Shown: positions 1 through 64,000, numbered from the stretch's first letter. The stretch: DNA of 64,000 bases from an uncultured Gemmatimonadota bacterium (GCA_903910555.1 CAIVZZ010000029.1:124001-188000); one strand, 5' to 3'. Notes: generated by a model from the sequence alone, not told the origin. Program-made: numbers and translations.

Positions 1-1457
1 CCCGCGTTCATGTTCGCGCTCGCGACGAAATTATTTCCTTCGCCGAACGAAACGAAGTGATCGCGCCAGGCAACGAGCTTGCCCGCTGCATCGACGCCGC
101 CGCTGAAATAATGCCAGCCGGCGGGACGATAGAAATCGTGCTGGATGTCGTCTTCGCGCGTCCAGAGCAGCTTGACCGGCACCGGAACTTTGGTGGCGAT
201 GTACGCGGCCTCGATCATGTAATCGTTGCTCAACCGCCGGCCGAATCCGCCGCCGCTGCGCGAAATGTGGATCGTGAGATCCGACTCCTGCATGCTCAGC
301 GCCGCCGCGACTTGCCGGCTCCCGCTCTGCGGCTGCTGCGTCGGCGACCAGATCTCGAGTTTGCCGTCTTTGAAATACGCCGTCGTGTTCTGCGGCTCGA
401 GCGGCGCATGCGAGATGAACGGATAGAAGTACGCGCCTTCGACAGTCTTGGCGGCGGACTTCATCGTGGCGTCAAAATCGCCGTCCTTGCGCAGCGAGCG
501 CTGCGCCGGCTGCTTCGAAAGTTCAACAGACTTCGCCTCGAAACCCGCGCTGCTCTGCGATGCGGTCGCGCCTTCATCCCACACGACATTCAGTTTTTTG
601 CGCGCGGTTTGCACCTGCCACCAGCTGTCGCCGACGATCGCGACACCGCTCAGCAGACTGTTGAGCACAACCGGAGTCAGTCCGTCAACAACAAAGGCAT
701 GCTTGATCCCCGGCATTGCCTTGATCTCATCGAGATTCGCGCTCACCACCTTGCCGCCGAACACGGGGCATTTGTGGAAGCAGGCGTAGAGCATTCCGGG
801 CAGCACCATGTCGATGCCGTAGAGCGGCTGACCAGTGACGATCTTGTGATTGTCGACACCGTGCTGGCTCGTGCCGATGATCTTGAAGTCTTTCGGATCC
901 TTCAACTTCACCGTCGCAAGATCCGGCGCGGTCACCGCAGCCGCGAGCGCACACAGCTCGCCATACTTCAGCTTCTTCCCGCTCGTGTGCATCACCACGC
1001 CGGCTGACGTCGAGCATTCCGCCTCGGGCACATTCCACGATTTCGCGGCGGCCGTCACGAGCATCGCGCGCGCTGCGGCGCCAACCCGGCGCATTGGCAG
1101 CCAGTTCGAAGGCGTGGCCGTGCTGCCACCCGCGCCCTGATTCTGAAAGTTGCGCATGTCGAACAACCCCTGTTCGACGCGCACATTCTTCCATTCGACG
1201 TCGAGCTCATCTGCGATGATCATCGGGAGCATGTTCTTCACGCCCTGACCGATCTCCGGATTCTTCGCGACGATCTGCACGATGCCATCAGGAAAAATCT
1301 TGATGAAGGCGTTCGGGACAAACTCGCCGGCAGGCTCCGCCGCCCAGGCCGTCGTCGGATCGAGCGTCTCGATGTACGCGGCGAACATGATCCCGCCGCC
1401 GATGATCGAGCTCACTTTGAAGAAGTTGCGGCGGTCCATCCGCATTGAAGTGGTCAT
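1..1457 (-). CDS. Molybdopterin-binding subunit of a xanthine dehydrogenase/isoquinoline 1-oxidoreductase-type enzyme (3' part missing)
   Basis: The reading frame starts at 1457 and stays open to the window edge, giving at least 485 residues of a family whose members usually exceed 700. The N terminus carries a twin-arginine export signal (MDRRNFFK followed by a glycine- and alanine-rich hydrophobic stretch to AWAAEP), so the folded cofactor enzyme probably acts in the periplasm. Early motifs such as KNPEIGQG and the repeated aldehyde-oxidase-like segments fit the large subunit that binds molybdopterin cytosine dinucleotide and hydroxylates N-heterocycles or aldehydes. The start ATG overlaps the TGA of the upstream [2Fe-2S] gene as ATGA, so the two subunits are probably translationally coupled. 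The substrate cannot be read from the sequence. The C-terminal catalytic glutamate region lies outside the window. Confidence 0.88.
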
Positions 1458-1921
1458 GCGCCCGCTCCCGCCATCTGCGAGGCACGATGAATGGCCGCGC
1501 GAATGCGCAGGTACGTCGTGCAGCGGCAGATGTTGCCGTTCATCGCGGTATCGATATCAGCGTCGGTCGGCTTGGGCGTTTTCGCGAGCAGCGCCGATGC
1601 GGACATCAACTGACCGGCCTGACAGTATCCGCACTGCGGCACGTCGAGCTCTTCCCACGCGCGCTGCAGCGGATGCTCGCCGTCGGGTGACAACCCTTCG
1701 ATCGTCGTGATGGTCGCGTTCGCGAGCGTTGACGCGCGACGCTGACACGAGCGCGTCGCCACGCCGTTGATGTGCACCGTACACGCACCGCACTGCCCCA
1801 CGCCGCAGCCGAACTTCGTGCCCTTCAGCTCGAGGTGGTCGCGCAGAATCCAAAGCAGCGGTGTGTCGTCAGCGACGTCGACTGTCTTCGAAGCGCCGTT
1901 AACCTTGAACGTGACTGTCAT
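1454..1921 (-). CDS. [2Fe-2S] subunit of the isoquinoline 1-oxidoreductase-type enzyme
   Basis: This 155-residue protein is full length for the small electron-transfer subunit of the xanthine oxidase family. Residues 1-75 form a plant-ferredoxin fold with cluster ligands C39, C44, C47 and C59. Residues 85-145 form the four-helix domain holding the second cluster with C97, C100, C132 and C134 (QCGYCQAG and NICRC motifs). It passes electrons from the molybdopterin subunit encoded directly downstream to an unidentified acceptor. There is no export signal of its own, as expected if it is carried through the Tat system by the Tat-signal-bearing large subunit. Its stop overlaps the large-subunit start by ATGA, and its own start overlaps the stop of the upstream propeller gene in the same way. 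Confidence 0.93.
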
Positions 1922-3123
1922 GGGAGCCTCTCATATCGCTTGAGTGCCTTCGGTCCGACTTCGGCGCCGTAAATGACGCCCTTTGAGTCTACGGCAATCC
2001 CCTCCGCGGCGCTCGTGCTTGGCGAACACGGGGACGATGCCGTCGGCTGCTGACCCTGCTGGCAGTGCGGCCACGGATCGGGGATGAGCGCCACGACCTT
2101 GCCGTCGCGTGCGCTGCCGATGCGGATACCGCGCTTCCAGTTCGTGCGCGAGGGCGTACCGTCCGGATTGCGCGACACAGTCTCGGACTCGGAGTCGGCC
2201 GCGTAAATAGTGTCGTCGCGGTCGATCCACAGGCCGCTGATCCGGCTGAACTGGTACCAGGTATCGAGCAGCTTCATGTTCGACGGATCGAAGATCTTCA
2301 GCCGGTTGTACCCGCGGTCGGCAATGAACAGGCGCCCCTTCGAATCGAACGCGAGCGCGTGCGGCTGGTTGAAGGCGTACGGCTCGTCGATCTTCGTCGG
2401 GTCGTACACCGTGCCCCACTGGCCGAGCGGCTTGCCCGTCTTGTCGAACCGGAGGACGCGCGCGGGAGAGACGCCGGCCGTCGACCCGTGGCCCTCGACG
2501 ACCCAAATGTCGCCGTTCGCCGCCGTGATCACGTTGTTCGGCTGGAAGAAATAACCCGCCGCCGAACTGTCGCCGCCGGCCTTGCCGAGTGTCATCAGCA
2601 GCGTGCCGTCCGGAGAGAACTTGTAGATCTGATGTCCCTTCGCCGGCGCGGGCGTGGCTGCGTCCGGCGCAGCCGGCTGCTGCGCCGCGCCGCGGCCGCC
2701 GCGCCCGCCACGGCCTCCGCCAACGGTGCACGCGCAATCCACCACCCAGATGTTTCCGTCGCGATCGACATAAATCCCGTGCGGCGACACGATCATTCCG
2801 GCGCCGAAGCTCTTGATCAGCTTGCCGTTCTTATCGAAATGCAGCACGGGGTCGAGCGGAGAACCGGCGCAGTCGTTCTTTTCGCAGCGCTCGGCAACCC
2901 AAATGCTCTGGCCGTCGCGATCGACCGCAACAGCGCTCGTCGATCCCCACGCGCGCCCATCGGGCATTTTCGCCCAGCCTTCGATCGTCTTATACGGATT
3001 CGGCAGATCGTTCGTCGGCTTCATGTCCGCCTGTGCAAACAGCGGTGACGCAGCGACGAATGAGATCGCGATCAGATGCAATGCGCGCAAGCGAAATCCC
3101 TGGGTTGAATGGTGAGTAAACAT
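1918..3123 (-). CDS. Secreted NHL-type six-bladed beta-propeller protein
   Basis: A 401-residue exported protein. I chose the ATG at 3123 over an upstream one at 3141 because a GAGAA sits at suitable distance. An N-terminal hydrophobic signal ends near SPLFAQA. The mature part has recurring propeller strands such as [43 protein letters not shown] and [18 protein letters not shown], typical of NHL/peptidyl-amidating-lyase-like propellers. A low-complexity [10 protein letters not shown] insert followed by Ala/Pro separates two blades near residue 140. Its stop overlaps the [2Fe-2S] gene start as ATGA, so it is coupled to the molybdenum hydroxylase. Whether it binds the substrate, helps assembly or is a lyase is unknown. 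Confidence 0.8.
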
Positions 3124-3156
3124 GCCGTTTCTCGGGCACATTCGCGAGAACCGCCT

Positions 3157-4875
3157 TCAGGGCGTCACCGCCCGCGCCGCCGTCTGCGCCTCGCGCGCGC
3201 CGTAAATCGCGCCCGGCGCCGCTTCATTCGCCGCGGAGTGGTCGCCATAGCTGATCCGAAATTCCATCTGGTGCGGCCCCGACGGATTCAGCGGCCAGCC
3301 AAATTCCAGCCGCACCGTGTGTTTCGAGCCGCGCGGAATTGCGCCCATAACGGCGAACCCGGCAGCGTACTGCCATGGCGTCGTAACTCCGTACAGCGCG
3401 TCGCCCGCATCGAGCTTTCCCGCTTGCGCCAGCAGCGCGATCGCGAACTCCGCCGTCGCGAACGGCGACGGCACGAGCCAGCGATCCTCGAATCGCCAGA
3501 TCGTACGATGGCCACCGCCGAGGTCGGTCGACCGGTAGCCGAGCAGTCCGTCGTCGTCGCGGAATGTCAGCTGCATCGGTATCCGCGAGTTGGATCCGCC
3601 CGCGATCTCGAGATCGAGCAGCGTCGTATGCGCGAGCGACGTCTTGAGCGTTGCCACCACCGCCCCCGAGCCCAGCGTCGTCACCGGCGCCGACGCACCG
3701 TCAATCGTGCGCGCCTCGATTTCGAATCCGCCGCGAATCTGCGCAACATGTGATCCCGCACCAAATGCCATGTTCAACACGCCGACGTGATCCGGCGGCG
3801 TTCCTTGAAACACGCCGATTCCCTGCAGGACCATCGCGGTGACTTGCCAGCCGAGTCCGAAGTCCTGCACCGCCGAGAGATCGCTGAGCCCGGCGATCTG
3901 TATGAAGCGAAAATCGCGGTAACCGGCCGCAGCGCCGACGCGGAAATCGCTGAAGCTGTGATAGCGCGCCAGCACTTCCGGCGCCGATATCGGCACCGGA
4001 CCGTCCACGCCGAGCATCACCGGTGCGATCGGATCCGAATACGTGCCCGTCGCCACCGCGCCGACCTGAAACCCGCGCGCATCATGCGGCCATCTGCGCA
4101 GGCCGCCGATCGTCCAACTCTGCTGTTGATAGTCGAGCAGCACGCTGCCGACACCGGTCTCATGAAATGCGTAGTAGAATCGAGACTGCGAGAGACTGGC
4201 GAGCCAGGCGTATGGTTGAAAGTCGGTGAGAAACGGCCGCGCAAGTGTCGCCGAGCTGTACCGGGCGAGGGGACGCGATGCGACGTTCAGCGACAGCTGC
4301 ACCGGCTCACCGAACGCCTGATAATCGGTGAACTTGATTCCGCCGCCGAGTGCGTCGCCGCGCCCGAGTTCGGCCAGCACCGAAACCGCGCGCGCGCCAT
4401 CGAACAGATTTCCCGTCCCGACTTCGCCGCCGACCGGCACGCCGCTCAACCCCCAGGCCTCCGCGAAAATCATGTATTCGTCGATGGTTTCTACGACGAG
4501 TCGCACGGAGTCCCGTCCCACCGTCTCCGCGCGAATGGCGACATCGCTGATGTACGGCTGCGAGCGGAGAATGCGCTCGGAGTCAGCGCGCCGATTTTCA
4601 TCGCAGCGGTCGCCGGCGCGAAGGAGCACGAAATTGCGTACAACGTGACCGGGCGTTTGCGGCTGCAACCGCCGCATCGTCCCGTTCACCAGCGGCGCAA
4701 ACTCCGCGCTCTCCGCAAGCACCGCCCGGCGCGCGCCGTGCGCAACGACCGAGGTGATCAGCTCGCCGTGGCACCGCTCGGCATCGTCCGCCGGCTTTAG
4801 CTGCTGCGCGCGAAGCGCGAAGGGCACAGTCGCAAGCGCGAGCGCGAGGCGCACAGGCGAACTGAGCAGAGGCAT
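3157..4875 (-). CDS. Outer-membrane beta-barrel protein, Omp85/BamA-like
   Basis: The protein has 572 residues when started at 4875, where a signal peptide begins (MPLLSSPVRLALALATVPF, cleavage near LRAQQ). An ATG at 4911 would put extra charged residues before the signal. Around residues 70-130 a POTRA-like unit is visible (VRNFVLLRAGDRCDENRRADSERIL, then a strand of RSQPYISDVAIRAE type). The rest is strand-rich with alternating aromatic and polar residues, as in a 16-strand barrel. It could help assemble or export surface material, but it is shorter than BamA and carries only about one POTRA unit. It lies 33 bp upstream of the propeller gene on the same strand and is divergent from the glycosyltransferase. 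A TATATT box ends 6 bp before the ATG, suggesting a leaderless transcript. Confidence 0.65.
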   Translation of the reverse strand: MPLLSSPVRLALALATVPFALRAQQLKPADDAERCHGELITSVVAHGARRAVLAESAEFAPLVNGTMRRLQPQTPGHVVRNFVLLRAGDRCDENRRADSERILRSQPYISDVAIRAETVGRDSVRLVVETIDEYMIFAEAWGLSGVPVGGEVGTGNLFDGARAVSVLAELGRGDALGGGIKFTDYQAFGEPVQLSLNVASRPLARYSSATLARPFLTDFQPYAWLASLSQSRFYYAFHETGVGSVLLDYQQQSWTIGGLRRWPHDARGFQVGAVATGTYSDPIAPVMLGVDGPVPISAPEVLARYHSFSDFRVGAAAGYRDFRFIQIAGLSDLSAVQDFGLGWQVTAMVLQGIGVFQGTPPDHVGVLNMAFGAGSHVAQIRGGFEIEARTIDGASAPVTTLGSGAVVATLKTSLAHTTLLDLEIAGGSNSRIPMQLTFRDDDGLLGYRSTDLGGGHRTIWRFEDRWLVPSPFATAEFAIALLAQAGKLDAGDALYGVTTPWQYAAGFAVMGAIPRGSKHTVRLEFGWPLNPSGPHQMEFRISYGDHSAANEAAPGAIYGAREAQTAARAVTP

Positions 4876-4878
4876 ACC

Positions 4879-4884
4879 CGAATA
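4879..4884 (-). promoter_or_regulatory. Candidate -10 box for a leaderless transcript of the Omp85-like gene
   Basis: On the minus strand TATATT is followed by CGGGT and then the ATG at 4875. With usual -10 to start spacing, transcription would begin at or next to the start codon. This is inferred from spacing only; no -35 was identified. Confidence 0.35.
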
Positions 4885-4944
4885 TACCCGCGCAGTAATG
4901 TGGCCCAACACCAGCCGCGCCGTATATCTTGCGTCGCCGCCACA

Positions 4945-6453
4945 ATGTCACACTCACTTTATGCATTCGCGACCGGGCTGACCGGCGCTTGGATCGCGTT
5001 TGCTCTCAACGCGATCGGCGTCGCCGGATGGATCGCGTACGGTGTGGGGCAATGGCACCTCGTATGGCTTTACCTGCGCCGCGGGCCGCGTCGCGACCGC
5101 CAGGTGTGGACCGGTGTGACCGACGCGGCGCTCCCAATGGTCACGATTCAGCTTCCGTTGTACAACGAGCGCTTCGTGGCGGCGACCCTCATCAACAGCT
5201 GCGCCGCACTCGACTGGCCCGCCGACCGGATCGAGATTCAGGTGCTCGATGATTCAACGGACGAGTCGGCTGCAATCGTCGATGAGCGCGCCGCGCACTG
5301 GAACGCGCGCGGGATCGACGTGCGGGTGGTACGGCGCGAAACCCGCCTCGGGTTCAAGGCCGGTGCGCTCGCGCACGGCGCCACGCTCGCGCGCGGAGAG
5401 TTCCACGCGCTGTTCGACGCGGACTTTCAGCCGCACCCCGATTTTCTCCGCCGAACGATTCCGTATTTCGCCGACCCTGCCGTTGGCGCGGTGCAGGCAC
5501 GGTGGGGCCACCTGAATCGCACGCAGTCGTGGCTGACGCGCGCGCAGGCGATGGTCATCGATTTTTTCTTTCTCGTTGAGCAAGAAGCGCGTGACCGCGC
5601 GGGCCTGTTCATCCGATTCAACGGCAGCGCTGGAATCTGGCGCGCCGCCACGGTCGCCGACGCTGGCGGGTGGCAGGCTGATACGCTCTCGGAGGACTAC
5701 GACCTCTGCCTGCGCGCCCAGCTCGCGGGCTGGAAGATGGTTTACACGCGTGATGTCGTAGCGCCGGGCGAACTCCCGCCGACGATGCACGATTACAAAG
5801 TCCAGCAAACACGGTGGGGTCGAGGGCGCGGGCAGGTTATCCGCAAAATGCTGCCGGCACTATTGCGCGCGAAGCTCGAGCCGCTCGTGAAAGTGCATGC
5901 GGTGTTCGACATGCTGAATATTCTTGCCGTACCCGCGTTGATTCTCGTCGGTATCGCCAGCCCATGGCTCGCGCTCGCCCTCGTGCATCAGCCGGCGATT
6001 CGTCCGTGGGTAGTCGTGCTCAGCATTGTGCAGCTGCCGTTCAATGGAATTCTGCTCCCCTACGTCATCTGGCAGGCAGTACGACCGTACGCGAAAAACG
6101 CGACTGAGCTCGTACGCGAAGCGTTTCGCAGCGTGTTGCCATTCGTCGCGGTGACCATGGGACTGAACCTGCTCATGATGGTTTCGGCGCTGCGCGGACT
6201 GTTCGGCGCGGATGCGACGTTCCACCGGACCGCGAAGTACAGCGTGCGTGACGGTGCATTAGGCCGCGGTACTCGCGCGCCGAAGGGCGTGCGCATAACC
6301 GCCGAGACGTGGGGCGAGGGACTGATGGCCGCGTACTTCGTTGCGTCGCTCGCACTCGACGCCGTGCTCGGCACCTGGTACTACGCGCCGTTCCACATCC
6401 TGCTCGCGGCGGGATTCGGCGCGATGTTCACGTCGACGCTACGCGGGCGCTAA
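4945..6453 (+). CDS. Processive family 2 glycosyltransferase (cellulose/glucomannan-synthase-like)
   Basis: A 502-residue integral membrane enzyme. I place the start at 4945 so that the first transmembrane helix (residues 7-45) follows directly. Residues 65-300 are the cytoplasmic GT-A domain with DD102-103 (QVLDDSTDE), the DAD motif at 158-160, ED at 250-251 (LSEDYDL) and the QQTRW motif at 287-291. The set D, DxD, ED, Q(Q/R)xRW marks processive beta-glycan synthases such as CslA-type mannan synthases and cellulose synthase. About four more membrane segments follow (roughly 315-350, 355-385, 405-430 and 465-495). No PilZ domain or Bcs accessory gene is visible here, so the polymer is unknown. 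The gene diverges from the Omp85-like gene and converges on the Wzi-like gene, suggesting surface-glycan production. Confidence 0.88.
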   Translation: MSHSLYAFATGLTGAWIAFALNAIGVAGWIAYGVGQWHLVWLYLRRGPRRDRQVWTGVTDAALPMVTIQLPLYNERFVAATLINSCAALDWPADRIEIQVLDDSTDESAAIVDERAAHWNARGIDVRVVRRETRLGFKAGALAHGATLARGEFHALFDADFQPHPDFLRRTIPYFADPAVGAVQARWGHLNRTQSWLTRAQAMVIDFFFLVEQEARDRAGLFIRFNGSAGIWRAATVADAGGWQADTLSEDYDLCLRAQLAGWKMVYTRDVVAPGELPPTMHDYKVQQTRWGRGRGQVIRKMLPALLRAKLEPLVKVHAVFDMLNILAVPALILVGIASPWLALALVHQPAIRPWVVVLSIVQLPFNGILLPYVIWQAVRPYAKNATELVREAFRSVLPFVAVTMGLNLLMMVSALRGLFGADATFHRTAKYSVRDGALGRGTRAPKGVRITAETWGEGLMAAYFVASLALDAVLGTWYYAPFHILLAAGFGAMFTSTLRGR

Positions 6454-6482
6454 TCGCGCGACTCTGATCGCCGCGTCAAGAA

Positions 6483-8222
6483 TCAGAAACCGTACGACCA
6501 GCGCAGATACCATGTGTGATGGCCGGGCACGCGCGTGCCGGAGATCACGACGATCGATTGCATCCGCGCGGTCAGCGTAAAGCCGCGAATCGGCTCGGTC
6601 TGAAGCTCGAACTCGTCAAGCCGGTACGTCTGCAAGTCGGAGCCGACGAGAAACGGCCCCTTCGTGTCGACGTTGTCTTCGATATTGCCGCCGACGATCG
6701 TGACATTGCCGTGCGCGTCCACCGGATCCAGTCCTTGCCGGATATGTCGCGTGCCGATCATCAGCCGCGTTCGCAACGGGAACCAGCGCGTGAGCCGGAA
6801 TGCCACTTCGTCTGCGTTCGGTCCGAGCGCGGGCCCGATCGGCACGCCACTGACCTCCCACGCATCCGACGGATAGTGGCTCGTGTACACATATGCGTCG
6901 ACGCGTGTGTACGAAAAGCCAAGCCGCACGTCGAGCGGAAGCCGTTGTTCGGCACCAGCCATGAGCGCGATCTTTGCCCAGCCGTTTCCGAGCGGCTTGA
7001 AGTTGAACCCCTCCGCGTCGTCGATCAGCGCGCTGTATTTCAGTTCCGTGCCGTCAAACGGCCGGGCAATCACGTCGAGCCCGACGAATCCGTTGTCGGT
7101 GCTGCCGTTGTCGAGTCCGCCGTACAGCGCGGGGAGCAGCGGATTCAGATATTCGAAATCAACTCCGCGCTGGCTGTACACGGTCATCTGATGCAGCGTG
7201 AGTCCAAGACGCGGCGTCGGATTCCACGTGATGCGCGTGAGCGCGAGCCAGCGCTGCACGGGCGAACTTCGCACCACGGACTTGCCGTCGATGACCGACG
7301 TGTCGGTGCGCGTGTCACCGTCAATCTGAGCCTGCATGAACGTCAAATGGAATTTCGGCGGCCCGACCGTGAGGCGCAGTTGCCCGAGACTCGGTGCGCC
7401 GACGCGGACGACGAGCGGATCGACAACGGCCGGTCCGATCGACGCGGCGCCCTTCCCCATCGCGATGAACAGGTTGTGGCGCTGATACGACACCCACGTC
7501 TCGTACGCAGACGGCGGGAATGTCGAGTCTTTGAGAAATGTTTCGTTGACACCCAGCCGTTGGTCGAGGCGATAAACCCACGCTCCGTCGGCATAAGTGC
7601 CCATGTCGATTTCCGCGTGAAATCCGAGGCCGCTGGTGGAGTTCACGAATGCGCGCGCGCCGCGAGTGTAGAGGAATGCGTATTCGTAGCGGCTTGGGCT
7701 CGCGAGCGTAGACCAACCCTCTCCCCACCCTTTGCGCACCCACAGCGCACCATAGACCGAGGAATCGGCGATCGCGCCCGCGAATAAATAGGGGTCGCGC
7801 CTCGTGCGCAGCGCGTTGATCACGCCGTTTGGAAAATTCTCAATGAGCCTCTTACCGAGGAGCCCATTTGCTTCGAGACGCTTGAAATCAAATTCGTTGA
7901 GATAGTCCGCCAGCAGGCCGCGATCCGTACCGGAGAGCTTTGCCGAATCTCTCTGCAGTGTGCGCAGGTGAGCGAGGATCGTGCCGCGCGACATCGGCAG
8001 CTCTTCCGCCTCGTACGTCGGCAGCCGCCCGAAGACGCGCTGTTGCTGCAGCCAGTCGTAGACGGTATGCGTTGCGGGCACGATCGATGCTTGCGCCGGA
8101 TCTTGCGCCCGAGCGGCAACCGACGGAATGGCAAACGCGAGAACGGCGAGGACCGCCGCGCGGGTGATACGCAACAGGACGCGCTTCAGACCGCGAGCTC
8201 CGGGATGGCTGGGGCCGATCAT
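6483..8222 (-). CDS. Wzi-like capsule-assembly outer-membrane barrel protein
   Basis: The 579-residue protein starts with a long signal region (RVLLRITRAAVLAVLAFAIPSVAARAQ). The mature N terminus has the segment YDWLQQQRVFGRLPTYEAEELP followed by a helical stretch, which resembles the start of capsule-assembly Wzi family proteins. The remainder alternates strand motifs with many aromatic residues and ends in phenylalanine (LRWSYGF), the usual terminal signal of an outer-membrane barrel. Wzi binds surface polysaccharide at the cell surface, and this gene sits 31 bp downstream of a GT22 glycosyltransferase on the same strand, which fits a role in exopolysaccharide attachment or export. The assignment rests on family resemblance, not on a catalytic motif. 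Confidence 0.72.
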   Translation of the reverse strand: MIGPSHPGARGLKRVLLRITRAAVLAVLAFAIPSVAARAQDPAQASIVPATHTVYDWLQQQRVFGRLPTYEAEELPMSRGTILAHLRTLQRDSAKLSGTDRGLLADYLNEFDFKRLEANGLLGKRLIENFPNGVINALRTRRDPYLFAGAIADSSVYGALWVRKGWGEGWSTLASPSRYEYAFLYTRGARAFVNSTSGLGFHAEIDMGTYADGAWVYRLDQRLGVNETFLKDSTFPPSAYETWVSYQRHNLFIAMGKGAASIGPAVVDPLVVRVGAPSLGQLRLTVGPPKFHLTFMQAQIDGDTRTDTSVIDGKSVVRSSPVQRWLALTRITWNPTPRLGLTLHQMTVYSQRGVDFEYLNPLLPALYGGLDNGSTDNGFVGLDVIARPFDGTELKYSALIDDAEGFNFKPLGNGWAKIALMAGAEQRLPLDVRLGFSYTRVDAYVYTSHYPSDAWEVSGVPIGPALGPNADEVAFRLTRWFPLRTRLMIGTRHIRQGLDPVDAHGNVTIVGGNIEDNVDTKGPFLVGSDLQTYRLDEFELQTEPIRGFTLTARMQSIVVISGTRVPGHHTWYLRWSYGF

Positions 8223-8248
8223 GCGTGAAGACTAATATGAGAGAGGAA

Positions 8249-8256
8249 CAAGGCTA
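8249..8256 (-). promoter_or_regulatory. TAGCCTTG box upstream of the Wzi-like gene
   Basis: On the minus strand TAGCCTTG lies 26 bp before the ATG at 8222 and resembles the TAnnTTTG box used by Bacteroidetes sigma factors. Its TAG is also the stop codon of the GT22 gene. If active it would give the Wzi-like gene its own promoter within the operon. Confidence 0.25.
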
Positions 8257-9780
8257 CCCCGCGTGCGCGGCTCCCGCCGCGGGATCGCACAGGCCGACGA
8301 ACCACCAGCCCGGTTCGTTGTCGCGCACTGGAATAAAGTCGCCGAGCAACGCGCGCCACCTCTCATCAAAGCTGATCGGCACACTCTGGTGCACGACGCG
8401 GCACGATCCGTCTGCGCTATCAGGCCGCTCGGGAAAACGCGTGACGAGAAGTGCGTCCGGAGTCGACGCGGTGAAGCGACGTGCCTCCGCCAGATCAACT
8501 GCGCGCACAACATGAAGACCGGCGGGCCGATACCAGTTGGCGCGCAGATTCCACCATATGTACGGATCGTGATCACCGACGACGACCACGGTGCGTGCGC
8601 CGCTGCGGAACACCGCCTCCTGCACTGCAACGCGCGGTTCCATTGGAACTGACAGCCGCGCAACGAACGCCGCGCCGTTTAATAGCGCGACCGCTGCAAT
8701 AAGGCAGCGTGTGGCGACTCGATGGCGCGCGAAGAAACCCGCGGGCCACCATCCGTCGAGGCCTAGGACGATCACATAGGGCGCGGCCACGAGCATCGGA
8801 AAGAGAAAACGCAGCTCTTTGTGCCCGACCAGCATGTGAAACGCCAGGAATGGAACCAGCGTCCATGCGAGCGCGGGCGAACGTCGTCTCACACAGAGTG
8901 CTGCGAATCCCGCCAGCAGCGCCAATCCCACCGGCCATCCGGCGCCGTGTGCGAGTGCCGGCACATACCACCACCAAGGCGCGACGCCGTAGCTCGAGAG
9001 CACGCCGCCCGGCACCTGCGCCACATAGTAATTCCAGAGCGGAAAGGTCGCTCTGCCGTAGCCCCACGCATCGAGACCGGCGCTCGCCGCGCACGCGATA
9101 AACGCGCCGGCGCCTAGCACGCCCCACGCGCGCCGCGGAAGTCCGCCCGCGCGAAGGAGCCATATCGCAGCACCCGCGTCGAGCAGAAACACCGGAAAGC
9201 GCGCGACGAATGCGAGTCCGAGTGCGGCGCCGGCGAGGAAGATCTCCAGCTCACTGCACCGTTCGCCATCGCGCGTGCGGACCAGCGTCGCAAACCCGAG
9301 AAAGAACAGCGACCCTGACCACGACTCAGCAGAGAATCGCGCAGCAACGACCGGCACGAACCAGAGGCCGAGCGCGAGGATGACAGTCGTCCGCCATTGC
9401 GCGCGCGATTTGAACCATCCGCTCGTTGCAAGCGCGAACCGCGATGCCGCCGCGAGATAGAGCGTGCCGCTCAGCGCGCGCAGCAGGAACGCGCAGAAGA
9501 ACGGGTCGTTCCACCCGAATGCGAGCATCGCGCGGCGAACCTCCAGCGCGATCGCCGGCAGCAGCCACGAGCGGGCCCGCGCTGCGTACTCCCACGGCAG
9601 ATCGGTGATGCGGCTGAGTCCGAGTCGCGCGCCGGCAAACTCAAGCACCTGAAAATGCTCGTCGCCCTGAACGAACCCCGTGCACCACCACGCCGACGCG
9701 AGCATGAGCGCGGCGGCGGGCAACAGCATCCGCTTCAACCAGGCCGCGTCGGCGACCGCCGCGCGGTCTGGACTGTTCAC
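8254..9780 (-). CDS. GT22-family mannosyltransferase (Alg9/GPI-mannosyltransferase-like)
   Basis: This 508-residue polytopic membrane protein has about ten hydrophobic segments in residues 17-380. After the first helix comes QGDEHFQVLEFA, with D40, E41 and H42 matching the acidic catalytic motif of Dol-P-Man-dependent GT-C enzymes. The later segment GHKELRFLFP matches the HKE-RF signature of GT22. The last ~100 residues are hydrophilic (RTVVVVGDHDPYIWWNLRANWYRP) and probably periplasmic. GT22 enzymes use a polyprenyl-phosphate sugar donor and transfer mannose in the periplasm. The gene follows a small membrane protein by only 7 bp and precedes the Wzi-like gene, which points to a surface-glycan operon. 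The acceptor is unknown. Confidence 0.82.
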   Translation of the reverse strand: MNSPDRAAVADAAWLKRMLLPAAALMLASAWWCTGFVQGDEHFQVLEFAGARLGLSRITDLPWEYAARARSWLLPAIALEVRRAMLAFGWNDPFFCAFLLRALSGTLYLAAASRFALATSGWFKSRAQWRTTVILALGLWFVPVVAARFSAESWSGSLFFLGFATLVRTRDGERCSELEIFLAGAALGLAFVARFPVFLLDAGAAIWLLRAGGLPRRAWGVLGAGAFIACAASAGLDAWGYGRATFPLWNYYVAQVPGGVLSSYGVAPWWWYVPALAHGAGWPVGLALLAGFAALCVRRRSPALAWTLVPFLAFHMLVGHKELRFLFPMLVAAPYVIVLGLDGWWPAGFFARHRVATRCLIAAVALLNGAAFVARLSVPMEPRVAVQEAVFRSGARTVVVVGDHDPYIWWNLRANWYRPAGLHVVRAVDLAEARRFTASTPDALLVTRFPERPDSADGSCRVVHQSVPISFDERWRALLGDFIPVRDNEPGWWFVGLCDPAAGAAHAG

Positions 9781-9787
9781 CGCCTGC

Positions 9788-10348
9788 TTAGCGCGGCCAG
9801 AAGTGGCCGAAGATCGCGCCCGCGATCAGCGCATAGATCAGTCCGTCGACGGACGATGTGATCGTCGTGCTGAGTTTGCGATTGTACCAGATATTCATCT
9901 GCCAGAGCGCGGCTGAGCAGCCGAGGAATGCGGTCGTCGAGACGAATCTGAAGACGGACATGAACTCGGCGCCGACCGGCAGTGCGCGTCCTGCGATGTA
10001 CGCGGCGAACGCGTCGACGATGAGCAAATACAAGAACCACTTCGCGAGCGCGCCGCCCATCGGCCACATCCCGTTCGAACGCACGGTCATGACGATCACG
10101 GGACCCTTGTTCATCTTCTCGATAAATCCCGGTGACTTCATGTCGCCCATGTTAGCCGGCCGCGGAAGCATGTAGTCGTTCGGAGGGATCGCGAACGGAC
10201 GGAGGGCGTCCATTACTGCGTCTTGATTCGGCACGGTGGCGTAGTCGCCTTTGTGCCACGGCGACATCATGTGAATCACGGAGCTCACGACAAACGCGAC
10301 GACCGCGGAGAGCACGATTGGCAGCCAGAGCGCATGCATTCCTGTCAT
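9788..10348 (-). CDS. Conserved-type small membrane protein of unknown function
   Basis: The 186-residue protein has four hydrophobic segments: residues 6-26 (LWLPIVLSAVVAFVVSSVIH), about 101-122, 130-148 and 163-182. Between the first two lies an ~70-residue soluble loop with the polar run HKGDYATVPNQDAVMDALRP. ATGs at 10348 and 10339 are both possible; I give the longer form. The gene lies 7 bp upstream of the GT22 mannosyltransferase on the same strand and is therefore likely cotranscribed with it, but no residues point to an enzyme. I do not recognise a named family. Its upstream neighbour, the DNA glycosylase, is 109 bp away and need not share a transcript. Confidence 0.7.
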   Translation of the reverse strand: MTGMHALWLPIVLSAVVAFVVSSVIHMMSPWHKGDYATVPNQDAVMDALRPFAIPPNDYMLPRPANMGDMKSPGFIEKMNKGPVIVMTVRSNGMWPMGGALAKWFLYLLIVDAFAAYIAGRALPVGAEFMSVFRFVSTTAFLGCSAALWQMNIWYNRKLSTTITSSVDGLIYALIAGAIFGHFWPR

Positions 10349-10457
10349 GACGACCTCGGATGGGAGCGGTGGGACCGCGTTGTAACCGACGCGCGAGAGG
10401 ACATTCCAACGGCACTACGTTTGTATCGGCCGCCGGTTGCGTCAAGGCTTTCGGCGG

Positions 10458-10889
10458 TCAACGCTGAACTTCCCAGTCGGCCACGGGGCCGGCACAGAGT
10501 CGGAACAGCGGATGCGCACTCGGCGATGCAACGCCGAGCAGCAGCGCGTGTCTTTCGGGATCGCGCCGTCGGAGTTTCGCGAGGAGGTGCTCCCGCTCGT
10601 ATTTCAGCTGTCCGCGCGTCGCACTGATTCGTTTTTCGAATCGCGCGCGGCCGATTTTCCGGCGGTCGAAGCCGTAGCCGCGTTTCACAGACTCGTCGTG
10701 GACGGCGCGCAGGTATTGAGCGATCGCCGCAATCGGACGCGCATCGAGAGCGAACCGTTCGAGCTGCGGATGATGTTTGTACCCGCGCGTTTTCCCGGCG
10801 AGCACGGCTTGCGCCAGCAGGGCTTCGCGCCAGAGCGCGACGAGTCCTTTCGCGTCGAGATACTTCGGATGGAGCGTCCAGAGTCGCAT
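10458..10889 (-). CDS. Pyrimidine dimer DNA glycosylase (T4 endonuclease V family)
   Basis: Started at 10889, the protein has 143 residues and opens with MRLWTLHPKYLDAKGLVALW, the typical N terminus of the bacterial branch of the Pyr_excise family (PF03013). An in-frame start at 11036 would add an unrelated arginine-rich extension overlapping the divergent gene's leader. E22 (ALWREALLAQ) lies where the T4 enzyme has catalytic E23. The N-terminal threonine used by T4 DenV as nucleophile is replaced by Arg at position 2, so the attacking amine would have to be different. The conserved KHHPQLERF block follows. The expected role is to cut the glycosidic bond at UV-induced cyclobutane pyrimidine dimers and nick the strand by beta-lyase action. 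It stands alone as a repair gene. Confidence 0.82.
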   Translation of the reverse strand: MRLWTLHPKYLDAKGLVALWREALLAQAVLAGKTRGYKHHPQLERFALDARPIAAIAQYLRAVHDESVKRGYGFDRRKIGRARFEKRISATRGQLKYEREHLLAKLRRRDPERHALLLGVASPSAHPLFRLCAGPVADWEVQR

Positions 10890-10952
10890 CGGTGCGGCGG
10901 CGGGTATGGGTGCCGCCGAAGGATTGCGTCGCGCTCTCGCCCCGGCAAGCGT

Positions 10953-10960
10953 TATCTTTG
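10953..10960 (+). promoter_or_regulatory. TATCTTTG promoter-like box
   Basis: TATCTTTG at this position exactly matches the Bacteroidetes TAnnTTTG element and lies 27 bp upstream of the ATG at 10988, with a GGAG ribosome site between them. No TTG element at the expected -33 distance is seen. Confidence 0.4.
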
Positions 10961-10987
10961 CTCTGTTCGCCCCCCTCCGGAGTGATG

Positions 10988-11842
10988 ATGCAGAGACGCA
11001 TTCGTATCGGATTTGGGTTGTCAGCAGTTTTCGCATTTCTCGCGGCCTCGGCTGCTGCCGCCCCCCTCGTGGCGCAGGGCTTGGCGATGCCGAGCACGCG
11101 CGGCAAAACCGTGACCCCCGCGTTCGAGGGGTGGTATCAGAACAAGGATGGCACGTATAGCATCTCGTTCGGCTACTACAACAGAAACTCCGACGAAACG
11201 CTCGACATTCCGATCGGCCCGGACAACTTTATTTCGCCGGGCGATCAGAACCAGGGGCAGCCGACGCGCTTTTATACCAAGCGGCACTGGGGCGTGTTCG
11301 TCGTGAAAGTTCCGGCGGACTTCGGCAAGAAGCAGGTCACATGGACGGTGAGAATCCGCGGCGAGACATTTGCCATCGCGGGCAACCTTCGGCCGGAGTG
11401 GGAAATCGACGCGCTCGAGGGCGAGGCGGGATCGGGGAATACGCCGCCGATGCTCCGCTTCAGCGAAACAGGACCGCAGGGCGCAGGTCCGGCCGGCATC
11501 ACCGTTGGCCCGCTGGCCGCGAAAGTCGGCGCGCCGCTCGTGATCAACGTGTGGACCACGGACGACGGTAACGCGGCAGGGGCGATGGCGTCCGACGCGC
11601 GTTCGACCACCCCGGTTTCGCTTGCATGGTTTAAGCATCAGGGCCCGGGCGATGTAACGTTCACGCCGCCTGCTGCGCGGCTGACGCCGACGGGCGGAAA
11701 AGGATCGACGAACGCGACGTTCAGCGCGCCGGGTGACTACATCGTGCGCGTCCGCGTGAACGATGCGTCGGGCGTGACGGGCGCCGGACATGCGCAGTGC
11801 TGCTGGACGAACGGGTATGTGAAGGTGACGGTATCCCAATGA
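10988..11842 (+). CDS. Secreted protein with C-terminal Ig/PKD-like domain, function unknown
   Basis: The 284-residue protein starts at 10988, five bases after a GGAG; an adjacent ATG at 10985 is also possible. A signal peptide runs to about residue 30 (FGLSAVFAFLAASAAAAPLVAQG). Residues 35-150 contain aromatic-rich strands such as FEGWYQNKDGTYSISFGYYNR and the motif RHWGVFVVKVP. Residues 185-284 read like an Ig/PKD-like fold (GAPLVINVWTTDDG, then PGDYIVRVRVNDASG) and end with HAQCCWTNGYVKVTV, where adjacent cysteines may bind metal or form disulfides. Its TGA overlaps an ATG of the cytochrome/monooxygenase gene, so the two are likely coupled. I do not recognise the family. Confidence 0.72.
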   Translation: MQRRIRIGFGLSAVFAFLAASAAAAPLVAQGLAMPSTRGKTVTPAFEGWYQNKDGTYSISFGYYNRNSDETLDIPIGPDNFISPGDQNQGQPTRFYTKRHWGVFVVKVPADFGKKQVTWTVRIRGETFAIAGNLRPEWEIDALEGEAGSGNTPPMLRFSETGPQGAGPAGITVGPLAAKVGAPLVINVWTTDDGNAAGAMASDARSTTPVSLAWFKHQGPGDVTFTPPAARLTPTGGKGSTNATFSAPGDYIVRVRVNDASGVTGAGHAQCCWTNGYVKVTVSQ

Positions 11843-11856
11843 GCGAGGAACGCCGC

Positions 11857-13248
11857 ATGACACGCTTTTATCGGCACACGTTCACTCTCGGAGTCGCCGG
11901 CGCGCTGTTCGCCGCGCCGCTCGCGCTTGTCGCACAGGGCGCGCATGCACTTCCGGCCGCGTCGACGGTCGCAAAGGATGTCACGCCGACGTTCGCCAAA
12001 GACGTCGTGCCGATCTTTCAGGCGAAGTGCCAGGTGTGCCATCAGCCGAACTCGATCGCGCCGATGTCGCTCATTTCATACGACGACGCGAAAAAATATG
12101 CGGGGAAGATCAAAGCCCGTGTGGTCGCGCGCGTGATGCCGCCGTGGCATCTCGACAAGAATGTCGGGATCCAGTCGTTCAAGAACGATCGCAGTCTCAC
12201 CGATGCACAGATCGAGACCATTGCAAAATGGGTCGACGCTGGTGCGCCGATGGGCGATCCAAAAGACATGCCGGCGGCGGTGAAATTCCCCGATCCAAAC
12301 AGCTGGCAGCTCGCTGAAAAGTTTGGCCCGCCGGATCTCATCGTGACGTCAAAGGCGTTCACCGTTCCGGCGAAAGGCGAGGACAAGTGGTTCCGCCCGC
12401 TCGTGGAAACCGGCATCACGGAACCGCGCTGGGTGCGCGCGATCGAAGTGCGGCCATCCTTTCCGAACGGAAGAAAAGTTGTTCACCACGCGCTCGCCTA
12501 TTTGTTGCAGGATGAAAAGGGCGTCACCGGCCTCGCGTCGACCGCGATGGATATGAACATGGGACCCGGCCTGTTCATGGAGTGGGCCGTCGGCAAGACC
12601 GGCCAGATATTCCCCGGCGACGCAGGGAAGCTCATGCTCCCCGGCTCGCGCATCAAATGGGAAATCCACGTGCACTCGAACGGCGAAGAAGCAAAAGACA
12701 ACACCGTGCAGCTCGCCGTCTATTTCTATCCGAAGGGCTTCGTGCCGCAGCACCGCACGGTGCTCAAGATGTTCGATGTCACGCGCGGATCGGAACTCGA
12801 CATTCCGCCGAACGAGAAATCAATCACGCAGAATTTTTACGTGATGCAGGCGCCGTCGAGGATCGAGAATTTCCAGCCGCACATGCACATGCGCGGCAAG
12901 GCGATGTCGATGGAAGCGATTTACCCCGACGGCCGCCGCGAGGTGCTGAGCTCGGTGAACAACTTCCAGTGGAAGTGGCACAACAACTACGTCTACTCCG
13001 ACAGCGCTGCGCCGCTCCTCCCGAAAGGCACCACGCTCGTGTTCACCGCGTGGCACGACAACACGGCGTCGAATCCAAACAATCCCGATCCCACGCAGTG
13101 GGTGGGCTGGGGCGATCGCACCGTCGATGAAATGGCGCACTGCTGGATCGATGTGACGTACATGGACCAAGCGGATTTCGATAAAGCGGTGGCGGCTAGG
13201 AAGACGGCGAAGATGGCGGGGATGACGATGCCTGAGAAAAACCAATAA
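11857..13248 (+). CDS. Secreted cytochrome c fused to a copper monooxygenase-like (PHM-fold) region
   Basis: I start the gene at 11857, six bases after GAGGAA; the ATG at 11839 overlapping the upstream stop lacks a comparable site. The protein has 463 residues. A signal peptide covers residues 1-27. Residues 40-130 form a class I cytochrome c-like domain with one haem motif (C58, C61, H62 in CQVCHQ) and a candidate axial Met in RVMPPWH. The rest resembles the ascorbate-dependent copper type II monooxygenase fold, with candidate copper ligands in KVVHHALAYL, IHVHSNGE and FQPHMHMRGK and a late HCWIDV. The fusion suggests haem-delivered electrons to a copper centre in the periplasm. The substrate is unknown, and the copper ligand assignment is by pattern only. 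Confidence 0.78.
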   Translation: MTRFYRHTFTLGVAGALFAAPLALVAQGAHALPAASTVAKDVTPTFAKDVVPIFQAKCQVCHQPNSIAPMSLISYDDAKKYAGKIKARVVARVMPPWHLDKNVGIQSFKNDRSLTDAQIETIAKWVDAGAPMGDPKDMPAAVKFPDPNSWQLAEKFGPPDLIVTSKAFTVPAKGEDKWFRPLVETGITEPRWVRAIEVRPSFPNGRKVVHHALAYLLQDEKGVTGLASTAMDMNMGPGLFMEWAVGKTGQIFPGDAGKLMLPGSRIKWEIHVHSNGEEAKDNTVQLAVYFYPKGFVPQHRTVLKMFDVTRGSELDIPPNEKSITQNFYVMQAPSRIENFQPHMHMRGKAMSMEAIYPDGRREVLSSVNNFQWKWHNNYVYSDSAAPLLPKGTTLVFTAWHDNTASNPNNPDPTQWVGWGDRTVDEMAHCWIDVTYMDQADFDKAVAARKTAKMAGMTMPEKNQ

Positions 13249-13250
13249 AG

Positions 13251-13395
13251 CGAGTGAACTGTTAACCACTAACCGTTGGTCGGTTAACCAAGGTGTAAAA
13301 CTCAGTCCGGGCCGCGAACCTCGTCGAAAAGGTTCGTGGCCCGGACTGAGTCGTTAACAGAGCACCGACCAACAGTTAGTAGTTAACAGTTCACT
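13251..13395. repeat. Full-length nested inverted-repeat element, copy A
   Basis: The ~145-bp element fills the gap between two convergent genes. Outer arms 13253-13284 and 13364-13395 are 32-bp inverted repeats with 30 of 32 positions complementary (ends AGTGAACTGTTAAC and GTTAACAGTTCACT). Inside them a second inverted repeat, 13300-13320 against 13331-13351, forms a GC-rich 21-bp stem with one G-T wobble (core GTCCGGGCC and GGCCCGGAC) and a 10-nt loop. Spacer sequences between arm and stem differ on the two sides, so the element has polarity. Copy B at 16258 matches this copy along nearly its full length when reverse-complemented. Confidence 0.93.
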
Positions 13396-13413
13396 GTTGT
13401 TGCTTTTTGGGAA

Positions 13414-13707
13414 CTACCAATCCCCTCTTTCCTGCCCCCGCCGGTACGCGAAGTACAGCGTGACCAGGTTCCCCGTCGCCCCAATCGACATCCCGGCCCA
13501 GTAGAGCACCCATCCCGTTTTCTCATCGTTCGTATGGAACGAGAACGCGAAAAACACATACGCCACCAGCGTCCACCCGAGACACAGCGCGGCGGTGCCG
13601 ACGAGTTCGCGACGTGAGCGCCGCCGGGTTTCGCGCTCGCTGATGCGCATCTGCTCCGCGCGCTGCTCACGCGTGGGGATTGGCTGCTGATAAACAGTCT
13701 TCGTCAT
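13414..13707 (-). CDS. Small two-helix membrane protein, function unknown
   Basis: The 97-residue protein has a charged, arginine-rich N terminus (residues 1-35, with REQRAEQMRISERETRRRSRRE) followed by two hydrophobic segments, about 37-57 (TAALCLGWTLVAYVFFAFSF) and 66-86 (GWVLYWAGMSIGATGNLVTLYF). The positive N terminus should stay in the cytoplasm. It is convergent with the cytochrome-monooxygenase gene and separated from it by repeat copy A; it is divergent from the M28 peptidase at 13787. I do not recognise the family and see no catalytic motif. Length, a plausible ATG at 13707 and normal hydrophobic pattern support a real gene. Confidence 0.6.
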   Translation of the reverse strand: MTKTVYQQPIPTREQRAEQMRISERETRRRSRRELVGTAALCLGWTLVAYVFFAFSFHTNDEKTGWVLYWAGMSIGATGNLVTLYFAYRRGQERGDW

Positions 13708-13786
13708 AGGCGGTTATTGGTCTTCCGTGAAACCCCGGACTACTTTCATCGTGCCAAGCCCACCTACATAACAAGACGGGATTCCC

Positions 13787-15592
13787 ATGCGTATCGCAAG
13801 ATTTGCACTGCCGCTCCTCGCGCCGCTCGCGCTCCACGCACAGGCCGCGCCAAAGCTGAACAAGTTCGGCAACCCCGAACGCATCACCCCCGCCCCGACC
13901 ACCGCGGCCATCACCGTCCGCGATCTCCAGATCCGTCTCTACCAATTCTCCGACGATTCCATGCAGGGCCGTCAGGTCGGTCGCGTCGGAAATATGAAAG
14001 GCACCAACTACATCGCGGCCGAAGTGAAACGACTCGGCCTCGTCCCCGCCGGCGATAACGGCACCTTCTTTCAGGTACTGCCGTATCACCTGCACTCGTT
14101 CACAAATCATTCGCGCCTGACGGTGAACGGCAACCCGCTCGCATGGCAGCAGGATTGGGTCGCGGTTCCCGGCGCGCGTGCGCCGCGCCCGGTGAGCTCG
14201 GCTGATGTGATTTTCGGAGGCACCGCAGGCGATACGCTCACGCAGATCTCCGCCGCACAAGCGAACGGAAAGTTCGTCGTGCTGCTCGCGGCACCACCGC
14301 AGGCTGCACCAGCCGGCGGACGCGGCGGGGCTGGTCGCGGTGCGATTCCAGGTGCTGCGAATCGCTTTGCCGGCGCGGCAGCGGTTGCAACGGTTGATCT
14401 CGACGCCCTCACACCCGCGCAGCGCACTGCCATCAACGTCCCGACCGTCGCTTCGCAGAGCGGAGGTCGTGCAGGCGGCGGTGGCGGACGCGGTGGACGC
14501 GGTGGCGCGGCTGCGGCCGTTGATTCGGTCGCCCTGCTCCACGCGCAGCTCGACGCGCTCACTCCCGCGGCAACCATCCGTCTCACACGCGCCGCGGCGG
14601 CTCAGCTGTTCGGCCGAGCGTCCGTCGACGGACTCACCCCCGGCATCGCAGGCGGCTCAGTCACCGCGTCGCTCGATTTCATCGAGACGCCGTCGGAGTG
14701 GGCGCGCAATGTTGTCGCGGTAATTCCCGGCAGCGATCCCATACTCAAACACGAGTACGTCGCGATCGGCGCACATAACGATCATATCGGCATGAGCGCG
14801 ACACCAGTCGATCACGACTCGCTCAAGGCGTTCAACGACGAGCGCAACAAAGAACTGATCGCGAACAACATGATTGCACTCACGCCGGCGCAGCTCGCGA
14901 CGATTCACGTCAACATGGACAGCATTCGCAAAATCCATCCGAGGGCACGCGTCGACTCGATCAACAACGGCGCTGACGACGACGGTTCAGGCTCGATGGG
15001 AGTGCTTGAGATTGCCGAGTACATCCAGTCGATGAAGGTGAAACCGAAACGCTCGATTCTCTTTGTCTGGCACACGGGTGAAGAAGCCGGACTCGTCGGC
15101 TCGAATTTCTACACGCACAATCCGACGCTGCCGATCGACTCGATCGTCGCGCAGATCAACATCGACATGATCGGGCGCGGGCGCGCAGAAGATCTTCCCG
15201 GCGGCGGTCCGGACTACCTCGGCGTCGTCGGCTCGTTCTTCGATTCCAAAGATCTTGGAGAGACGGTGTCCGGCGTGAACAAGAAGCGTACAAAACCTCT
15301 GGATCTCGATTACCGCTATGACACCACGCTGACCTGGTCGGGGTACAACAACATCTACGGCCGCAGCGATCACTACAACTACGCGCTGCAGGGCGTGCCA
15401 ATCGCGTTCTTCTTCACCGGGCTCCACGGCGATTATCACCAGCGCACCGACGAAGCCGAGTTCATCGACTACCCGCACTACGCGAAGATCACGAACTATT
15501 TGCGCGACGTCATGCTGGAAGTTGCAAACGGACCGAGACCGCGAATGAACGGATCGCATCCGGCGAAGCCGGTGAAAGCTGTGGTTCCATGA
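13787..15592 (+). CDS. Secreted M28-family zinc aminopeptidase/carboxypeptidase
   Basis: The 601-residue protein begins with a short signal peptide (RFALPLLAPLALHAQA). An N-terminal M28 segment (LRLYQFSDDSMQGR type, then NYIAAEVKRLGLVPAGDNG) leads to a PA-like insert, interrupted by two glycine-arginine tracts (GGRGGAGRG and [11 protein letters not shown]). The catalytic part has all M28 zinc motifs: AIGAHNDHIG, NNGADDDGSG, HTGEEAGL with the catalytic glutamate, INIDMIGRG and the C-terminal LHGDYHQRTDE. It should remove residues from peptide ends outside the cytoplasm. Its TGA overlaps an ATG just before the DUF4412-like gene. Two further M28 genes lie at 28937 and 38396; the latter is the closer match because it shares the DDSMxGRxVG N-terminal block and the glycine-rich insert. 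Confidence 0.92.
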   Translation: MRIARFALPLLAPLALHAQAAPKLNKFGNPERITPAPTTAAITVRDLQIRLYQFSDDSMQGRQVGRVGNMKGTNYIAAEVKRLGLVPAGDNGTFFQVLPYHLHSFTNHSRLTVNGNPLAWQQDWVAVPGARAPRPVSSADVIFGGTAGDTLTQISAAQANGKFVVLLAAPPQAAPAGGRGGAGRGAIPGAANRFAGAAAVATVDLDALTPAQRTAINVPTVASQSGGRAGGGGGRGGRGGAAAAVDSVALLHAQLDALTPAATIRLTRAAAAQLFGRASVDGLTPGIAGGSVTASLDFIETPSEWARNVVAVIPGSDPILKHEYVAIGAHNDHIGMSATPVDHDSLKAFNDERNKELIANNMIALTPAQLATIHVNMDSIRKIHPRARVDSINNGADDDGSGSMGVLEIAEYIQSMKVKPKRSILFVWHTGEEAGLVGSNFYTHNPTLPIDSIVAQINIDMIGRGRAEDLPGGGPDYLGVVGSFFDSKDLGETVSGVNKKRTKPLDLDYRYDTTLTWSGYNNIYGRSDHYNYALQGVPIAFFFTGLHGDYHQRTDEAEFIDYPHYAKITNYLRDVMLEVANGPRPRMNGSHPAKPVKAVVP

Positions 15593-15606
15593 ACTGGAGG
15601 ATGATC

Positions 15607-16254
15607 ATGAAAACAGGAAGAGCAGTGATCGCCTTGATGCTTGCCGCCGCGCCGCTTGCCGCGCAGTCGTTTCAAGGCACGGTGTCGATGACGATCACCG
15701 GTGATAACGGTCCGCCGCAGTCGATGACGTACATGCTGAAGGACGGCAAGATGCGCTTCGAACTCGGCGGCGGAAAAATGGCTGCGATCATCGATCCGGC
15801 CACGCAGCGCATGATGGTGATCATGACCGCGCAGAAGATGTACATGGAGCAGAGCTTCGCCCCCGCGAGCGCGGCTGCACAGCAGCAGATCGCAGGGATG
15901 AAAGCTCCGACGATCGCGCGCACTGGCAAAATGGAGACGATCGCCGGCTTCAAGTGCGAACACGTCACCGCGACAGACGATGACGGTCAGTCAGTGGACG
16001 CCTGCATCTCGAGCGAGCTCGGCGGATTCCGCATGCCGACCGCGAGCAATCCGATGGCGCCGCAGCGCGAGGCAGGATGGATCACCGCGCTCGGATCGGG
16101 AAAGTTTCCGCTGAAGGTGACAAAGAGCGGAAAGACGGTGATGGAAGTGACCGCGATCGACAGGAAGCCGCTGGATGCGGCGCTGTTCACGGCGCCGGAG
16201 GGGTTCCAGAGTTTTGCGATGCCCACAATGCCGAAAAGACCGGGACAGAATTGA
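15607..16254 (+). CDS. Secreted DUF4412-like protein
   Basis: The start at 15607 follows a GGAGG at 15596-15600 by six bases; the in-frame ATG at 15589 overlaps the M28 stop but precedes that site. The 215-residue product has a signal peptide (RAVIALMLAAAPLAAQS). The mature part shows a repeated strand pattern, SFQGTVSMTITGDNG, MTYMLKDGKMRFEL, QRMMVIMTAQKMYM and TIAGFKCEHVTATDD, that resembles DUF4412 proteins, which have a lipoprotein-carrier-like beta fold. Two cysteines (in FKCEHV and DACISS) may pair. It is methionine-rich. The likely partner is the upstream M28 peptidase, with which it is cotranscribed. No enzyme activity is indicated. Confidence 0.6.
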   Translation: MKTGRAVIALMLAAAPLAAQSFQGTVSMTITGDNGPPQSMTYMLKDGKMRFELGGGKMAAIIDPATQRMMVIMTAQKMYMEQSFAPASAAAQQQIAGMKAPTIARTGKMETIAGFKCEHVTATDDDGQSVDACISSELGGFRMPTASNPMAPQREAGWITALGSGKFPLKVTKSGKTVMEVTAIDRKPLDAALFTAPEGFQSFAMPTMPKRPGQN

Positions 16255-16257
16255 AAA

Positions 16258-16403
16258 CGAGTGAACTGTTAACTACTAACTGTTGGTCGGTGTTCTGTAT
16301 GAAAATTAGTCCGGGCCACGAACGCTATCGCGCGGTTCGTGGCCCGGACTGATTTTGTCACCTTGGTTAACCGACCAACAGTTAGTGGTTAACAGTTCAC
16401 TCG
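16258..16403. repeat. Full-length nested inverted-repeat element, copy B (opposite orientation to A)
   Basis: The outer arms 16260-16291 and 16370-16401 match in 31 of 32 positions as an inverted repeat, and the palindrome extends outward through CGAGTGAACT/AGTTCACTCG into flanking AAAA/TTTT. The inner stem 16308-16323 against 16335-16350 is perfect over 16 bp with an 11-nt loop. Asymmetric spacers (GTTCTGTATG on the left, CACCTTGGTTAACC on the right) show that this copy is inverted relative to copy A. It lies between two convergent genes and its right end contains the stop codon of the VPS10/BNR gene. Confidence 0.93.
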
Positions 16404-19400
16404 TTTTTGTGTTTTGTATTCGCGCCCGTCGCGCCCGCCGCGCACACCGGCACCGCCATCCCCGCCCCCGCCGCGTTGATCGCGTGGAGCCCGCTCTTCG
16501 CAAGAATCCCATTGAGCGTCACGAGATCAACCGAGTTAATACTCTTCCAACTCATCACCGCGCTTCGCAGATCGGCGCACCCCCATCCCCACGCCGTAAC
16601 CTGCGGCTCCGTCGGCGCGAGATCGCCAAAATCCAATCCGTCCATCTGACGGTTCAACGCTGCAACCAACCCCGCAAAGTTCGGCACCGGCGGCGGCCCC
16701 GCAGCCGCACCTCCGCGTCCACCGCCGCCACCGCCGCGTCCACCGCCCGCGCCGTTCCCGCCAACGGCGGCGAGTTTCGCCGTGAATGCGGTAATCGCCG
16801 CCGCCGCATCAGCCGGAGGATTCGACGCGCTCAGTTCGCCGAGTGCTGATCGCATTGCCGTCACCTGCGTGTATCCCTCCCACGCTTCGCGCGATCCATC
16901 GTAGAGCTTCCGGAGCAGTTCGTGCTGCGCAGTGAGATCCGCCGCCGTCGCCGGCGAACGTGGATCGTTCTTCACCGTCACCGTCTGCGTGTAGCTCTTT
17001 CCTTCGACCGTCAGTTTCACGGTGTAGACGCCCGGAGGCGCGAGCGGCCCCTCGGGCGACCACGGTGTCTCGCCCGCGACTGCACCCATCATCTGCGCAT
17101 AGCTGTGCGTGAAGGTCGGTGGATTGTCGTAGCGAATATTCCAGTTGACGCGATTCGTACCGGCTGCGGTCGGCATAGGCTTCACGACTTCCTTCCAGAA
17201 CTCGGGAATCGCCTGCAGCGTATCTGTGATCGGCGCGACCGGAACGCTCGACATGTGCCGGACCACGCGGCCGCTCGCATCTGAGATCTCCAGCGTGACA
17301 TCGCCGGCGGGCTTCGATCCGAGCCAGTAATAAATCAGCGCGCCCGGCGGCGGATTCTCGCCGTGCGGTACCTCCGGCGGGAACGGTGTGTCACCATTCA
17401 CGTCGCGGCGAATCCGGTACGCATCACCGGGCTTGAATAGATGCGCTTTCTCCGTTGCGATCGTCGCGCTCATCTGCCGCAGCGGCGAGATGTCGTCGAG
17501 AATCCAGAAACTGCGCCCGTACGTCCCGACCACCAGATCGTTGTCCTTGATCTGAATGTCGCGGTACGACGTGTTCGGCAGATTGAGCATTAGCGATTGC
17601 CAGTCGTCGCCGTCGTTGAACGAGACGTACATCGAGCTCTCGGTTCCGGCAAAGAGCAGCCCGGCCTTCTTTGTGTCCGCGCGAATCACCCGCGCGAAAC
17701 TTCCGCTCGGCTGATCGGTCGCGACGCCGCTCACGATCTTCGTCCACGTCTTGCCGTAATCTTTTGTGCGATAGAAGTACGGCGTGTAGTCACCGACGCC
17801 ATGGTAATCGATCGCGACGTACGCCTCACCCGCATCGTGATGCGACGCGTCGATTCCGGAGATGTCCGCGCGAGTCGGATTCGGCAGATCGGGAATCGTG
17901 ACGTCCGTCCACGTGAGCCCGTGATCCTTCGTGAATTTGATGAGCCCGTTGTTCGTGCCGACCCAGATCACTCCTGCGGCGACGCTCGAAGATGAAAACG
18001 ATTCGATCGATCCGCCAACCGGCGGCGCTGCTTGTGCCGGCGGCGCACCTGCGGCGGCAGCAACGACCGGTGCAGCAGCGCCGCGTCCGCGCCGCGCAGG
18101 CGCGGCACTTCGCGACGGCGGCTCAACGCCTTTCGGATACCCAAGATCGGGGCTGAGTTTTTTCCAGTGCGCGCCGCCGTCGGTTGTCGACATGAGATAC
18201 TGGAATCCCAGCAGCAGCTCATGCGGGTTGGTTGGCGAGAACGCCATCGGCTGGTTGCCGACCTTCCGCAGCGCGAGGCTGGTATCAATGTTCGGGCTGA
18301 TATTGATCCACTGCTCGCTCGGGTAGGTAATCTTCACCACGCCCGCGCTCGGCCCGCCCGAATAAACAATTTTTGGATTGAGCGGATCGGCAACGATGTA
18401 GCCGAACTCGTAGCCCGGCACCGGCAGCCAGTCCATCCAATTCACCGTGCCGAGATTTCCGCGACTGCGCGAGGCGATCGCGCCCGCGTCCTGCTGCGTG
18501 GCGTAGACCCAGTACGGAAAAGAATTGTCGGTCGAGATGTGGTAGACCTGCTCGGTCGCCTGATTGTACCACGAACTCCACGTCAGTCCGCCGTCGAGTG
18601 AGACTGTGGCACCTTGATCGACGCCGAGGAGCATGCGATGGCCATCGGTGGGATCGATCCACATCTGCTGCGGATCGTCGCCTCCCGGTGCGCCCTTGAA
18701 GCCGGTGAAGCTGTTGCCGCCGTCGACCGATTTGAAACTCGACGTGTTGATCGTGTAGACGACATCGGGATTCGACGGGTCAACGTAGACACCGCAGTTG
18801 TAGCCATTCTGCCCGTTCGCAATTCTGCGATCGCCCGCCGCCATCTGACGCCAGCTGTCGCCGCCGTTGTCCGAGCGGTAGAGACCGAAGTTTCCAATCA
18901 GGTACATCCGGCTGCTGTTCGTGTGCATCGCCACCGCTATCGACGTGCGGCCGTTCAGTGCGGGGAGTCCGTTGCCGGTGATCTCCTTCCACGTGATCCC
19001 TTCGTCGAGCGACTTGAACAGCTTCGTGCGCGAGGGCGCTGCGGCTGCTCCGCCGCCGCCCGCGCCACCACCGCGTCCTGCGAGCGGGTCGGTGTAATGC
19101 TGCACGGTCGTCGCGAGCATCACCTTCGGATTGTCGTACGCCCACGCGATTTCCTGACCGCCTGTCTGATTGTCAACGAACAGCGTCTTCGTCCAATTCT
19201 TTCCGCCGTCAGTGCTGCGAAATACGCCGCGCATGTCCATCAGCTTGTGCACGTTCCCCTGCGCGGCGATCAGAACCAGGTTCGGATCTTTGGGATCGAC
19301 GAGAATCGATGGAATCTGTTTTGTCTCATCGAGGCCGAGATGCTGCCATGTCTTTCCCGCGTCGACGGATTTGTACATCCCGTTTCCTTCGTTGATTCCA

Positions 19401-19765
19401 CCGCCGGTTATCAAATCGCCCATGCCGGCGTAAATCACGTTTGGATCAGACGGCGCGACCTGCACCGATCCGACCGACGACGCTTCTTTCACGCCATCCA
19501 TGATCGGATACCACGTCGTGCCGGCGCTCGTGGTCTTCCACACGCCGCCGAGCGGCAGTCCTATATAGAAGGTGCCGGGCTGGCCGATCACGCCGGTCAC
19601 CGCGGCGATGCGTCCGCCGCGGAACGGACCGATCATGCGCCAGCGCAAACCGGACACAAGATTCGGCTCGAGCGGAGAGGCCGCCACCAACGAGACAATT
19701 CCAGCGAGCAGTGCGGCGCCGGCGAGCCAGCCAGTTTTTTTTGCGGAAGAAACGCGCTTCGACAT
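16397..19765 (-). CDS. Large exported VPS10/sortilin-like BNR-propeller protein
   Basis: The 1122-residue protein has an N-terminal hydrophobic signal (residues 11-29, GWLAGAALLAGIVSLVAAS) and then a long series of about eleven Asp-box (BNR) motifs of S-x-D-x-G-x-T-W type, for example KSVDAGKTWQ, RSTDGGKNWT, VSLDGGLTWS and RTKDYGKTWT. These indicate two stacked beta-propellers (about residues 40-760) like the sortilin VPS10 domain. The C-terminal third is Ig-like strands (PPGVYTVKLTVEGKSYTQTV) and helices, broken by GGRGGGGGGRGG. Such proteins are common in Gemmatimonadota and Acidobacteria; binding or glycan-hydrolase roles are unproven. A paralogue is cut off at 62548-64000. The TGA stop comes from the terminal bases of repeat copy B. 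Confidence 0.85.
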   Translation of the reverse strand: MSKRVSSAKKTGWLAGAALLAGIVSLVAASPLEPNLVSGLRWRMIGPFRGGRIAAVTGVIGQPGTFYIGLPLGGVWKTTSAGTTWYPIMDGVKEASSVGSVQVAPSDPNVIYAGMGDLITGGGINEGNGMYKSVDAGKTWQHLGLDETKQIPSILVDPKDPNLVLIAAQGNVHKLMDMRGVFRSTDGGKNWTKTLFVDNQTGGQEIAWAYDNPKVMLATTVQHYTDPLAGRGGGAGGGGAAAAPSRTKLFKSLDEGITWKEITGNGLPALNGRTSIAVAMHTNSSRMYLIGNFGLYRSDNGGDSWRQMAAGDRRIANGQNGYNCGVYVDPSNPDVVYTINTSSFKSVDGGNSFTGFKGAPGGDDPQQMWIDPTDGHRMLLGVDQGATVSLDGGLTWSSWYNQATEQVYHISTDNSFPYWVYATQQDAGAIASRSRGNLGTVNWMDWLPVPGYEFGYIVADPLNPKIVYSGGPSAGVVKITYPSEQWINISPNIDTSLALRKVGNQPMAFSPTNPHELLLGFQYLMSTTDGGAHWKKLSPDLGYPKGVEPPSRSAAPARRGRGAAAPVVAAAAGAPPAQAAPPVGGSIESFSSSSVAAGVIWVGTNNGLIKFTKDHGLTWTDVTIPDLPNPTRADISGIDASHHDAGEAYVAIDYHGVGDYTPYFYRTKDYGKTWTKIVSGVATDQPSGSFARVIRADTKKAGLLFAGTESSMYVSFNDGDDWQSLMLNLPNTSYRDIQIKDNDLVVGTYGRSFWILDDISPLRQMSATIATEKAHLFKPGDAYRIRRDVNGDTPFPPEVPHGENPPPGALIYYWLGSKPAGDVTLEISDASGRVVRHMSSVPVAPITDTLQAIPEFWKEVVKPMPTAAGTNRVNWNIRYDNPPTFTHSYAQMMGAVAGETPWSPEGPLAPPGVYTVKLTVEGKSYTQTVTVKNDPRSPATAADLTAQHELLRKLYDGSREAWEGYTQVTAMRSALGELSASNPPADAAAAITAFTAKLAAVGGNGAGGGRGGGGGGRGGAAAGPPPVPNFAGLVAALNRQMDGLDFGDLAPTEPQVTAWGWGCADLRSAVMSWKSINSVDLVTLNGILAKSGLHAINAAGAGMAVPVCAAGATGANTKHKNE

Positions 19766-19817
19766 GAATGAACACCCTCGAACGGGAGAGAGAATGGCCG
19801 CGGCAACTTCCGCGGCG

Positions 19818-19825
19818 TAGCTTTT
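19818..19825 (+). promoter_or_regulatory. TAGCTTTT promoter-like box, likely leaderless
   Basis: TAGCTTTT ends five bases before the ATG at 19831, the same spacing as the TAGCTTTC box at 61533-61540. This would place the transcription start at the start codon. There is no ribosome-binding site between box and ATG. Confidence 0.45.
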
Positions 19826-19830
19826 TTACC

Positions 19831-21015
19831 ATGACAGCCGCCGGTACAGCCAAGCGCGAACGCCTCGAGTCTGTCGACGTCGTACGCGGTGTCATCATGA
19901 TCCTCATGGCACTGGATCACACCCGCGACTATTTGGGCACTTCCGCCAGCCCGACGAATATCGGCACTGTCACGGTCGGGTTGTTCTTCACCCGTTGGAT
20001 CACTCACTTCTGCGCGCCGACATTTTTTCTGCTCACCGGAACCGGCGCGTATCTCTCACTGCGCCGCAAATCGAAGCGCGAGCTCTCGCGTTTTCTCTTC
20101 ACTCGCGGATTGTGGCTGATCTTTCTCGAGTTGGTCGTCGTGCGCGCACTCGGCTTTCAGTTCAATCTCGATTTCCGGGTGACCATGCTCTACATCCTCT
20201 GGGCGCTCGGCTGGTCGATGATCGCGCTGTCCGTGTTAATGTATGCGCCGATTCGCATCGTTTCTGCCGTCGGCATTGTCATGATTCTGACACATAATTT
20301 GTTCGATTCCGTGCAGGCGTCTTCGTTCGGAATATTTGCGCCGCTCTGGACGATTTTACATGCGCCGGGCCTCCTATACGCGGACAAGGAACACTTCGTC
20401 CTCGCGGCGTACGTGCTGATCCCGTGGATCGGGGTCACCGCCGTGGGATTCGGCCTGGGCCCGATATTCAATTGGGCACCCGAGCGCCGCAAGAAATTCT
20501 TGCTGACCGCGGGACTCGCACTAACGGGGTCGTTCATCGCGCTTCGCGCGCTGAATGTCTACGACGATCCTGCACCGTGGCATTCGCAACGCTCGGCGGT
20601 ATTCACGGCGCTGTCGTTCCTGAACGCGAACAAGTATCCGCCGTCGCTGCTTTTCCTGTTGATGACGCTCGGCCCGGTGCTTCTCTTGCTGCGCGCCGTC
20701 GACGGCCGCACCCCCGCGCTGATCCGGCCCGCGTTGACGTACGGGAAAGTGCCGCTCTTCTATTACATGCTGCATCTCTCGCTCATCCATTTGGTCGCAG
20801 TCGCCATTTGTTACTACCAGAATGGCGCCATTCACTGGATGTTCGAATCACCCACGCTCGCGAACACTCCGTTCACGCCGCCGCCCGGCTGGGGGCTCGC
20901 GCTTCCGTGGGTCTATTTCTGGTGGGCGATCGTGGTGATCTCGCTGTATCCCCTCTGTTGGTGGTTCGGGGCCCTGAAGCAGCGCCGCACCGACCCCTGG
21001 CTCAGCTATCTGTAG
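19831..21015 (+). CDS. Polytopic membrane protein of the heparan-alpha-glucosaminide acetyltransferase-like (DUF1624/YeiB-type) group
   Basis: The start at 19831 gives MTAAGTAKRERLESVDVVRG, with the RLxSVDxxRGxxMxxMxxDH signature (then ILMALDHTRDYLG) that opens this acyltransferase-like family. The protein has 394 residues and about nine or ten hydrophobic segments, including FFLLTGTGAYLSL, LWLIFLELVVVRALGF, MLYILWALGWSMIALSVLMY and PLFYYMLHLSLIHLVAVAI. The conserved H in LDHTRD and the second LHLSLIH segment are as in the family. Members move acyl groups onto sugars or carry out related membrane acyl transfers; the substrate here is unknown. It diverges from the VPS10 gene and is followed by a single-arm repeat. 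Confidence 0.72.
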   Translation: MTAAGTAKRERLESVDVVRGVIMILMALDHTRDYLGTSASPTNIGTVTVGLFFTRWITHFCAPTFFLLTGTGAYLSLRRKSKRELSRFLFTRGLWLIFLELVVVRALGFQFNLDFRVTMLYILWALGWSMIALSVLMYAPIRIVSAVGIVMILTHNLFDSVQASSFGIFAPLWTILHAPGLLYADKEHFVLAAYVLIPWIGVTAVGFGLGPIFNWAPERRKKFLLTAGLALTGSFIALRALNVYDDPAPWHSQRSAVFTALSFLNANKYPPSLLFLLMTLGPVLLLLRAVDGRTPALIRPALTYGKVPLFYYMLHLSLIHLVAVAICYYQNGAIHWMFESPTLANTPFTPPPGWGLALPWVYFWWAIVVISLYPLCWWFGALKQRRTDPWLSYL

Positions 21016-21035
21016 TGTTTGTAGTGTGCTCATTG

Positions 21036-21080
21036 GTTAACAGATCACCGACCAATGGTTAGTGATTAACAGTCAACTCG
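21036..21080 (+). repeat. Single-arm relic of the nested-palindrome repeat (C)
   Basis: The segment starting GTTAACAGATCACCGACCAA and ending GATTAACAGTCAACTCG matches the right arm of copy A (GTTAACAGAGCACCGACCAA to the terminal ACT) with a few substitutions. No inner stem or second arm is present. It begins 20 bp after the stop of the acyltransferase-like gene. Confidence 0.8.
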
Positions 21081-21171
21081 CCGTTCGTCCGTGTACTTGA
21101 TGCACCCGCTCACTTGGTGGTCAATTAGTCAGCGTGTCTCCCGCCCTTCCCGCCCCTCTTAAGGAAGAACA

Positions 21172-23019
21172 ATGCCGAGTCCGGAAGAACTCCTCGATCA
21201 AACTGAAACCGACCTGATCAACGCCGACTACGACGAAGAACTGTCCGGCATCGATCGACGCCAATTCATGTTCATGTCGCTCGTTGCTGCGGCAGCGACG
21301 GCGTTCGGTGCAGAGCACGCTCGCGCGCAGGGAGTTCCAGCCGGTGCGGCAGGCGCGGGTGCAGCTGGCGGCGGTCGCGGACAGCAGCCGCAAGCTCCGC
21401 CGGTGGCGCTCGGAAATGGTGAAGCACCTGCGCTTCAGTTCCAGCCATATCCCGGCGGAACGGGCGCTCTCATGGAAAAGCTCGCGAAAGAGCGCGGTCA
21501 CGCCGCGTTCGAGCGCTCGGTGTTCACGGTCGAGAAATGGAACGGCGCGGTGCCGACGAATCCGGAAGAAATCGCATTTCTCCCCGCGCATCGTCTCTCG
21601 GCGCTCATCAAGGCGAAGAAGATCACCTCGCTTCAGCTCACCGAGATTTATCTCGAGCGCATCAATCGCCTGAATCCGACGCTGCTGTGCGCGGTGACGA
21701 TCATGGCGGACTCCGCGCGCGCCGAGGCGATGAAAGCCGACGCCGAAATCAAAGCCGGCAAATACCGCGGTCCGCTGCACGGACTTCCGTACGGCGTGAA
21801 GGATTTGTTCTCGACGAAAGGCGTGCCGACCACGTGGGGCACCAAGGATTTCGAGAATCGAATTATTGACGAAGACGCCGAGGTGGTCGTGCGTCTGCGC
21901 GACGCGGGCGCGGTACTCATTGCGAAGCTCTCGACTGGTTTGTTCGCGCAGAACGATCAGTGGTTCCGCGGCCGCACGAACAACCCGTGGAATCTGGCAC
22001 TCGGCTCGAGCGGATCGTCGGCGGGTCCGTCGTCCGCGACGGCGGCTGGCTGCGTCGCGTTCGGCATCGGCACGGAGACATCGGGATCGATCGTATCGCC
22101 GGCGACACGTTGCGGACTGAGCGCGCTGCGTCCGACGTTCGGGCGCGTGAGCCGTCAGGGCGGCATGGTGCTCGCGTGGTCGCAGGATCGCGTCGGACCC
22201 ATCACGCGAACTGTTGAAGATGCGGCGATGGTTTTTAACGCGATTCATGGCGTCGACGAAAAGGATCCGTCGACGGTCACGACACCGTTCCAGTTTGATC
22301 GCAAGATTAATCTGGCCGCGCTGCGCATCGGCGTTGACGCGAACGCGCCGAAGGAGTTTGTCGACAAGCTCAAGGAACTCGGCATGAAGCCGAAGGACGT
22401 TGGCCCGCGTCCGACAGTCGCCGGAGCGGCGGGTGGCGGGTTGAATGTCGAAGGCGCAGCAGCGTTCGACAGCTACGTGCAGATCAAGGCCAAAGAGATT
22501 GGACTCGATCTCAACAACTTGCCGGAACCGGCAGCTGGCGGGCGCGGCGCTGGTGGCGGCGGTGGTGGCGGCGGCGGTGGTGGCCGAGGCGCCGGTGGAG
22601 CTCCTGCCGCACCGACGAATCCGATGGCGCCAGCCGATTGGAATCCGCGTTTCGTCAACGGACGCACCGCGAAAGCGCTCGACTTCATGCAGAGTCAGCG
22701 CCGCCGCTATATGCTGGTCTGCGCGTGGGGCGAGTACATGAAGGATCTCGACATGTTCATTGGCGCACCGGCGAGCGACGTTGGGCCGAACTCGCAGACG
22801 GGACATCCATGCGCGGTCGTGCAGTATAAGTTCGACGTTCCCGCGCAGGGCGGCGGTGGCGGCGGACGCGGCGGCCCGGTGGCTGCTCCGCTCGATCTCA
22901 AGGCGCAGCCGATTTGCGCGACGATCATCGGCGCGCTGTATAACGACGACAAGATTTTGTCGGTCGCGCATCAGTATCAGGTAAACACGGATATTCATTT
23001 GAAACATCCGTCGCTTTGA
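21172..23019 (+). CDS. Exported amidase-signature family hydrolase
   Basis: The 615-residue enzyme has a short acidic leader and then a Tat-like signal (IDRRQFMFMSLVAAAATAFG). The amidase-signature core holds the Ser-cisSer-Lys triad: K210 in LPYGVKDLF, the cis-serine in the LGSSGSSAG block (about S280), and nucleophile S306 in GTETSGSIVSP. It should hydrolyse an amide bond outside the cytoplasm, but the substrate is not evident. It is longer than typical amidases (about 470-500 residues) because of the leader and glycine-rich inserts, GGGRGQQPQ near 67, a long GGRGAGGGG-type tract near 455-480, and GGGGGGRGGP near 560. The next gene starts on TTG overlapping its TGA. Confidence 0.9.
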   Translation: MPSPEELLDQTETDLINADYDEELSGIDRRQFMFMSLVAAAATAFGAEHARAQGVPAGAAGAGAAGGGRGQQPQAPPVALGNGEAPALQFQPYPGGTGALMEKLAKERGHAAFERSVFTVEKWNGAVPTNPEEIAFLPAHRLSALIKAKKITSLQLTEIYLERINRLNPTLLCAVTIMADSARAEAMKADAEIKAGKYRGPLHGLPYGVKDLFSTKGVPTTWGTKDFENRIIDEDAEVVVRLRDAGAVLIAKLSTGLFAQNDQWFRGRTNNPWNLALGSSGSSAGPSSATAAGCVAFGIGTETSGSIVSPATRCGLSALRPTFGRVSRQGGMVLAWSQDRVGPITRTVEDAAMVFNAIHGVDEKDPSTVTTPFQFDRKINLAALRIGVDANAPKEFVDKLKELGMKPKDVGPRPTVAGAAGGGLNVEGAAAFDSYVQIKAKEIGLDLNNLPEPAAGGRGAGGGGGGGGGGGRGAGGAPAAPTNPMAPADWNPRFVNGRTAKALDFMQSQRRRYMLVCAWGEYMKDLDMFIGAPASDVGPNSQTGHPCAVVQYKFDVPAQGGGGGGRGGPVAAPLDLKAQPICATIIGALYNDDKILSVAHQYQVNTDIHLKHPSL

Positions 23020-24059
23020 GCTTGGTGAATGCGTGTAGACGGCGAGCGCGGGAGAGCGCAGCACTTCTCCTTGCGCTCGCCGTCGGCGCATGCGCGAACG
23101 CATCGCCTCCGGCTTCCGCGCTTCCGGCTTCCGGCTCCCCAGCCTACCTTTTCTCCTACTTCCGCGGCAACGGAGACGACGGCGTTCATCTCGCGACGAG
23201 CGCCGACGGCATCACCTGGACTGCGTTGAATGGCGGACGCGCGGTGATCACGCCGGCGATCACCGGTGACGGCATCGGTTGGCAGGATTGGAATTCGCGC
23301 GCGGCGTTGATGCGCGACCCGAGCATCATCTACGGACCAGACAAAGAGTTTCACATGGTCTGGACGGTTGCGTGGACCGATCACGGAATCGGTGTGGCGC
23401 ACTCGCCGGATCTGATTCATTGGTCGCCGCAGACGCGCGTGCCCGTGATGGATCACGAGGCCGACGCGTTGAACGCATGGGCACCAGATCTTTTCTACGA
23501 TGATGTGAAGCGGGAGTATGTGATCGTCTGGGCGACGTCGATCCCCGGGCGCTTCCCTGCTACCGACAGCGTCGCGCAGAAAACTTCGCGCGGCCGCGCG
23601 GATCACCGGCTCTATTACACGACGACGAAAGATTTCAAAACGTATTCCCACGCCGCGTTGCTCTATGACGGCGGGTTCTGCGCGATCGACGGCACGATCA
23701 CGAAGCGCGGCGGGACGTACTATCTCGTGATGAAAGATGAAACGTTTTTCCCCGTGCAGACACGCAACATCCGAATCGCGTCGAGCGCACACGCCACCGG
23801 GCCGTACGGTCCGGCATCGCCTTCGTTCACATCAAAAGACACCGAGGGACCGTCGGTGCTGCAAACGCCCGAGTGGTCGTACATCTATTACGACGAGTAC
23901 ACGCGCGGCCGGTACGGTGCGGTGCGCACGAAAGACTTCAAGCACTTCGAGCCGTTCACCGATTCGCTGCACGCGCCGCGCATGCGCCACGGGTCTGCGT
24001 TCCTCGCGCCCATGTGGGTGCTGAAAGGACTGCAGGCGCTCGACACGATCGCGAAGTAA
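23016..24059 (+). CDS. GH43-like five-bladed propeller lipoprotein
   Basis: The likely start is the TTG at 23016, whose last two bases are part of the amidase stop (TTGA overlap); a GTG at 23025 is the alternative. The 347-residue product has a lipoprotein signal with lipobox LAVGAC followed by Ala-Asn, so it is probably anchored in a membrane. The mature part has repeats such as GVHLATSADGITWTAL, MRDPSIIYGPDKEFHMVWTV, APDLFYDDVKREYVIVWAT and EGPSVLQTPEWSYIYYDEY, typical of GH43-type propellers acting on arabinan or xylan. Candidate catalytic acids lie in RDPSI, APDLF and TEGPS, but I could not confirm them. A role in plant-polysaccharide use fits the GH31 and GH127 genes nearby. Confidence 0.72.
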   Translation: MSLVNACRRRARESAALLLALAVGACANASPPASALPASGSPAYLFSYFRGNGDDGVHLATSADGITWTALNGGRAVITPAITGDGIGWQDWNSRAALMRDPSIIYGPDKEFHMVWTVAWTDHGIGVAHSPDLIHWSPQTRVPVMDHEADALNAWAPDLFYDDVKREYVIVWATSIPGRFPATDSVAQKTSRGRADHRLYYTTTKDFKTYSHAALLYDGGFCAIDGTITKRGGTYYLVMKDETFFPVQTRNIRIASSAHATGPYGPASPSFTSKDTEGPSVLQTPEWSYIYYDEYTRGRYGAVRTKDFKHFEPFTDSLHAPRMRHGSAFLAPMWVLKGLQALDTIAK

Positions 24060-24083
24060 CAGAAGTACTTACTGAATCCATTT

Positions 24084-25259
24084 ATGGCCGATCTGATCGC
24101 ACACGAAGCGCCGCGCAAATTCTGGGCGCGACCCGAGCAGTATCTGCTGGATGCCGGCAAAGATGGCGAGCTGCTGATTGCGAAAATCCGCGTCGCGCTC
24201 ACCTTCGTGCTCCTGCTCGTCCCGCTCGCGGACATCATCAGCGCCGCCAACGAAGGGCGCGAGCAGCACTTCATCGGCTTCTTCGTAACGGCGAGTGCGT
24301 GCCTGCTTTCTGTCGGGATTTATTTCCTCGTCGTCAGCGACAGACGCCAGCGCTGGCTTCCGCTCGCCACGAGTCTGTTCGACGTCTCGTTCATCACGCT
24401 GACGCTCGTGTTGTACGGCTTGCTCGTCGGCCCGGTGGTCCTCACGAACAACCGGCTCTCGTTCGACACCTACTTTCTCGCGCTCGGCGGCACGTGCCTG
24501 CGCTATGACAAACGCGTCGCGCTCGTCGCCGGTCTTGCCGCCATCGCGCAGTGGGTCGCGTCGGTTGTGTTCATCCTCATTTATTCCGGCGCTGCCGCGC
24601 TCGCGGTGGACGAGTTCTACGGACGCTTCGCATGGTCGGATCTGATTTCACGAGTAATTCTGCTCGCGACCGCGACGGCGCTGAACGTGTTCATTGTTTC
24701 CGGAATTCAGCAGCAGCGAAAACTCTCGACCGCCGACGCGCTTACCGGCGCGTACAACCGGCGCTTCCTCGACGATTTCCTGCGCAACGAGCTCGCGCGC
24801 GCGATGCGCCACAAGACTGCGCTCGCCATCGCGATGATCGATGTCGATCACTTCAAACAGTTCAACGATACGCATGGCCACGGCGCAGGTGATCGCGCGC
24901 TGCGCCAGGTCGCGCAAACCCTCGAGCTCGCCGTCCGCCGCACCGATCTCGTCGCCCGCTACGGCGGCGAGGAGTTTGTGGTCGTCCTTCCCGACAGCTC
25001 CGCCGAACAAGCGATCGCAAAGATGAACGCCATTCGCGAGGCGATCGAGAACGAACCACTCATGCTCGCCTGGAAAGACGGCCGCAGCGCCCCCGCCAAA
25101 CTCACCGTCAGCATCGGCGTCGCGAGTTGGGACGAGGACCGCGGTCAGAGTGCCTCAGAATTCGTAGCCGAAGCTGATGCCCGCCTCTACGAGGCCAAGA
25201 AGTCCGGCAGAAACAAGGTTGTAGGCCCCTCGCCAATCGGTAATGAAGTCGTTGTCTGA
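24084..25259 (+). CDS. Membrane diguanylate cyclase, first of a tandem pair
   Basis: The 391-residue protein has six hydrophobic segments between residues 33 and 208 that form a membrane sensor, then a GGDEF domain. Active-site GGEEF is at 294-298, the metal-binding MIDVDHFKQFND segment at about 251-262, and the inhibitory RxxD site is R285-D288, so the cyclase should be active and subject to c-di-GMP feedback. It makes c-di-GMP from two GTP at the inner membrane. No known sensor family is recognised for the N terminus. The gene at 25347 is a close paralogue with the same architecture, separated by 87 bp, so this is a local duplication. Confidence 0.93.
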   Translation: MADLIAHEAPRKFWARPEQYLLDAGKDGELLIAKIRVALTFVLLLVPLADIISAANEGREQHFIGFFVTASACLLSVGIYFLVVSDRRQRWLPLATSLFDVSFITLTLVLYGLLVGPVVLTNNRLSFDTYFLALGGTCLRYDKRVALVAGLAAIAQWVASVVFILIYSGAAALAVDEFYGRFAWSDLISRVILLATATALNVFIVSGIQQQRKLSTADALTGAYNRRFLDDFLRNELARAMRHKTALAIAMIDVDHFKQFNDTHGHGAGDRALRQVAQTLELAVRRTDLVARYGGEEFVVVLPDSSAEQAIAKMNAIREAIENEPLMLAWKDGRSAPAKLTVSIGVASWDEDRGQSASEFVAEADARLYEAKKSGRNKVVGPSPIGNEVVV

Positions 25260-25346
25260 AAGCTTCGGTTTTCTGACAGCTGTCGTCTGACGTCGTTGCC
25301 ATTAGTATTGGCGCAATTGTGTAGCGCTGTAGCAGATTAGTCCACC

Positions 25347-26537
25347 ATGCAAGAAGCGATCACCGAGGAACCGACCGGGCCGTCTACTCAGTTCTGGAAG
25401 CGCCCGGAACAGGTCCTTCTCGATGCGGGAAAAGATGGCGAGCTGGTCATCGCCAAGATCCGCATCGCAGTAACCGGTGTGCTGCTCTTAGTCCCCATCG
25501 CCGGAAACATCGAGGCTGCTAACGCCGGCCGGCCCCTTCATTGGATCGGCCTGATCGTCACCTTCGCGGCCTTCGCGCTTTCGTGGGGAATCCTGCTGAT
25601 GGTCTCGCAGGATCGGCGGCAGCGGTGGCTCCCGCTCGCGACCAGCCTCTTTGACGTTTCCTTCATCACGCTGACGCAGCTGCTCTACGCGTTCGCGGTG
25701 AACCCGCTGGTCCTGCTCAACAACAGACTCACCTTCGATACCTACTTCGTTGCGCTCGTTGGAACCTGTCTTCGCTTTGACCGACGCGTCGCGCTGATTG
25801 CCGGCCTCACCGCAATCGCGCAATTCCTTCTCTCCGTCATTTTCGTCGCGCACCACTTCGACGTCGCAGCAATCGGCGACGTTGCCGGCTACGGGCGCTT
25901 CCAGTGGTCCGATCAGTTCTCGCGCGTCGTCCTGCTCGGCGCGGTGACCGCGCTGAATGTGTTCATCGTCAGCGGTCTGCAGCATCAGCGCCGCCTCTCG
26001 AACGCAGACGCGCTCACCGGCGCATTCAACCGGCGTTTCCTCGATCACTATCTGCGGAACGAACTCGCGCGCGCGACACGCCATAAAAGTTCGCTCGCCG
26101 TCGCGCTGGTGGATGTCGATCACTTCAAGCGCTTGAACGATGATTTCGGGCACGCCGCCGGTGACCGCGTGCTGCGCCACATCGCGCAGGCACTTGAAAC
26201 CGCCGTGCGCCGCACCGATCTCGTTGCGCGTTACGGTGGCGAGGAGTTTGTCGTTGTGCTCCCCGAATCGAACGCCGACCAGGCGATGATGCGCATGGAG
26301 CGCATTCGCGAGGCGATCGCCAGCAGCGCACTTCCGCTCGACAAGCACAAGGCGCGCAGTTCGACGCCGAATATGAAAGTCACGATCAGCGTCGGCATCG
26401 CGAGCTGGCCGGACGACGGTCAGCTGTCGACTGAACTCATTGCATCCGCCGACCGCCGCATGTACGAAGCCAAGAAGCGCGGGCGAAATCTGTGCGTGGG
26501 ACCGGCCGCCGCGGCGCTGACCGGCGACGGCGGGTGA
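25347..26537 (+). CDS. Membrane diguanylate cyclase, second of a tandem pair
   Basis: The 396-residue paralogue of the preceding protein shares the block QRWLPLATSLFDVSFITLT in its membrane region and nearly all GGDEF motifs: VDVDHFKRLNDDFGH, inhibitory RxxD at 288-291 and GGEEF at 297-301. Differences cluster at the N terminus, in the loop around residues 160-190 and after residue 320, so the two may sense different cues. The gene should make c-di-GMP at the inner membrane. Its TGA overlaps the GTG start of the aldo/keto reductase, so those two genes are probably cotranscribed. Confidence 0.93.
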   Translation: MQEAITEEPTGPSTQFWKRPEQVLLDAGKDGELVIAKIRIAVTGVLLLVPIAGNIEAANAGRPLHWIGLIVTFAAFALSWGILLMVSQDRRQRWLPLATSLFDVSFITLTQLLYAFAVNPLVLLNNRLTFDTYFVALVGTCLRFDRRVALIAGLTAIAQFLLSVIFVAHHFDVAAIGDVAGYGRFQWSDQFSRVVLLGAVTALNVFIVSGLQHQRRLSNADALTGAFNRRFLDHYLRNELARATRHKSSLAVALVDVDHFKRLNDDFGHAAGDRVLRHIAQALETAVRRTDLVARYGGEEFVVVLPESNADQAMMRMERIREAIASSALPLDKHKARSSTPNMKVTISVGIASWPDDGQLSTELIASADRRMYEAKKRGRNLCVGPAAAALTGDGG

Positions 26538-27373
26538 CCGATACGGTGAGCGCCGGCCTCCCGACGCGTGTGATTCCGTCGAGCGGCGAGGCGATTCCGG
26601 TCGTCGGGCTCGGCACATGGTCTGGCTTCGATGTGCCACCCGGCTCCGCACGGTACGCCGGGTTGGCGGGCGTTCTCGGAGAGCTGTTCTCCGCCGGCGG
26701 CAGCGTGATCGACAGCTCGCCGATGTACGCGCGATCCGAAACGACGATCGGTGAACTGCTCGCCGCGGATCCGCCGCGGACAAAACCATTTCTCGCCACG
26801 AAAGTGTGGACCACCGGGCGCGACGCCGGAATCGCCGAGATGCAGCGCTCTCTCGACTTGCTCGGGGTTGCTTGCGTCGATCTGATGCAGATCCACAATC
26901 TGCTCGACTGGCGCACACACCTCGCGACGCTGCGCGAGTGGAAGCAGCGCGGCACGGTGCGCTACGTGGGAGTCACGCATTACAAGGCGGCAGCCCACGC
27001 AGAACTCGAGGCTGTGATGCGTGCCGAATCCCTCGACTTTGTTCAGGTGAATTATTCGCTGATCGAGCCGGACGCCGCCGATCGCATTCTTCCGCTCGCA
27101 GCCGATCGCGGAATCGCGGTGCTCGCGAACCGGCCGTTCGGAGAGGCCTCGCTCGCCAAGCGCGTCAAAGGCCGCGCGCTCCCGGCATGGGCCGCCGAAG
27201 CGGGCGCGCATACGTGGAACGATCTCGCGATTGCGTTCGCGTTGTCGCACCCGGCCGTGACGTGCACCATTCCCGGCACGGCGAACACGGACCATATGCG
27301 GGCGAACACCGCTTCGGCGCGCATCAAGCTCTCGGATTCGCAGCAGCACGAGCTGGTCGCGCTGCTGCGCTGA
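26534..27373 (+). CDS. Aldo/keto reductase
   Basis: The start is the GTG at 26534 overlapping the TGA of the second cyclase; an in-frame upstream ATG at 26492 lies deep in that gene. The 279-residue protein has the family tetrad: D and Y in VIDSSPMYARSE, K in FLATKVWTTGRD and H in LMQIHNLLDW. Later blocks FVQVNYSLIEPDA and CTIPGTANTDHM match the NADPH-binding face. It is a cytoplasmic NADPH-dependent carbonyl reductase of unknown substrate. The length is slightly short for the family (about 300), mainly at the C terminus. It converges with the M20 peptidase, 10 bp apart. Confidence 0.88.
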   Translation: MTDTVSAGLPTRVIPSSGEAIPVVGLGTWSGFDVPPGSARYAGLAGVLGELFSAGGSVIDSSPMYARSETTIGELLAADPPRTKPFLATKVWTTGRDAGIAEMQRSLDLLGVACVDLMQIHNLLDWRTHLATLREWKQRGTVRYVGVTHYKAAAHAELEAVMRAESLDFVQVNYSLIEPDAADRILPLAADRGIAVLANRPFGEASLAKRVKGRALPAWAAEAGAHTWNDLAIAFALSHPAVTCTIPGTANTDHMRANTASARIKLSDSQQHELVALLR

Positions 27374-27383
27374 TTCACGACCG

Positions 27384-28934
27384 CTACGGCACAACCCCGC
27401 TCCACGCCGGCCCGAGGCGCGTCATCAGCGCCGCGAACACTTCAATGCCGTCATAAAGATTCTGAACGCGGACGTTTTCATCTTTCGCATGCTGATTGTC
27501 GTCGTGATTCACGGTCGGCACGATGATCAGCGGGACCTTCAGCGCCGCTTCAAAAATATCAATCGGCAGACTGCCGCCCATCATTGGCACGGCGAACACC
27601 GGCGATCCCGTCGCCTCTGATATCACGCTGCGGATCGCCTTGGAGATCGGCAGATCCATCGACGTTTTCACCACCGGTGCACCAGCGCCCCACGCGAGCC
27701 GCATCACCTTCGGGTGATTCAAGCGCACGGAATCCGCGGGCTCGTCGTGCACGAGAAACCATCCCCGTGCGCGCAAATGCGCTTCAACCAGATCGCGCAC
27801 ATGCGCCGGCGTTTGGTTTGGGACGAGCCTGAAGTCGATTGACGCACTGGCATCTGTAGGAATCGAGTTCGACGCGAGCGCGCCGACCTGCCCCGACCGA
27901 ATCCCCCGGAGATTCACAGCGGGCAACAGTATCCGCTCGGCGAGCAGCGCGTTGTTCGCCTCGCTCCCGCCGAGCAGCAGCTCGCGGCGCAGATCGGCAT
28001 CGATCACCGGCAGCGCGCGAATCGCCGCGCGGTCAGTGGCCGAGATCGGCGGAACGTCGTCGAGGAAATGATCGATCAGTATGCGCCCGTCGCCGCTGCG
28101 CATCGATGCAATCGCGTCGGTCAGCAGCACGCCGGGATTCGGCGCCCAATTGCCGTAGTGACCGCTATGAAGCGCATGCGACGGACCGTACACCGTCATT
28201 TCGACGCTCATGTCGCCGCGCGCGCCAAACACGACCTGCATTTTGCGGCTCTGATGCACCGGCGAATCGGCAAAGAGCCAGACGTCCGCGCGGAGCAGCG
28301 CATTCTCGCGCTCGAGAATCGCACCCACGTGCGCCGATCCCGCCTCTTCTTCGCCATCGAAGAAAAACTTGATGTTCACTGTCGGCTTGTTGCCGGTCGC
28401 GCGCAATGCGTCGACGGCGAACAGCATCGCGACGAGCGGCCCTTTGTCGTCGGCCGAGCCCCTGCCGTACAAGCGAAACTCAGGATCCACACGCCCCGCC
28501 GTCGGGATTGGCTGAACGGCGCCGAGTGATCCGTCAGCCCCGGGGCGCGCGCGCAGCGTCGGCTGAAAGGGCGGCGTCACCCAATCGGCGACAACCACCG
28601 GCTGGCCATCATAGTGTGCGTACAAACCAATCGTCCGCGTCGCACCCGGCGTCTTGATCTCTCCGAACACGGCCGGCGGCGCGTCGCCGTTGTCCAATAT
28701 CTTCGCGCTGATGCCGCGCCGTTCGAGCATCGCGCGAATTGTTTCCGCGTTCTTGAGAATATTCGCGTGATCGCGCGCCACGTCAGGAATCGCGACGAGG
28801 TCGGCAAGCTCACGTACTATTTCCGCCTCGTGCTGCTCTCGCCACGCGCGAACCGCGGGAGTGACCGATTGCGCGAACGCGAATTTGAACGGCACGCACG
28901 CGAGCAGCGCCGCGCCTACCAGCTTCAACCGCAT
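27384..28934 (-). CDS. Secreted M20-family metallopeptidase
   Basis: Started at 28934, the protein has 516 residues and a signal peptide (KLVGAALLACVPFKFAFAQS). M20 motifs are intact: GLYAHYDGQPVV (first zinc His and catalytic Asp), RGSADDKGPL (bridging Asp), FDGEEEAGSAH (catalytic Glu and zinc Glu) and NHDDNQHAKDENV (C-terminal zinc His). A central dimerisation domain carries HALHSGHYGNWAPNP. This is the carnosinase/dipeptidase-like branch. Export suggests that short peptides are cut in the periplasm. The start is two bases after the TAG of the M28 gene, so the two peptidases form one operon. Confidence 0.92.
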   Translation of the reverse strand: MRLKLVGAALLACVPFKFAFAQSVTPAVRAWREQHEAEIVRELADLVAIPDVARDHANILKNAETIRAMLERRGISAKILDNGDAPPAVFGEIKTPGATRTIGLYAHYDGQPVVVADWVTPPFQPTLRARPGADGSLGAVQPIPTAGRVDPEFRLYGRGSADDKGPLVAMLFAVDALRATGNKPTVNIKFFFDGEEEAGSAHVGAILERENALLRADVWLFADSPVHQSRKMQVVFGARGDMSVEMTVYGPSHALHSGHYGNWAPNPGVLLTDAIASMRSGDGRILIDHFLDDVPPISATDRAAIRALPVIDADLRRELLLGGSEANNALLAERILLPAVNLRGIRSGQVGALASNSIPTDASASIDFRLVPNQTPAHVRDLVEAHLRARGWFLVHDEPADSVRLNHPKVMRLAWGAGAPVVKTSMDLPISKAIRSVISEATGSPVFAVPMMGGSLPIDIFEAALKVPLIIVPTVNHDDNQHAKDENVRVQNLYDGIEVFAALMTRLGPAWSGVVP

Positions 28935-28936
28935 CC

Positions 28937-30475
28937 CTATCGCTCCAACTTGAATCCCGGATCGATCCCCGGTCGCTTCGCCGCGTTCGCCGCGATCCAT
29001 CCGGTCATGTACATCCACTTCGTCATGTGCGTGAGCTTCGGATAATTGATCGCCTCCGGCTTGTCGCGCGGCGTGTGATAGTCGGGGTGAAGATTCGTGC
29101 TGAAGAAAAGTGCGGGCACGTTCAATCGCGCGTACGGGACATGATCGCTGCGAAAGTACCACCCCTCGGGATGCGTCGGCCGATCCCAGAGCGAGTCGAT
29201 GATGAACTTCCCTGTCGCCCCACTGGCTTCCATCGCCATTTGTACCAAATCGCTCGAGTTGCGATGCGGCGGCTGCGATCCGAGCAATGCAGCAGAATCC
29301 GGATTGTTGCGGCCGATCATATCGCCGTTGAGAACGGCGACGATGCTCTGCAGCGGCACCACCGGATGCTGCGCGTGATAGCGCGAACCGAGCAGGCCAC
29401 GCTCTTCGGCACCGTGAAATACAAAGAGTGCAGAACGCTTGCCCGGCTGCTTCACAAAGGCGCGTGCGATCGCGAGCAGTGCAACGCTCGTACTGCCGTT
29501 GTCATCAGCGCCGCTCCAGGTGGAGTCGCCGTTGATCGCGTAGCGCACTCCATCGTGATCCTGATGCGAGCTGAACAGCACATACTCGTCGCGAAGTTTC
29601 GGATCCGTGCCGCGCACGACGCCGATGATATTCACTGACGGCGATTCGAAGCTCTCGAGGTGGAGATGAACCTCAACATTGTGTCCGTTGTCGCGGAACA
29701 TGTTCAGCGCTGAGCGATGCACAAACAACACCGGCGCGCCAGTGGTACGCGGCGCGGGCGGCGGATTTGCCGTCACCGCGTTCCGTGGCGCACCGCCGAT
29801 CACATCGTACGCACCGCGCTCCTGAATCTTCCAGACGCCGTCGTAGGCGATCTCGGCGACGGAGTCCGCCACGATGATCACGCCCGCGGCGCCGCGGCGC
29901 GTGAGGGCGTTCCCCTGCGCAGTGATCGAGGCGCGCGCGTAGCGATACTCGTAGCTGTTCGTGGTCGAACGCAGCGCCGCGGTCGGCGGCAGCATCGTCA
30001 CGACGGCGATTTTTCCTCTCACATCAACTGTCGTGTCATGCCCGTCGCCTACGAACAGCGTTTGCGCGGTAACGTCGCTCCCCAGATTCGACGTCGGTGA
30101 AATCTCCGTCCAGAGCGTCAGTGCTTTGCCATCGAGTGTGACCGAACTCGAAATGGTCGAGATGCGCGTGCGGCGCATGTTCCACCATTGGAAGTACGAG
30201 CCGTCCTCACCCTTTGGCGCGACACCGATCGCCCGGAACTGATCGGCGATCCACATCGACGCGCGCATCTCGTCAATCGTGCCGGCCTCGCGGCCATGCA
30301 TGGAGTCTCCGCCGAGCAAATACAAGTCGCGCTTGAGATCCGATTCCTTGATAGCCGAGATTGCGGCCGGAACCGCAATGACCGACTTGGATGCGCTCTT
30401 TGGCGCCTGTGCCGCGAGAGGCGCGGCTGATGCGATTAGCGCGAGCGCGCAGAGGCGTTGCAATATTGTTTTCAT
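28937..30475 (-). CDS. Secreted M28-family metallopeptidase
   Basis: I start the gene at 30475, preceded by AGGAGAA at normal distance and followed by a signal peptide (LQRLCALALIASAAPLAAQA). The longer frame to 30856 would run through the divergent GH31 gene. The 512-residue protein has the PA-like insert (about 130-270) and the M28 zinc motifs SSHQDHDG, SGADDNGS, FHGAEERGLLGS, LNGDMIGRN and LHPDYHTPRDK. Unlike the M28 genes at 13787 and 38396 it has no glycine-arginine tract. It leads into the M20 gene with a 2-bp gap. It should trim peptides outside the cytoplasm. Confidence 0.92.
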   Translation of the reverse strand: MKTILQRLCALALIASAAPLAAQAPKSASKSVIAVPAAISAIKESDLKRDLYLLGGDSMHGREAGTIDEMRASMWIADQFRAIGVAPKGEDGSYFQWWNMRRTRISTISSSVTLDGKALTLWTEISPTSNLGSDVTAQTLFVGDGHDTTVDVRGKIAVVTMLPPTAALRSTTNSYEYRYARASITAQGNALTRRGAAGVIIVADSVAEIAYDGVWKIQERGAYDVIGGAPRNAVTANPPPAPRTTGAPVLFVHRSALNMFRDNGHNVEVHLHLESFESPSVNIIGVVRGTDPKLRDEYVLFSSHQDHDGVRYAINGDSTWSGADDNGSTSVALLAIARAFVKQPGKRSALFVFHGAEERGLLGSRYHAQHPVVPLQSIVAVLNGDMIGRNNPDSAALLGSQPPHRNSSDLVQMAMEASGATGKFIIDSLWDRPTHPEGWYFRSDHVPYARLNVPALFFSTNLHPDYHTPRDKPEAINYPKLTHMTKWMYMTGWIAANAAKRPGIDPGFKLER

Positions 30476-30526
30476 AGACAGAAACGTTCTCCTGCGCAGC
30501 CCTCCCCGCAAGGACAGCCCCGACCA

Positions 30527-32797
30527 ATGCCCGCTCACCTTTCCCGGCGCGACGCCCTCAAACAACTCGGCGCCGCCGGCGTCGCTCTCACCGTCGGGCC
30601 CCATGTCGGCCCGCACGTCTTTGGCGGCGGACCCGACGGCATCACCATCGCGGGGCAGCGCGTGGAAATCGAGATTGCATCCGTCAGCGCCGTAACGGTA
30701 CGCATCACCGTGCGGCCGGTGCGCGACGGACACACGACGCCCGTCCCGGCGACGGGCGAACTCGTAGAACAAAGCCCCGGGAAAATCGTCGCGCACGGCG
30801 CGCAGACCGTGTCGCTCAAGCACGTGAGAGCGGGAGATCTCGTCGTGAAGTTCCACGAAGGACCGCCGACGATCGTGGTCGAGACCAAGGGCGGGTCACT
30901 CGTTCAGCGGCTGACCTTCGACACGGTCGAACCCGGCATGTCGTTCATTCTGCCGACCGGACCGTTGCTCGGCCTCGGAGAAGGAGGTCCGCAGTTCGAT
31001 CGAAAGGGCATCACCGACAAAATGATCATCGGCCAGGGCGGCTACCACCTCGCGACGCACGGCACGCGCGCGCCGGTGCAGTGGCTCGTTGGCACCGACG
31101 GCTGGGCGATGTTCATCCACCAGCCGTACGGCGCGTTCGATTTTACCGGCACCGAGGGAAAGTTCAGTCCGCGCGCGGCAACTGCCCTGCCGCTGCAAAT
31201 GTTTGTGGTTGCGTCGCGCGATCCGAAAGTCATCATGCGCGAGTATGCGCGCATCACCGGATTCGCAGAGCTTCCGGCGCTATGGACCCTCGGGTACCAG
31301 CAGTCGCACCGCACCCTCGCCGGCCCCGAGGAGATCCTCGGAATCGCGAAAACATTTCGCGAGAAGAAGCTGCCGTGCGACACGCTGATCTACCTCGGGA
31401 CGGAATTCACACCCTCGGGCTGGAATACGCGCAACGGAGAGTTCACCTGGCATCCAACCAACTTTCCGAATCCCGCATCGATGCTTGCGGAGTTGCACGC
31501 CGAGCATTTCAAAGTTGTGATGCACATTGTCATTGAAGGGCACACGCTGACCGGCGGCGTGAACGATCCGTGCACCGCCCCGCCGTTGCCGAGTGGCCGC
31601 ACGCCCGATAACAAATGGCCGCCGGACAGGCAGGTCTCCTGCTACTGGCCGTACCACAAGCCGCTGATGGACATCGGCGTGGATGGATGGTGGCCCGATC
31701 AGGGCGACGGCTTTGACGGCCCATCAGAGCTGAACCGGCATCGCATGTATTGGGAGGGAACGCAGCTCTATCATCCCAACGAGCGGCCGTTTGCGCTGCA
31801 TCGCAACGCGTCTGCGGGTGTGCAGCGCTTCGGTGGATTCATCTGGTCAGGAGATATCCAGTCGCGCTGGGAAACACTGAAGACACATGTGCCCGTTGCG
31901 ATCAACACGGGGCTGTCCGGTCTCCCGTATTGGGGCACTGACATTGGCGGATTTTATCCAACAGCCGATTACACCGGCGAATTGTTTGTGCGCTGGTTCC
32001 AGTTCGCCGCGTTCTGCCCGCTCTTTCGTTCACACGGCCGAAACTGGCATCTGCATTTGCCATGGGGCTGGGATGGCGGCGACGGCGGTCCGAGCGAGGT
32101 GAACAACTACAAGGCCGATCCCGCGGAGATGCACGACAAGGAGGTCGAGCCGATCTGCAAGAAATATCTCGAGCTGCGTTATCAGTTGATGCCGTATCTG
32201 TACACGGCCGTTCGCGATTGCACCAAGACCGGTCTGCCGATCATGCGTTCTCTTTGGCTGCACTATCCCGATGATCCCGCTGCAGTTGCGCGCGGCGATC
32301 AATACATGTGGGGTGCGGACATGCTTGTTGCGCCCGTCGTGGAGAAAGGCGCGACGTCGCGGATGTTGTATCTGCCCCGTGGGCTTTGGCACGACTACTG
32401 GACCGGCGAGCGTGTGAATGGCGGCCGTGAGATCACACGCGCCGTTGACCTCGCCACCACGCCGCTCTACGTGCGCGCGGGCGCGATCATTCCCATGGGA
32501 CCGGTGAAGCAGTACACCAGCGAGCCGAGCGACGAGCCGCTGACGATGGTCGTGTATCCGGGTGCGGACGGCGAATCGCACTGGTACGAAGACGACGGAA
32601 AGAGCTTTGATTACCGGCACGGAGAATCGATGAGCGCGGTAATGACATGGCACGACAAATCGCGGCGCCTATCGATTCGGCTCGCAACGGGATCGAGATT
32701 CATCGGGGCGCCGCGACGCATCTCCGTTCGCGTCGCCGGATCGACCACGTCGAAGTCCGCGGTATTTACCGGACACGAGCTCAGTCTTACGCTCTAG
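30527..32797 (+). CDS. Exported glycoside hydrolase family 31 enzyme
   Basis: Started at 30527 the protein has 756 residues, with a Tat-type signal (HLSRRDALKQLGAAGVALTVG). The N-terminal beta-sandwich (about 40-230) precedes a TIM barrel. The nucleophile is probably D391 in DGWWPDQGDGFD and the acid/base D443 in WSGDIQSRWETL, both in standard GH31 settings. GLPYWGTDIGGF and the later QYMWGADMLVAPVVEKGA blocks are also typical. The C-terminal beta domain holds YPGADGESHWYEDDG. GH31 includes alpha-glucosidases and alpha-xylosidases; the specificity is open. It diverges from the M28/M20 operon with only 51 bp between starts. Confidence 0.92.
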   Translation: MPAHLSRRDALKQLGAAGVALTVGPHVGPHVFGGGPDGITIAGQRVEIEIASVSAVTVRITVRPVRDGHTTPVPATGELVEQSPGKIVAHGAQTVSLKHVRAGDLVVKFHEGPPTIVVETKGGSLVQRLTFDTVEPGMSFILPTGPLLGLGEGGPQFDRKGITDKMIIGQGGYHLATHGTRAPVQWLVGTDGWAMFIHQPYGAFDFTGTEGKFSPRAATALPLQMFVVASRDPKVIMREYARITGFAELPALWTLGYQQSHRTLAGPEEILGIAKTFREKKLPCDTLIYLGTEFTPSGWNTRNGEFTWHPTNFPNPASMLAELHAEHFKVVMHIVIEGHTLTGGVNDPCTAPPLPSGRTPDNKWPPDRQVSCYWPYHKPLMDIGVDGWWPDQGDGFDGPSELNRHRMYWEGTQLYHPNERPFALHRNASAGVQRFGGFIWSGDIQSRWETLKTHVPVAINTGLSGLPYWGTDIGGFYPTADYTGELFVRWFQFAAFCPLFRSHGRNWHLHLPWGWDGGDGGPSEVNNYKADPAEMHDKEVEPICKKYLELRYQLMPYLYTAVRDCTKTGLPIMRSLWLHYPDDPAAVARGDQYMWGADMLVAPVVEKGATSRMLYLPRGLWHDYWTGERVNGGREITRAVDLATTPLYVRAGAIIPMGPVKQYTSEPSDEPLTMVVYPGADGESHWYEDDGKSFDYRHGESMSAVMTWHDKSRRLSIRLATGSRFIGAPRRISVRVAGSTTSKSAVFTGHELSLTL

Positions 32798-32820
32798 TGA
32801 AAGCCGCGGAGTGCGCGGAG

Positions 32821-34926
32821 CTACACCAGGTTCGAGACTGATCCCGATCCTGCGAGAATCGCATGCACGGCATGCAAGAGCTCGCGATCGTCGAACGGTT
32901 TCTCGATGAACGCGCAGCCAGGCGAGGTTGTGTCGCGTTCGATCGCGGCGTCATGTGTATATCCCGACATGTACAGCACGCGAAGCCCGCCGTGCGTCCG
33001 CCTCAGCTCTGCCGCGAGCGCACTGCCGCGAATTCCTGGCATCACCACGTCCGTCACCAACAGGTCGATCACATCCATACGTTCGGCTTTCGCGAGCGCC
33101 GCCGCCGCATTTTCCGCCTCGACCACGTTATAGCCACTATGCGAGAGGATGTGGCGAACGATCCGCCGGAGCGCCGGCTCATCCTCCGCCACCAGCACGG
33201 TCTGACCGGATCCGCGTGTCTCGTGCCGATACGGCGTGCTGACTGATCCAACGGGTGGTGGCACGACTGCGCACGGCAGCGTGATGCCGAAACACGCGCC
33301 GTCGCCCGGTGCGCTCGTTACCTCGATCTCACCGCCCATCTGTCGAACGATCCCGTAGACGGTTGCGAGGCCAAGTCCGGTGCCCTTGCCAACGTCCTTG
33401 GTTGTAAAGAACGGCTCGAACATGTGCAGCTTGACGACGTCGTCGATGCCAACGCCTGAATCGGTAACGCGGAGCACGACCGTGTCGGGACGATCGCCGT
33501 GCGACGTGGCAATCGAGAGCCTGCCGCCGTTCGGCATCGCGTCGCGCGCGTTGACGGCGAGATTCATCAGGACTTGCTCCATCTGTCCCGTGTCACCGTG
33601 AACGGAGCCGAGGCCTTTCATCAAGTCTGTCGTGATCTCGACATCCTCGCCAAGCACGCGGCGGAGAAGTCCGAACACGCCCATGACAGTCGCGTTCAAG
33701 TCCAGCGTCACCATTGCGGGTGTTTGCTTTCGACTGAAGGTCAGCAGTTGCCGCGTAAGGCCCGCCGCTCGCTCACCGGCGGCACGAATCTCGTCGAGTG
33801 CTCCCGGCAGTTCATTCGGACTCTTGGCGCCATCGAGCATCCGCGCGTTCGCGATGATAATGGTCAGCAGGTTATTGAAGTCGTGCGCGATTCCGCCCGC
33901 GAGCCGCCCAACGGCTTCCATTTTCTGCGACTGGAGAAACTGCTCTTCGAGCTGCGCTCGATCGGTCACGTCGCGCAGCACCGCGACATAATGCTTGATG
34001 CCGCTGTCGCTCATGCCGAGCGGTGTCACGCCCCACTCGGCGACGAACTCCGAACCGTTACGCCGGTATTGCGTCACGCGCGACGCGGTCGACTGTCCTG
34101 AATCCAGCTGCACGCGTCCCCGTGCAGTTGACGCGTTGAATGAGGCGGGGCCGCTGATCAGCTTGCGAAGGTTCTCGCCGAGGAGTTCGTGCACGGCGTA
34201 CCCGGTGATCTTCGCTGCGACGGGGTTCGCGTAGACGACGATCGGGCCTTCACCCATCATCTCGCCGCCGAGAATAAATACACCTTCGGTCGTTCCCTCC
34301 ACGGCGGCCTCGAGCAGCATCAGTCGCTCGGCCCGGTCGATCGAGTCCGCGAGCAGCGCTTCACGAGCCGCCTCGAGTTCGGTGTTTTGTTGGAGCTGGA
34401 TCTCGAGCTCCTGGGCCTGCTCTTCGAGCTGAATGGCTTGCTCTTCGAGCGTCAGATTCAGTTCGCGCAGTTCCTCAACGCGCTCGTCCGCCGCGCGGCG
34501 TGCTGCGGCCTCAGCGGCGGCAGCGCGCGCTGCCTCGACTTGGGCTTCTTCGGCAGCACGGCGCGCGGTGAGATCGCGCGTCACCTTTGCGAAGCCGATG
34601 AGGTTGCCGTCGTCATCACGGAGGGCGGTGATCACGACGTTCGCCCAGAACTCTGACCCATCCTTGCGAACGCGCCATCCCTCTTGCTCGACGCGCCCTG
34701 TCGCAATCGCGGTTGCGAGCTCGGAGTCAGGCAATCCCGCAACGCGATCGCTCTCGCGATAAAACGCACTGAAGCTCCTGCCGATTATCTCGCTGGCTTC
34801 GTATTGCTTGAGCAGCCGCGCGCCTTCGTTCCAGCTCACAACATTGCCACGCTCGTCTAGCGCGAAAATGGCGTAGTCGCGAACGGTGTTTACTAATCGC
34901 TTGTACAGCTCAAGCGGAATCGGCAT
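32821..34926 (-). CDS. Cytoplasmic hybrid histidine kinase, PAS-coil-PAS-HisKA-HATPase-REC
   Basis: The 701-residue kinase has no membrane segment. PAS1 spans residues 1-122. A long Ala/Glu/Arg coiled coil follows (about 122-200). PAS2 covers 205-325. The HisKA block has phosphoacceptor H348 (GGIAHDFNN). HATPase motifs are [17 protein letters not shown] and [13 protein letters not shown] (about 455-535). The C-terminal receiver (575-695) keeps the acidic pair in VAEDEP, phosphoacceptor D626 (LVTDVVMPG), SGYT and the lysine in IEKPF. It belongs to the PAS/Fix-like group that senses soluble signals or redox state. There is no adjacent response regulator, so the output is unknown. A GGGAG lies just before the ATG at 34926. 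Confidence 0.93.
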
Positions 34927-35163
34927 CGATGGCTCCCGTTTTGATCATACGAGGCCGTTGAGCGCACCGCGAGTGGTGCCGACGACATTGCGCCATCTGC
35001 ACGAGAGTGGCTCGACCACTGCGGACGGTGGCGCCATGACAGTTACATGAAGTCGCAGATCATCCGACATGCGTTCACAACAAAAGACGGGGCATGCACC
35101 GAACCGGTGCACGCCCCGTCTTTTCTCTCCTGTTCCTCGGTCTTCGGTCCTCGGCTTCCGTCC
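34927..35163. other. Intergenic region
   Basis: This 237-bp gap between two minus-strand genes holds the kinase leader next to 34926 and a strong hairpin at 35082-35124. I see no open reading frame of credible composition and no copy of the dispersed repeat. Confidence 0.7.
35082..35124 (-). terminator. Intrinsic terminator of the S9 peptidase gene
   Basis: A long inverted repeat (AAAAGACGGGGC at one end, GCCCCGTCTTTT at the other, continuing as TGCACCG/CGGTGCA with one mismatch) ends in TTTT when read on the minus strand. It lies 40 bp past the S9 stop. The symmetric A and T tails would allow function in both directions, but no plus-strand gene precedes it. Confidence 0.85.
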
Positions 35164-38100
35164 CTACGGCACGATCTTCGGTGCCGCCGGTGCTGTGGCC
35201 TTCGGATCCACCATCGGCCTCCGCTCCTTCAGATGTTCTTCCATCTTCAGACGCGGCACGCCGTCCTTTAGCCAATCCGGCGCAGGCTGATCGCGCAGGA
35301 ACGTGTCGAACCATTCCGTCATGCGAAGGTTGTAGTCCTTCATGTTCGCCGGCCGCGCGAGCCCGTGATTCTCGCCGGCGTATTCGAGCAGGATGACATC
35401 CTTGCCGAGGTCGCGGAGATGATTGTAGTACGTGACGCCCTGGTTGAAATCGACTGCGCCGTCGCGATCGTTGCTCAGGAGCATGAACGGGATCGAGAGA
35501 TTCTGCGCGAAGTTCTGCGGTGAGTTACGCGCATATGCATCGGGAACATCGTTCGGTCCGCCAGTGAAACGGCCCTGGCTCGAGATGAAAATTGAGGCGT
35601 CGGTACTTCCCGAATTCCAATAGATGGAACCGAACATCGACACCATGTCCGTCAGCGGTGCGCCCGCGACGGCCGTCTTGAAGATTTTCGTCTGCGTCGT
35701 GACGAATGTCGTCTGGTAACCGCCCCAGCTGTGTCCCTGCAGACCAACACGATCCGCGTCGACGATTCCCGTCGCGATCGCCGCCTTCACCGCCGGCACG
35801 ATGCACCACGTTGCCGAACGGCCCGGATCGTTGACGTGATAGACGATGTCCGGCTTGAGGAACGCGTAGCCGCGGTTCGTATAGACACTCGGGTTTGAAT
35901 AACGCGTCGCGTTCGGCTCGGTGTAGACGTTGTACTCCTGCGAGAGCTTCTCATAGATGTACGTCAGCATCGGGTACTTCTTCCCCTGCTCGTATCCCGC
36001 CGGCAGATAGAGCACCGCCTGATGATGACCGCCGCCGTTCTCGCAGGTGTAGTCGATGAGACGCGCGCCCGGTGTCCACGCGACGTCTTTCTGCTGCGCG
36101 GCAACGTCGGTGAGCTTGCGCTCATTTGCGAGTTGATCGCCGTCCACCGCGTACCAATCCGGAGCCTTCACCACCGTCTGGCGCTGAAAGAGCCAGATGT
36201 CCGAATCGCGCGCGCGGCGATAGTCGACCTTGTCGTTTTCCCATGAAAGAACTTTGGCGCCGCTCTTCATTGGATCGACCTGCACGAGCCCTTCCTTCTT
36301 CGTCCACTCGCCGTAGGTCTCGAAATACATCGGCTTCGCAGGATCGATCACGCCGCGGTCGCGCGGATCGGAAATCGAACGCGCCTGATACTTGATCTGA
36401 TCCTTGAGACCGTTCCCCGTGATGTTGATCGCGCCGGTACCGCTCACCGGCAAACGCCACACATCCCAGTTGTCGCGCACATAAACCGCCGCGCCGTCCT
36501 TCGACCAGCCGACGAGCGCACCATTGATCGCCGGCTTGACTTCGTTGTGATCGTCTTCGGTGTTCCAGAACTTTGCGGCAACGCCGGTCGTGATCGTCTT
36601 CGCGGTGCCCGTTCCGAAATCGTATACCTTGTAATCACCGGCATCGTAGTAGAGATAGCGCGTGCCGTCCGGCGAGAAGTTCGAAGCGGCGCCTGCACCG
36701 CCGCGACCGCCGCCCCCACGACCTCCGGGAACTTTCTTCTCGATCAGCTTGCGCTCACCAGTCGCGACGTTGATCGCGTACATGTCGCGAAATGCAAAGC
36801 CGCGAATCCCCTGCTCACGCTCGTACGGCGAGATATCCGTGCCGACACCCCACGTGTCCTTCGGGCCGACCGCCACATCGCGCATGTTTTCGTCGGCCAG
36901 GCGCGTCACCTTTCCGCCGTTCACGTTGAACGCGGCGACATAGCTGTACGCGCGATCAGCCGCTTCCTGAACCTGCTGCTCGGGCTGCGGACGCGGGTCC
37001 TTCCAGTGCCAAAGAATCAGCGACGGCACTTCCGCGTCTGTCTGCGGAGCGCCGGCAACCTGACCGCTCGCGCCCGCGCCCGGAGCGACACCGCCCGGAT
37101 TCGGCGGCGTGAACGGAGCACCAGTCGCACGCGGACGCGGCGGACGCGGCTCGCGCAGTCCGAAGTAAATCGTCGACGCGTTCTTGCCGAACTCCGGCGC
37201 GCGATCGCTGCTGACTACGAGCCCGCCAGTTACTCCCGCCGACTTACCACTCACTTCGATCGTCTTCTCCGCTGCACGCGACGCGTGCATCCACGCGACA
37301 ACCGACACGTCTTCGTCAGCGCCGCTCGTATCGCTGACCACACGCAGCGCCGCGAGCGCATCGCTCGAATCGCCCCACACCAGACGGCGATACTGTCCCT
37401 TGCCAACGTCGAGCGAACGCGAGACGCTCGTCGAGAGCTGCCGGAGCTGCACGCTGTTGCCGATATCTCCAGCGCTGCTCACCGCGTACGCGAGCCAATC
37501 GCCGGAGTCATCAAAGGCGAACTCGGAGACATCGCCGATCGGAATCGACGTTCCACCAGTCAGATTCACGAGCTCAAGCGTCGTGCCCGCCGTGCGCGCC
37601 GCGCCGCCGCCAGCCGCAGCTGCACCGGCCGCGCCGCCCGCCGCTGCTGGAGCACTGTGCAGAACGGCAAGCCAATCCGATTTATCACCGGCAAATCGGA
37701 AGCTGCGCACGCTCTCAAACTCGCGTTTCGTACCGCTCGAGAGCTCGACAATCGCGAGCTTGGGGCCCGCGGTGGCCGCCGCCGCCGGTGCTGCACCAGC
37801 CGCGCCGCCTCTCCCGCCGCGTCCTCCGCGACCGCCCGCAGCGGTTACTCCGCTCGGATATTCAAGAAATGCAGCCCATTTGTTGTTGCCCGAAATCGAG
37901 GGGCTCGCGCCCGCTGCGCCACCAGCCGCAGCGCCACGCCCCCCGCCTGCAGCGGCGCCGGTGGCGTCACCTATAGGAAAGCGCCGTTCCGTGGCGCCAG
38001 CCGATGTCGCGCGCAGCACGACCTCGGCGTCGCCCTCGTTCGGCGCGAGGATATACGCGAACCACCTGCCATCATTGGAGAGAGCCGGCGAGCGGATCCC

Positions 38101-38307
38101 CTTCCAGGTAAGCAGGTCGTTGAGCGTCAGCTGTCGCCCCGCCGACGCTGGCGGCGTCCACTTCGACACCGGCGTGGCGCTCGAGGCGCCGAACGGCAGG
38201 TTTGCGTTGGCGTTCGCAACAGGCGTGGCTGGTGCCCCTTGGGCTCCAACCGCCACCGCGAACGACGATACTCCTACGATTGTCAGAAACGAGTGCAGAC
38301 GGCGCAT
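35164..38307 (-). CDS. Secreted S9-family prolyl-oligopeptidase-like peptidase
   Basis: The 1047-residue protein has a signal peptide (LHSFLTIVGVSSFAVAVGAQG). Residues 40-750 form a propeller region with several glycine-arginine or glycine-alanine tracts ([34 protein letters not shown]). The C-terminal alpha/beta hydrolase domain holds S860 in LQGHSWGGYQT, the aspartate in NDRDGAVDF and the histidine in YAGENHGL, so the triad is complete. It probably cuts short peptides in the periplasm. It is longer than usual S9 enzymes (650-850 residues) because of the low-complexity inserts. It diverges from the M28 gene at 38396 and ends at a clear terminator. Confidence 0.92.
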   Translation of the reverse strand: MRRLHSFLTIVGVSSFAVAVGAQGAPATPVANANANLPFGASSATPVSKWTPPASAGRQLTLNDLLTWKGIRSPALSNDGRWFAYILAPNEGDAEVVLRATSAGATERRFPIGDATGAAAGGGRGAAAGGAAGASPSISGNNKWAAFLEYPSGVTAAGGRGGRGGRGGAAGAAPAAAATAGPKLAIVELSSGTKREFESVRSFRFAGDKSDWLAVLHSAPAAAGGAAGAAAAGGGAARTAGTTLELVNLTGGTSIPIGDVSEFAFDDSGDWLAYAVSSAGDIGNSVQLRQLSTSVSRSLDVGKGQYRRLVWGDSSDALAALRVVSDTSGADEDVSVVAWMHASRAAEKTIEVSGKSAGVTGGLVVSSDRAPEFGKNASTIYFGLREPRPPRPRATGAPFTPPNPGGVAPGAGASGQVAGAPQTDAEVPSLILWHWKDPRPQPEQQVQEAADRAYSYVAAFNVNGGKVTRLADENMRDVAVGPKDTWGVGTDISPYEREQGIRGFAFRDMYAINVATGERKLIEKKVPGGRGGGGRGGAGAASNFSPDGTRYLYYDAGDYKVYDFGTGTAKTITTGVAAKFWNTEDDHNEVKPAINGALVGWSKDGAAVYVRDNWDVWRLPVSGTGAINITGNGLKDQIKYQARSISDPRDRGVIDPAKPMYFETYGEWTKKEGLVQVDPMKSGAKVLSWENDKVDYRRARDSDIWLFQRQTVVKAPDWYAVDGDQLANERKLTDVAAQQKDVAWTPGARLIDYTCENGGGHHQAVLYLPAGYEQGKKYPMLTYIYEKLSQEYNVYTEPNATRYSNPSVYTNRGYAFLKPDIVYHVNDPGRSATWCIVPAVKAAIATGIVDADRVGLQGHSWGGYQTTFVTTQTKIFKTAVAGAPLTDMVSMFGSIYWNSGSTDASIFISSQGRFTGGPNDVPDAYARNSPQNFAQNLSIPFMLLSNDRDGAVDFNQGVTYYNHLRDLGKDVILLEYAGENHGLARPANMKDYNLRMTEWFDTFLRDQPAPDWLKDGVPRLKMEEHLKERRPMVDPKATAPAAPKIVP

Positions 38308-38340
38308 CGGTTTTCCTTTGATGGAGGCTCGGTGATACAG

Positions 38341-38348
38341 TAGCTTTC
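38341..38348 (+). promoter_or_regulatory. TAGCTTTC promoter-like box upstream of the M28 gene
   Basis: The same TAGCTTTC octamer as at 61533 lies 47 bp upstream of the GTG at 38396 in the divergent region shared with the S9 gene. Here there is room for a leader and an AAGGA ribosome site. Confidence 0.35.
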
Positions 38349-38395
38349 TTCGATCAACTCAGCCACTCCAAACGGTTCCCAAAAGGATTACGAAC

Positions 38396-40315
38396 GTGCC
38401 CCGTATATCGCTTGCGCTGGCCCTCGCTCTTTGCGTCGCCGGGACTGCTTCTGCCCAGACCGACTCATCTCACAAGGCAACCGTCCAGGCGACCGCCAAG
38501 GCCTCAGCGGCGAAAACAGTCTGGCCCGACGAAGGCCCCCGCACGTGGGCACCGCGGCCTACGGTTTCAGCAATCACCGCAAACGATCTGCGCACACGGC
38601 TTTACCAAATCTCCGACGACTCAATGCTCGGCCGCCGCGTAGGCGAGCTCGGCAATTACAAAGCCACCACATACATCGCAGCAGAGTTCAAACGCCTCGG
38701 CCTCAAGCCGGCGGGCGACAATGGCGGCTATTTCCAGAATCTTGCATACGGCCCGGCTGAGTTCGACATCGCGACGTCGAAGCTGATCGCCGGTTCTGCG
38801 ACGCTCGCGCCGGGACGCGACTGGATTCCGATCGCGCCTTCCACGGCGAACGGAATCGGCGCGAAAGCCGACCTCAGCAATGTTCAGGTCGTGTTCGCCG
38901 GAAAGTGGCGCGACACGAGCGTCGTACTCGATCCGGCAATGTTCAAAGGCAAGATCGCGGTGTTCACGTCGAACGCGGCTAACGCGGGACTGATCGTCGC
39001 CGGTCGCGGTGCGGCACGAGTGCTCCGTTGCGACTCCGTTCCCGATAAATTCGGCGCTGATGCAGCCGCGCGAGTCGAAGCGGCGGTGCGCGCCGACAGC
39101 GTGGCAGGACGCGGCGGGCGCGGCGGCGGTGCTGCCGGCGGCGGTGGTCGCGGCGGTGCTGGTGGCGCAGGTCGCGATATGCGCGCGCAGACAGCCGGTG
39201 CAGTCGCGGTCCTGATCATCTCGACAGATTCGATCCCGGCGGCGGCACTGACCTCCGCATTCAACGGCCGCAACTCGCTGCAGTCTGCCTTTCCGACGCC
39301 GGCGGCAGGATCGCTCGGCGCGGGTGCGATCACGCCGGCCGCTGCCGAGCGCCTCTTCGGCAAGCCGGTCGATCAGCTTTCTGTTGGCGCCGCGGGTCAG
39401 TCTGTTTCAGCGGCGTGGAACTACGACTGGCACATCTCAAAGACGCCCGCGCGAAACGTCGTCGCGATTCTGCCCGGCACCGATCCGACGCGCGCTGCGG
39501 AATACGTTTTGATCAGCGCACACAACGATCACAATGGCATCAATCCGGTGGCCGTCGATCACGATTCACTCCGCGCGTTCAACATCGTCACGCGGCCGCA
39601 GGGCGCGAACGATCCGCTCTGCCGTCCGACGGATGAACAGCAGCATCGCATCGACTCGCTCATCGCACGCGCGCGCAGCATCCGCCCGCCGCGCCGCGAC
39701 TCGATCATGAACGGCGCCGACGACGATGGATCCGGCACCGCGGTCCTCCTTGAGATTGCGGAGAAGTTCGCAAGTGAGAAGCCGGCACGCTCGATCATTT
39801 TTGTATCGCACACCGGTGAAGAATCAGGCTTGCTTGGCTCGCGCTGGTTCACCGATCACCCAACCATTCCGCTCGCGTCGGTCGCTGCAGCGCTGAATAT
39901 GGACATGGTTGGCAAAGGGCGCACCGATCAGGTGAAGTTCGGCGGCCCGACATCTATTCAGATGCTCGGCTCGCGTCGTCTCTCGCGTCCGTTCGGCGAC
40001 ATCATCGATTCCGTAAATGCCACGCGCACCGAGACGATGTCGATCGATCGCTCGTGGGATGTGTCGGCGAATCCGATGAATCGTTTTTGCCGCAGCGATC
40101 AGGTGAACTACGTCCATCACGATGTGCCGGTGACGTATTTCTCGCTCGGGTATGCCGAGGACTATCACCAGCCGACGGACGAACCGCAGTACATCGATTA
40201 CGATCACGCCGCGCGTTTGGGCCGTTTCATTCATGACATCGCCTGGGCGATCTCGCAGAGAAAGGATCGGCCAGCGATTACCGGTGCCGATCCGTCATAT
40301 CCTGTGTGCCGCTAA
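38396..40315 (+). CDS. Secreted M28-family metallopeptidase with PA-like insert
   Basis: The start is a GTG at 38396, eight bases after AAGGA. The 639-residue protein has a signal peptide (LALALALCVAGTASAQT). It shares the N-terminal RLYQxSDDSMxGRxVGxxGNxKxTxYIAAE pattern and the overall plan with the M28 gene at 13787, so these two are paralogues. The insert contains GGRGGGAAGGGGRGGAGG near residue 240. Zinc motifs are ISAHNDHNG, MNGADDDGSG, HTGEESGLLGS, LNMDMVGKG and YAEDYHQPTDE. It should act on peptide ends outside the cytoplasm. A single-arm repeat relic lies between this gene and the M14 gene. Confidence 0.92.
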   Translation: MPRISLALALALCVAGTASAQTDSSHKATVQATAKASAAKTVWPDEGPRTWAPRPTVSAITANDLRTRLYQISDDSMLGRRVGELGNYKATTYIAAEFKRLGLKPAGDNGGYFQNLAYGPAEFDIATSKLIAGSATLAPGRDWIPIAPSTANGIGAKADLSNVQVVFAGKWRDTSVVLDPAMFKGKIAVFTSNAANAGLIVAGRGAARVLRCDSVPDKFGADAAARVEAAVRADSVAGRGGRGGGAAGGGGRGGAGGAGRDMRAQTAGAVAVLIISTDSIPAAALTSAFNGRNSLQSAFPTPAAGSLGAGAITPAAAERLFGKPVDQLSVGAAGQSVSAAWNYDWHISKTPARNVVAILPGTDPTRAAEYVLISAHNDHNGINPVAVDHDSLRAFNIVTRPQGANDPLCRPTDEQQHRIDSLIARARSIRPPRRDSIMNGADDDGSGTAVLLEIAEKFASEKPARSIIFVSHTGEESGLLGSRWFTDHPTIPLASVAAALNMDMVGKGRTDQVKFGGPTSIQMLGSRRLSRPFGDIIDSVNATRTETMSIDRSWDVSANPMNRFCRSDQVNYVHHDVPVTYFSLGYAEDYHQPTDEPQYIDYDHAARLGRFIHDIAWAISQRKDRPAITGADPSYPVCR

Positions 40316-40326
40316 TCAGCTGACGG

Positions 40327-40361
40327 AAAACAGAACACCGAGCAACAGAAAACAGTTCACG
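40327..40361 (+). repeat. Degenerate single-arm relic of the nested-palindrome repeat (D)
   Basis: The stretch AACAGAACACCGAGCAACAG followed by AAAACAGTTCACG follows the right-arm consensus (CAGAACACCGACCAACAGTT to ACAGTTCAC) but has lost the TTAGTAGTT centre. It begins 11 bp after the M28 stop. Confidence 0.6.
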
Positions 40362-40385
40362 TCCTTCCCCCGCCAAGAGCAGATC

Positions 40386-43300
40386 ATGATTTCCCCCCGC
40401 CGCATTGTCCGTTCTGTCGTAAGGCTCGTCGCCCTGTCGCTAGTCGCCGTTTCGTCGGCCATGTCGCAGGCCATGGTGAACGAAACCCGCGACCCCAACC
40501 AGAAGCAGGACGAAGAGTTCGCAAAACTCTACGCGACCTGGACCGGCGAGGCGAAGTACGGCAGCCCGCTCGTCGACCACCTGCCGCTCGTCGCGGGGAT
40601 CCCGACGCCGAAGAGCGTGCTCGGCTACTACATCGGCGCGCCGGCGAAACTCACCTATTACGCCGACATCCTGAAGTACTATCGCGCACTCGCGAAGGCT
40701 TCGCCGCGCGTGAAGGTTGAGACGATCGGCAAGTCTGACGAAGGACGCGAACTCGTCGTCGTCTGGATTTCGTCGGACGAGAACATTCGCAACCTCTCGC
40801 AGAATCGCGCAAATCTCGCGAAGATCGCAGATCCGCGCGGCATGAGCGAAGCGCAGGTCCGCTCGATCATGGCGAAGACCAAGCCGCACTACCACTTCAT
40901 GGGCGGCCTGCACAGCGGCGAAACCGGTCCGTCGGAAATGTTGATGGAGCTCGCGTATCGTCTGGTGACCGAGACGTCGCCGATGATCACGCAGATCCGC
41001 AACAACGTGTACGTCTCGATCACACCGGCCGCAGAACCCGACGGCCGCGACAGAAACGTGGACTGGTTTTATCAGGGACTCGAGCGCGCGAAGGCCGACA
41101 GCATCGCGCGTGGCGGGAAGCCTGCTGACACGACCGCGACGACGCCTGGCGCAGGCGGCCGCGGCGGCGCGCAGCTTCCGTACTGGGGCAAGTACGTCTT
41201 CCACGACAACAACCGCGACATCAATCTCTCGCAGATTTCAATGCGAGCGATCACCGATTGGTACTACACGGCGCATCCGCCGATCATGCACGATCTGCAT
41301 GAAGCAGAGCCCCTCATGTACATCTACAGCGGCGGCCCTCCGCAGAATCCGAACCTCGATCCGATTTTGTTCACCGAGCTCCCGTTCTTCGCGAACTGGG
41401 AACTCTCGCAGATGACCAAGTGGGGAATGCCGGGCGTGTACACGTTCGCGTTCATGGACGGCTGGTCTCCGGGCTACCTCGGTTCCGTTGCGTACAACCA
41501 CAACGGGATGATGCGGATGTATGAGACCCAGTCCGGTGTCGAACCCACCGCGACCGCACCGACGCTGGCAGCCGCAGTGTCTGACACCCTCGCGGGGAGA
41601 GGAAGTCGCGCTACGCCGGCTGACAGCACAACCGGGCGCGGAGGCCGCGGCGGTGGTCGTGGTGGACGCGGTAGTGGAGCGGGCGGCGCGGCGGCCGCAG
41701 CCGCTGGAACGGTTGCCGCAACACCAGGTGCACCCGCTGCCGCACCGGGTGCGGCAGGTGCCGGACGCGGCGGTCCGCCACCGATCCCGACGGGCAAAGG
41801 CGGCGGTCAGCCGCGCGAATGGTATCGCGGCATTCCGATTCCGCCGAATGCAATCGCGAACTTCACGCGCCGCGACAACACGAACTTCATGGAGACCGGT
41901 GTGCTGTCGGGACTTCAGCTCACCTCGATGTTCCCGGAGCTGGTGCTTGAGAACTTCTACATCAAGACGCGCAACTCGCTCGAAGCGGGCGGCAAGCAGG
42001 CGCCGTACGGCTATGTGATTCCGGTGCAGCGCGACATGACGAAGGTCGCGACGCTCGTGAACATTTTGCGCGCGCAGGGCGTCGAAGTAGGACAGCTCAC
42101 AGCTGCGGTAAAATCCGGCACGGAGACTTTTCCGACCGGCTCGTATTTGATCAAGCTCAACCAGCCGTATGGGCGTCTCGCCAAAAATCTTCTCGAGAAG
42201 CAGGACTATCCTGATCCGGCGCTGACGACATACGACGACAGCGGCTGGTCGATGGGTTTCGCGTTCAATGTCGATCTTCGCGAGATCAAGGACAGCACGA
42301 TCCTCGCCGCGAATGCACCGCTGATCAAGATGGCCGAAGTGAAGGTTCCGATCGTGGGCAGCGGTTCGGCTGGTCTCGCCGTCGCGCACTTCGGGTCGAA
42401 CAACATGATCACGTTCCGCTATCATCTGAAAGCGGTGAAGATGAAGATCGCGGAAGCGTCGTTCACCGCGGAGGGAATCACTTTCCCGGCCGGCTCGTTC
42501 ATCGTTACCGGCACGGCGGCCGACATCCAGGCGGCACGCGCGCAGGTCGAGCAGCTCGGCCTCACGGCAGCCGCGCTCTCTGCGCTGCCGACGGTCGGCT
42601 CGCACGATGCTATCGTTCCGCGCATCGCGATCTACTCACAGTGGAGCGGCACGCAGGAGCTCGGCTGGTACCGTCACGCGTTCGATCAGTTCGGGATTCC
42701 GTTCGACCCGATCTTCAAGGAGCGCGTCGCGAAAGGAAATCTGAAGGCCGATTACGACGTGATTCTGATGGCGGCGCAGAATATCAATCGCGCCGCAGTG
42801 CTGGCCGCGCCGGCGGCGAAGCCGGTGCCATACATGCAGAGCGACAAGTACAAGTCGCTCGGCGTCTACGGATCATCGGCCGACATCACCGGCGGTTTCG
42901 GCGCGACCGGTGTGGATGCGATCAATAAATTCCTCGACGGCGGCGGCACGCTGATCACGACGCTTCAAGCGGTACGCTACCCGATCGAATTTGGACTTGC
43001 ACGCTCGATCGATACCGAGGCCCCGGTTGGGGTCAACGCGCAGAAACCGCTGATCACCGCGGAGATCATGCGCCCCGAGCATCCCGTGTTCTACGGCTAC
43101 GGCAGCAAGATTTTTCCGATCAAGTTCGGTCAGGGATCGCAGCTGTTCAAAGTCGGCGTTGCCGATCAGGCGAACGTGCTCGCGCAGTACGTCGGCGGCG
43201 ATGCTTCGGTGCTCAGCGGCCTGATGGTTGGCGCTGACAACATTAAGGGACGCGCGTTTGCGATGGACGTGCCGAACGCACACAACGGCAACGGCCGCGT

Positions 43301-43457
43301 GATCATGTTTGCCAATAATCCCATTTACCGTTGGCAGAACCACGGCGAGTTCAACATGATCTTCAATTCGATTTTGAACTGGAGCTATGTCCCGCCTGCG
43401 CCGCCCCTGACCATCCCCGCCGCCGCCGCTGGCCGCGGCGGCCGTGGCACTCCGTAA
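40386..43457 (+). CDS. Secreted M14-family zinc carboxypeptidase-like protein
   Basis: Started at 40386, where AAGAG lies six bases upstream, the protein has 1023 residues and a signal peptide (VRLVALSLVAVSSAMSQA). The M14 domain (about 85-480) has the zinc motif H176-x-x-E179 in GGLHSGETGPSE, the arginine/asparagine-type block NNRDINLSQ and a later zinc-ligand candidate in MHDLHEAEPL. A glycine-arginine tract ([11 protein letters not shown] and following Ala/Pro/Gly) lies near 410-470. The C-terminal half (about 480-1000) has a Rossmann-like or glutamine-amidotransferase-like look (GKGRVIMFANNPIYR type ending) and is typical of long M14 proteins in this phylum. It should remove C-terminal residues outside the cytoplasm. 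Confidence 0.85.
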   Translation: MISPRRIVRSVVRLVALSLVAVSSAMSQAMVNETRDPNQKQDEEFAKLYATWTGEAKYGSPLVDHLPLVAGIPTPKSVLGYYIGAPAKLTYYADILKYYRALAKASPRVKVETIGKSDEGRELVVVWISSDENIRNLSQNRANLAKIADPRGMSEAQVRSIMAKTKPHYHFMGGLHSGETGPSEMLMELAYRLVTETSPMITQIRNNVYVSITPAAEPDGRDRNVDWFYQGLERAKADSIARGGKPADTTATTPGAGGRGGAQLPYWGKYVFHDNNRDINLSQISMRAITDWYYTAHPPIMHDLHEAEPLMYIYSGGPPQNPNLDPILFTELPFFANWELSQMTKWGMPGVYTFAFMDGWSPGYLGSVAYNHNGMMRMYETQSGVEPTATAPTLAAAVSDTLAGRGSRATPADSTTGRGGRGGGRGGRGSGAGGAAAAAAGTVAATPGAPAAAPGAAGAGRGGPPPIPTGKGGGQPREWYRGIPIPPNAIANFTRRDNTNFMETGVLSGLQLTSMFPELVLENFYIKTRNSLEAGGKQAPYGYVIPVQRDMTKVATLVNILRAQGVEVGQLTAAVKSGTETFPTGSYLIKLNQPYGRLAKNLLEKQDYPDPALTTYDDSGWSMGFAFNVDLREIKDSTILAANAPLIKMAEVKVPIVGSGSAGLAVAHFGSNNMITFRYHLKAVKMKIAEASFTAEGITFPAGSFIVTGTAADIQAARAQVEQLGLTAAALSALPTVGSHDAIVPRIAIYSQWSGTQELGWYRHAFDQFGIPFDPIFKERVAKGNLKADYDVILMAAQNINRAAVLAAPAAKPVPYMQSDKYKSLGVYGSSADITGGFGATGVDAINKFLDGGGTLITTLQAVRYPIEFGLARSIDTEAPVGVNAQKPLITAEIMRPEHPVFYGYGSKIFPIKFGQGSQLFKVGVADQANVLAQYVGGDASVLSGLMVGADNIKGRAFAMDVPNAHNGNGRVIMFANNPIYRWQNHGEFNMIFNSILNWSYVPPAPPLTIPAAAAGRGGRGTP

Positions 43458-43472
43458 GTAGTTGACGAATTA

Positions 43473-43515
43473 GTCAACAGAAAACCGACGCACAGTTAGT
43501 TGTTAACAGTTAACG
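43473..43515 (+). repeat. Single-arm relic of the nested-palindrome repeat (E)
   Basis: The segment with AACCGACGCACAGTTAGTTG and then TTAACAGTTAACG follows the arm consensus with several substitutions. It fills the gap between the M14 stop and the PPIase start, ending about 9 bp before the ATG. Confidence 0.7.
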
Positions 43516-43523
43516 GGTTTCCC

Positions 43524-44996
43524 ATGCGCCTGAACGGTTTCCTCGTCGTCTTCGCCGCGCTGCTTGGCAGCGCGCGCGTAGCGCCGGCGCAGTCGCGCCG
43601 CCCGCTGGCAGCTCAAGACATCGACGACATCGCAAGACTCGTCATGCTCGAAGATCATAGAGACTTCGACACGACTGATTTGTCGCGGCTGTTAGCATCC
43701 AACCATCCCGAAGTCCGAAGACGCGCCGCCCTAGCCATCGGCCGCATCGCCAATAAATCCGGCTTCTCCCTCCTCACCGCCCGCCCGCTCGACGCAGATA
43801 CGTCGGTAGCCGCGACCGAAGTCTTCGCCGTTGGCCAACTCAAAGATTCATCACGCGTCGAGTGGTTCGACTCCCTGCTCAACAATCCGCGCACCGCTCC
43901 AACGGTGGCATCCGAAGCCGCAACGGCACTCGGCAAGATCAAGAATGCCGCCGCACGCGCCGTGCTCGTCCGTTTTCTCTCCACCGTAAAATCCGGCGCG
44001 CGCCGCGACGCCGCGATCGGCGAAGCGCTCCTTTCAATCGGCCGCTGCATTCCCCGCGGCGACATCACGCCGATTGTTCGCTGGTCCGAATCAGCAAATT
44101 CAGAAATCCGCTGGCGCGCAACGTGGGCGCTATTCCGCCCGCGCGATCCCGCCGCAATCACAACGCTACTCAACCTCGCGCACGACAAATCCGCTGACGT
44201 GCGTGTGTGGGCAACGCGCGCACTCGCGAAGCCGCAGGCGGATTCCGCGGAGCGAACCGCGCAGGCCGAAAAGATCGTGCTCGCGGCGCTTCACGACGAA
44301 GATCGTCGCGTCCGCACCGAAGCCGTCGTCGCGATTGGGACATACAATGATTCCGCCGCCGTCGCAGCGATGAACACGGCGAAAGAATCAGCCGACTGGT
44401 GGATTTCATCGAGCGCAGTTGCGGCGCTCGCGCGGCTCAACCCGCCGCCCGCTCCAGCCGGTGGTGGCCGTCAGGGTGGCGGCGGGCGCGGCGCGCGGCC
44501 GGTGCCGCCGCCCATTACGCGCCCGCTCTCAGATTACAAAGCGATCGTCGAACGCTGGGTCGTTCCTGATTACAACGGAGCGCCGCGTCCGACCGCGGAA
44601 TGGGAAACCCCGCGCGGCAAAATCACGATTGAGCTGTACCCAGGCGATGCGCCACTCGGCGTCGAAGAATTCGTTCGCATCGTTGAGTCCGGCTCGATCG
44701 TCGACACGAAGTTTACGCGCGTCGTCCCTGACTTCGTCGATCAAGAGGAAACGATTCCGGGCGGCCATCGCCTTCGCGATGAAGTCAGCCGTCACGGGCT
44801 CACGCGCGCGAACGTCGCGTGGGCTTCAGCCGGCCTCGACACCGGCACGCCGGGCTACACATTGGCAAACGCCGTGCAGCCGCACAACGAAGGCGATTTT
44901 ACTGCTCTGGGCCGTGTGACAAAAGGAATGGATGTGGTCGACCACATCGAGCTCAACGACAAAATCACCGCAGCCAGGATGCTTACAAAGCGTTAG
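43524..44996 (+). CDS. Exported HEAT-repeat protein fused to a cyclophilin-type peptidyl-prolyl isomerase domain
   Basis: The start at 43524 gives a signal peptide (RLNGFLVVFAALLGSARVAPAQS). The product has 490 residues. Residues 50-315 contain at least six HEAT-type helical repeats, for example HPEVRRRAALAIGRIAN, SADVRVWATRALAKPQ and DRRVRTEAVVAIGTYND. A GGGRQGGGGRGARPVPPP linker joins the C-terminal cyclophilin domain (about 345-490) with TPRGKITIELYPGDAPLGVEEFVRI, TKFTRVVPDFVDQ and FTALGRVTKGMDVVDHIE. The usual catalytic arginine region reads FTRVVPDFV. A periplasmic folding role is likely, with HEAT repeats for protein contacts. It converges on the GH127 gene and overlaps it by 14 bp. Confidence 0.85.
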   Translation: MRLNGFLVVFAALLGSARVAPAQSRRPLAAQDIDDIARLVMLEDHRDFDTTDLSRLLASNHPEVRRRAALAIGRIANKSGFSLLTARPLDADTSVAATEVFAVGQLKDSSRVEWFDSLLNNPRTAPTVASEAATALGKIKNAAARAVLVRFLSTVKSGARRDAAIGEALLSIGRCIPRGDITPIVRWSESANSEIRWRATWALFRPRDPAAITTLLNLAHDKSADVRVWATRALAKPQADSAERTAQAEKIVLAALHDEDRRVRTEAVVAIGTYNDSAAVAAMNTAKESADWWISSSAVAALARLNPPPAPAGGGRQGGGGRGARPVPPPITRPLSDYKAIVERWVVPDYNGAPRPTAEWETPRGKITIELYPGDAPLGVEEFVRIVESGSIVDTKFTRVVPDFVDQEETIPGGHRLRDEVSRHGLTRANVAWASAGLDTGTPGYTLANAVQPHNEGDFTALGRVTKGMDVVDHIELNDKITAARMLTKR

Positions 44997-47487
44997 CCCT
45001 CACCATCCGAACACCGCACACCGGCACGATTCGAGAGTTGCCGTTCGCCTGAAAGCGGACGGCAACTTTTGTTTTGCCGCTGATGAGCGCCGTTGGTACC
45101 GCGTACAGCGCCGGATAGAATCCAGACGCGCTTTGATTCGGCTCGTAGTGCGCGATCTTCGTTCCGTCGACGAGGATGTCAAAGTCGCCGAGCGGCGCCG
45201 GCAGTCCCACTTCGTTGAAGTACGTGACGATCACCGTATTCGGCGTGCTTGAGTCGACCGGAAGATCGAATGAGAACCAACCCGCACCGGCACGGCTTCC
45301 CCGTCCGTTCGTGCGGCCAACCGCGCGATCTGCCGGTTCACTCTGATAGTTGTAGTCGCGCTCCGGCTGCATCTCGCCGGGCTGTGCGAAGCCAACGGTC
45401 GCAGCTTGCAGCCGGCGCAGCGCTTCGCGCTCGGCAGCCATCGCAGCGCCGCGCGCGTCGAAGTCCGCGGGCGTGACCACATCGAAGTACACGCTGTAGG
45501 TACGGCGCTGCGTTCTATAGAACGGCGCAAGCGTGACATCCGTGGCCGCGCCGGATTGTCCAAAGACACGCGCGACGTTCTGTGCCCTGAAATCACCCTG
45601 TCGCGATCCGTTCGCAACGACCCACGTATCAACGGGCTTGTTCGCCGCGACGAGTGCCGGGATCGGTGCAGCCGCGGGATCATTGCGGCGCCCTTCATGA
45701 CGCGGGCCATGATCGCCCGCGAGTACGAGCGGGCCCCACATAATCGCCGCAACCGTGCGGTTGTCCGGCGTCGCCTCGAGCCGGAGCGACTTCGGCATCG
45801 TGAGCTCGATCGTATCGCCCGATTTCCATGTGCGCTTGAGCTCCACATACGAACTCGCTTGCGCCGCTTCCATTCCCGGCGCTCCAGCACGCCCGCCCGC
45901 AGCGAGATCCCGAAGACTCGCGAGCGCGGGCTGATCGACTGCGGTGCCGTTCACTTTGATCGCAAACGCATCTCCAGCCCAGACAGGCCGCCGCACGGCG
46001 ATCGTGAATTCTTTCGACGCCGGCATTGCGAGCGTCATCTTCGCGTTGTCGCCGTCTGGGAATCCCGTCTCCATCGTCATCTTCACGCCGCCGGTCGTGA
46101 ACTGCGCCACGGATGGCACGAAGAGGTTCACCCACAGCGTGTCGGACGATTCGTAGTACACGCCGTATCCGTGAAGCGCGTGACTCTCCATTCCCGTGCC
46201 GACGCAGCAGGTGAAGCTCTGCAGCATGTCCTGATATTCTTGTGAGACTCCACGCCCAACCGGAACCATATAGGACGTCGCGCCGTTCTCAGGATCGATC
46301 GACGCGAGGATGTGGTTGAACAGCGCGCGTTCATGAAAATCTGCGTAGTTCGCATCGGGGCGCAGCGAGAAGAGCCTGCGCGTCAGCTTGATCATGTTGT
46401 ACACATTGCACGTCTCGCAGGCGCGGCCGTCGACGCGCGCGCTGAGCATATCGGGCGGGCCAAAATATTCAGAGAGACCGTGCCCGCCGGTCGCATAGCT
46501 GTGATGCTGCGCCACGCGATCCCAGAAGAACGAGGCCGCGAGAATGTCCGCCGTGTCGCCAACGTATCCGTAGCGCGCAGCTGAGCCGATCAGCTTTGGG
46601 ATCTGACAGTTCCCGTGCTTGCCCGAAAGATTGTCCTGATGGCGCTTGAGCGGGTCGGTGAACGCGTGATGCTCAAACCGATACGAAAGTTTGAGCCAGC
46701 GTCTGTCACCGGTGTCCGCGTACAGATCCGCGAGCACTTCGTTCATCCCGCCATGCTCCGTGTCGAGCATCTTCTGTACCTGAACCTCGGTCAGCGGAGC
46801 GAGCACACCCTCGGCCCACGTCGCGTACTTCACAGACATTCCGAGCGCGGCCTTATTTCCCGTGTGGCGATATGCGTCGCGCAGTCCGGCGTACGTTTTG
46901 TGGAGCGTGTACCAGGGCGACCACAAGCCGTTCAGATCGAATCCGCCCGAGCGAATGTCGCCCTTGGAAACTGCGGCGAATGCTTCGCGCCCGCCCTCGA
47001 GTGCGCCGAGGTATCCATCGGCGTTCTTGTCCTGCACGATCTTGAGTTCGCCGACGATATAGTCCGCGCGCTGCTTGAAGCGAACGTCGCCGGTCGCCGC
47101 GTACATGAGACTCACGGCAGAGAGGTGATGCCCCGCGATGTGCCCGGTGAGATTCCGCTTGTCGCCGTCCCAACCGCCGTAGCCCGGCGCCTTCGGCGGC
47201 AGCCCCGCGCGAACGCGATAGTACGCGAGCATCCGATCGGGCTCGAGCGAGAGTAAATATTTTGCGGTGACATCCTGTGCATTCTTCAGCGGCCCACCCG
47301 TGACGCGCACCGCCGTCAACGCGAGCGGATGCGCTTGAACCATCTTCTCTTCAAACGCGTGGATGGCGGGATCTTCCAACACGCCGTGTTCGTTGAAGCG
47401 CATGGCGTGCGCCGTCTGCGCACCGAGGGTCAGCGCTGCCGCAGTGGCCGCGGAGCGCTGGAGAAAATCGCGTCGGGATGTCGTCAT
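44983..47487 (-). CDS. Exported GH127-type beta-L-arabinofuranosidase (DUF1680)
   Basis: The 834-residue protein has a Tat signal (TTSRRDFLQRSAATAAALTLG). The (alpha/alpha)6 domain carries YSLHKTYAGLRDAY-like and GGMNEVLADLYADTGD blocks. Cysteines in RACETCNVYNM and FTCCVGTGMESHALHGYG match the zinc-bound catalytic cysteine cluster of GH127. The C-terminal part holds beta-sandwich and a final fold (DFDILVDGTKIAHYE). The expected activity is release of L-arabinofuranose from plant or glycoprotein glycans in the periplasm. It follows the HAD phosphatase by 18 bp on the same strand. Its 3' end overlaps the convergent PPIase gene. Confidence 0.9.
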   Translation of the reverse strand: MTTSRRDFLQRSAATAAALTLGAQTAHAMRFNEHGVLEDPAIHAFEEKMVQAHPLALTAVRVTGGPLKNAQDVTAKYLLSLEPDRMLAYYRVRAGLPPKAPGYGGWDGDKRNLTGHIAGHHLSAVSLMYAATGDVRFKQRADYIVGELKIVQDKNADGYLGALEGGREAFAAVSKGDIRSGGFDLNGLWSPWYTLHKTYAGLRDAYRHTGNKAALGMSVKYATWAEGVLAPLTEVQVQKMLDTEHGGMNEVLADLYADTGDRRWLKLSYRFEHHAFTDPLKRHQDNLSGKHGNCQIPKLIGSAARYGYVGDTADILAASFFWDRVAQHHSYATGGHGLSEYFGPPDMLSARVDGRACETCNVYNMIKLTRRLFSLRPDANYADFHERALFNHILASIDPENGATSYMVPVGRGVSQEYQDMLQSFTCCVGTGMESHALHGYGVYYESSDTLWVNLFVPSVAQFTTGGVKMTMETGFPDGDNAKMTLAMPASKEFTIAVRRPVWAGDAFAIKVNGTAVDQPALASLRDLAAGGRAGAPGMEAAQASSYVELKRTWKSGDTIELTMPKSLRLEATPDNRTVAAIMWGPLVLAGDHGPRHEGRRNDPAAAPIPALVAANKPVDTWVVANGSRQGDFRAQNVARVFGQSGAATDVTLAPFYRTQRRTYSVYFDVVTPADFDARGAAMAAEREALRRLQAATVGFAQPGEMQPERDYNYQSEPADRAVGRTNGRGSRAGAGWFSFDLPVDSSTPNTVIVTYFNEVGLPAPLGDFDILVDGTKIAHYEPNQSASGFYPALYAVPTALISGKTKVAVRFQANGNSRIVPVCGVRMVRANAL

Positions 47488-47505
47488 GACTTCAATCTGC
47501 GCCGG

Positions 47506-48168
47506 TCACTCGTGGGTGTGCAATACGAGGGTGAATCCCTGCGCCTCCCGCCGGGTGGAGATCTCCGAAAGATCGTTCACAATTGCCGCGCATCCGTGCA
47601 GTCGCGACCGTGGATACGTCGTCGCGACGCCGATCACGCGAATGCCTGCGGCGATCCCCGCCTCGATCCCGGCGGGTGCGTCCTCGAGCACAACGCACTC
47701 GTCGGGCCGCCGCCCCAGCAACTTCGCTCCGAGCAGGTAGCCTTCGGGTGCGGGCTTCCCACGCGTGACGGATTCACCGGCGACCATCGTGGCCGGGAGC
47801 GGAAGTCCGGCGGTGGCAAGTCGACGCGGCGCGAGATCGCGGCCGGCAGAAGTCACGAGTGCCCAATCGGTGGGATGGAGTTGCGCGAGAAGCGCAGCAG
47901 CTCCGGGAATCGCCGTGATGCCCTCGAGATCCCGCTCCTCCTCGGCATCGAGCCACGCGACTTCCTCAGCGACGTTCAAATGCGGCGCGAACGCCCTGAT
48001 GGTATCGCTCGTTTTCTGTCCGTGCGGGAAGTGGAGCGTTGCCGCAGGATCAAGTCCGCGGACAAGCGCCCACCGCTGAAGGATGCGCTCGATCGCGGGC
48101 TTCGAGTTTACGAGGACGCCATCCATGTCAAAGAGGATCGCCGACGCGCGGAAGGTATGTTCTGCCAT
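47506..48168 (-). CDS. HAD-superfamily sugar-phosphatase/phosphoglucomutase-like hydrolase
   Basis: Started at 48168, the protein has 220 residues, normal for the group. Motif I is LFDMDGVLVNS with nucleophile D near residue 14 and acid/base two residues later, motif II is ALVTSAGR, motif III is the lysine in TRGKPAPEGYL, and motif IV is VVLEDAPAGIEAG. An alpha-helical cap lies between residues 20 and 85. It is cytoplasmic and probably removes phosphate from a small sugar phosphate. It sits between the ADOP permease (44 bp) and GH127 (18 bp), so a role in sugar handling with GH127 is possible. An in-frame upstream extension lacks HAD-like sequence and overlaps the permease. Confidence 0.87.
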   Translation of the reverse strand: MAEHTFRASAILFDMDGVLVNSKPAIERILQRWALVRGLDPAATLHFPHGQKTSDTIRAFAPHLNVAEEVAWLDAEEERDLEGITAIPGAAALLAQLHPTDWALVTSAGRDLAPRRLATAGLPLPATMVAGESVTRGKPAPEGYLLGAKLLGRRPDECVVLEDAPAGIEAGIAAGIRVIGVATTYPRSRLHGCAAIVNDLSEISTRREAQGFTLVLHTHE

Positions 48169-48212
48169 CCACGAAATATCGATGCCGCGCGCACCTGAAC
48201 GACAGTGCGCGA

Positions 48213-50888
48213 TCAATCCGTGCGGAGCGCCACCATCGGATCCGACGCAGCGGCGCGCCGGGCGGGGAAATAACTCGAGAAGAACGCGATGCCGAGAAAG
48301 AGCGCCGACATCGCCGCGAACGTCAGCACGTCGAGCGGGCTCACATTGAACAGAAACGACGCCAACAGTCGCGTCGCCGCCGCGGCGAGCAGCACTCCTA
48401 TCGCGACGCCGAACGCGGCCAATCTCATCCCCTCGCGAACCACCATTCTGAGGACGTCCGACCGTCGCGCACCGAGCGCGATGCGAATGCCGATTTCCCG
48501 GCCGCGCCGATTCACCGAAAACGAGATGATTCCGTACAGACCAACGGTCGCCATGACGAGACCAATGAGGCCGAGTGCGCCGGTGACAATTGCGGCGACC
48601 CGTTGCGGGAGCAGCACGACGGAATTCGCTTCGCGCAATGTCGTCACGAGCGGCGCCGGCAGACCGCGATCGATCGCCTGCACCGCACGCTGAATCGCGA
48701 TCGCCGTCGGGGCGGCCGGGACGCTGGATCGCACGAGCAGGTATTGGCGCGGCGCCCATTGCTGAGCGAGAGGAAAATAGACAAACGGCGTTTTCGCTTC
48801 CGTAAGCCAGACGTACTTCGAATCGCGCGCGACACCGACGACCGTGACACGATTGCTGTCGTAGGTGAACGTACTGCCGACTGCACCTCCGTCAGGCCAC
48901 AACGTATGCGCGAACGTCTCGTTGATCACCGCAACCCTTTCTGAACGGTCGTCATCGCTCGCGGTGATCGACCGCCCGCGTACGATCGGAATCCGCAGTG
49001 TCGTGAAATAATCGGCGTCGACGGCGGCCATTCCGGAGCGCATCCGCGATTCGGTTGCATGCACCGACTCCGCACCACCCGACTGATCCCGGTAGATCGA
49101 CACGCCGTTGTCTTGCGCGGTGAGCGGCGTCACGCCTGCAAGAGCGACGGAGGCAACGCCATGTTCACCCTTGATGCGCTCGCGCAGCGCACGATAAAAC
49201 TCCCGGGCTTTTGCGCTGTCGTATCCCCACGACTCCGTATTGAGCGTTGCAACGGATACGCCCGTCGACTCAAATCCCGGATCGATCCGGTTGCCGCGGT
49301 CGAGCGCGCGGAGAAAGAGTCCCGCGGCAACGAGGAGCAGCAGCGACAACGAGAGCTGTCCGACGATCAGCAGGTTTCCCATCGCGGTGCGACGCACACC
49401 GCTCGCCGCCGCGTCCTCGCGGATGCGTTTGGAGATATCCGTACGCGCGCCTTGGAGTGCGGGCGCGAGACCAAACACGATCCCCGTGACGAGCGTGACA
49501 ACGAGTGCGAAACCGATCGCGCGATAGTCGGGGGCCAAGTCCAGCGAGATCTCATCTGGAAGCGGGAGTCGCTCGAGCGCCCGCGTCGCGAATATGGCAA
49601 CGGCAATACCGCCCATCGCGCCGAGCGCGAAGAGCACGAGGCTCTCGGTAAGGAGTTGTCGTACGAGCCGGCCCCTGCCGGCGCCGAGCGCCGCGCGTAC
49701 CGCCATCTCACGCCGGCGGGCAACCGCACGCGCCGAGAGCATGGCCGCAACGTTTACGCTCGCGATCAACAGGACGAGCGCTGACGCACCGAGCAAGAGG
49801 AAGAAGAAACCGGTGATCGCCTTGGTCGCGTCCTCCGGAAGGCCGGACAACGGCACGAGTCTGGCCACCGAATATTTTTTGGCCCACGGCATCGTCTCCG
49901 ACCCGGCCTCGATCCATGAGGCGGTCAGCGCCGTTGCCTCCTGGCGCGCAGCGCCGGTGCTCACGCCGTCCTTCAGCCGCGCGAACAGTCTCAGCGATAT
50001 GTCTGACGGATCGGTCAGACTGTGACCGGGACGCACCTGCGACTCCATCATGACAGGAATCCACGCGTCCGACTTGAGCGGGATGTAGACGCTCCTGAAC
50101 GACGGGGGCACGACACCGATGATCGTGAACTGGTGCCCGTTCACCAGCACTGCGCGGCCAATGATCGTACTGTCGGCACCAAACTTCGTCCGCCAGAATG
50201 CATCGGAAATCACCATCACCGGATGCGTGAGCGGCGTCTGGTCCTCATCCGGCGCGAAGAATCGCCCGAGCTCGGGCTTCACGCCCAGCACCCCGAAATA
50301 ATTCCCGGTTACGATGTTTCCATACGCCGCGGCGCCCGCGCCGGCAACGGAGATTGTGATCGGCATATCGTTCCAAGCCACGATGCCGTCGAACGAACGG
50401 GAGTGATCGCGGATCCACACGTAGTACGGATACGACGCTGTCATCCCCTCGTTTCCGTTCGTGTGCTTCCGGTCGATGCTGTACAGGCGCCGGGCATCGT
50501 GCGCGCCGGGCAAGGGCCGGAGCAGCATCGCATTTGTCGCGCTGAAAATCGTCGTGACGGCGCCGGTGCCCAGCGAGACGACAAGAATCGTAACCATGCT
50601 GAACACGGGACTTTTCCGCAGCATCCGGCCGGCGTAGCGCAGATCCGCGACGAATGACTCGACGGCAGCCTCCCACCCTGCCCCGCCCACCTGCTCGCGC
50701 ACACGCGTCACATTGCCGATTTCGAGCAGCGCCGCGCGACGCGCTTCATCCGGGGGCAGACCGCGCGCAACATTCGCCGCCGTCGCCTGCTCCACGTAGT
50801 GCCCGACCTCGTCCGCAACGTCACGCTCGGCGGCGGCACGATGCGTGAGGGCGCGCATGCCGCGCGCCAACTGGCGCCAGAGCGACAC
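48213..50888 (-). CDS. ADOP-type ABC transporter permease (orphan, with N-terminal prefix domain)
   Basis: The GTG at 50888 follows the PadR stop by two bases and gives 891 residues. Residues 8-60 form the charged prefix seen in acidobacterial duplicated orphan permeases (RDVADEVGHYVEQATAANVARGLPPDEARRAALLEIGN pattern). A first membrane helix near 90 (FSMVTILVVSLGTGAVTTIFS) is followed by a MacB-type periplasmic domain, an FtsX triple-helix block with SARAVARRREMAVRAALGAGR, then a second periplasmic domain and a second FtsX block (SVNRRGREIGIRIALGARR). This is the duplicated MacB/FtsX layout. No ATPase gene is nearby. Export of a peptide or lipid is possible. It is probably cotranscribed with and controlled by the PadR gene. 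Confidence 0.88.
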   Translation of the reverse strand: MSLWRQLARGMRALTHRAAAERDVADEVGHYVEQATAANVARGLPPDEARRAALLEIGNVTRVREQVGGAGWEAAVESFVADLRYAGRMLRKSPVFSMVTILVVSLGTGAVTTIFSATNAMLLRPLPGAHDARRLYSIDRKHTNGNEGMTASYPYYVWIRDHSRSFDGIVAWNDMPITISVAGAGAAAYGNIVTGNYFGVLGVKPELGRFFAPDEDQTPLTHPVMVISDAFWRTKFGADSTIIGRAVLVNGHQFTIIGVVPPSFRSVYIPLKSDAWIPVMMESQVRPGHSLTDPSDISLRLFARLKDGVSTGAARQEATALTASWIEAGSETMPWAKKYSVARLVPLSGLPEDATKAITGFFFLLLGASALVLLIASVNVAAMLSARAVARRREMAVRAALGAGRGRLVRQLLTESLVLFALGAMGGIAVAIFATRALERLPLPDEISLDLAPDYRAIGFALVVTLVTGIVFGLAPALQGARTDISKRIREDAAASGVRRTAMGNLLIVGQLSLSLLLLVAAGLFLRALDRGNRIDPGFESTGVSVATLNTESWGYDSAKAREFYRALRERIKGEHGVASVALAGVTPLTAQDNGVSIYRDQSGGAESVHATESRMRSGMAAVDADYFTTLRIPIVRGRSITASDDDRSERVAVINETFAHTLWPDGGAVGSTFTYDSNRVTVVGVARDSKYVWLTEAKTPFVYFPLAQQWAPRQYLLVRSSVPAAPTAIAIQRAVQAIDRGLPAPLVTTLREANSVVLLPQRVAAIVTGALGLIGLVMATVGLYGIISFSVNRRGREIGIRIALGARRSDVLRMVVREGMRLAAFGVAIGVLLAAAATRLLASFLFNVSPLDVLTFAAMSALFLGIAFFSSYFPARRAAASDPMVALRTD

Positions 50889-50890
50889 TG

Positions 50891-51226
50891 TCAGCCCTCG
50901 GCGCGAAGCAGTCGCGCCACGGCGGTCGCGCGGCGTGCCCAATCCGCCGTCTCCACATCGAGCTGCTTGCGTCCGGATCTGGTCAGCGCATAAAACTTTG
51001 CGCGCCGCGAGTTCTCCGTCTGGCGCCATTCGGCATCGAGCAATCCTGCGCGCTCGAGCCGCTGGAACGCGGTCAGCAGCGAGCCCGGGTTCACCTTGAA
51101 CACTCCGCGAGAAATCTGCTCGATACGGCGTGCAATACCGAACCCGTGCATCGGCTCAAGACTCAGGGTCTTGAGGATCAGCATATCCAGCGTGCCCTGA
51201 ATGACGTCCGTCGTCTGCTCGTCCAT
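50891..51226 (-). CDS. PadR-family transcriptional regulator
   Basis: The 111-residue protein has the winged-helix start DVIQGTLDMLILKTLSLEPMHG, a recognition block IARRIEQISRGVFKVNPGSLLTAFQRLERAGLLDAEW, and the wing ENSRRAKFYALTRSGRKQL, all standard for short PadR proteins linked to ADOP permeases. It has a short C-terminal dimer helix. It ends two bases before the permease start, so the two are coupled and the regulator is expected to repress its own operon. A palindrome just upstream is a candidate operator. Confidence 0.92.
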   Translation of the reverse strand: MDEQTTDVIQGTLDMLILKTLSLEPMHGFGIARRIEQISRGVFKVNPGSLLTAFQRLERAGLLDAEWRQTENSRRAKFYALTRSGRKQLDVETADWARRATAVARLLRAEG

Positions 51227-51230
51227 GGCT

Positions 51231-51250
51231 GTCCGGTGAGTGTGCCGGAC
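51231..51250. promoter_or_regulatory. Palindrome GTCCGG-N8-CCGGAC, candidate PadR operator
   Basis: A perfect 6-bp inverted repeat with an 8-bp spacer lies 5 bp upstream of the PadR start, between it and a TATTGT that could serve as -10. A TTGACA stands 19 bp further upstream of TATTGT. The position at the promoter start region fits autoregulation. Binding is inferred. Confidence 0.4.
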
Positions 51251-51393
51251 AATACGAACGTTACCTCTTGATTGTCAAGATGTGACCGCCATGCCCATCA
51301 CCCGCCGTGCGCTCCTCCGGCACGTGGCACGCCGCCACAATTCGAGGGCCGATTCCGGCGAGCATTCAGCACCGCATCAGTGCACCATCTTGC

Positions 51394-53439
51394 ATGAAAA
51401 CAATCACACGCACGTTCGCGCTGCTCGCCGCGTCGCTCTCGATCTTGCCTCCCATCGCCGCCGGAGCGCAGGCAGCGGGACAAAAGCCCCCGCTCGCAAG
51501 CACCGTTGATCCGAACATCAAACCGGGTGACGATTTCTATGCCTACGCGAACGGAGCCTGGCTCAAGGCAACCCAGATTCCCGCGGGGAAACTCCGCTGG
51601 GGTGCACGCGACGAGATCAATGAACTGACGAGCTTGCGTGTCACGAACCTGCTCAACGCGGCACGCACCGCGCCCGCCGGATCGCTCGCGCGCAAAATCG
51701 CCGATTACCGCGACGCGTATCAGAACGAAGCCGCGATCGACGCGGCAGGTATCGCGCCGCTCAAGCCATCACTCGACAGCATCGATCGCGTCGCCGACAA
51801 GCTCGCGCTCGCACGGCTGCTCGGCAGCGGCCTCGGGACGGATGTCGACCCGCTCAACTGGGGGACGTACACGTCATCGCACCTGCTCGGCTTGGCCGTC
51901 ACAGAGAGCATTCACGACGAAAAGAATTACGTGGCGTTCCTCGTGCAGGGAGGACTCGGCCTGCCGGACCGCGAGAACTATCTGACCGACGACGCGCCGA
52001 TGAAAGCGCTGCGCGCCAAGTATCGGGCATATGTCAGTCGCGCGCTCGCGCTTGCGGGGTTCGATCACGCAGACGAGCGCGCGGAACGAGTGATTGCACT
52101 GGAAACCGCCATCGCGCGAACCCACACGAAGCACGAAGTATCGGAGAACGATCGCAACGCAGACAACGTCTGGACGCGCGCCGACTTCTCGCACAATGCG
52201 CCCGGCCTCGATTGGACTTCGTTCTTCGCTGCCGCGGGAATGGCAAAACAGGAAACGTTTGCGGTATGGCAGCCGTCGGCGGTGAAAGGCGTCGGCGAGT
52301 TGGTCGCGTCCGAATCGCTCGAAGCATGGAAAGATTATCTGCGCTTTCACCTGATCGATCGCTACGCCGACGTTCTTCCGCGCGCCTTTGCAGGAGAGGC
52401 GCTCGCCCTGCGCGTCGCAACCGGCCAATCCAAAGAAGCCCCTCGCGCGCAGCGGGCGCTCGAAGCAACCCAGCTCGCACTCGGCGATGCGATCGGGCGG
52501 CTGTACGTCGAGCACTTCTTTCCCGCCGATCAAAAGGCGCGCGTTCGGACGATCGTATCGAACGTCGCCGCGGCGTTTGCGAAACGCGTTGAGTCGGTGA
52601 AGTGGATGGGGCCCGCGGCGCGCAAGATCGCTCTCGCCAAACTGCGCGTATTGTACGTCGGCATCGGCTACCCGGAGCATTGGCAGGATTATTCCAATCT
52701 CACCATCAAACCGGCGGACGCCATCGGAAATCTGCGACGCGTCGAGGCGCGCAATTACAATCGCCTCGTGACGCGCATCGGAAAGCCGATCAATACGGCG
52801 GAATGGCTCATCCCTTCCCAGCCGGCTGCCGCCGTCCTGATCTTCCAGCTCAACGCGTACGATTTCTCGGCCGCGCTATTGCAGGCGCCAAAGTTCGACG
52901 CCTCCGCCTCCGACGCCGCGAACTACGGCGCGATCGGTGCGATCATTGGCCACGACGTGTCGCACTACGTAGACGTACTCGGCGCGGACTACGATGCCGA
53001 TGGCGGAATGCATCACTGGTGGACCGCCGACGACAGCGCGCGTTTTCAGGCTGCCGCCGCACCGTTGGTCGATCAGTTCTCCAGCTATCACCCGTTTCCG
53101 GATCTCGCCGTGAATGGAAAATTGAGCGAGACGGAGAACGTTGCGGATCTCGCCGGCCTCAACGCGGCATTCGACGCGTATCGCGCGACGCTCGGCAGCC
53201 GCGCCGGCGACAAGGCGTACGTGAAGCAGCAGGATCGCGAGTTCTTCATCGCGTTTGCGCAGAGTTATCGCGCGCAGATTGGCGAGAAATCAATGCGATC
53301 CCAGGCGGTGAGCGATCACGCGCCGGAGCCCTATCGCGCGTTCACCGTTCGAAATCTCGACGCGTGGTATGACGCGTTCGATGTTCAGCCCGGTCAGCGC
53401 TTGTATCTCGAGCCAAAGGCGCGCGCGCGGATTTGGTAG
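51394..53439 (+). CDS. Secreted M13 (neprilysin-like) metallopeptidase homologue with altered zinc motif
   Basis: Started at 51394, the protein has 681 residues, normal for M13, and a signal peptide (TFALLAASLSILPPIAAGAQA). The N-terminal DPNIKPGDDFYAYANGAWL and C-terminal GQRLYLEPKARARIW are classic M13. The zinc motif reads GHDVSH (H520, D521, H524) instead of HExxH, so the catalytic glutamate is an aspartate. The third ligand is E581 in ENVADLAG. The substrate-binding region reads LNAYDFSAALLQAP, and the usual NAYY-P-NEIVFPA segment is shortened by several residues. The protein may be weakly active or non-catalytic. It diverges from the PadR gene and converges on the methyltransferase. Confidence 0.88.
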   Translation: MKTITRTFALLAASLSILPPIAAGAQAAGQKPPLASTVDPNIKPGDDFYAYANGAWLKATQIPAGKLRWGARDEINELTSLRVTNLLNAARTAPAGSLARKIADYRDAYQNEAAIDAAGIAPLKPSLDSIDRVADKLALARLLGSGLGTDVDPLNWGTYTSSHLLGLAVTESIHDEKNYVAFLVQGGLGLPDRENYLTDDAPMKALRAKYRAYVSRALALAGFDHADERAERVIALETAIARTHTKHEVSENDRNADNVWTRADFSHNAPGLDWTSFFAAAGMAKQETFAVWQPSAVKGVGELVASESLEAWKDYLRFHLIDRYADVLPRAFAGEALALRVATGQSKEAPRAQRALEATQLALGDAIGRLYVEHFFPADQKARVRTIVSNVAAAFAKRVESVKWMGPAARKIALAKLRVLYVGIGYPEHWQDYSNLTIKPADAIGNLRRVEARNYNRLVTRIGKPINTAEWLIPSQPAAAVLIFQLNAYDFSAALLQAPKFDASASDAANYGAIGAIIGHDVSHYVDVLGADYDADGGMHHWWTADDSARFQAAAAPLVDQFSSYHPFPDLAVNGKLSETENVADLAGLNAAFDAYRATLGSRAGDKAYVKQQDREFFIAFAQSYRAQIGEKSMRSQAVSDHAPEPYRAFTVRNLDAWYDAFDVQPGQRLYLEPKARARIW

Positions 53440-53449
53440 CGCGCGGGTC

Positions 53450-54298
53450 TCACTTCGCGCCGACTACGACTGACGCGATTCGATTCCGTTTCGGCGGGCC
53501 GAGTCCGTCGGTGCGGTTGCCAAGATACGAATGGATTTCCGCCGGAGTCGGTAATACCGGCTCCGGCAGCCCGGCGCGCGCCAAAGCCGCGATCACATCG
53601 TCGATCTCCATACTCGACTGCCACGGCTCACCGACCGCGGCGGCCGCGGTCGCCAGCGAAGGTTTCCCCGGCTCGTCCAGCCCGCGCGCGCCACCAAAGG
53701 TGAATACGCATTCGCTGCGCGGTGGAAGCGACGCGATAAATGCGAAGAGCTCCGCGATCGCCTCGCCCGTGAGATAGACGAGCACGCCGAGGCAGGACAC
53801 GAACGTTTTCCTGTGCGGATCGAAGCCCACTCTCGCCAGCCCGCCTGTCAGCGTGTCGTGCTCAAAGTCGACCGGAGCGTAGATCACGTTTGGGGGCACC
53901 GGGATCGCCGCCGTCGCCAACCGCTCGCGTTTCAATCGCTGGCTCGCTGGATGATCCACTTCAAAAATATTTATCGCGCGCGCCCACGGCGGCTGGCGAT
54001 GCGCGAAGGTGTCGAACCCCGCGCCGAGCACCACCAGCTGCGTGACGCCGCGCGCGACCGCCTGCTCCAACCGCTCTTCGGCATATCGGCTCCGAAGCAG
54101 CACATGTGCGCGGAGCGCGATCGACCGCGGTTCCAGAAACCCGGTTGTCCCGGCGCGGATACGGTCTTGCAGCTCGGCGCTGAGCAGGCTCATCACGACG
54201 GGGTCGTCGAGAATCTTCGGCGGCCCGTCCCACAGCTGATGCACCGCGCGGAGCATCGCCACGCCGATTGCCGTCTTGCTCGCCTCTCGTTCAGCCAT
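53450..54298 (-). CDS. SAM-dependent methyltransferase of the LCMT/PPM-like family
   Basis: The 282-residue protein shows the family's N-terminal segment (AIGVAMLRAVHQLWDGPPKILDDP), a helix with RSIALRAHVLLRSRYAEERL, and the SAM-binding motif QLVVLGAGFDTFAHR. The acidic residue in NIFEVDHPASQRLKRERL and the later ALRV-like FVSCLGVLVYLTGEAIAEL block fit the TIGR00027-type group. An AGAGG lies eight bases before the ATG. The product is cytoplasmic, and its methyl acceptor is unknown. It is divergent from the tandem ADOP genes with a 101-bp shared region that holds a palindrome. Confidence 0.87.
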   Translation of the reverse strand: MAEREASKTAIGVAMLRAVHQLWDGPPKILDDPVVMSLLSAELQDRIRAGTTGFLEPRSIALRAHVLLRSRYAEERLEQAVARGVTQLVVLGAGFDTFAHRQPPWARAINIFEVDHPASQRLKRERLATAAIPVPPNVIYAPVDFEHDTLTGGLARVGFDPHRKTFVSCLGVLVYLTGEAIAELFAFIASLPPRSECVFTFGGARGLDEPGKPSLATAAAAVGEPWQSSMEIDDVIAALARAGLPEPVLPTPAEIHSYLGNRTDGLGPPKRNRIASVVVGAK

Positions 54299-54314
54299 CG
54301 TTCGAACCTCTTGA

Positions 54315-54329
54315 AGACAGACACTGTCT
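54315..54329. promoter_or_regulatory. Palindrome AGACAG-ACA-CTGTCT in a divergent promoter region
   Basis: A perfect 6-bp inverted repeat with a 3-bp centre lies between the methyltransferase start (54298) and the first tandem permease (54400). It is a candidate operator for either direction. The cognate regulator is unknown. Confidence 0.4.
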
Positions 54330-54399
54330 ATTCTTTAATAGCGCAGCCGATTCCGACCCGATCGCGACCCCCGCTTTCAACATTAGCAGAGAGACTCCC

Positions 54400-56922
54400 G
54401 TGCGCGAACTCCGAACGCCGAAGTTGACCGTCTCACGAGCGCTGGAGATTCTCTCGCAAGACCTGCGCTACACGCTCCGCGGATTGCGGCGCGCACCAGG
54501 ATTCACCGCGGCCGTGATTGTCACACTCGGTCTCGGCATCGGCGCGAACGCTGCGATGTTCGGCGTGATCGACCGGCTCATGTTCAGACCGTATCCCTAC
54601 CTGCGCGATCCCGCGTCGGTGCAGCGCTTGTATCTCCAGGGCACCTACCAGCGCGGCAGACTCACGACGATTGGTATGCCGTACACGCGCTACCTCGACT
54701 TCAGGAAGTTCACGACGTCGTTCTCGGATCTCGCCGCATTCGACCCGGAGGTACTCGCGGTGGGACTCGGCGAGTCGGCTGCTGAGCAACCGATCGCCGC
54801 GGTCAGCGCGAGCTTCTTCGGATTCTTCAACGCGCCGCCGGCTTTGGGGAGGTACTTCGGAACGGCAGAAGACACCATTCCCGCCGGCGCAGAAGTCACG
54901 GTGCTGAGCTACGCGTTCTGGCAGTCGCACTTTGGCGGCCGGAATGTGATCGGCCAGCAGCTCGAAATCGGTAATATGTCGTGCACCATTATCGGCGTCG
55001 CTCCCGCCGGCTTCACCGGCGTCGCGGAGGGTGCCGCTCCCGCGTTGTTCGTGCCGATGACGACCTTCGGTGCGCAGCTCGGCGGCAGCAGCAACCGTGA
55101 TTTCTACTGGAAGTACAACTGGGATTGGGCGCAGGTGATGGTACGTCGCAAGCCGGGCGTTTCTATCACGGCGGCATCGCTCGATGCGACGAACGCGTAC
55201 GTGCACAGCCGCGTTATCGCGCGGGCGGCATTTGCCAACCTCGCTCAAGTCGAGCGCATCAGTCCGGTGGCCGTGGTCGGATCGCTGAAGACTGCCGCGG
55301 GCCCGGACGCAGGACTCGAAGCGCGCACACTGCTCGCCGTGACGGGAGTTGCGGCGATCGTGCTGCTCATCGCCTGTGCGAACGTCGCAAATCTCTTTCT
55401 CGCCCGCGCGCTGCGTCGCCGTCGTGAGGTGGCGCTTCGAATTGCGCTCGGCGTTTCGCGACGCCGGCTGCTTGCGCAGGCACTCACCGAAAGCCTCGTG
55501 CTGGCGCTGCTCGGCTGTGCCGCGGGAATTGCGGTCGCACAGTGGGGCGGCGCAACGCTCGCGAATCTGTTCATACCGAATGCCGGGGCGTTCGACCTGC
55601 GATCCGATTGGCGCACGCTCACGGTGGCTGTCGGCGCGGCGCTATTTGCCGGCGTCGCAACTGGCCTCGCGCCGATGCTGCTCAGCGATGACGATCTTTC
55701 AAAAACACTGAAAGCGGGAGTGCGCGAGGGAACACACGCGCGATCAGGAATGCGCTCGACGCTGCTCGTCGCACAGGGTGCGCTCTCTGTCGTGTTGCTC
55801 GTCGGCGCGGGACTATTCGTGCGCAGTCTCGATCATGTGCGCACGATGCCGCTCGGGTACGATGTCAGTCACGTGCTTCAGCTCGCATGGAACCGGCGGG
55901 GCGCGCACCTGAGCGATGCCGAGCAGTTTCCAATTCGCGCGCGGTTGCTCGCAACAGCGGTCACCCAGCCTGGCGTGGAGAGCGCGAGTTGGATCAGCAC
56001 GGTTCCATTCGACGGCACCAACACGCAGTCGCTGTACGTCGACGGGATCGATACTGTGTCGAAGCTCGGCCGCTTTGACAGTCAGACTGCCGATGCCGGC
56101 TACTTCACAACAATGGGAACGCGTATACTCCGCGGCCGCGCCATCACGAGCGCCGATCGCGCCGGTGCGCCGCGCGTGGTCGTCGTCAGCGCGTCGATGG
56201 CGAAAGCAATCTGGCCGGATAAAGACGCACTCGGCCAATGCATTCGCATTGGAATTTGGCAGGCCACGCCGGAATCACTCGGCTGCTCGACCGTCATTGG
56301 GATAGCAGAAGACGCGGTTCACAATCCGCTCACGGACGAACCGAATCGCTACTACCTCCCGATCGAGCAGTTCCCGGAGTTCGGCGCGTGGCACTTGCTG
56401 CTGAAGATGCGCGGCGCGCCCGCAGCCGCCGCTGAACAGGTTCGCCGCGCGCTCCAGCGGGAGATGCCCGGGCAGCAGTATGTGACCGTGCGGCCATTGA
56501 GTGAGCTCGTCGATGACCAGCGGCGCTCGTGGGCGATCGGCGCGACGATGTTCGTTGGGTTCGGATTGCTCGCACTTGTGGTTGCGTCGGTCGGTCTCTA
56601 CGGCGTGATCTCGTACAACGTCGCGCAGAGGATGCACGAGCTGGGTGTGCGTGTCGCACTCGGCGCACAGTCGGCGAACATTCTGCGACTGATCGTTGGC
56701 CAGGGCGTGCGCTTCGCGTGTGCCGGGGTCGGCGTTGGAATCCTGCTCGCGCTGGCCGCGAGCCGCTGGTTCCAGCCGCTGCTCTTTCACCAGTCAGCGA
56801 AGGATCCAATCGTTTACGGGCTCGTAGCTGTCACACTGCTAGCGGTAGCCGTGGCCGCCAGCACCGCGCCTGCGCTGCGCGCCGCAAAAGCAGATCCCAA
56901 TTCCGCTCTCCGATCCGACTGA
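54400..56922 (+). CDS. ADOP/MacB-like ABC transporter permease, first of a tandem pair
   Basis: I use the GTG at 54400, preceded by AGAGAG; an upstream ATG at 54268 lies within the methyltransferase. The 840-residue product begins with the motif LSQDLRYTLRGLRRAPGFTAAVIVTLGLGIGANAAMF, has a MacB periplasmic domain with SASFFGFFNAPPALGRYF and SYAFWQSHFGG, an FtsX block (RALRRRREVALRIALGVSRRRL), a linker, a second periplasmic domain, and a second FtsX block (AQRMHELGVRVALGAQ). It lacks the long charged prefix of the permease at 48213. No ATPase is near. The next gene is a close paralogue 7 bp downstream. The transported molecule is unknown. Confidence 0.9.
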   Translation: MRELRTPKLTVSRALEILSQDLRYTLRGLRRAPGFTAAVIVTLGLGIGANAAMFGVIDRLMFRPYPYLRDPASVQRLYLQGTYQRGRLTTIGMPYTRYLDFRKFTTSFSDLAAFDPEVLAVGLGESAAEQPIAAVSASFFGFFNAPPALGRYFGTAEDTIPAGAEVTVLSYAFWQSHFGGRNVIGQQLEIGNMSCTIIGVAPAGFTGVAEGAAPALFVPMTTFGAQLGGSSNRDFYWKYNWDWAQVMVRRKPGVSITAASLDATNAYVHSRVIARAAFANLAQVERISPVAVVGSLKTAAGPDAGLEARTLLAVTGVAAIVLLIACANVANLFLARALRRRREVALRIALGVSRRRLLAQALTESLVLALLGCAAGIAVAQWGGATLANLFIPNAGAFDLRSDWRTLTVAVGAALFAGVATGLAPMLLSDDDLSKTLKAGVREGTHARSGMRSTLLVAQGALSVVLLVGAGLFVRSLDHVRTMPLGYDVSHVLQLAWNRRGAHLSDAEQFPIRARLLATAVTQPGVESASWISTVPFDGTNTQSLYVDGIDTVSKLGRFDSQTADAGYFTTMGTRILRGRAITSADRAGAPRVVVVSASMAKAIWPDKDALGQCIRIGIWQATPESLGCSTVIGIAEDAVHNPLTDEPNRYYLPIEQFPEFGAWHLLLKMRGAPAAAAEQVRRALQREMPGQQYVTVRPLSELVDDQRRSWAIGATMFVGFGLLALVVASVGLYGVISYNVAQRMHELGVRVALGAQSANILRLIVGQGVRFACAGVGVGILLALAASRWFQPLLFHQSAKDPIVYGLVAVTLLAVAVAASTAPALRAAKADPNSALRSD

Positions 56923-56929
56923 GGAAATC

Positions 56930-59443
56930 ATGCATCAGCGCTTCGCGTGGGTCGAGACTTTTCTTCAGGATCTGCGGTATGCAGTTCGCGGGCTCCGCCG
57001 TTCACCGGGATTCACCGCCGCGGCAGTAATCACGCTCGCACTGGGTATAGGCGCGAACGCGGCGATGTTCGGAGTGATAGACCGGCTCATGTTCCGCCCG
57101 TTCCCTTACATGCGCGATCCGGCGCACGTGCATCGCGTGTATCTGCAGACGACGGGACGTGGGCGCGTCGTGACGAAGTCCACGTTTCCATACACCACCT
57201 ACCTCGATCTCGCGCGGTGGTCCAGTGCGTTCTCAGACCACGCAGCGTTCGCCGTCCATCCGCTCGCGATCGGGTCCGGAGCCGACGCCAAGGAGCGGGA
57301 CGTTGTTGGCGTGAGCGCGTCGTTCTTCGGGTTCTTCGACGCGAAACCCGTTGCAGGCCGCTTCTTCACTGCGCGCGAAGACTCGATTCCTCGTGGTGCG
57401 GACGTCGCGGTTCTCAGCTACGGATTCTGGAAATCGGAGTTCGGCGGACGTGATGTCATCGGCACAAAGCTGGCCGTGGGTCCGCTATATCTGACCGTGA
57501 TCGGCGTCGCGCCAGAGGGATTCACCGGCGTCGCGAGCGGGATTAGTCCATCGTTGTTCATTCCGATCACGACGATCGCATACGCATGGAACCAGAGCAA
57601 TGCGAGCACGTTCTTTTCGAGATACAACTGGGACTGGATGGGCATGATGGTGCGCGAGAAGCCGGACGTGAGTGCCGACGCGGCTTCTGCGAATCTCACC
57701 GACGCGTACCGGCGCAGTATGCTCGCGCTTCAAGCGCTCAACCGATCCACAGGAGCGAAGTGGGGGCTCGCACCGATCGACTCGATTCACCCACACGCAA
57801 TCGCGGGCCCCGTCAGAGAGGCGGCAGGCCCGGCGGCCGGCCTCGAATCACGCACGTTGCTCTGGGTGACAGGTGTAGCCGTCATCGTGCTGCTCATCGC
57901 CTGCGCAAACGTGACGAACCTGATGTTCGCGCGCGTGCTGCGGCGCCGTCGTGAGATCGCCGTGCGCATCGCACTCGGAGTGAGCCGCCGCCGCCTCATG
58001 ATGCAGTTCCTCACCGAAAGCCTGCTCCTCGCGCTCCTCGGCTGCGGCGCGGGAATCGCGATTGCCGAATGGGGCGGTGCGGCGCTGCGGCTGATCATCC
58101 TCGGCGACACCGCCGGCGGAGTCGCCGCCGATCCGCGCACCCTCGGCGTCGCAGCGGCGTTCGCTGCTGGTTCCGGGCTGCTGATCGCGGTGGGGCCGGC
58201 ACTTCTCGCGATTCGCAGCAACCTTGCATCCGACCTCCGATCCGGCGGACGCGGCGGCACTGCACAGCGCTCAGCGCTGCGTTCCGGCTTGCTCATACTG
58301 CAGGGAACGCTCTCCGTTATTTTGCTGATCGGCGCGGGACTCTTCGTGCGCAGCCTCGACAATGTCCGTGACATGCACATGGGATGGGACGCCGAGCCAG
58401 TGCTGGTCGCTCGCGCGAATCTTCGCGGGATGCAACTCGACAGTGTTGCCACGCTCGCGCTCGGGAAGAGGTTATTCGAGGCCGCGCAGGCGATTCCCGG
58501 TGTGAGAGCAGTCGCCAGAATAAATGCCGATCCATTTGGCACGAACTCCGATTACCTCGGTGTTGCCGGGATCGACTCTGTCGCGCGTCTTGGCCGGTTC
58601 AATCAGCAGTGGGCCACGCCCGATTTCTTCAAGGCGGTGGATACGCGAATTGTGCGCGGCCGTTCATTCGACGCGGCCGACCGAGGCGGGGCGCCGCTCG
58701 TGGCCGTGGTCAGCGAATCAATGGCGCGCAGGCTGTGGCCGGGCCATGACGCGATCGGTGAGTGCATGCACGTGAGCTCGGATGCGGCGCCATGCACAAC
58801 CGTGGTTGGTATCGCCGAAGACGCCGTTCAGGGTTCCCTCGCTGACGACCAGCACTTGATGTACTACCTGCCCTTCGATCAGAAGGCCACTGATGGTGGA
58901 ATGGGCGCGCGCACCGTCATCCGCATGACGAGCCGCGACGCCCCGCGTTTTGAAGAGGCGGTTCGCCGCGCGCTGCAGAGTGTGATGCCGGGCGAGTCAT
59001 ACGTAACCGTGTGGCCATTGCAAGACGAAGTCGACGGTCAGCAACGCTCGTGGCGACTCGGCGCGACGATGTTCGTCGGCTTTGGTCTGCTCGCACTAAT
59101 CGTCGCGGCGGTCGGCTTGTACGGGGTGATCGCATACGACGTAGGTCAGCGCACGCAGGAACTCGGCATTCGCGTCGCGCTCGGCGCGCAGACGTCGAAC
59201 ATCATGGGGATCGTCGTCGGTCAGGGATTGCGCTTCGCGCTTATAGGTGTCGCCGCGGGCACCGTAATCGCGCTCGGGGCGGCACGCTGGTTCCAGCCGT
59301 TGCTATTCCACCAATCCGCGCGAGATCCATTCGTGTACGCGCTAGTCGGGCTTACGCTTACGATGGTCGCCGTCGGCGCGAGTGCTGTTCCGGCGCGGCG
59401 CGCGGCAAAAACGGATCCGAACGTGGCGCTGCGGTCGGACTAG
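56930..59443 (+). CDS. ADOP/MacB-like ABC transporter permease, second of a tandem pair
   Basis: The 837-residue paralogue of the preceding gene has the same domain order and many identical blocks (FFGFFDAKPVAGRFF, LRRRREIAVRIALGVSRRRL, GQRTQELGIRVALGAQ). A short unprefixed N terminus (HQRFAWVETFLQDLRYAVRG) leads into the first membrane helix. The 7-bp gap and parallel layout show duplication in tandem and likely joint translation. The pair could form a heteromeric permease using an ATPase encoded elsewhere. The gene converges with the amidohydrolase at 59458. Confidence 0.9.
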   Translation: MHQRFAWVETFLQDLRYAVRGLRRSPGFTAAAVITLALGIGANAAMFGVIDRLMFRPFPYMRDPAHVHRVYLQTTGRGRVVTKSTFPYTTYLDLARWSSAFSDHAAFAVHPLAIGSGADAKERDVVGVSASFFGFFDAKPVAGRFFTAREDSIPRGADVAVLSYGFWKSEFGGRDVIGTKLAVGPLYLTVIGVAPEGFTGVASGISPSLFIPITTIAYAWNQSNASTFFSRYNWDWMGMMVREKPDVSADAASANLTDAYRRSMLALQALNRSTGAKWGLAPIDSIHPHAIAGPVREAAGPAAGLESRTLLWVTGVAVIVLLIACANVTNLMFARVLRRRREIAVRIALGVSRRRLMMQFLTESLLLALLGCGAGIAIAEWGGAALRLIILGDTAGGVAADPRTLGVAAAFAAGSGLLIAVGPALLAIRSNLASDLRSGGRGGTAQRSALRSGLLILQGTLSVILLIGAGLFVRSLDNVRDMHMGWDAEPVLVARANLRGMQLDSVATLALGKRLFEAAQAIPGVRAVARINADPFGTNSDYLGVAGIDSVARLGRFNQQWATPDFFKAVDTRIVRGRSFDAADRGGAPLVAVVSESMARRLWPGHDAIGECMHVSSDAAPCTTVVGIAEDAVQGSLADDQHLMYYLPFDQKATDGGMGARTVIRMTSRDAPRFEEAVRRALQSVMPGESYVTVWPLQDEVDGQQRSWRLGATMFVGFGLLALIVAAVGLYGVIAYDVGQRTQELGIRVALGAQTSNIMGIVVGQGLRFALIGVAAGTVIALGAARWFQPLLFHQSARDPFVYALVGLTLTMVAVGASAVPARRAAKTDPNVALRSD

Positions 59444-59457
59444 AACATCGCGCTCGT

Positions 59458-61485
59458 TTACGGCGTGAACCCCGCGACGCGCCACAGCGCCGCGTTCTCG
59501 AACATCCGCCCGTCTTTCATCACGTAGCGCGACGTGCGGATGTTCGAGATGTCGTCGAGTGGATTCTTATCGAGCACGAGCAGGTCGGCACGCTTGCCGT
59601 GTTCGACCGTCCCGACCTCTCGCTCTAGATGCAGCGCGGTTGCGGAAACAGAAGTTGCAGCGCGCAGCGCATCCATCGGCGTGAAGCCGGCCATCACGTA
59701 TAGCTCCATCTCGCGGTAGACGCTGAAGCCGGGGACTCCTTCGTCAGTGCCAGCGACTATTGGAACGCCTGCAGCATGCAGCGCGCGAATTGTGTTCAGC
59801 GAACTCTGAAGCCGCGTGTGTGCCGTCGCCGGATCGACCGTTGCGGATCCCCAATTCGCGACGCGAAACTGCACGAACGGCGCCGGCAGATGCTGCAGTA
59901 CTGGCTGAAACGCCTGAACGGATTCGTCGCGTGAGTGACCGCCGATTTCATTCCACGATTCCGTCGGATCGATCACCGTTCCGTGTGCCTTGAGATACGC
60001 GATCACACTTTTCGTTGCATCGCTCTGCGGATCGCCGCGCACCGGCAAATGCGCGAACTGATCCATACCCGAGTCAACCGCCGCTGTTACCGAGAGCGCA
60101 CGCGGAAGATGGCCGGTGACTGACATACCAAGCGTGTGTGCTTCGTCGCAGATCGCCGCGACGACGGAGGGCGAAAGCAGATCGTACAGCTTCATCTGCT
60201 CGAAGCCGAGGTCGTGATATTTGCGGACAATCGCGCGGCCCTCCTGCGGCGTGCTCGCGCTGAACGCACCGAACGCATTTGGCCCATCGCCATCCACGAG
60301 CCCCGCGACGTGGATATGCGGGCCGTTCACCTTCCCCGAGTCGACCGCATTGCGCAACGCGACGATAAACGGGAGTTCATTCCCCATGTCGCGCACGGAT
60401 GTCACACCCGCGGCGATGTACACCGGAATCCATTCGAGCTGGTGCAGATGCGCGTGCATGTCCCACAGTCCGGGGACGATCGTCTTGCCGCGCACATCGA
60501 ACGTTTTTGTATCGAACGGCACCGGCGTCGTCGCGCTCGGACCCGCGCTCACGATCAATCCGTCGGCGACGATCACCGTCGCATCTGGAATCGCCGCGCG
60601 ACCGCTGCCATCGACCAGCGTCGCGCCGACGAGCGCGACTTTCCCTCTCGCGAGCACTTTTGTCGACCCGCCGGACCCCATGTCCTGAATTCCTGTGCGC
60701 CCGGCGATCGAGAGCGGAACCGAGGCGGATGAGATCGCCTCGAGATCGTGCATCGCAGCGCGCGTAGCGGCTTGCATGAGTTCGTCATAGGCGGGCACCA
60801 GTTCGGCGCGCACGGCTTTCGTGGAAAGGCCGCCACCCGCCGAGGTAAACATCGCGAGCCGCCCTTCGGGATCGAGCCACGCATATTCGATTCCCCACAC
60901 CACACCGTCGATTGAATAGCGCGTCAGCGCGATGTGCTTCCCGGCGACCGTGACGTTGTCCGTGCCCTGCGAGCGAATCTTCACCGGATTCGTCGGATCA
61001 CCGGGGAACATGGCGAGCGTTGACGGGGACCCGTGCGCTTTCCAATAGCGCAGCAGCGCGAGGTGCTGCGAGACCGGCGTATACTGCGATATCGCGAACG
61101 CGACCTTCGGCAGGTCGATTGAAGCTGATGCGCCGCCGTTGCGCGCAATGGTCGCGCGGCGGCCATCGACCGTAATGTCCAGCGCCGGCGTGCGCGAGGT
61201 ATCGGTAAGGCGATCGACCTTCAGCGCGATCGGCGTGTAATCCGCGGCGAGCGACATCGCCGCCGCGGTATGAATTCGCCGGCCGCGATCGACATAACTC
61301 CAATCCGCCGAGAGCTTCAATCCCGTTCCGTCGGCGCTGATATCGTAGTGCTCCCACCCCACGGGCCGCGCGACGTAATAGATGCGCATCGAATCGCTCA
61401 CCGCTTGCGCACCGAGCGCCGGCGTACCGAGCGACGTGAGAAGTACTGCCAAGAACAATGCGCCGCGACGCGTCATGCCGTTCAT
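59458..61485 (-). CDS. Secreted amidohydrolase (imidazolonepropionase-like)
   Basis: The start is placed at 61485, after GGGGAG; the ATG at 61476 is the alternative. The protein has about 675 residues and a signal peptide (GALFLAVLLTSLGTPALGAQA). An N-terminal ~270-residue region of beta strands without a recognised domain precedes the amidohydrolase domain (about 285-675). That domain has HAHLH (WDMHAHLHQLEW), the lysine in FEQMKLYDLLS, histidine in VTGHLPRAL, and the aspartate in VAGTDEGVPG, with the usual composite beta-domain ending RADLLVLDKNPLDDI. It should hydrolyse a cyclic amide or similar bond in the periplasm. It diverges from the ketopantoate-reductase-like gene with 60 bp between starts. 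Confidence 0.83.
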   Translation of the reverse strand: MNGMTRRGALFLAVLLTSLGTPALGAQAVSDSMRIYYVARPVGWEHYDISADGTGLKLSADWSYVDRGRRIHTAAAMSLAADYTPIALKVDRLTDTSRTPALDITVDGRRATIARNGGASASIDLPKVAFAISQYTPVSQHLALLRYWKAHGSPSTLAMFPGDPTNPVKIRSQGTDNVTVAGKHIALTRYSIDGVVWGIEYAWLDPEGRLAMFTSAGGGLSTKAVRAELVPAYDELMQAATRAAMHDLEAISSASVPLSIAGRTGIQDMGSGGSTKVLARGKVALVGATLVDGSGRAAIPDATVIVADGLIVSAGPSATTPVPFDTKTFDVRGKTIVPGLWDMHAHLHQLEWIPVYIAAGVTSVRDMGNELPFIVALRNAVDSGKVNGPHIHVAGLVDGDGPNAFGAFSASTPQEGRAIVRKYHDLGFEQMKLYDLLSPSVVAAICDEAHTLGMSVTGHLPRALSVTAAVDSGMDQFAHLPVRGDPQSDATKSVIAYLKAHGTVIDPTESWNEIGGHSRDESVQAFQPVLQHLPAPFVQFRVANWGSATVDPATAHTRLQSSLNTIRALHAAGVPIVAGTDEGVPGFSVYREMELYVMAGFTPMDALRAATSVSATALHLEREVGTVEHGKRADLLVLDKNPLDDISNIRTSRYVMKDGRMFENAALWRVAGFTP

Positions 61486-61532
61486 CTCCACAGCTCCCCG
61501 AGTAATGGATCCCGCCGTCAGGAAACTACTGC

Positions 61533-61540
61533 TAGCTTTC
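61533..61540 (+). promoter_or_regulatory. TAGCTTTC promoter-like box, likely leaderless
   Basis: TAGCTTTC ends five bases before the ATG at 61546 with no ribosome-binding site. It matches the spacing and core of the TAGCTTTT box at 19818. Transcription would start at or near the A of ATG. Confidence 0.45.
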
Positions 61541-61545
61541 AGCGC

Positions 61546-62484
61546 ATGCGAATCCTGATCGTTGGTGCCGGTGCGCTCGGCGGCTACTTCGGCGCGAGAC
61601 TGCTGCAGGTCAATCGTGATGTCACCTTTCTCGTCCGCCCGCGCCGGGCGGCGCAGCTGGCGAAGACGGGACTCGTCGTGAAGAGTCGCCACGGCGACGT
61701 GCACATCCCTTCGCCGCCGATCGTTCTCGCCGAAAATATCAAGACTCACTACGACGTGATTCTCGTCGGGTGCAAGTCATACGACCTCGCTGACACGATG
61801 GAGTCGATCGCACCGGCCGTGGGACCGGATACGGCGATCCTGCCGATTATCAACGGCATGAAGCACATCGATTCGCTGTCGGAGCGATTTGGTGCGCAGC
61901 GTGTGCTCGGCGGGCTCGCCTTCATTTCCGCTACGCTCGACGACGAAGGGATCATCCTGCACTTGAACGAGCATCACGGAATCGTTTACGGCGAGCTCGA
62001 TGGCGCGGAGTCGGCGCGAATGGCTGCAATCAACGCGGCGTTCGCCGGCGCAAATTTCGATCCACGCGCGTCGAATGTGATCGTGCACGAGTTGTGGGAG
62101 AAGTGGGTGCTGATCGCATCGCTGGCTGGTGCGACCTGCCTCATGCGCGCGCAAGTCGGCGACATCGAAAAGGTCGGCGCCAGCGGGCTTGCCCTCGCGC
62201 TGATTGAGGAATGCAGTGCTATTTCAGCGGGGCAGAATCATCCGCCGGGCGCGGCGATTATCGAACGTGCGCGCGGGCTGCTCACCGCTCCCGGATCGAC
62301 GCTCGTCGCGTCGATGCTCAAAGACATGGAGCGCGGCAGCCGTACCGAGGGTGATCACATCCTTGGTGACCTGCTCGCCCGCCGGGTGGGGTTGGCGGAC
62401 GAGCGGTCACCACTGGCCATCGCATATGCGCATGTGCGGGCGTACGAAGCCCGCCGCACCCGCGAAGCCGCCATCGTTGGTTAA
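61546..62484 (+). CDS. Ketopantoate reductase (2-dehydropantoate 2-reductase)-like protein
   Basis: The start at 61546 gives MRILIVGAGALGGYFGARL, the NADP-binding glycine motif of PanE. The protein has 312 residues. CKSYDLADTM holds the family lysine, INGMKH follows, and the C-terminal helical domain has the EKW motif with catalytic-type lysine and the family's NHPPGAAIIERA and RTEGDHILGDLLARR segments. It should reduce 2-dehydropantoate or a related 2-keto acid with NADPH in the cytoplasm. The family contains several paralogues with other substrates, so pantothenate synthesis is probable but not certain. Its TAA stop sits in a GGTTAAC that begins a repeat relic. Confidence 0.85.
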   Translation: MRILIVGAGALGGYFGARLLQVNRDVTFLVRPRRAAQLAKTGLVVKSRHGDVHIPSPPIVLAENIKTHYDVILVGCKSYDLADTMESIAPAVGPDTAILPIINGMKHIDSLSERFGAQRVLGGLAFISATLDDEGIILHLNEHHGIVYGELDGAESARMAAINAAFAGANFDPRASNVIVHELWEKWVLIASLAGATCLMRAQVGDIEKVGASGLALALIEECSAISAGQNHPPGAAIIERARGLLTAPGSTLVASMLKDMERGSRTEGDHILGDLLARRVGLADERSPLAIAYAHVRAYEARRTREAAIVG

Positions 62485-62494
62485 CAAATTAGTG

Positions 62495-62539
62495 AACCTT
62501 GGTTAACCGACCAACAGTTAGTAGTTAACAGTCAACTCG
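62495..62539 (+). repeat. Single-arm relic of the nested-palindrome repeat (F)
   Basis: AACCTTGGTTAACCGACCAA, then CAGTTAGTAGTTAACAGTC and AACTCG, corresponds to the reverse complement of the left arm with its GGTTAACCAAGG spacer. Unlike relics C, D and E, which match the right arm, this one matches the left arm. It lies between convergent genes. Confidence 0.85.
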
Positions 62540-62547
62540 TCGGACAC

Positions 62548-64000
62548 TTACTCCGGCATCTGGATCGTCGACTGTCCACTGGTTTTCAGTTTCGCGTTGA
62601 GCGCTGCCAGCCCCGTAGTACTCATCACTCGCCACTTCGCGAGCACACTCGCAGCCTCGCCCCGAGCCTTCGTGCACGCCGCCACCTGATTCCCGGTCGG
62701 CGCAACATCTGCGGACTGCATTGCCATCGCCGCCGCGTTCATCGTCGCGCTCACACTCTCCAGCGTCGGAACTGTCGGAGCCGCCGCAGCACCGCCGCGT
62801 CCACCACCGCCGCCGCGCCCGCCGCGACCACCACCGCCCGCAGCTGCCGGCGGCGCGATCGAATCCAGCCGCGCTTTGAACGCGGCAACATCCGCCCCAC
62901 TCGCCTTATCCAGCGCCGCCGCAAGCTCACGCGCCTTCGCGTATTCCGCGCGCACTTTCTTCGCGCCGCCAAACATTTCGGTCGTCAGCGAGTTGAGCTG
63001 CGCGAGTCCAATCGCCGGAGTCTTGATGCGCGGATCCATGTGCAGCACGATCGGCTGCGTGTACGTCTTGCCACCTACGCTGAGTCGAACCGTATACGCA
63101 CCCGGCGCCGCCCACGGCGAGTTCACTCCCGGGAACGTGAGATGCGGTACGGCACCGTTCGAGCCGCCGCCGCCCCCGCGTCCGCCACCGTCGGTGATTG
63201 GATCGTAGTGCATTTCCCAAATCACGCGATGCATGCCGGCGCGCGTCGAGACGATCATCTGCGGCGCCGGCCAGTAGAGCGGCAGGTTGCAGTCCGCCAT
63301 GTTCGGATTTTTCTGACAAAGCTTGTCGTACGCAATCGGATCCAGCGCCGGATCTGGATTGCGAACCGGCTCATCACTGGAATACGTACGAACAACTGTT
63401 CCACCCGCGCCGAGGATTTCGATCTTCACCGTGCCCGAGATATCACTCGGCAGGTAGTAGTCGATGATCGCACCCGGCGGTGGATTTTCGCCCGCCGCCA
63501 TTTCCGGCGGCCACGGCGTCGGGCTGTTGGTCGCCCAGCGCACTCTCACCGCAGGCTCCGGCTTAAACAGGAACGCAGCAGTTGCCGCCTTCGCCTCGGC
63601 GTACTGCCGAAGCGGCATCACGTCGTCAAGAATCCAGAAGCCGCGGCCGTGCGTTCCCGCGACGAGATCAGCGCACATGCAGGTGCTGTCGTCCTTCACT
63701 TCAATGTCGCGAATGGAAACCGCGGGCATGTTGAGCCGCAACGATTCCCAGTGATCGCCATCGTCGAACGAAACCCACACCTGCGTATCACTCGCTCCGT
63801 AGAGCAGCCCCTTCTTGCGCGGATCTTCACGAATCGAATTCACCACCACACCTGCAGTGATCCCGGTGTTGATCGCCGTCCACGTCTTGCCGCCGTCGTG
63901 CGTGCGCCAGAAGTGCGGATTGAGATCGTCGAGACGCAGCGTGTTCTCGGCGGCGTACGCGGTCTGCGTATCGAAGTGGCCCGCCTCGATATTGAAAATG
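62548..64000 (-). CDS. VPS10/BNR-propeller protein, second paralogue (5' part missing)
   Basis: The frame is open to the window edge, so at least the 484 C-terminal residues are seen. The upstream end encodes RTHDGGKTWTAINTG, a BNR Asp-box, and the block VWVSFDDGDHWESLRLNMP is another; both are in the same register as the protein at 16397-19765. GTHGRGFWILDDVMPLRQY, AAPGAYTVRLSVGGKTYTQP and a C-terminal helical region with [16 protein letters not shown] match that paralogue in order. A GTG at 63849 is internal and not the start. The gene lies convergent to the ketopantoate-reductase-like gene, with repeat relic F between them. Its role is probably the same type of exported binding propeller. 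Confidence 0.85.
   Translation of the reverse strand, partial: IFNIEAGHFDTQTAYAAENTLRLDDLNPHFWRTHDGGKTWTAINTGITAGVVVNSIREDPRKKGLLYGASDTQVWVSFDDGDHWESLRLNMPAVSIRDIEVKDDSTCMCADLVAGTHGRGFWILDDVMPLRQYAEAKAATAAFLFKPEPAVRVRWATNSPTPWPPEMAAGENPPPGAIIDYYLPSDISGTVKIEILGAGGTVVRTYSSDEPVRNPDPALDPIAYDKLCQKNPNMADCNLPLYWPAPQMIVSTRAGMHRVIWEMHYDPITDGGGRGGGGGSNGAVPHLTFPGVNSPWAAPGAYTVRLSVGGKTYTQPIVLHMDPRIKTPAIGLAQLNSLTTEMFGGAKKVRAEYAKARELAAALDKASGADVAAFKARLDSIAPPAAAGGGGRGGRGGGGGRGGAAAAPTVPTLESVSATMNAAAMAMQSADVAPTGNQVAACTKARGEAASVLAKWRVMSTTGLAALNAKLKTSGQSTIQMPE

What the first reader, a model, noticed from the sequence alone, without database searches (positions are those of the whole stretch)
13251..16403. Nested palindromic element in two full copies of opposite orientation
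Copies A (13251-13395) and B (16258-16403) share outer 32-bp inverted arms (30/32 and 31/32 matching) around a separate GC-rich inner stem (21 bp and 16 bp). Reverse-complemented B aligns with A end to end, including asymmetric spacers such as GGTTAACCAAGGTG, so this is one polar element and not two unrelated hairpins. Both lie between convergent genes about 3 kb apart. I do not recognise it as REP, attC, a known MITE or an IS end. It could be a non-autonomous mobile repeat or a bidirectional terminator family.
Basis: partly seen in the sequence, partly recalled or inferred. Interest (0 to 1): 0.82.

Follow-up and report, generated by a model that had tools for sequence, protein, structure and literature searches.

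The report
Dispersed palindromes tied to IVP gene
The two nested hairpins are copies of a repeat scattered over the whole genome, and its arms are the same sequences that bracket a small four-helix-bundle gene of unknown function, which suggests that this gene family and its repeats form a system that spreads short palindromes through bacterial genomes.

Summary
In detail: two nested palindromes (13253-13395, 16260-16401; folding z -13.5 and -17). They belong to a genome-wide family: about 29 full copies (136-146 bp), four 92-bp copies without the inner stem, and six half copies. At one locus next to pth, the same arms bracket a 141-aa four-helix-bundle gene (23S_rRNA_IVP, PF05635).

The link is general. 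50 of 59 IVP loci lie inside inverted repeats above the 99th percentile of mismatched controls, and the arms show 7-nt periodicity. The pth-linked IVP genes form one clade, yet the arms I compared differ between lineages. In four tested arm types, the dispersed copies occur almost only in genomes whose own IVP carries those arms. The genome has no RAYT (Y1 transposase) and no reverse transcriptase.

Best reading: gene-less, REPIN-like satellites of an IVP element. Their inner stem covaries and resembles a bidirectional terminator. The association is shown; IVP-driven mobility is inferred. One site is empty in a sister genome. I found no report of this association in the open-access papers searched.

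The parts
13253..13395 (-). Copy A of the palindromic element, complete (P spacer left, Q spacer right on the + strand; Q-P when read on the - strand)
   Evidence: (L006)
13253..13284 (+). Outer arm, left, of copy A
   Evidence: (I4)
13300..13351 (.). Inner GC-rich hairpin of copy A (covarying module, terminator-like)
   Evidence: (I5)
13364..13395 (-). Outer arm, right, of copy A
   Evidence: (I4)
16260..16401 (+). Copy B of the palindromic element, complete (Q spacer left, P spacer right)
   Evidence: (L001)
16254..16291 (+). Outer arm, left, of copy B with its outward extension
   Evidence: (I3)
16302..16356 (.). Inner GC-rich hairpin of copy B; terminator-like on both strands
   Evidence: I6; sites 16333-16351 + and 16323-16309 -
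16370..16407 (-). Outer arm, right, of copy B with its outward extension
   Evidence: I3
21037..21081 (-). Diverged half copy (one arm, Q spacer)
   Evidence: (D7)
43474..43518 (-). Half copy of the short (92-bp) type
62496..62540 (-). Half copy, P spacer (ACCTTGGTTAACC)

Best explanation
The two elements are gene-less miniature members of a repeat family whose source element is a single-copy gene for an IVP-type four-helix-bundle protein (PF05635 / TIGR02436) that lies between the same arms. The arms are degenerate heptad repeats facing each other, so each copy folds into one long hairpin in ssDNA or RNA. Shown: the family, the bracketed IVP gene, the co-divergence of IVP-locus arms and dispersed arms, the covarying inner stem, one empty site, and the absence of RAYT and RT genes from the genome. 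Inferred: the basic, ring-forming IVP recognises the heptad arms of its own locus and, with host replication or repair functions, copies hairpin units elsewhere in the chromosome, as RAYTs are thought to do for REPINs. The inner hairpin with its A- and T-tracts acts as a bidirectional terminator, which makes insertions at gene 3' ends tolerable.
For: Genome-wide family: 65 arm matches with up to 3 mismatches and 0 in the reversed-pattern control. The only close arm pair that brackets a gene other than the palindrome itself encloses an IVP gene, G000:C11:20880-21488, with TIGR02436 E 1.9e-31 and PF05635 E 3.8e-31; the same arrangement is at the orthologous locus of G002 (L081). IR around IVP genes: 50/59 loci above the 99th percentile of mismatched controls, 39/59 score 40 or more against 1/472 controls; arm autocorrelation +0.158, +0.146 and +0.098 at lags 7, 14 and 21, near zero or negative at other lags. 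Arm heptads: P = 0.003 for this family. Same architecture in annotated plasmids of Cyanobacteriota, Azospirillum and Gemmatirosa. Co-divergence: pth-linked IVPs form one clade (support 90/89), and the GTTAAC-type members G000, G002 and G012 form a 100/99 subclade; dispersed copies are strong in the same genomes. The arms of the pth-IVP of G009 are dispersed in G009 (11 hits) and those of G001 in G001 (19 hits), with only short hits in three other genomes. The arms of another IVP (L121) are dispersed in exactly the 3 of 21 genomes whose IVP carries them. L120-type arms have about 30 copies. No Y1 transposase, no RT. Covariation: 79 double-change cells against 33.5 shuffled, 0/500. Empty L003 site in G002.
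Against: IVP proteins have no known catalytic motif and no experiment shows mobilisation. No target-site duplication was found. Nine of 59 IVP loci show no inverted repeat above control, and the L121 arms show no heptad signal (P = 0.31). G010 has a few diverged copies but no pth-linked IVP was found; its pth gene is not in the assembly either. The 59 loci are not independent: some are the same gene from two collections, and most are Gemmatimonadota MAGs. Gene conversion among copies could give co-divergence without transposition. Only one clean empty site was obtained for this family.
Confidence: 0.55

Rival explanations
1. Host function: the IVP is a regulator or RNA/DNA chaperone, and the dispersed hairpins are its binding sites (in 3' UTRs or at terminators). 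Arms and protein co-evolve as site and binder, including autoregulatory sites at the IVP gene itself. Copies arise by occasional duplication or gene conversion, not by IVP-driven movement.
For: The pth-linked IVP is single-copy and vertical. Copies A, B and L010 keep their positions in G002 with compensatory changes in the inner stem. The pattern at gene 3' ends would fit.
Against: The arms bracket the gene as inverted ends, like an element, in most IVP loci; autoregulatory sites would not need to lie on both sides. At least one site is empty in a sister genome. Copy sets turn over between congeners.
Confidence: 0.22
2. Ordinary MITE: non-autonomous copies of a DDE-type insertion sequence whose transposase acts in trans; the IVP gene only hitch-hikes between such ends.
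For: Terminal inverted repeats of 32-50 bp, multicopy, intergenic, about 142 bp.
Against: No other close arm pair in the own genome encloses a gene; the one that does encloses an IVP gene. No clear target duplication in the flanks. The pattern recurs with unrelated arm sequences at IVP genes across phyla, which hitch-hiking on one IS would not give. DDE transposases were not searched for directly.
Confidence: 0.1
3. Only bidirectional intrinsic terminators that have been copied around and are kept by selection on transcription termination.
For: The inner hairpin covaries, has A- and T-tracts, scores as terminator on both strands in copy B, and lies mostly between convergent or tandem genes.
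Against: A 22-bp GC hairpin would do; the long conserved outer arms, the 92-bp copies without the GC stem, and the shared arms at the IVP gene are not explained.
Confidence: 0.08
4. Compensatory changes come from hairpin-templated (quasipalindrome) correction during replication, not from selection or function; the family is inert debris.
For: Inner stems of different copies are each nearly perfect but differ from one another.
Against: Does not explain the cognate arms at IVP genes.
Confidence: 0.05

Closest known systems
REPIN / RAYT systems (PMC3116915)
   Same: Short extragenic palindromic units in many copies; a single-copy, mainly vertical gene flanked by the same palindromes; species-specific repeat sequence that follows the gene.
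   Different: No Y1/HuH transposase in the genome. The partner gene is an IVP four-helix bundle. Units are 142 bp with 32-50-bp heptad arms, not 20-40-bp GTAG/CGTC-tagged REPs.
23S rRNA intervening sequences (IVS) with S23/IVP ORF, e.g. Coxiella (PMC4990558)
   Same: An IVP-family ORF between complementary ends that fold into one long stem (28 bp in Coxiella); suspected mobile element.
   Different: Here the elements lie between protein genes, not in rRNA, and have many gene-less derivatives and heptad arms.
Heptameric tandem repeats: GGGAATC in Xanthomonas and GGGGAYT in Nostoc (PMC4692102); TAACTGA in Beggiatoaceae, Cyanobacteria and Bacteroidetes (PMC4679880)
   Same: 7-nt units, intergenic; inverted pairs in Xanthomonas. 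X. campestris also holds XCC0516 (PDB 2GSC), the closest solved IVP.
   Different: Arms here are degenerate heptads; in the passages I read neither paper links the repeats to an IVP gene.
Avd of diversity-generating retroelements
   Same: Same protein superfamily: weak PHROG match to Avd, E 4e-4; Avd and 2GSC homology noted in PMC10053308.
   Different: No reverse transcriptase in this genome.
IS-derived MITEs
   Same: Short, terminal inverted repeats, no ORF.
   Different: No parent IS found, no target duplication found, co-variation with IVP instead.

Membership tests
REPIN/RAYT | Partner gene is a Y1 (HuH) transposase, PF01797 | tested here: not met
   0 matches in the own genome; 5 of 14 control genomes ring
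REPIN/RAYT | Dispersed palindromes match those flanking a single-copy partner gene and change with it between species | tested here: met
   with IVP as the partner
23S rRNA IVS | IVP (S23) ORF between complementary ends | tested here: met
   G000:C11:20880-21488; the window copies themselves carry no ORF
23S rRNA IVS | Inserted in 23S rRNA helices 9, 25 or 45 | tested here: not met
   Copies lie between protein genes; Rfam finds no rRNA at 13100-16600
IS-derived MITE | Parent IS with the same ends | tested here: not met
   Among 65 arm matches in the own genome the only close pair that brackets another gene encloses an IVP gene; other genomes not exhaustively searched
IS-derived MITE | Target-site duplication | tested here: inconclusive
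   Flanks of 45 copies show a gradual outward extension of the inverted repeat (GTGTACRACG) and no fixed duplication by eye; one empty site gives no duplication
Heptameric repeat families | 7-nt periodicity | tested here: met
   P = 0.003 for this arm; mean excess autocorrelation +0.158 at lag 7 over 38 IVP arms
Bidirectional intrinsic terminator | GC-rich hairpin followed by a T-tract on both strands | tested here: met
   Copy B on both strands; at least 5 T of 8 after the stem in 18/39 and at least 5 A of 8 before it in 25/39
Bidirectional intrinsic terminator | Transcripts end there | not testable with these tools
   No term-seq or RNA-seq available
Diversity-generating retroelement | Reverse transcriptase with TR/VR | tested here: not met
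   No PF00078 in the own genome

The most novel reading that the evidence does not exclude
IVP four-helix-bundle proteins are the drivers of a widespread, so far unnamed class of mobile repeats. Each IVP recognises its own heptad-periodic arms and spreads gene-less palindromes through the chromosome, without a Y1, DDE or serine/tyrosine recombinase or an RT. This would also explain the heptameric repeats of Cyanobacteria and Xanthomonas and the origin of 23S rRNA IVSs.
Probability: 0.35. Interest if true: 0.93.

Novelty: new variant of a known kind. Interest (0 to 1): 0.8.

Why it matters
IVP/S23 proteins are common and have had no function outside the rRNA IVS context, and heptameric intergenic repeats have been reported with 'no mechanism evident' for their spread (PMC4679880). 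The association shown here joins the two and makes both testable: repeat type should follow IVP type in any genome. If mobility depends on IVP, it is a REPIN/RAYT-like system built on a protein with no known nuclease or polymerase fold. If not, IVPs are dedicated binders of a genome-wide hairpin set at gene ends.

Tried and rejected
REPIN/RAYT as such: no Y1 transposase. DGR or retroelement: no RT. Known RNA family: no Rfam match at E up to 0.1. Segmental duplication of two copies: rejected by the genome-wide family. Defence or phage origin of the IVP: no PADLOC match and no phage record by tblastn. Composite transposon between A and B: each copy is complete, and A and B keep their places separately in G002. 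attC was only considered by eye; no integrase search was made. A clean target-site duplication could not be defined, because the inverted repeat fades outwards over about 10 nt. Several orthologous sites (L007, L008, L012) were too diverged to call empty or occupied with confidence. Paper searches for a published IVP-repeat link found none; only open-access papers are held, so a published link may exist elsewhere.

Full report
Check of the observation. Copies A (13253-13395) and B (16260-16401) are as described: outer arms 30/32 and 31/32 (37/38 when extended), inner stems 21/22. Both fold far better than shuffles (z -13.5 and -17.2). The arm core occurs six times in the window with up to three mismatches, against none in 100 shuffles.

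A genome-wide family. The window is part of a 3.2-Mb, 32-contig assembly (G000). The 142-bp element finds 89 matches there, and the 28-nt arm core 65, with 0 for the reversed control pattern. Read out, these are about 29 full copies of 136-146 bp, four 92-bp copies that keep the arms but lack the GC stem, six half copies, and one 609-bp copy with a gene inside. Ends are modular: spacer P (TTAACCAAGGT) or Q (GTTCTGT), in P-P, Q-P and Q-Q combinations. The inverted repeat fades outward as GTGTACRACG. Within the genus the family occurs in G000, G002, G012 and weakly G010, and in no other of the 13 genomes. In G002 several contigs end at or close to a copy, as repeats break assemblies.

Anatomy and evolution of the inner hairpin. 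In 39 aligned copies the inner stem has 14 of 20 pairs with changes on both sides, and 79 double-change cells against 33.5 in shuffles (0/500 reach it); sliding the partner by one to three columns destroys the signal. It is preceded by an A-tract and followed by a T-tract in a window that is 63% G+C, and copy B scores as a terminator on both strands. Copies lie between convergent (20), tandem (19) and rarely divergent (3) genes. This fits a bidirectional terminator.

Presence, absence and persistence. Flanks of seven copies were searched in the genus. Copies A, B and L010 sit at the same place in G002, with inner stems that differ from G000 but still pair. The L003 site is empty in G002: two convergent genes end 3 bp apart there, while in G000 about 170 bp including the element lie between the stop codons. 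So the family has both persistence and turnover.

The gene between the arms. At G000:C11:20880-21488 the two arms enclose a 141-aa ORF that is a four-helix-bundle IVP protein (PF05635 E 3.8e-31, TIGR02436 E 1.9e-31). Its nearest solved structure is XCC0516 of Xanthomonas campestris (2GSC, E 3e-15). G002 has the same arrangement at the orthologous locus, and G012 has the gene with one clear arm.

The link is general. G000 has eleven IVP genes, and nearly all lie inside long inverted repeats of their own, each different. Over 59 IVP loci, 50 exceed the 99th percentile of mismatched controls and 39 score 40 or more against 1 of 472 controls. The arms have excess autocorrelation at 7, 14 and 21 nt and not at other lags. 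The arm of this family reads AGTGAAC TGTTAAC TACTAAC TGTTGGT (P = 0.003). In annotated plasmids, four-helix-bundle genes of Pseudanabaena, Aulosira, Scytonema, Nostoc, Geminocystis, Anabaena, Calothrix, Azospirillum and Gemmatirosa are bracketed by inverted short repeats, mostly heptamers such as AAAAGCT, TCAGGAG, GGGAAAA, GGTGACA, GGGAACA and GGGTGTA. In some of the closely related cyanobacterial cases mismatched pairs also score high, because these heptamers are shared, so that evidence is descriptive.

Cognate co-divergence. An IVP gene lies beside pth in ten of thirteen genomes of the genus. The nine pth-linked proteins put in the tree form one clade (90/89), and the three with GTTAAC arms form a 100/99 subclade, so the gene was inherited in place. 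The arms I compared differ between lineages. Arms of the G009 gene are dispersed in G009 (11 hits) and those of the G001 gene in G001 (19 hits), with only short hits in G003, G005 and G002. The G001 copies I folded include near-perfect gene-less hairpins. The arms of a different IVP (L121) are dispersed in exactly the three of 21 genomes whose IVP carries them, and the L120 arms have about 30 copies in G000. G010, which has a few diverged GTTAAC copies without a pth-linked IVP, lacks pth itself in its assembly, so it is not a clear exception. At the pth locus of G004 there is no IVP gene and a short intergenic gap; G003 keeps a stretch like the G009 arm.

What drives it. There is no Y1 transposase and no reverse transcriptase in G000 (the searches ring in control genomes). 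Among the 65 arm matches the only close pair around another gene is the IVP one. IVPs of this genus carry net positive charge (+2 to +9). I therefore commit to a REPIN-like satellite system with IVP as the cognate protein. The association and co-divergence are shown. Recognition of the arms by IVP and movement by it are inferred, and the chemistry is unknown. That IVP forms rings is from my own knowledge of the 2GSC structure, not tested here. The main rival is that IVP is a host regulator and the palindromes are its sites.

Known work. IVSs in 23S rRNA carry an IVP ORF between complementary ends and have been suspected of mobility (PMC4990558). Heptameric repeats are known in Xanthomonas and Nostoc (PMC4692102) and in Beggiatoaceae, Cyanobacteria and Bacteroidetes (PMC4679880); in the passages read, neither paper connects them to an IVP gene. 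REPINs and RAYTs (PMC3116915) are the closest working model, but their defining transposase is absent here.

Noticed in passing
L120 = G000:C5:82600-85200 and its dispersed copies: A second, comparably large family of about 30 palindromes (AGTCTAG heptads, core CAGACGCTAGAC...GGTTTTCAGACGC) belongs to another IVP gene of the same genome.
   Followed up: partly
L197, L204, L199 (cyanobacterial plasmids): Four-helix-bundle genes with flanking repeat arrays sit between CRISPR genes (cas6-IVP-cas4 in two plasmids, cas10-IVP-cmr3 in one).
   Followed up: no
L200, L201, L202 upstream of position 1201: The upstream heptamer array runs to within a few bases of the IVP start codon (...GGAGTCAGAATAAATGAG), so a heptamer may serve as ribosome binding site, as suggested for TAACTGA repeats near start codons in Beggiatoaceae.
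   Followed up: no
G003 and G004 pth loci (L228, L229): IVP gene absent beside pth: G004 has a short gap there, G003 keeps a remnant that resembles the G009 arm.
   Followed up: partly
window 24345-26188 and 54457-59259: Pairs of 72-76% identical stretches spaced 1272 and about 2500 bp apart, probably tandem paralogous genes.
   Followed up: no
L123, L124, L125, L126 (G000): A second, more distant group of IVP genes (about 47-56 bits, longer reading frames) also lies between long inverted repeats.
   Followed up: partly
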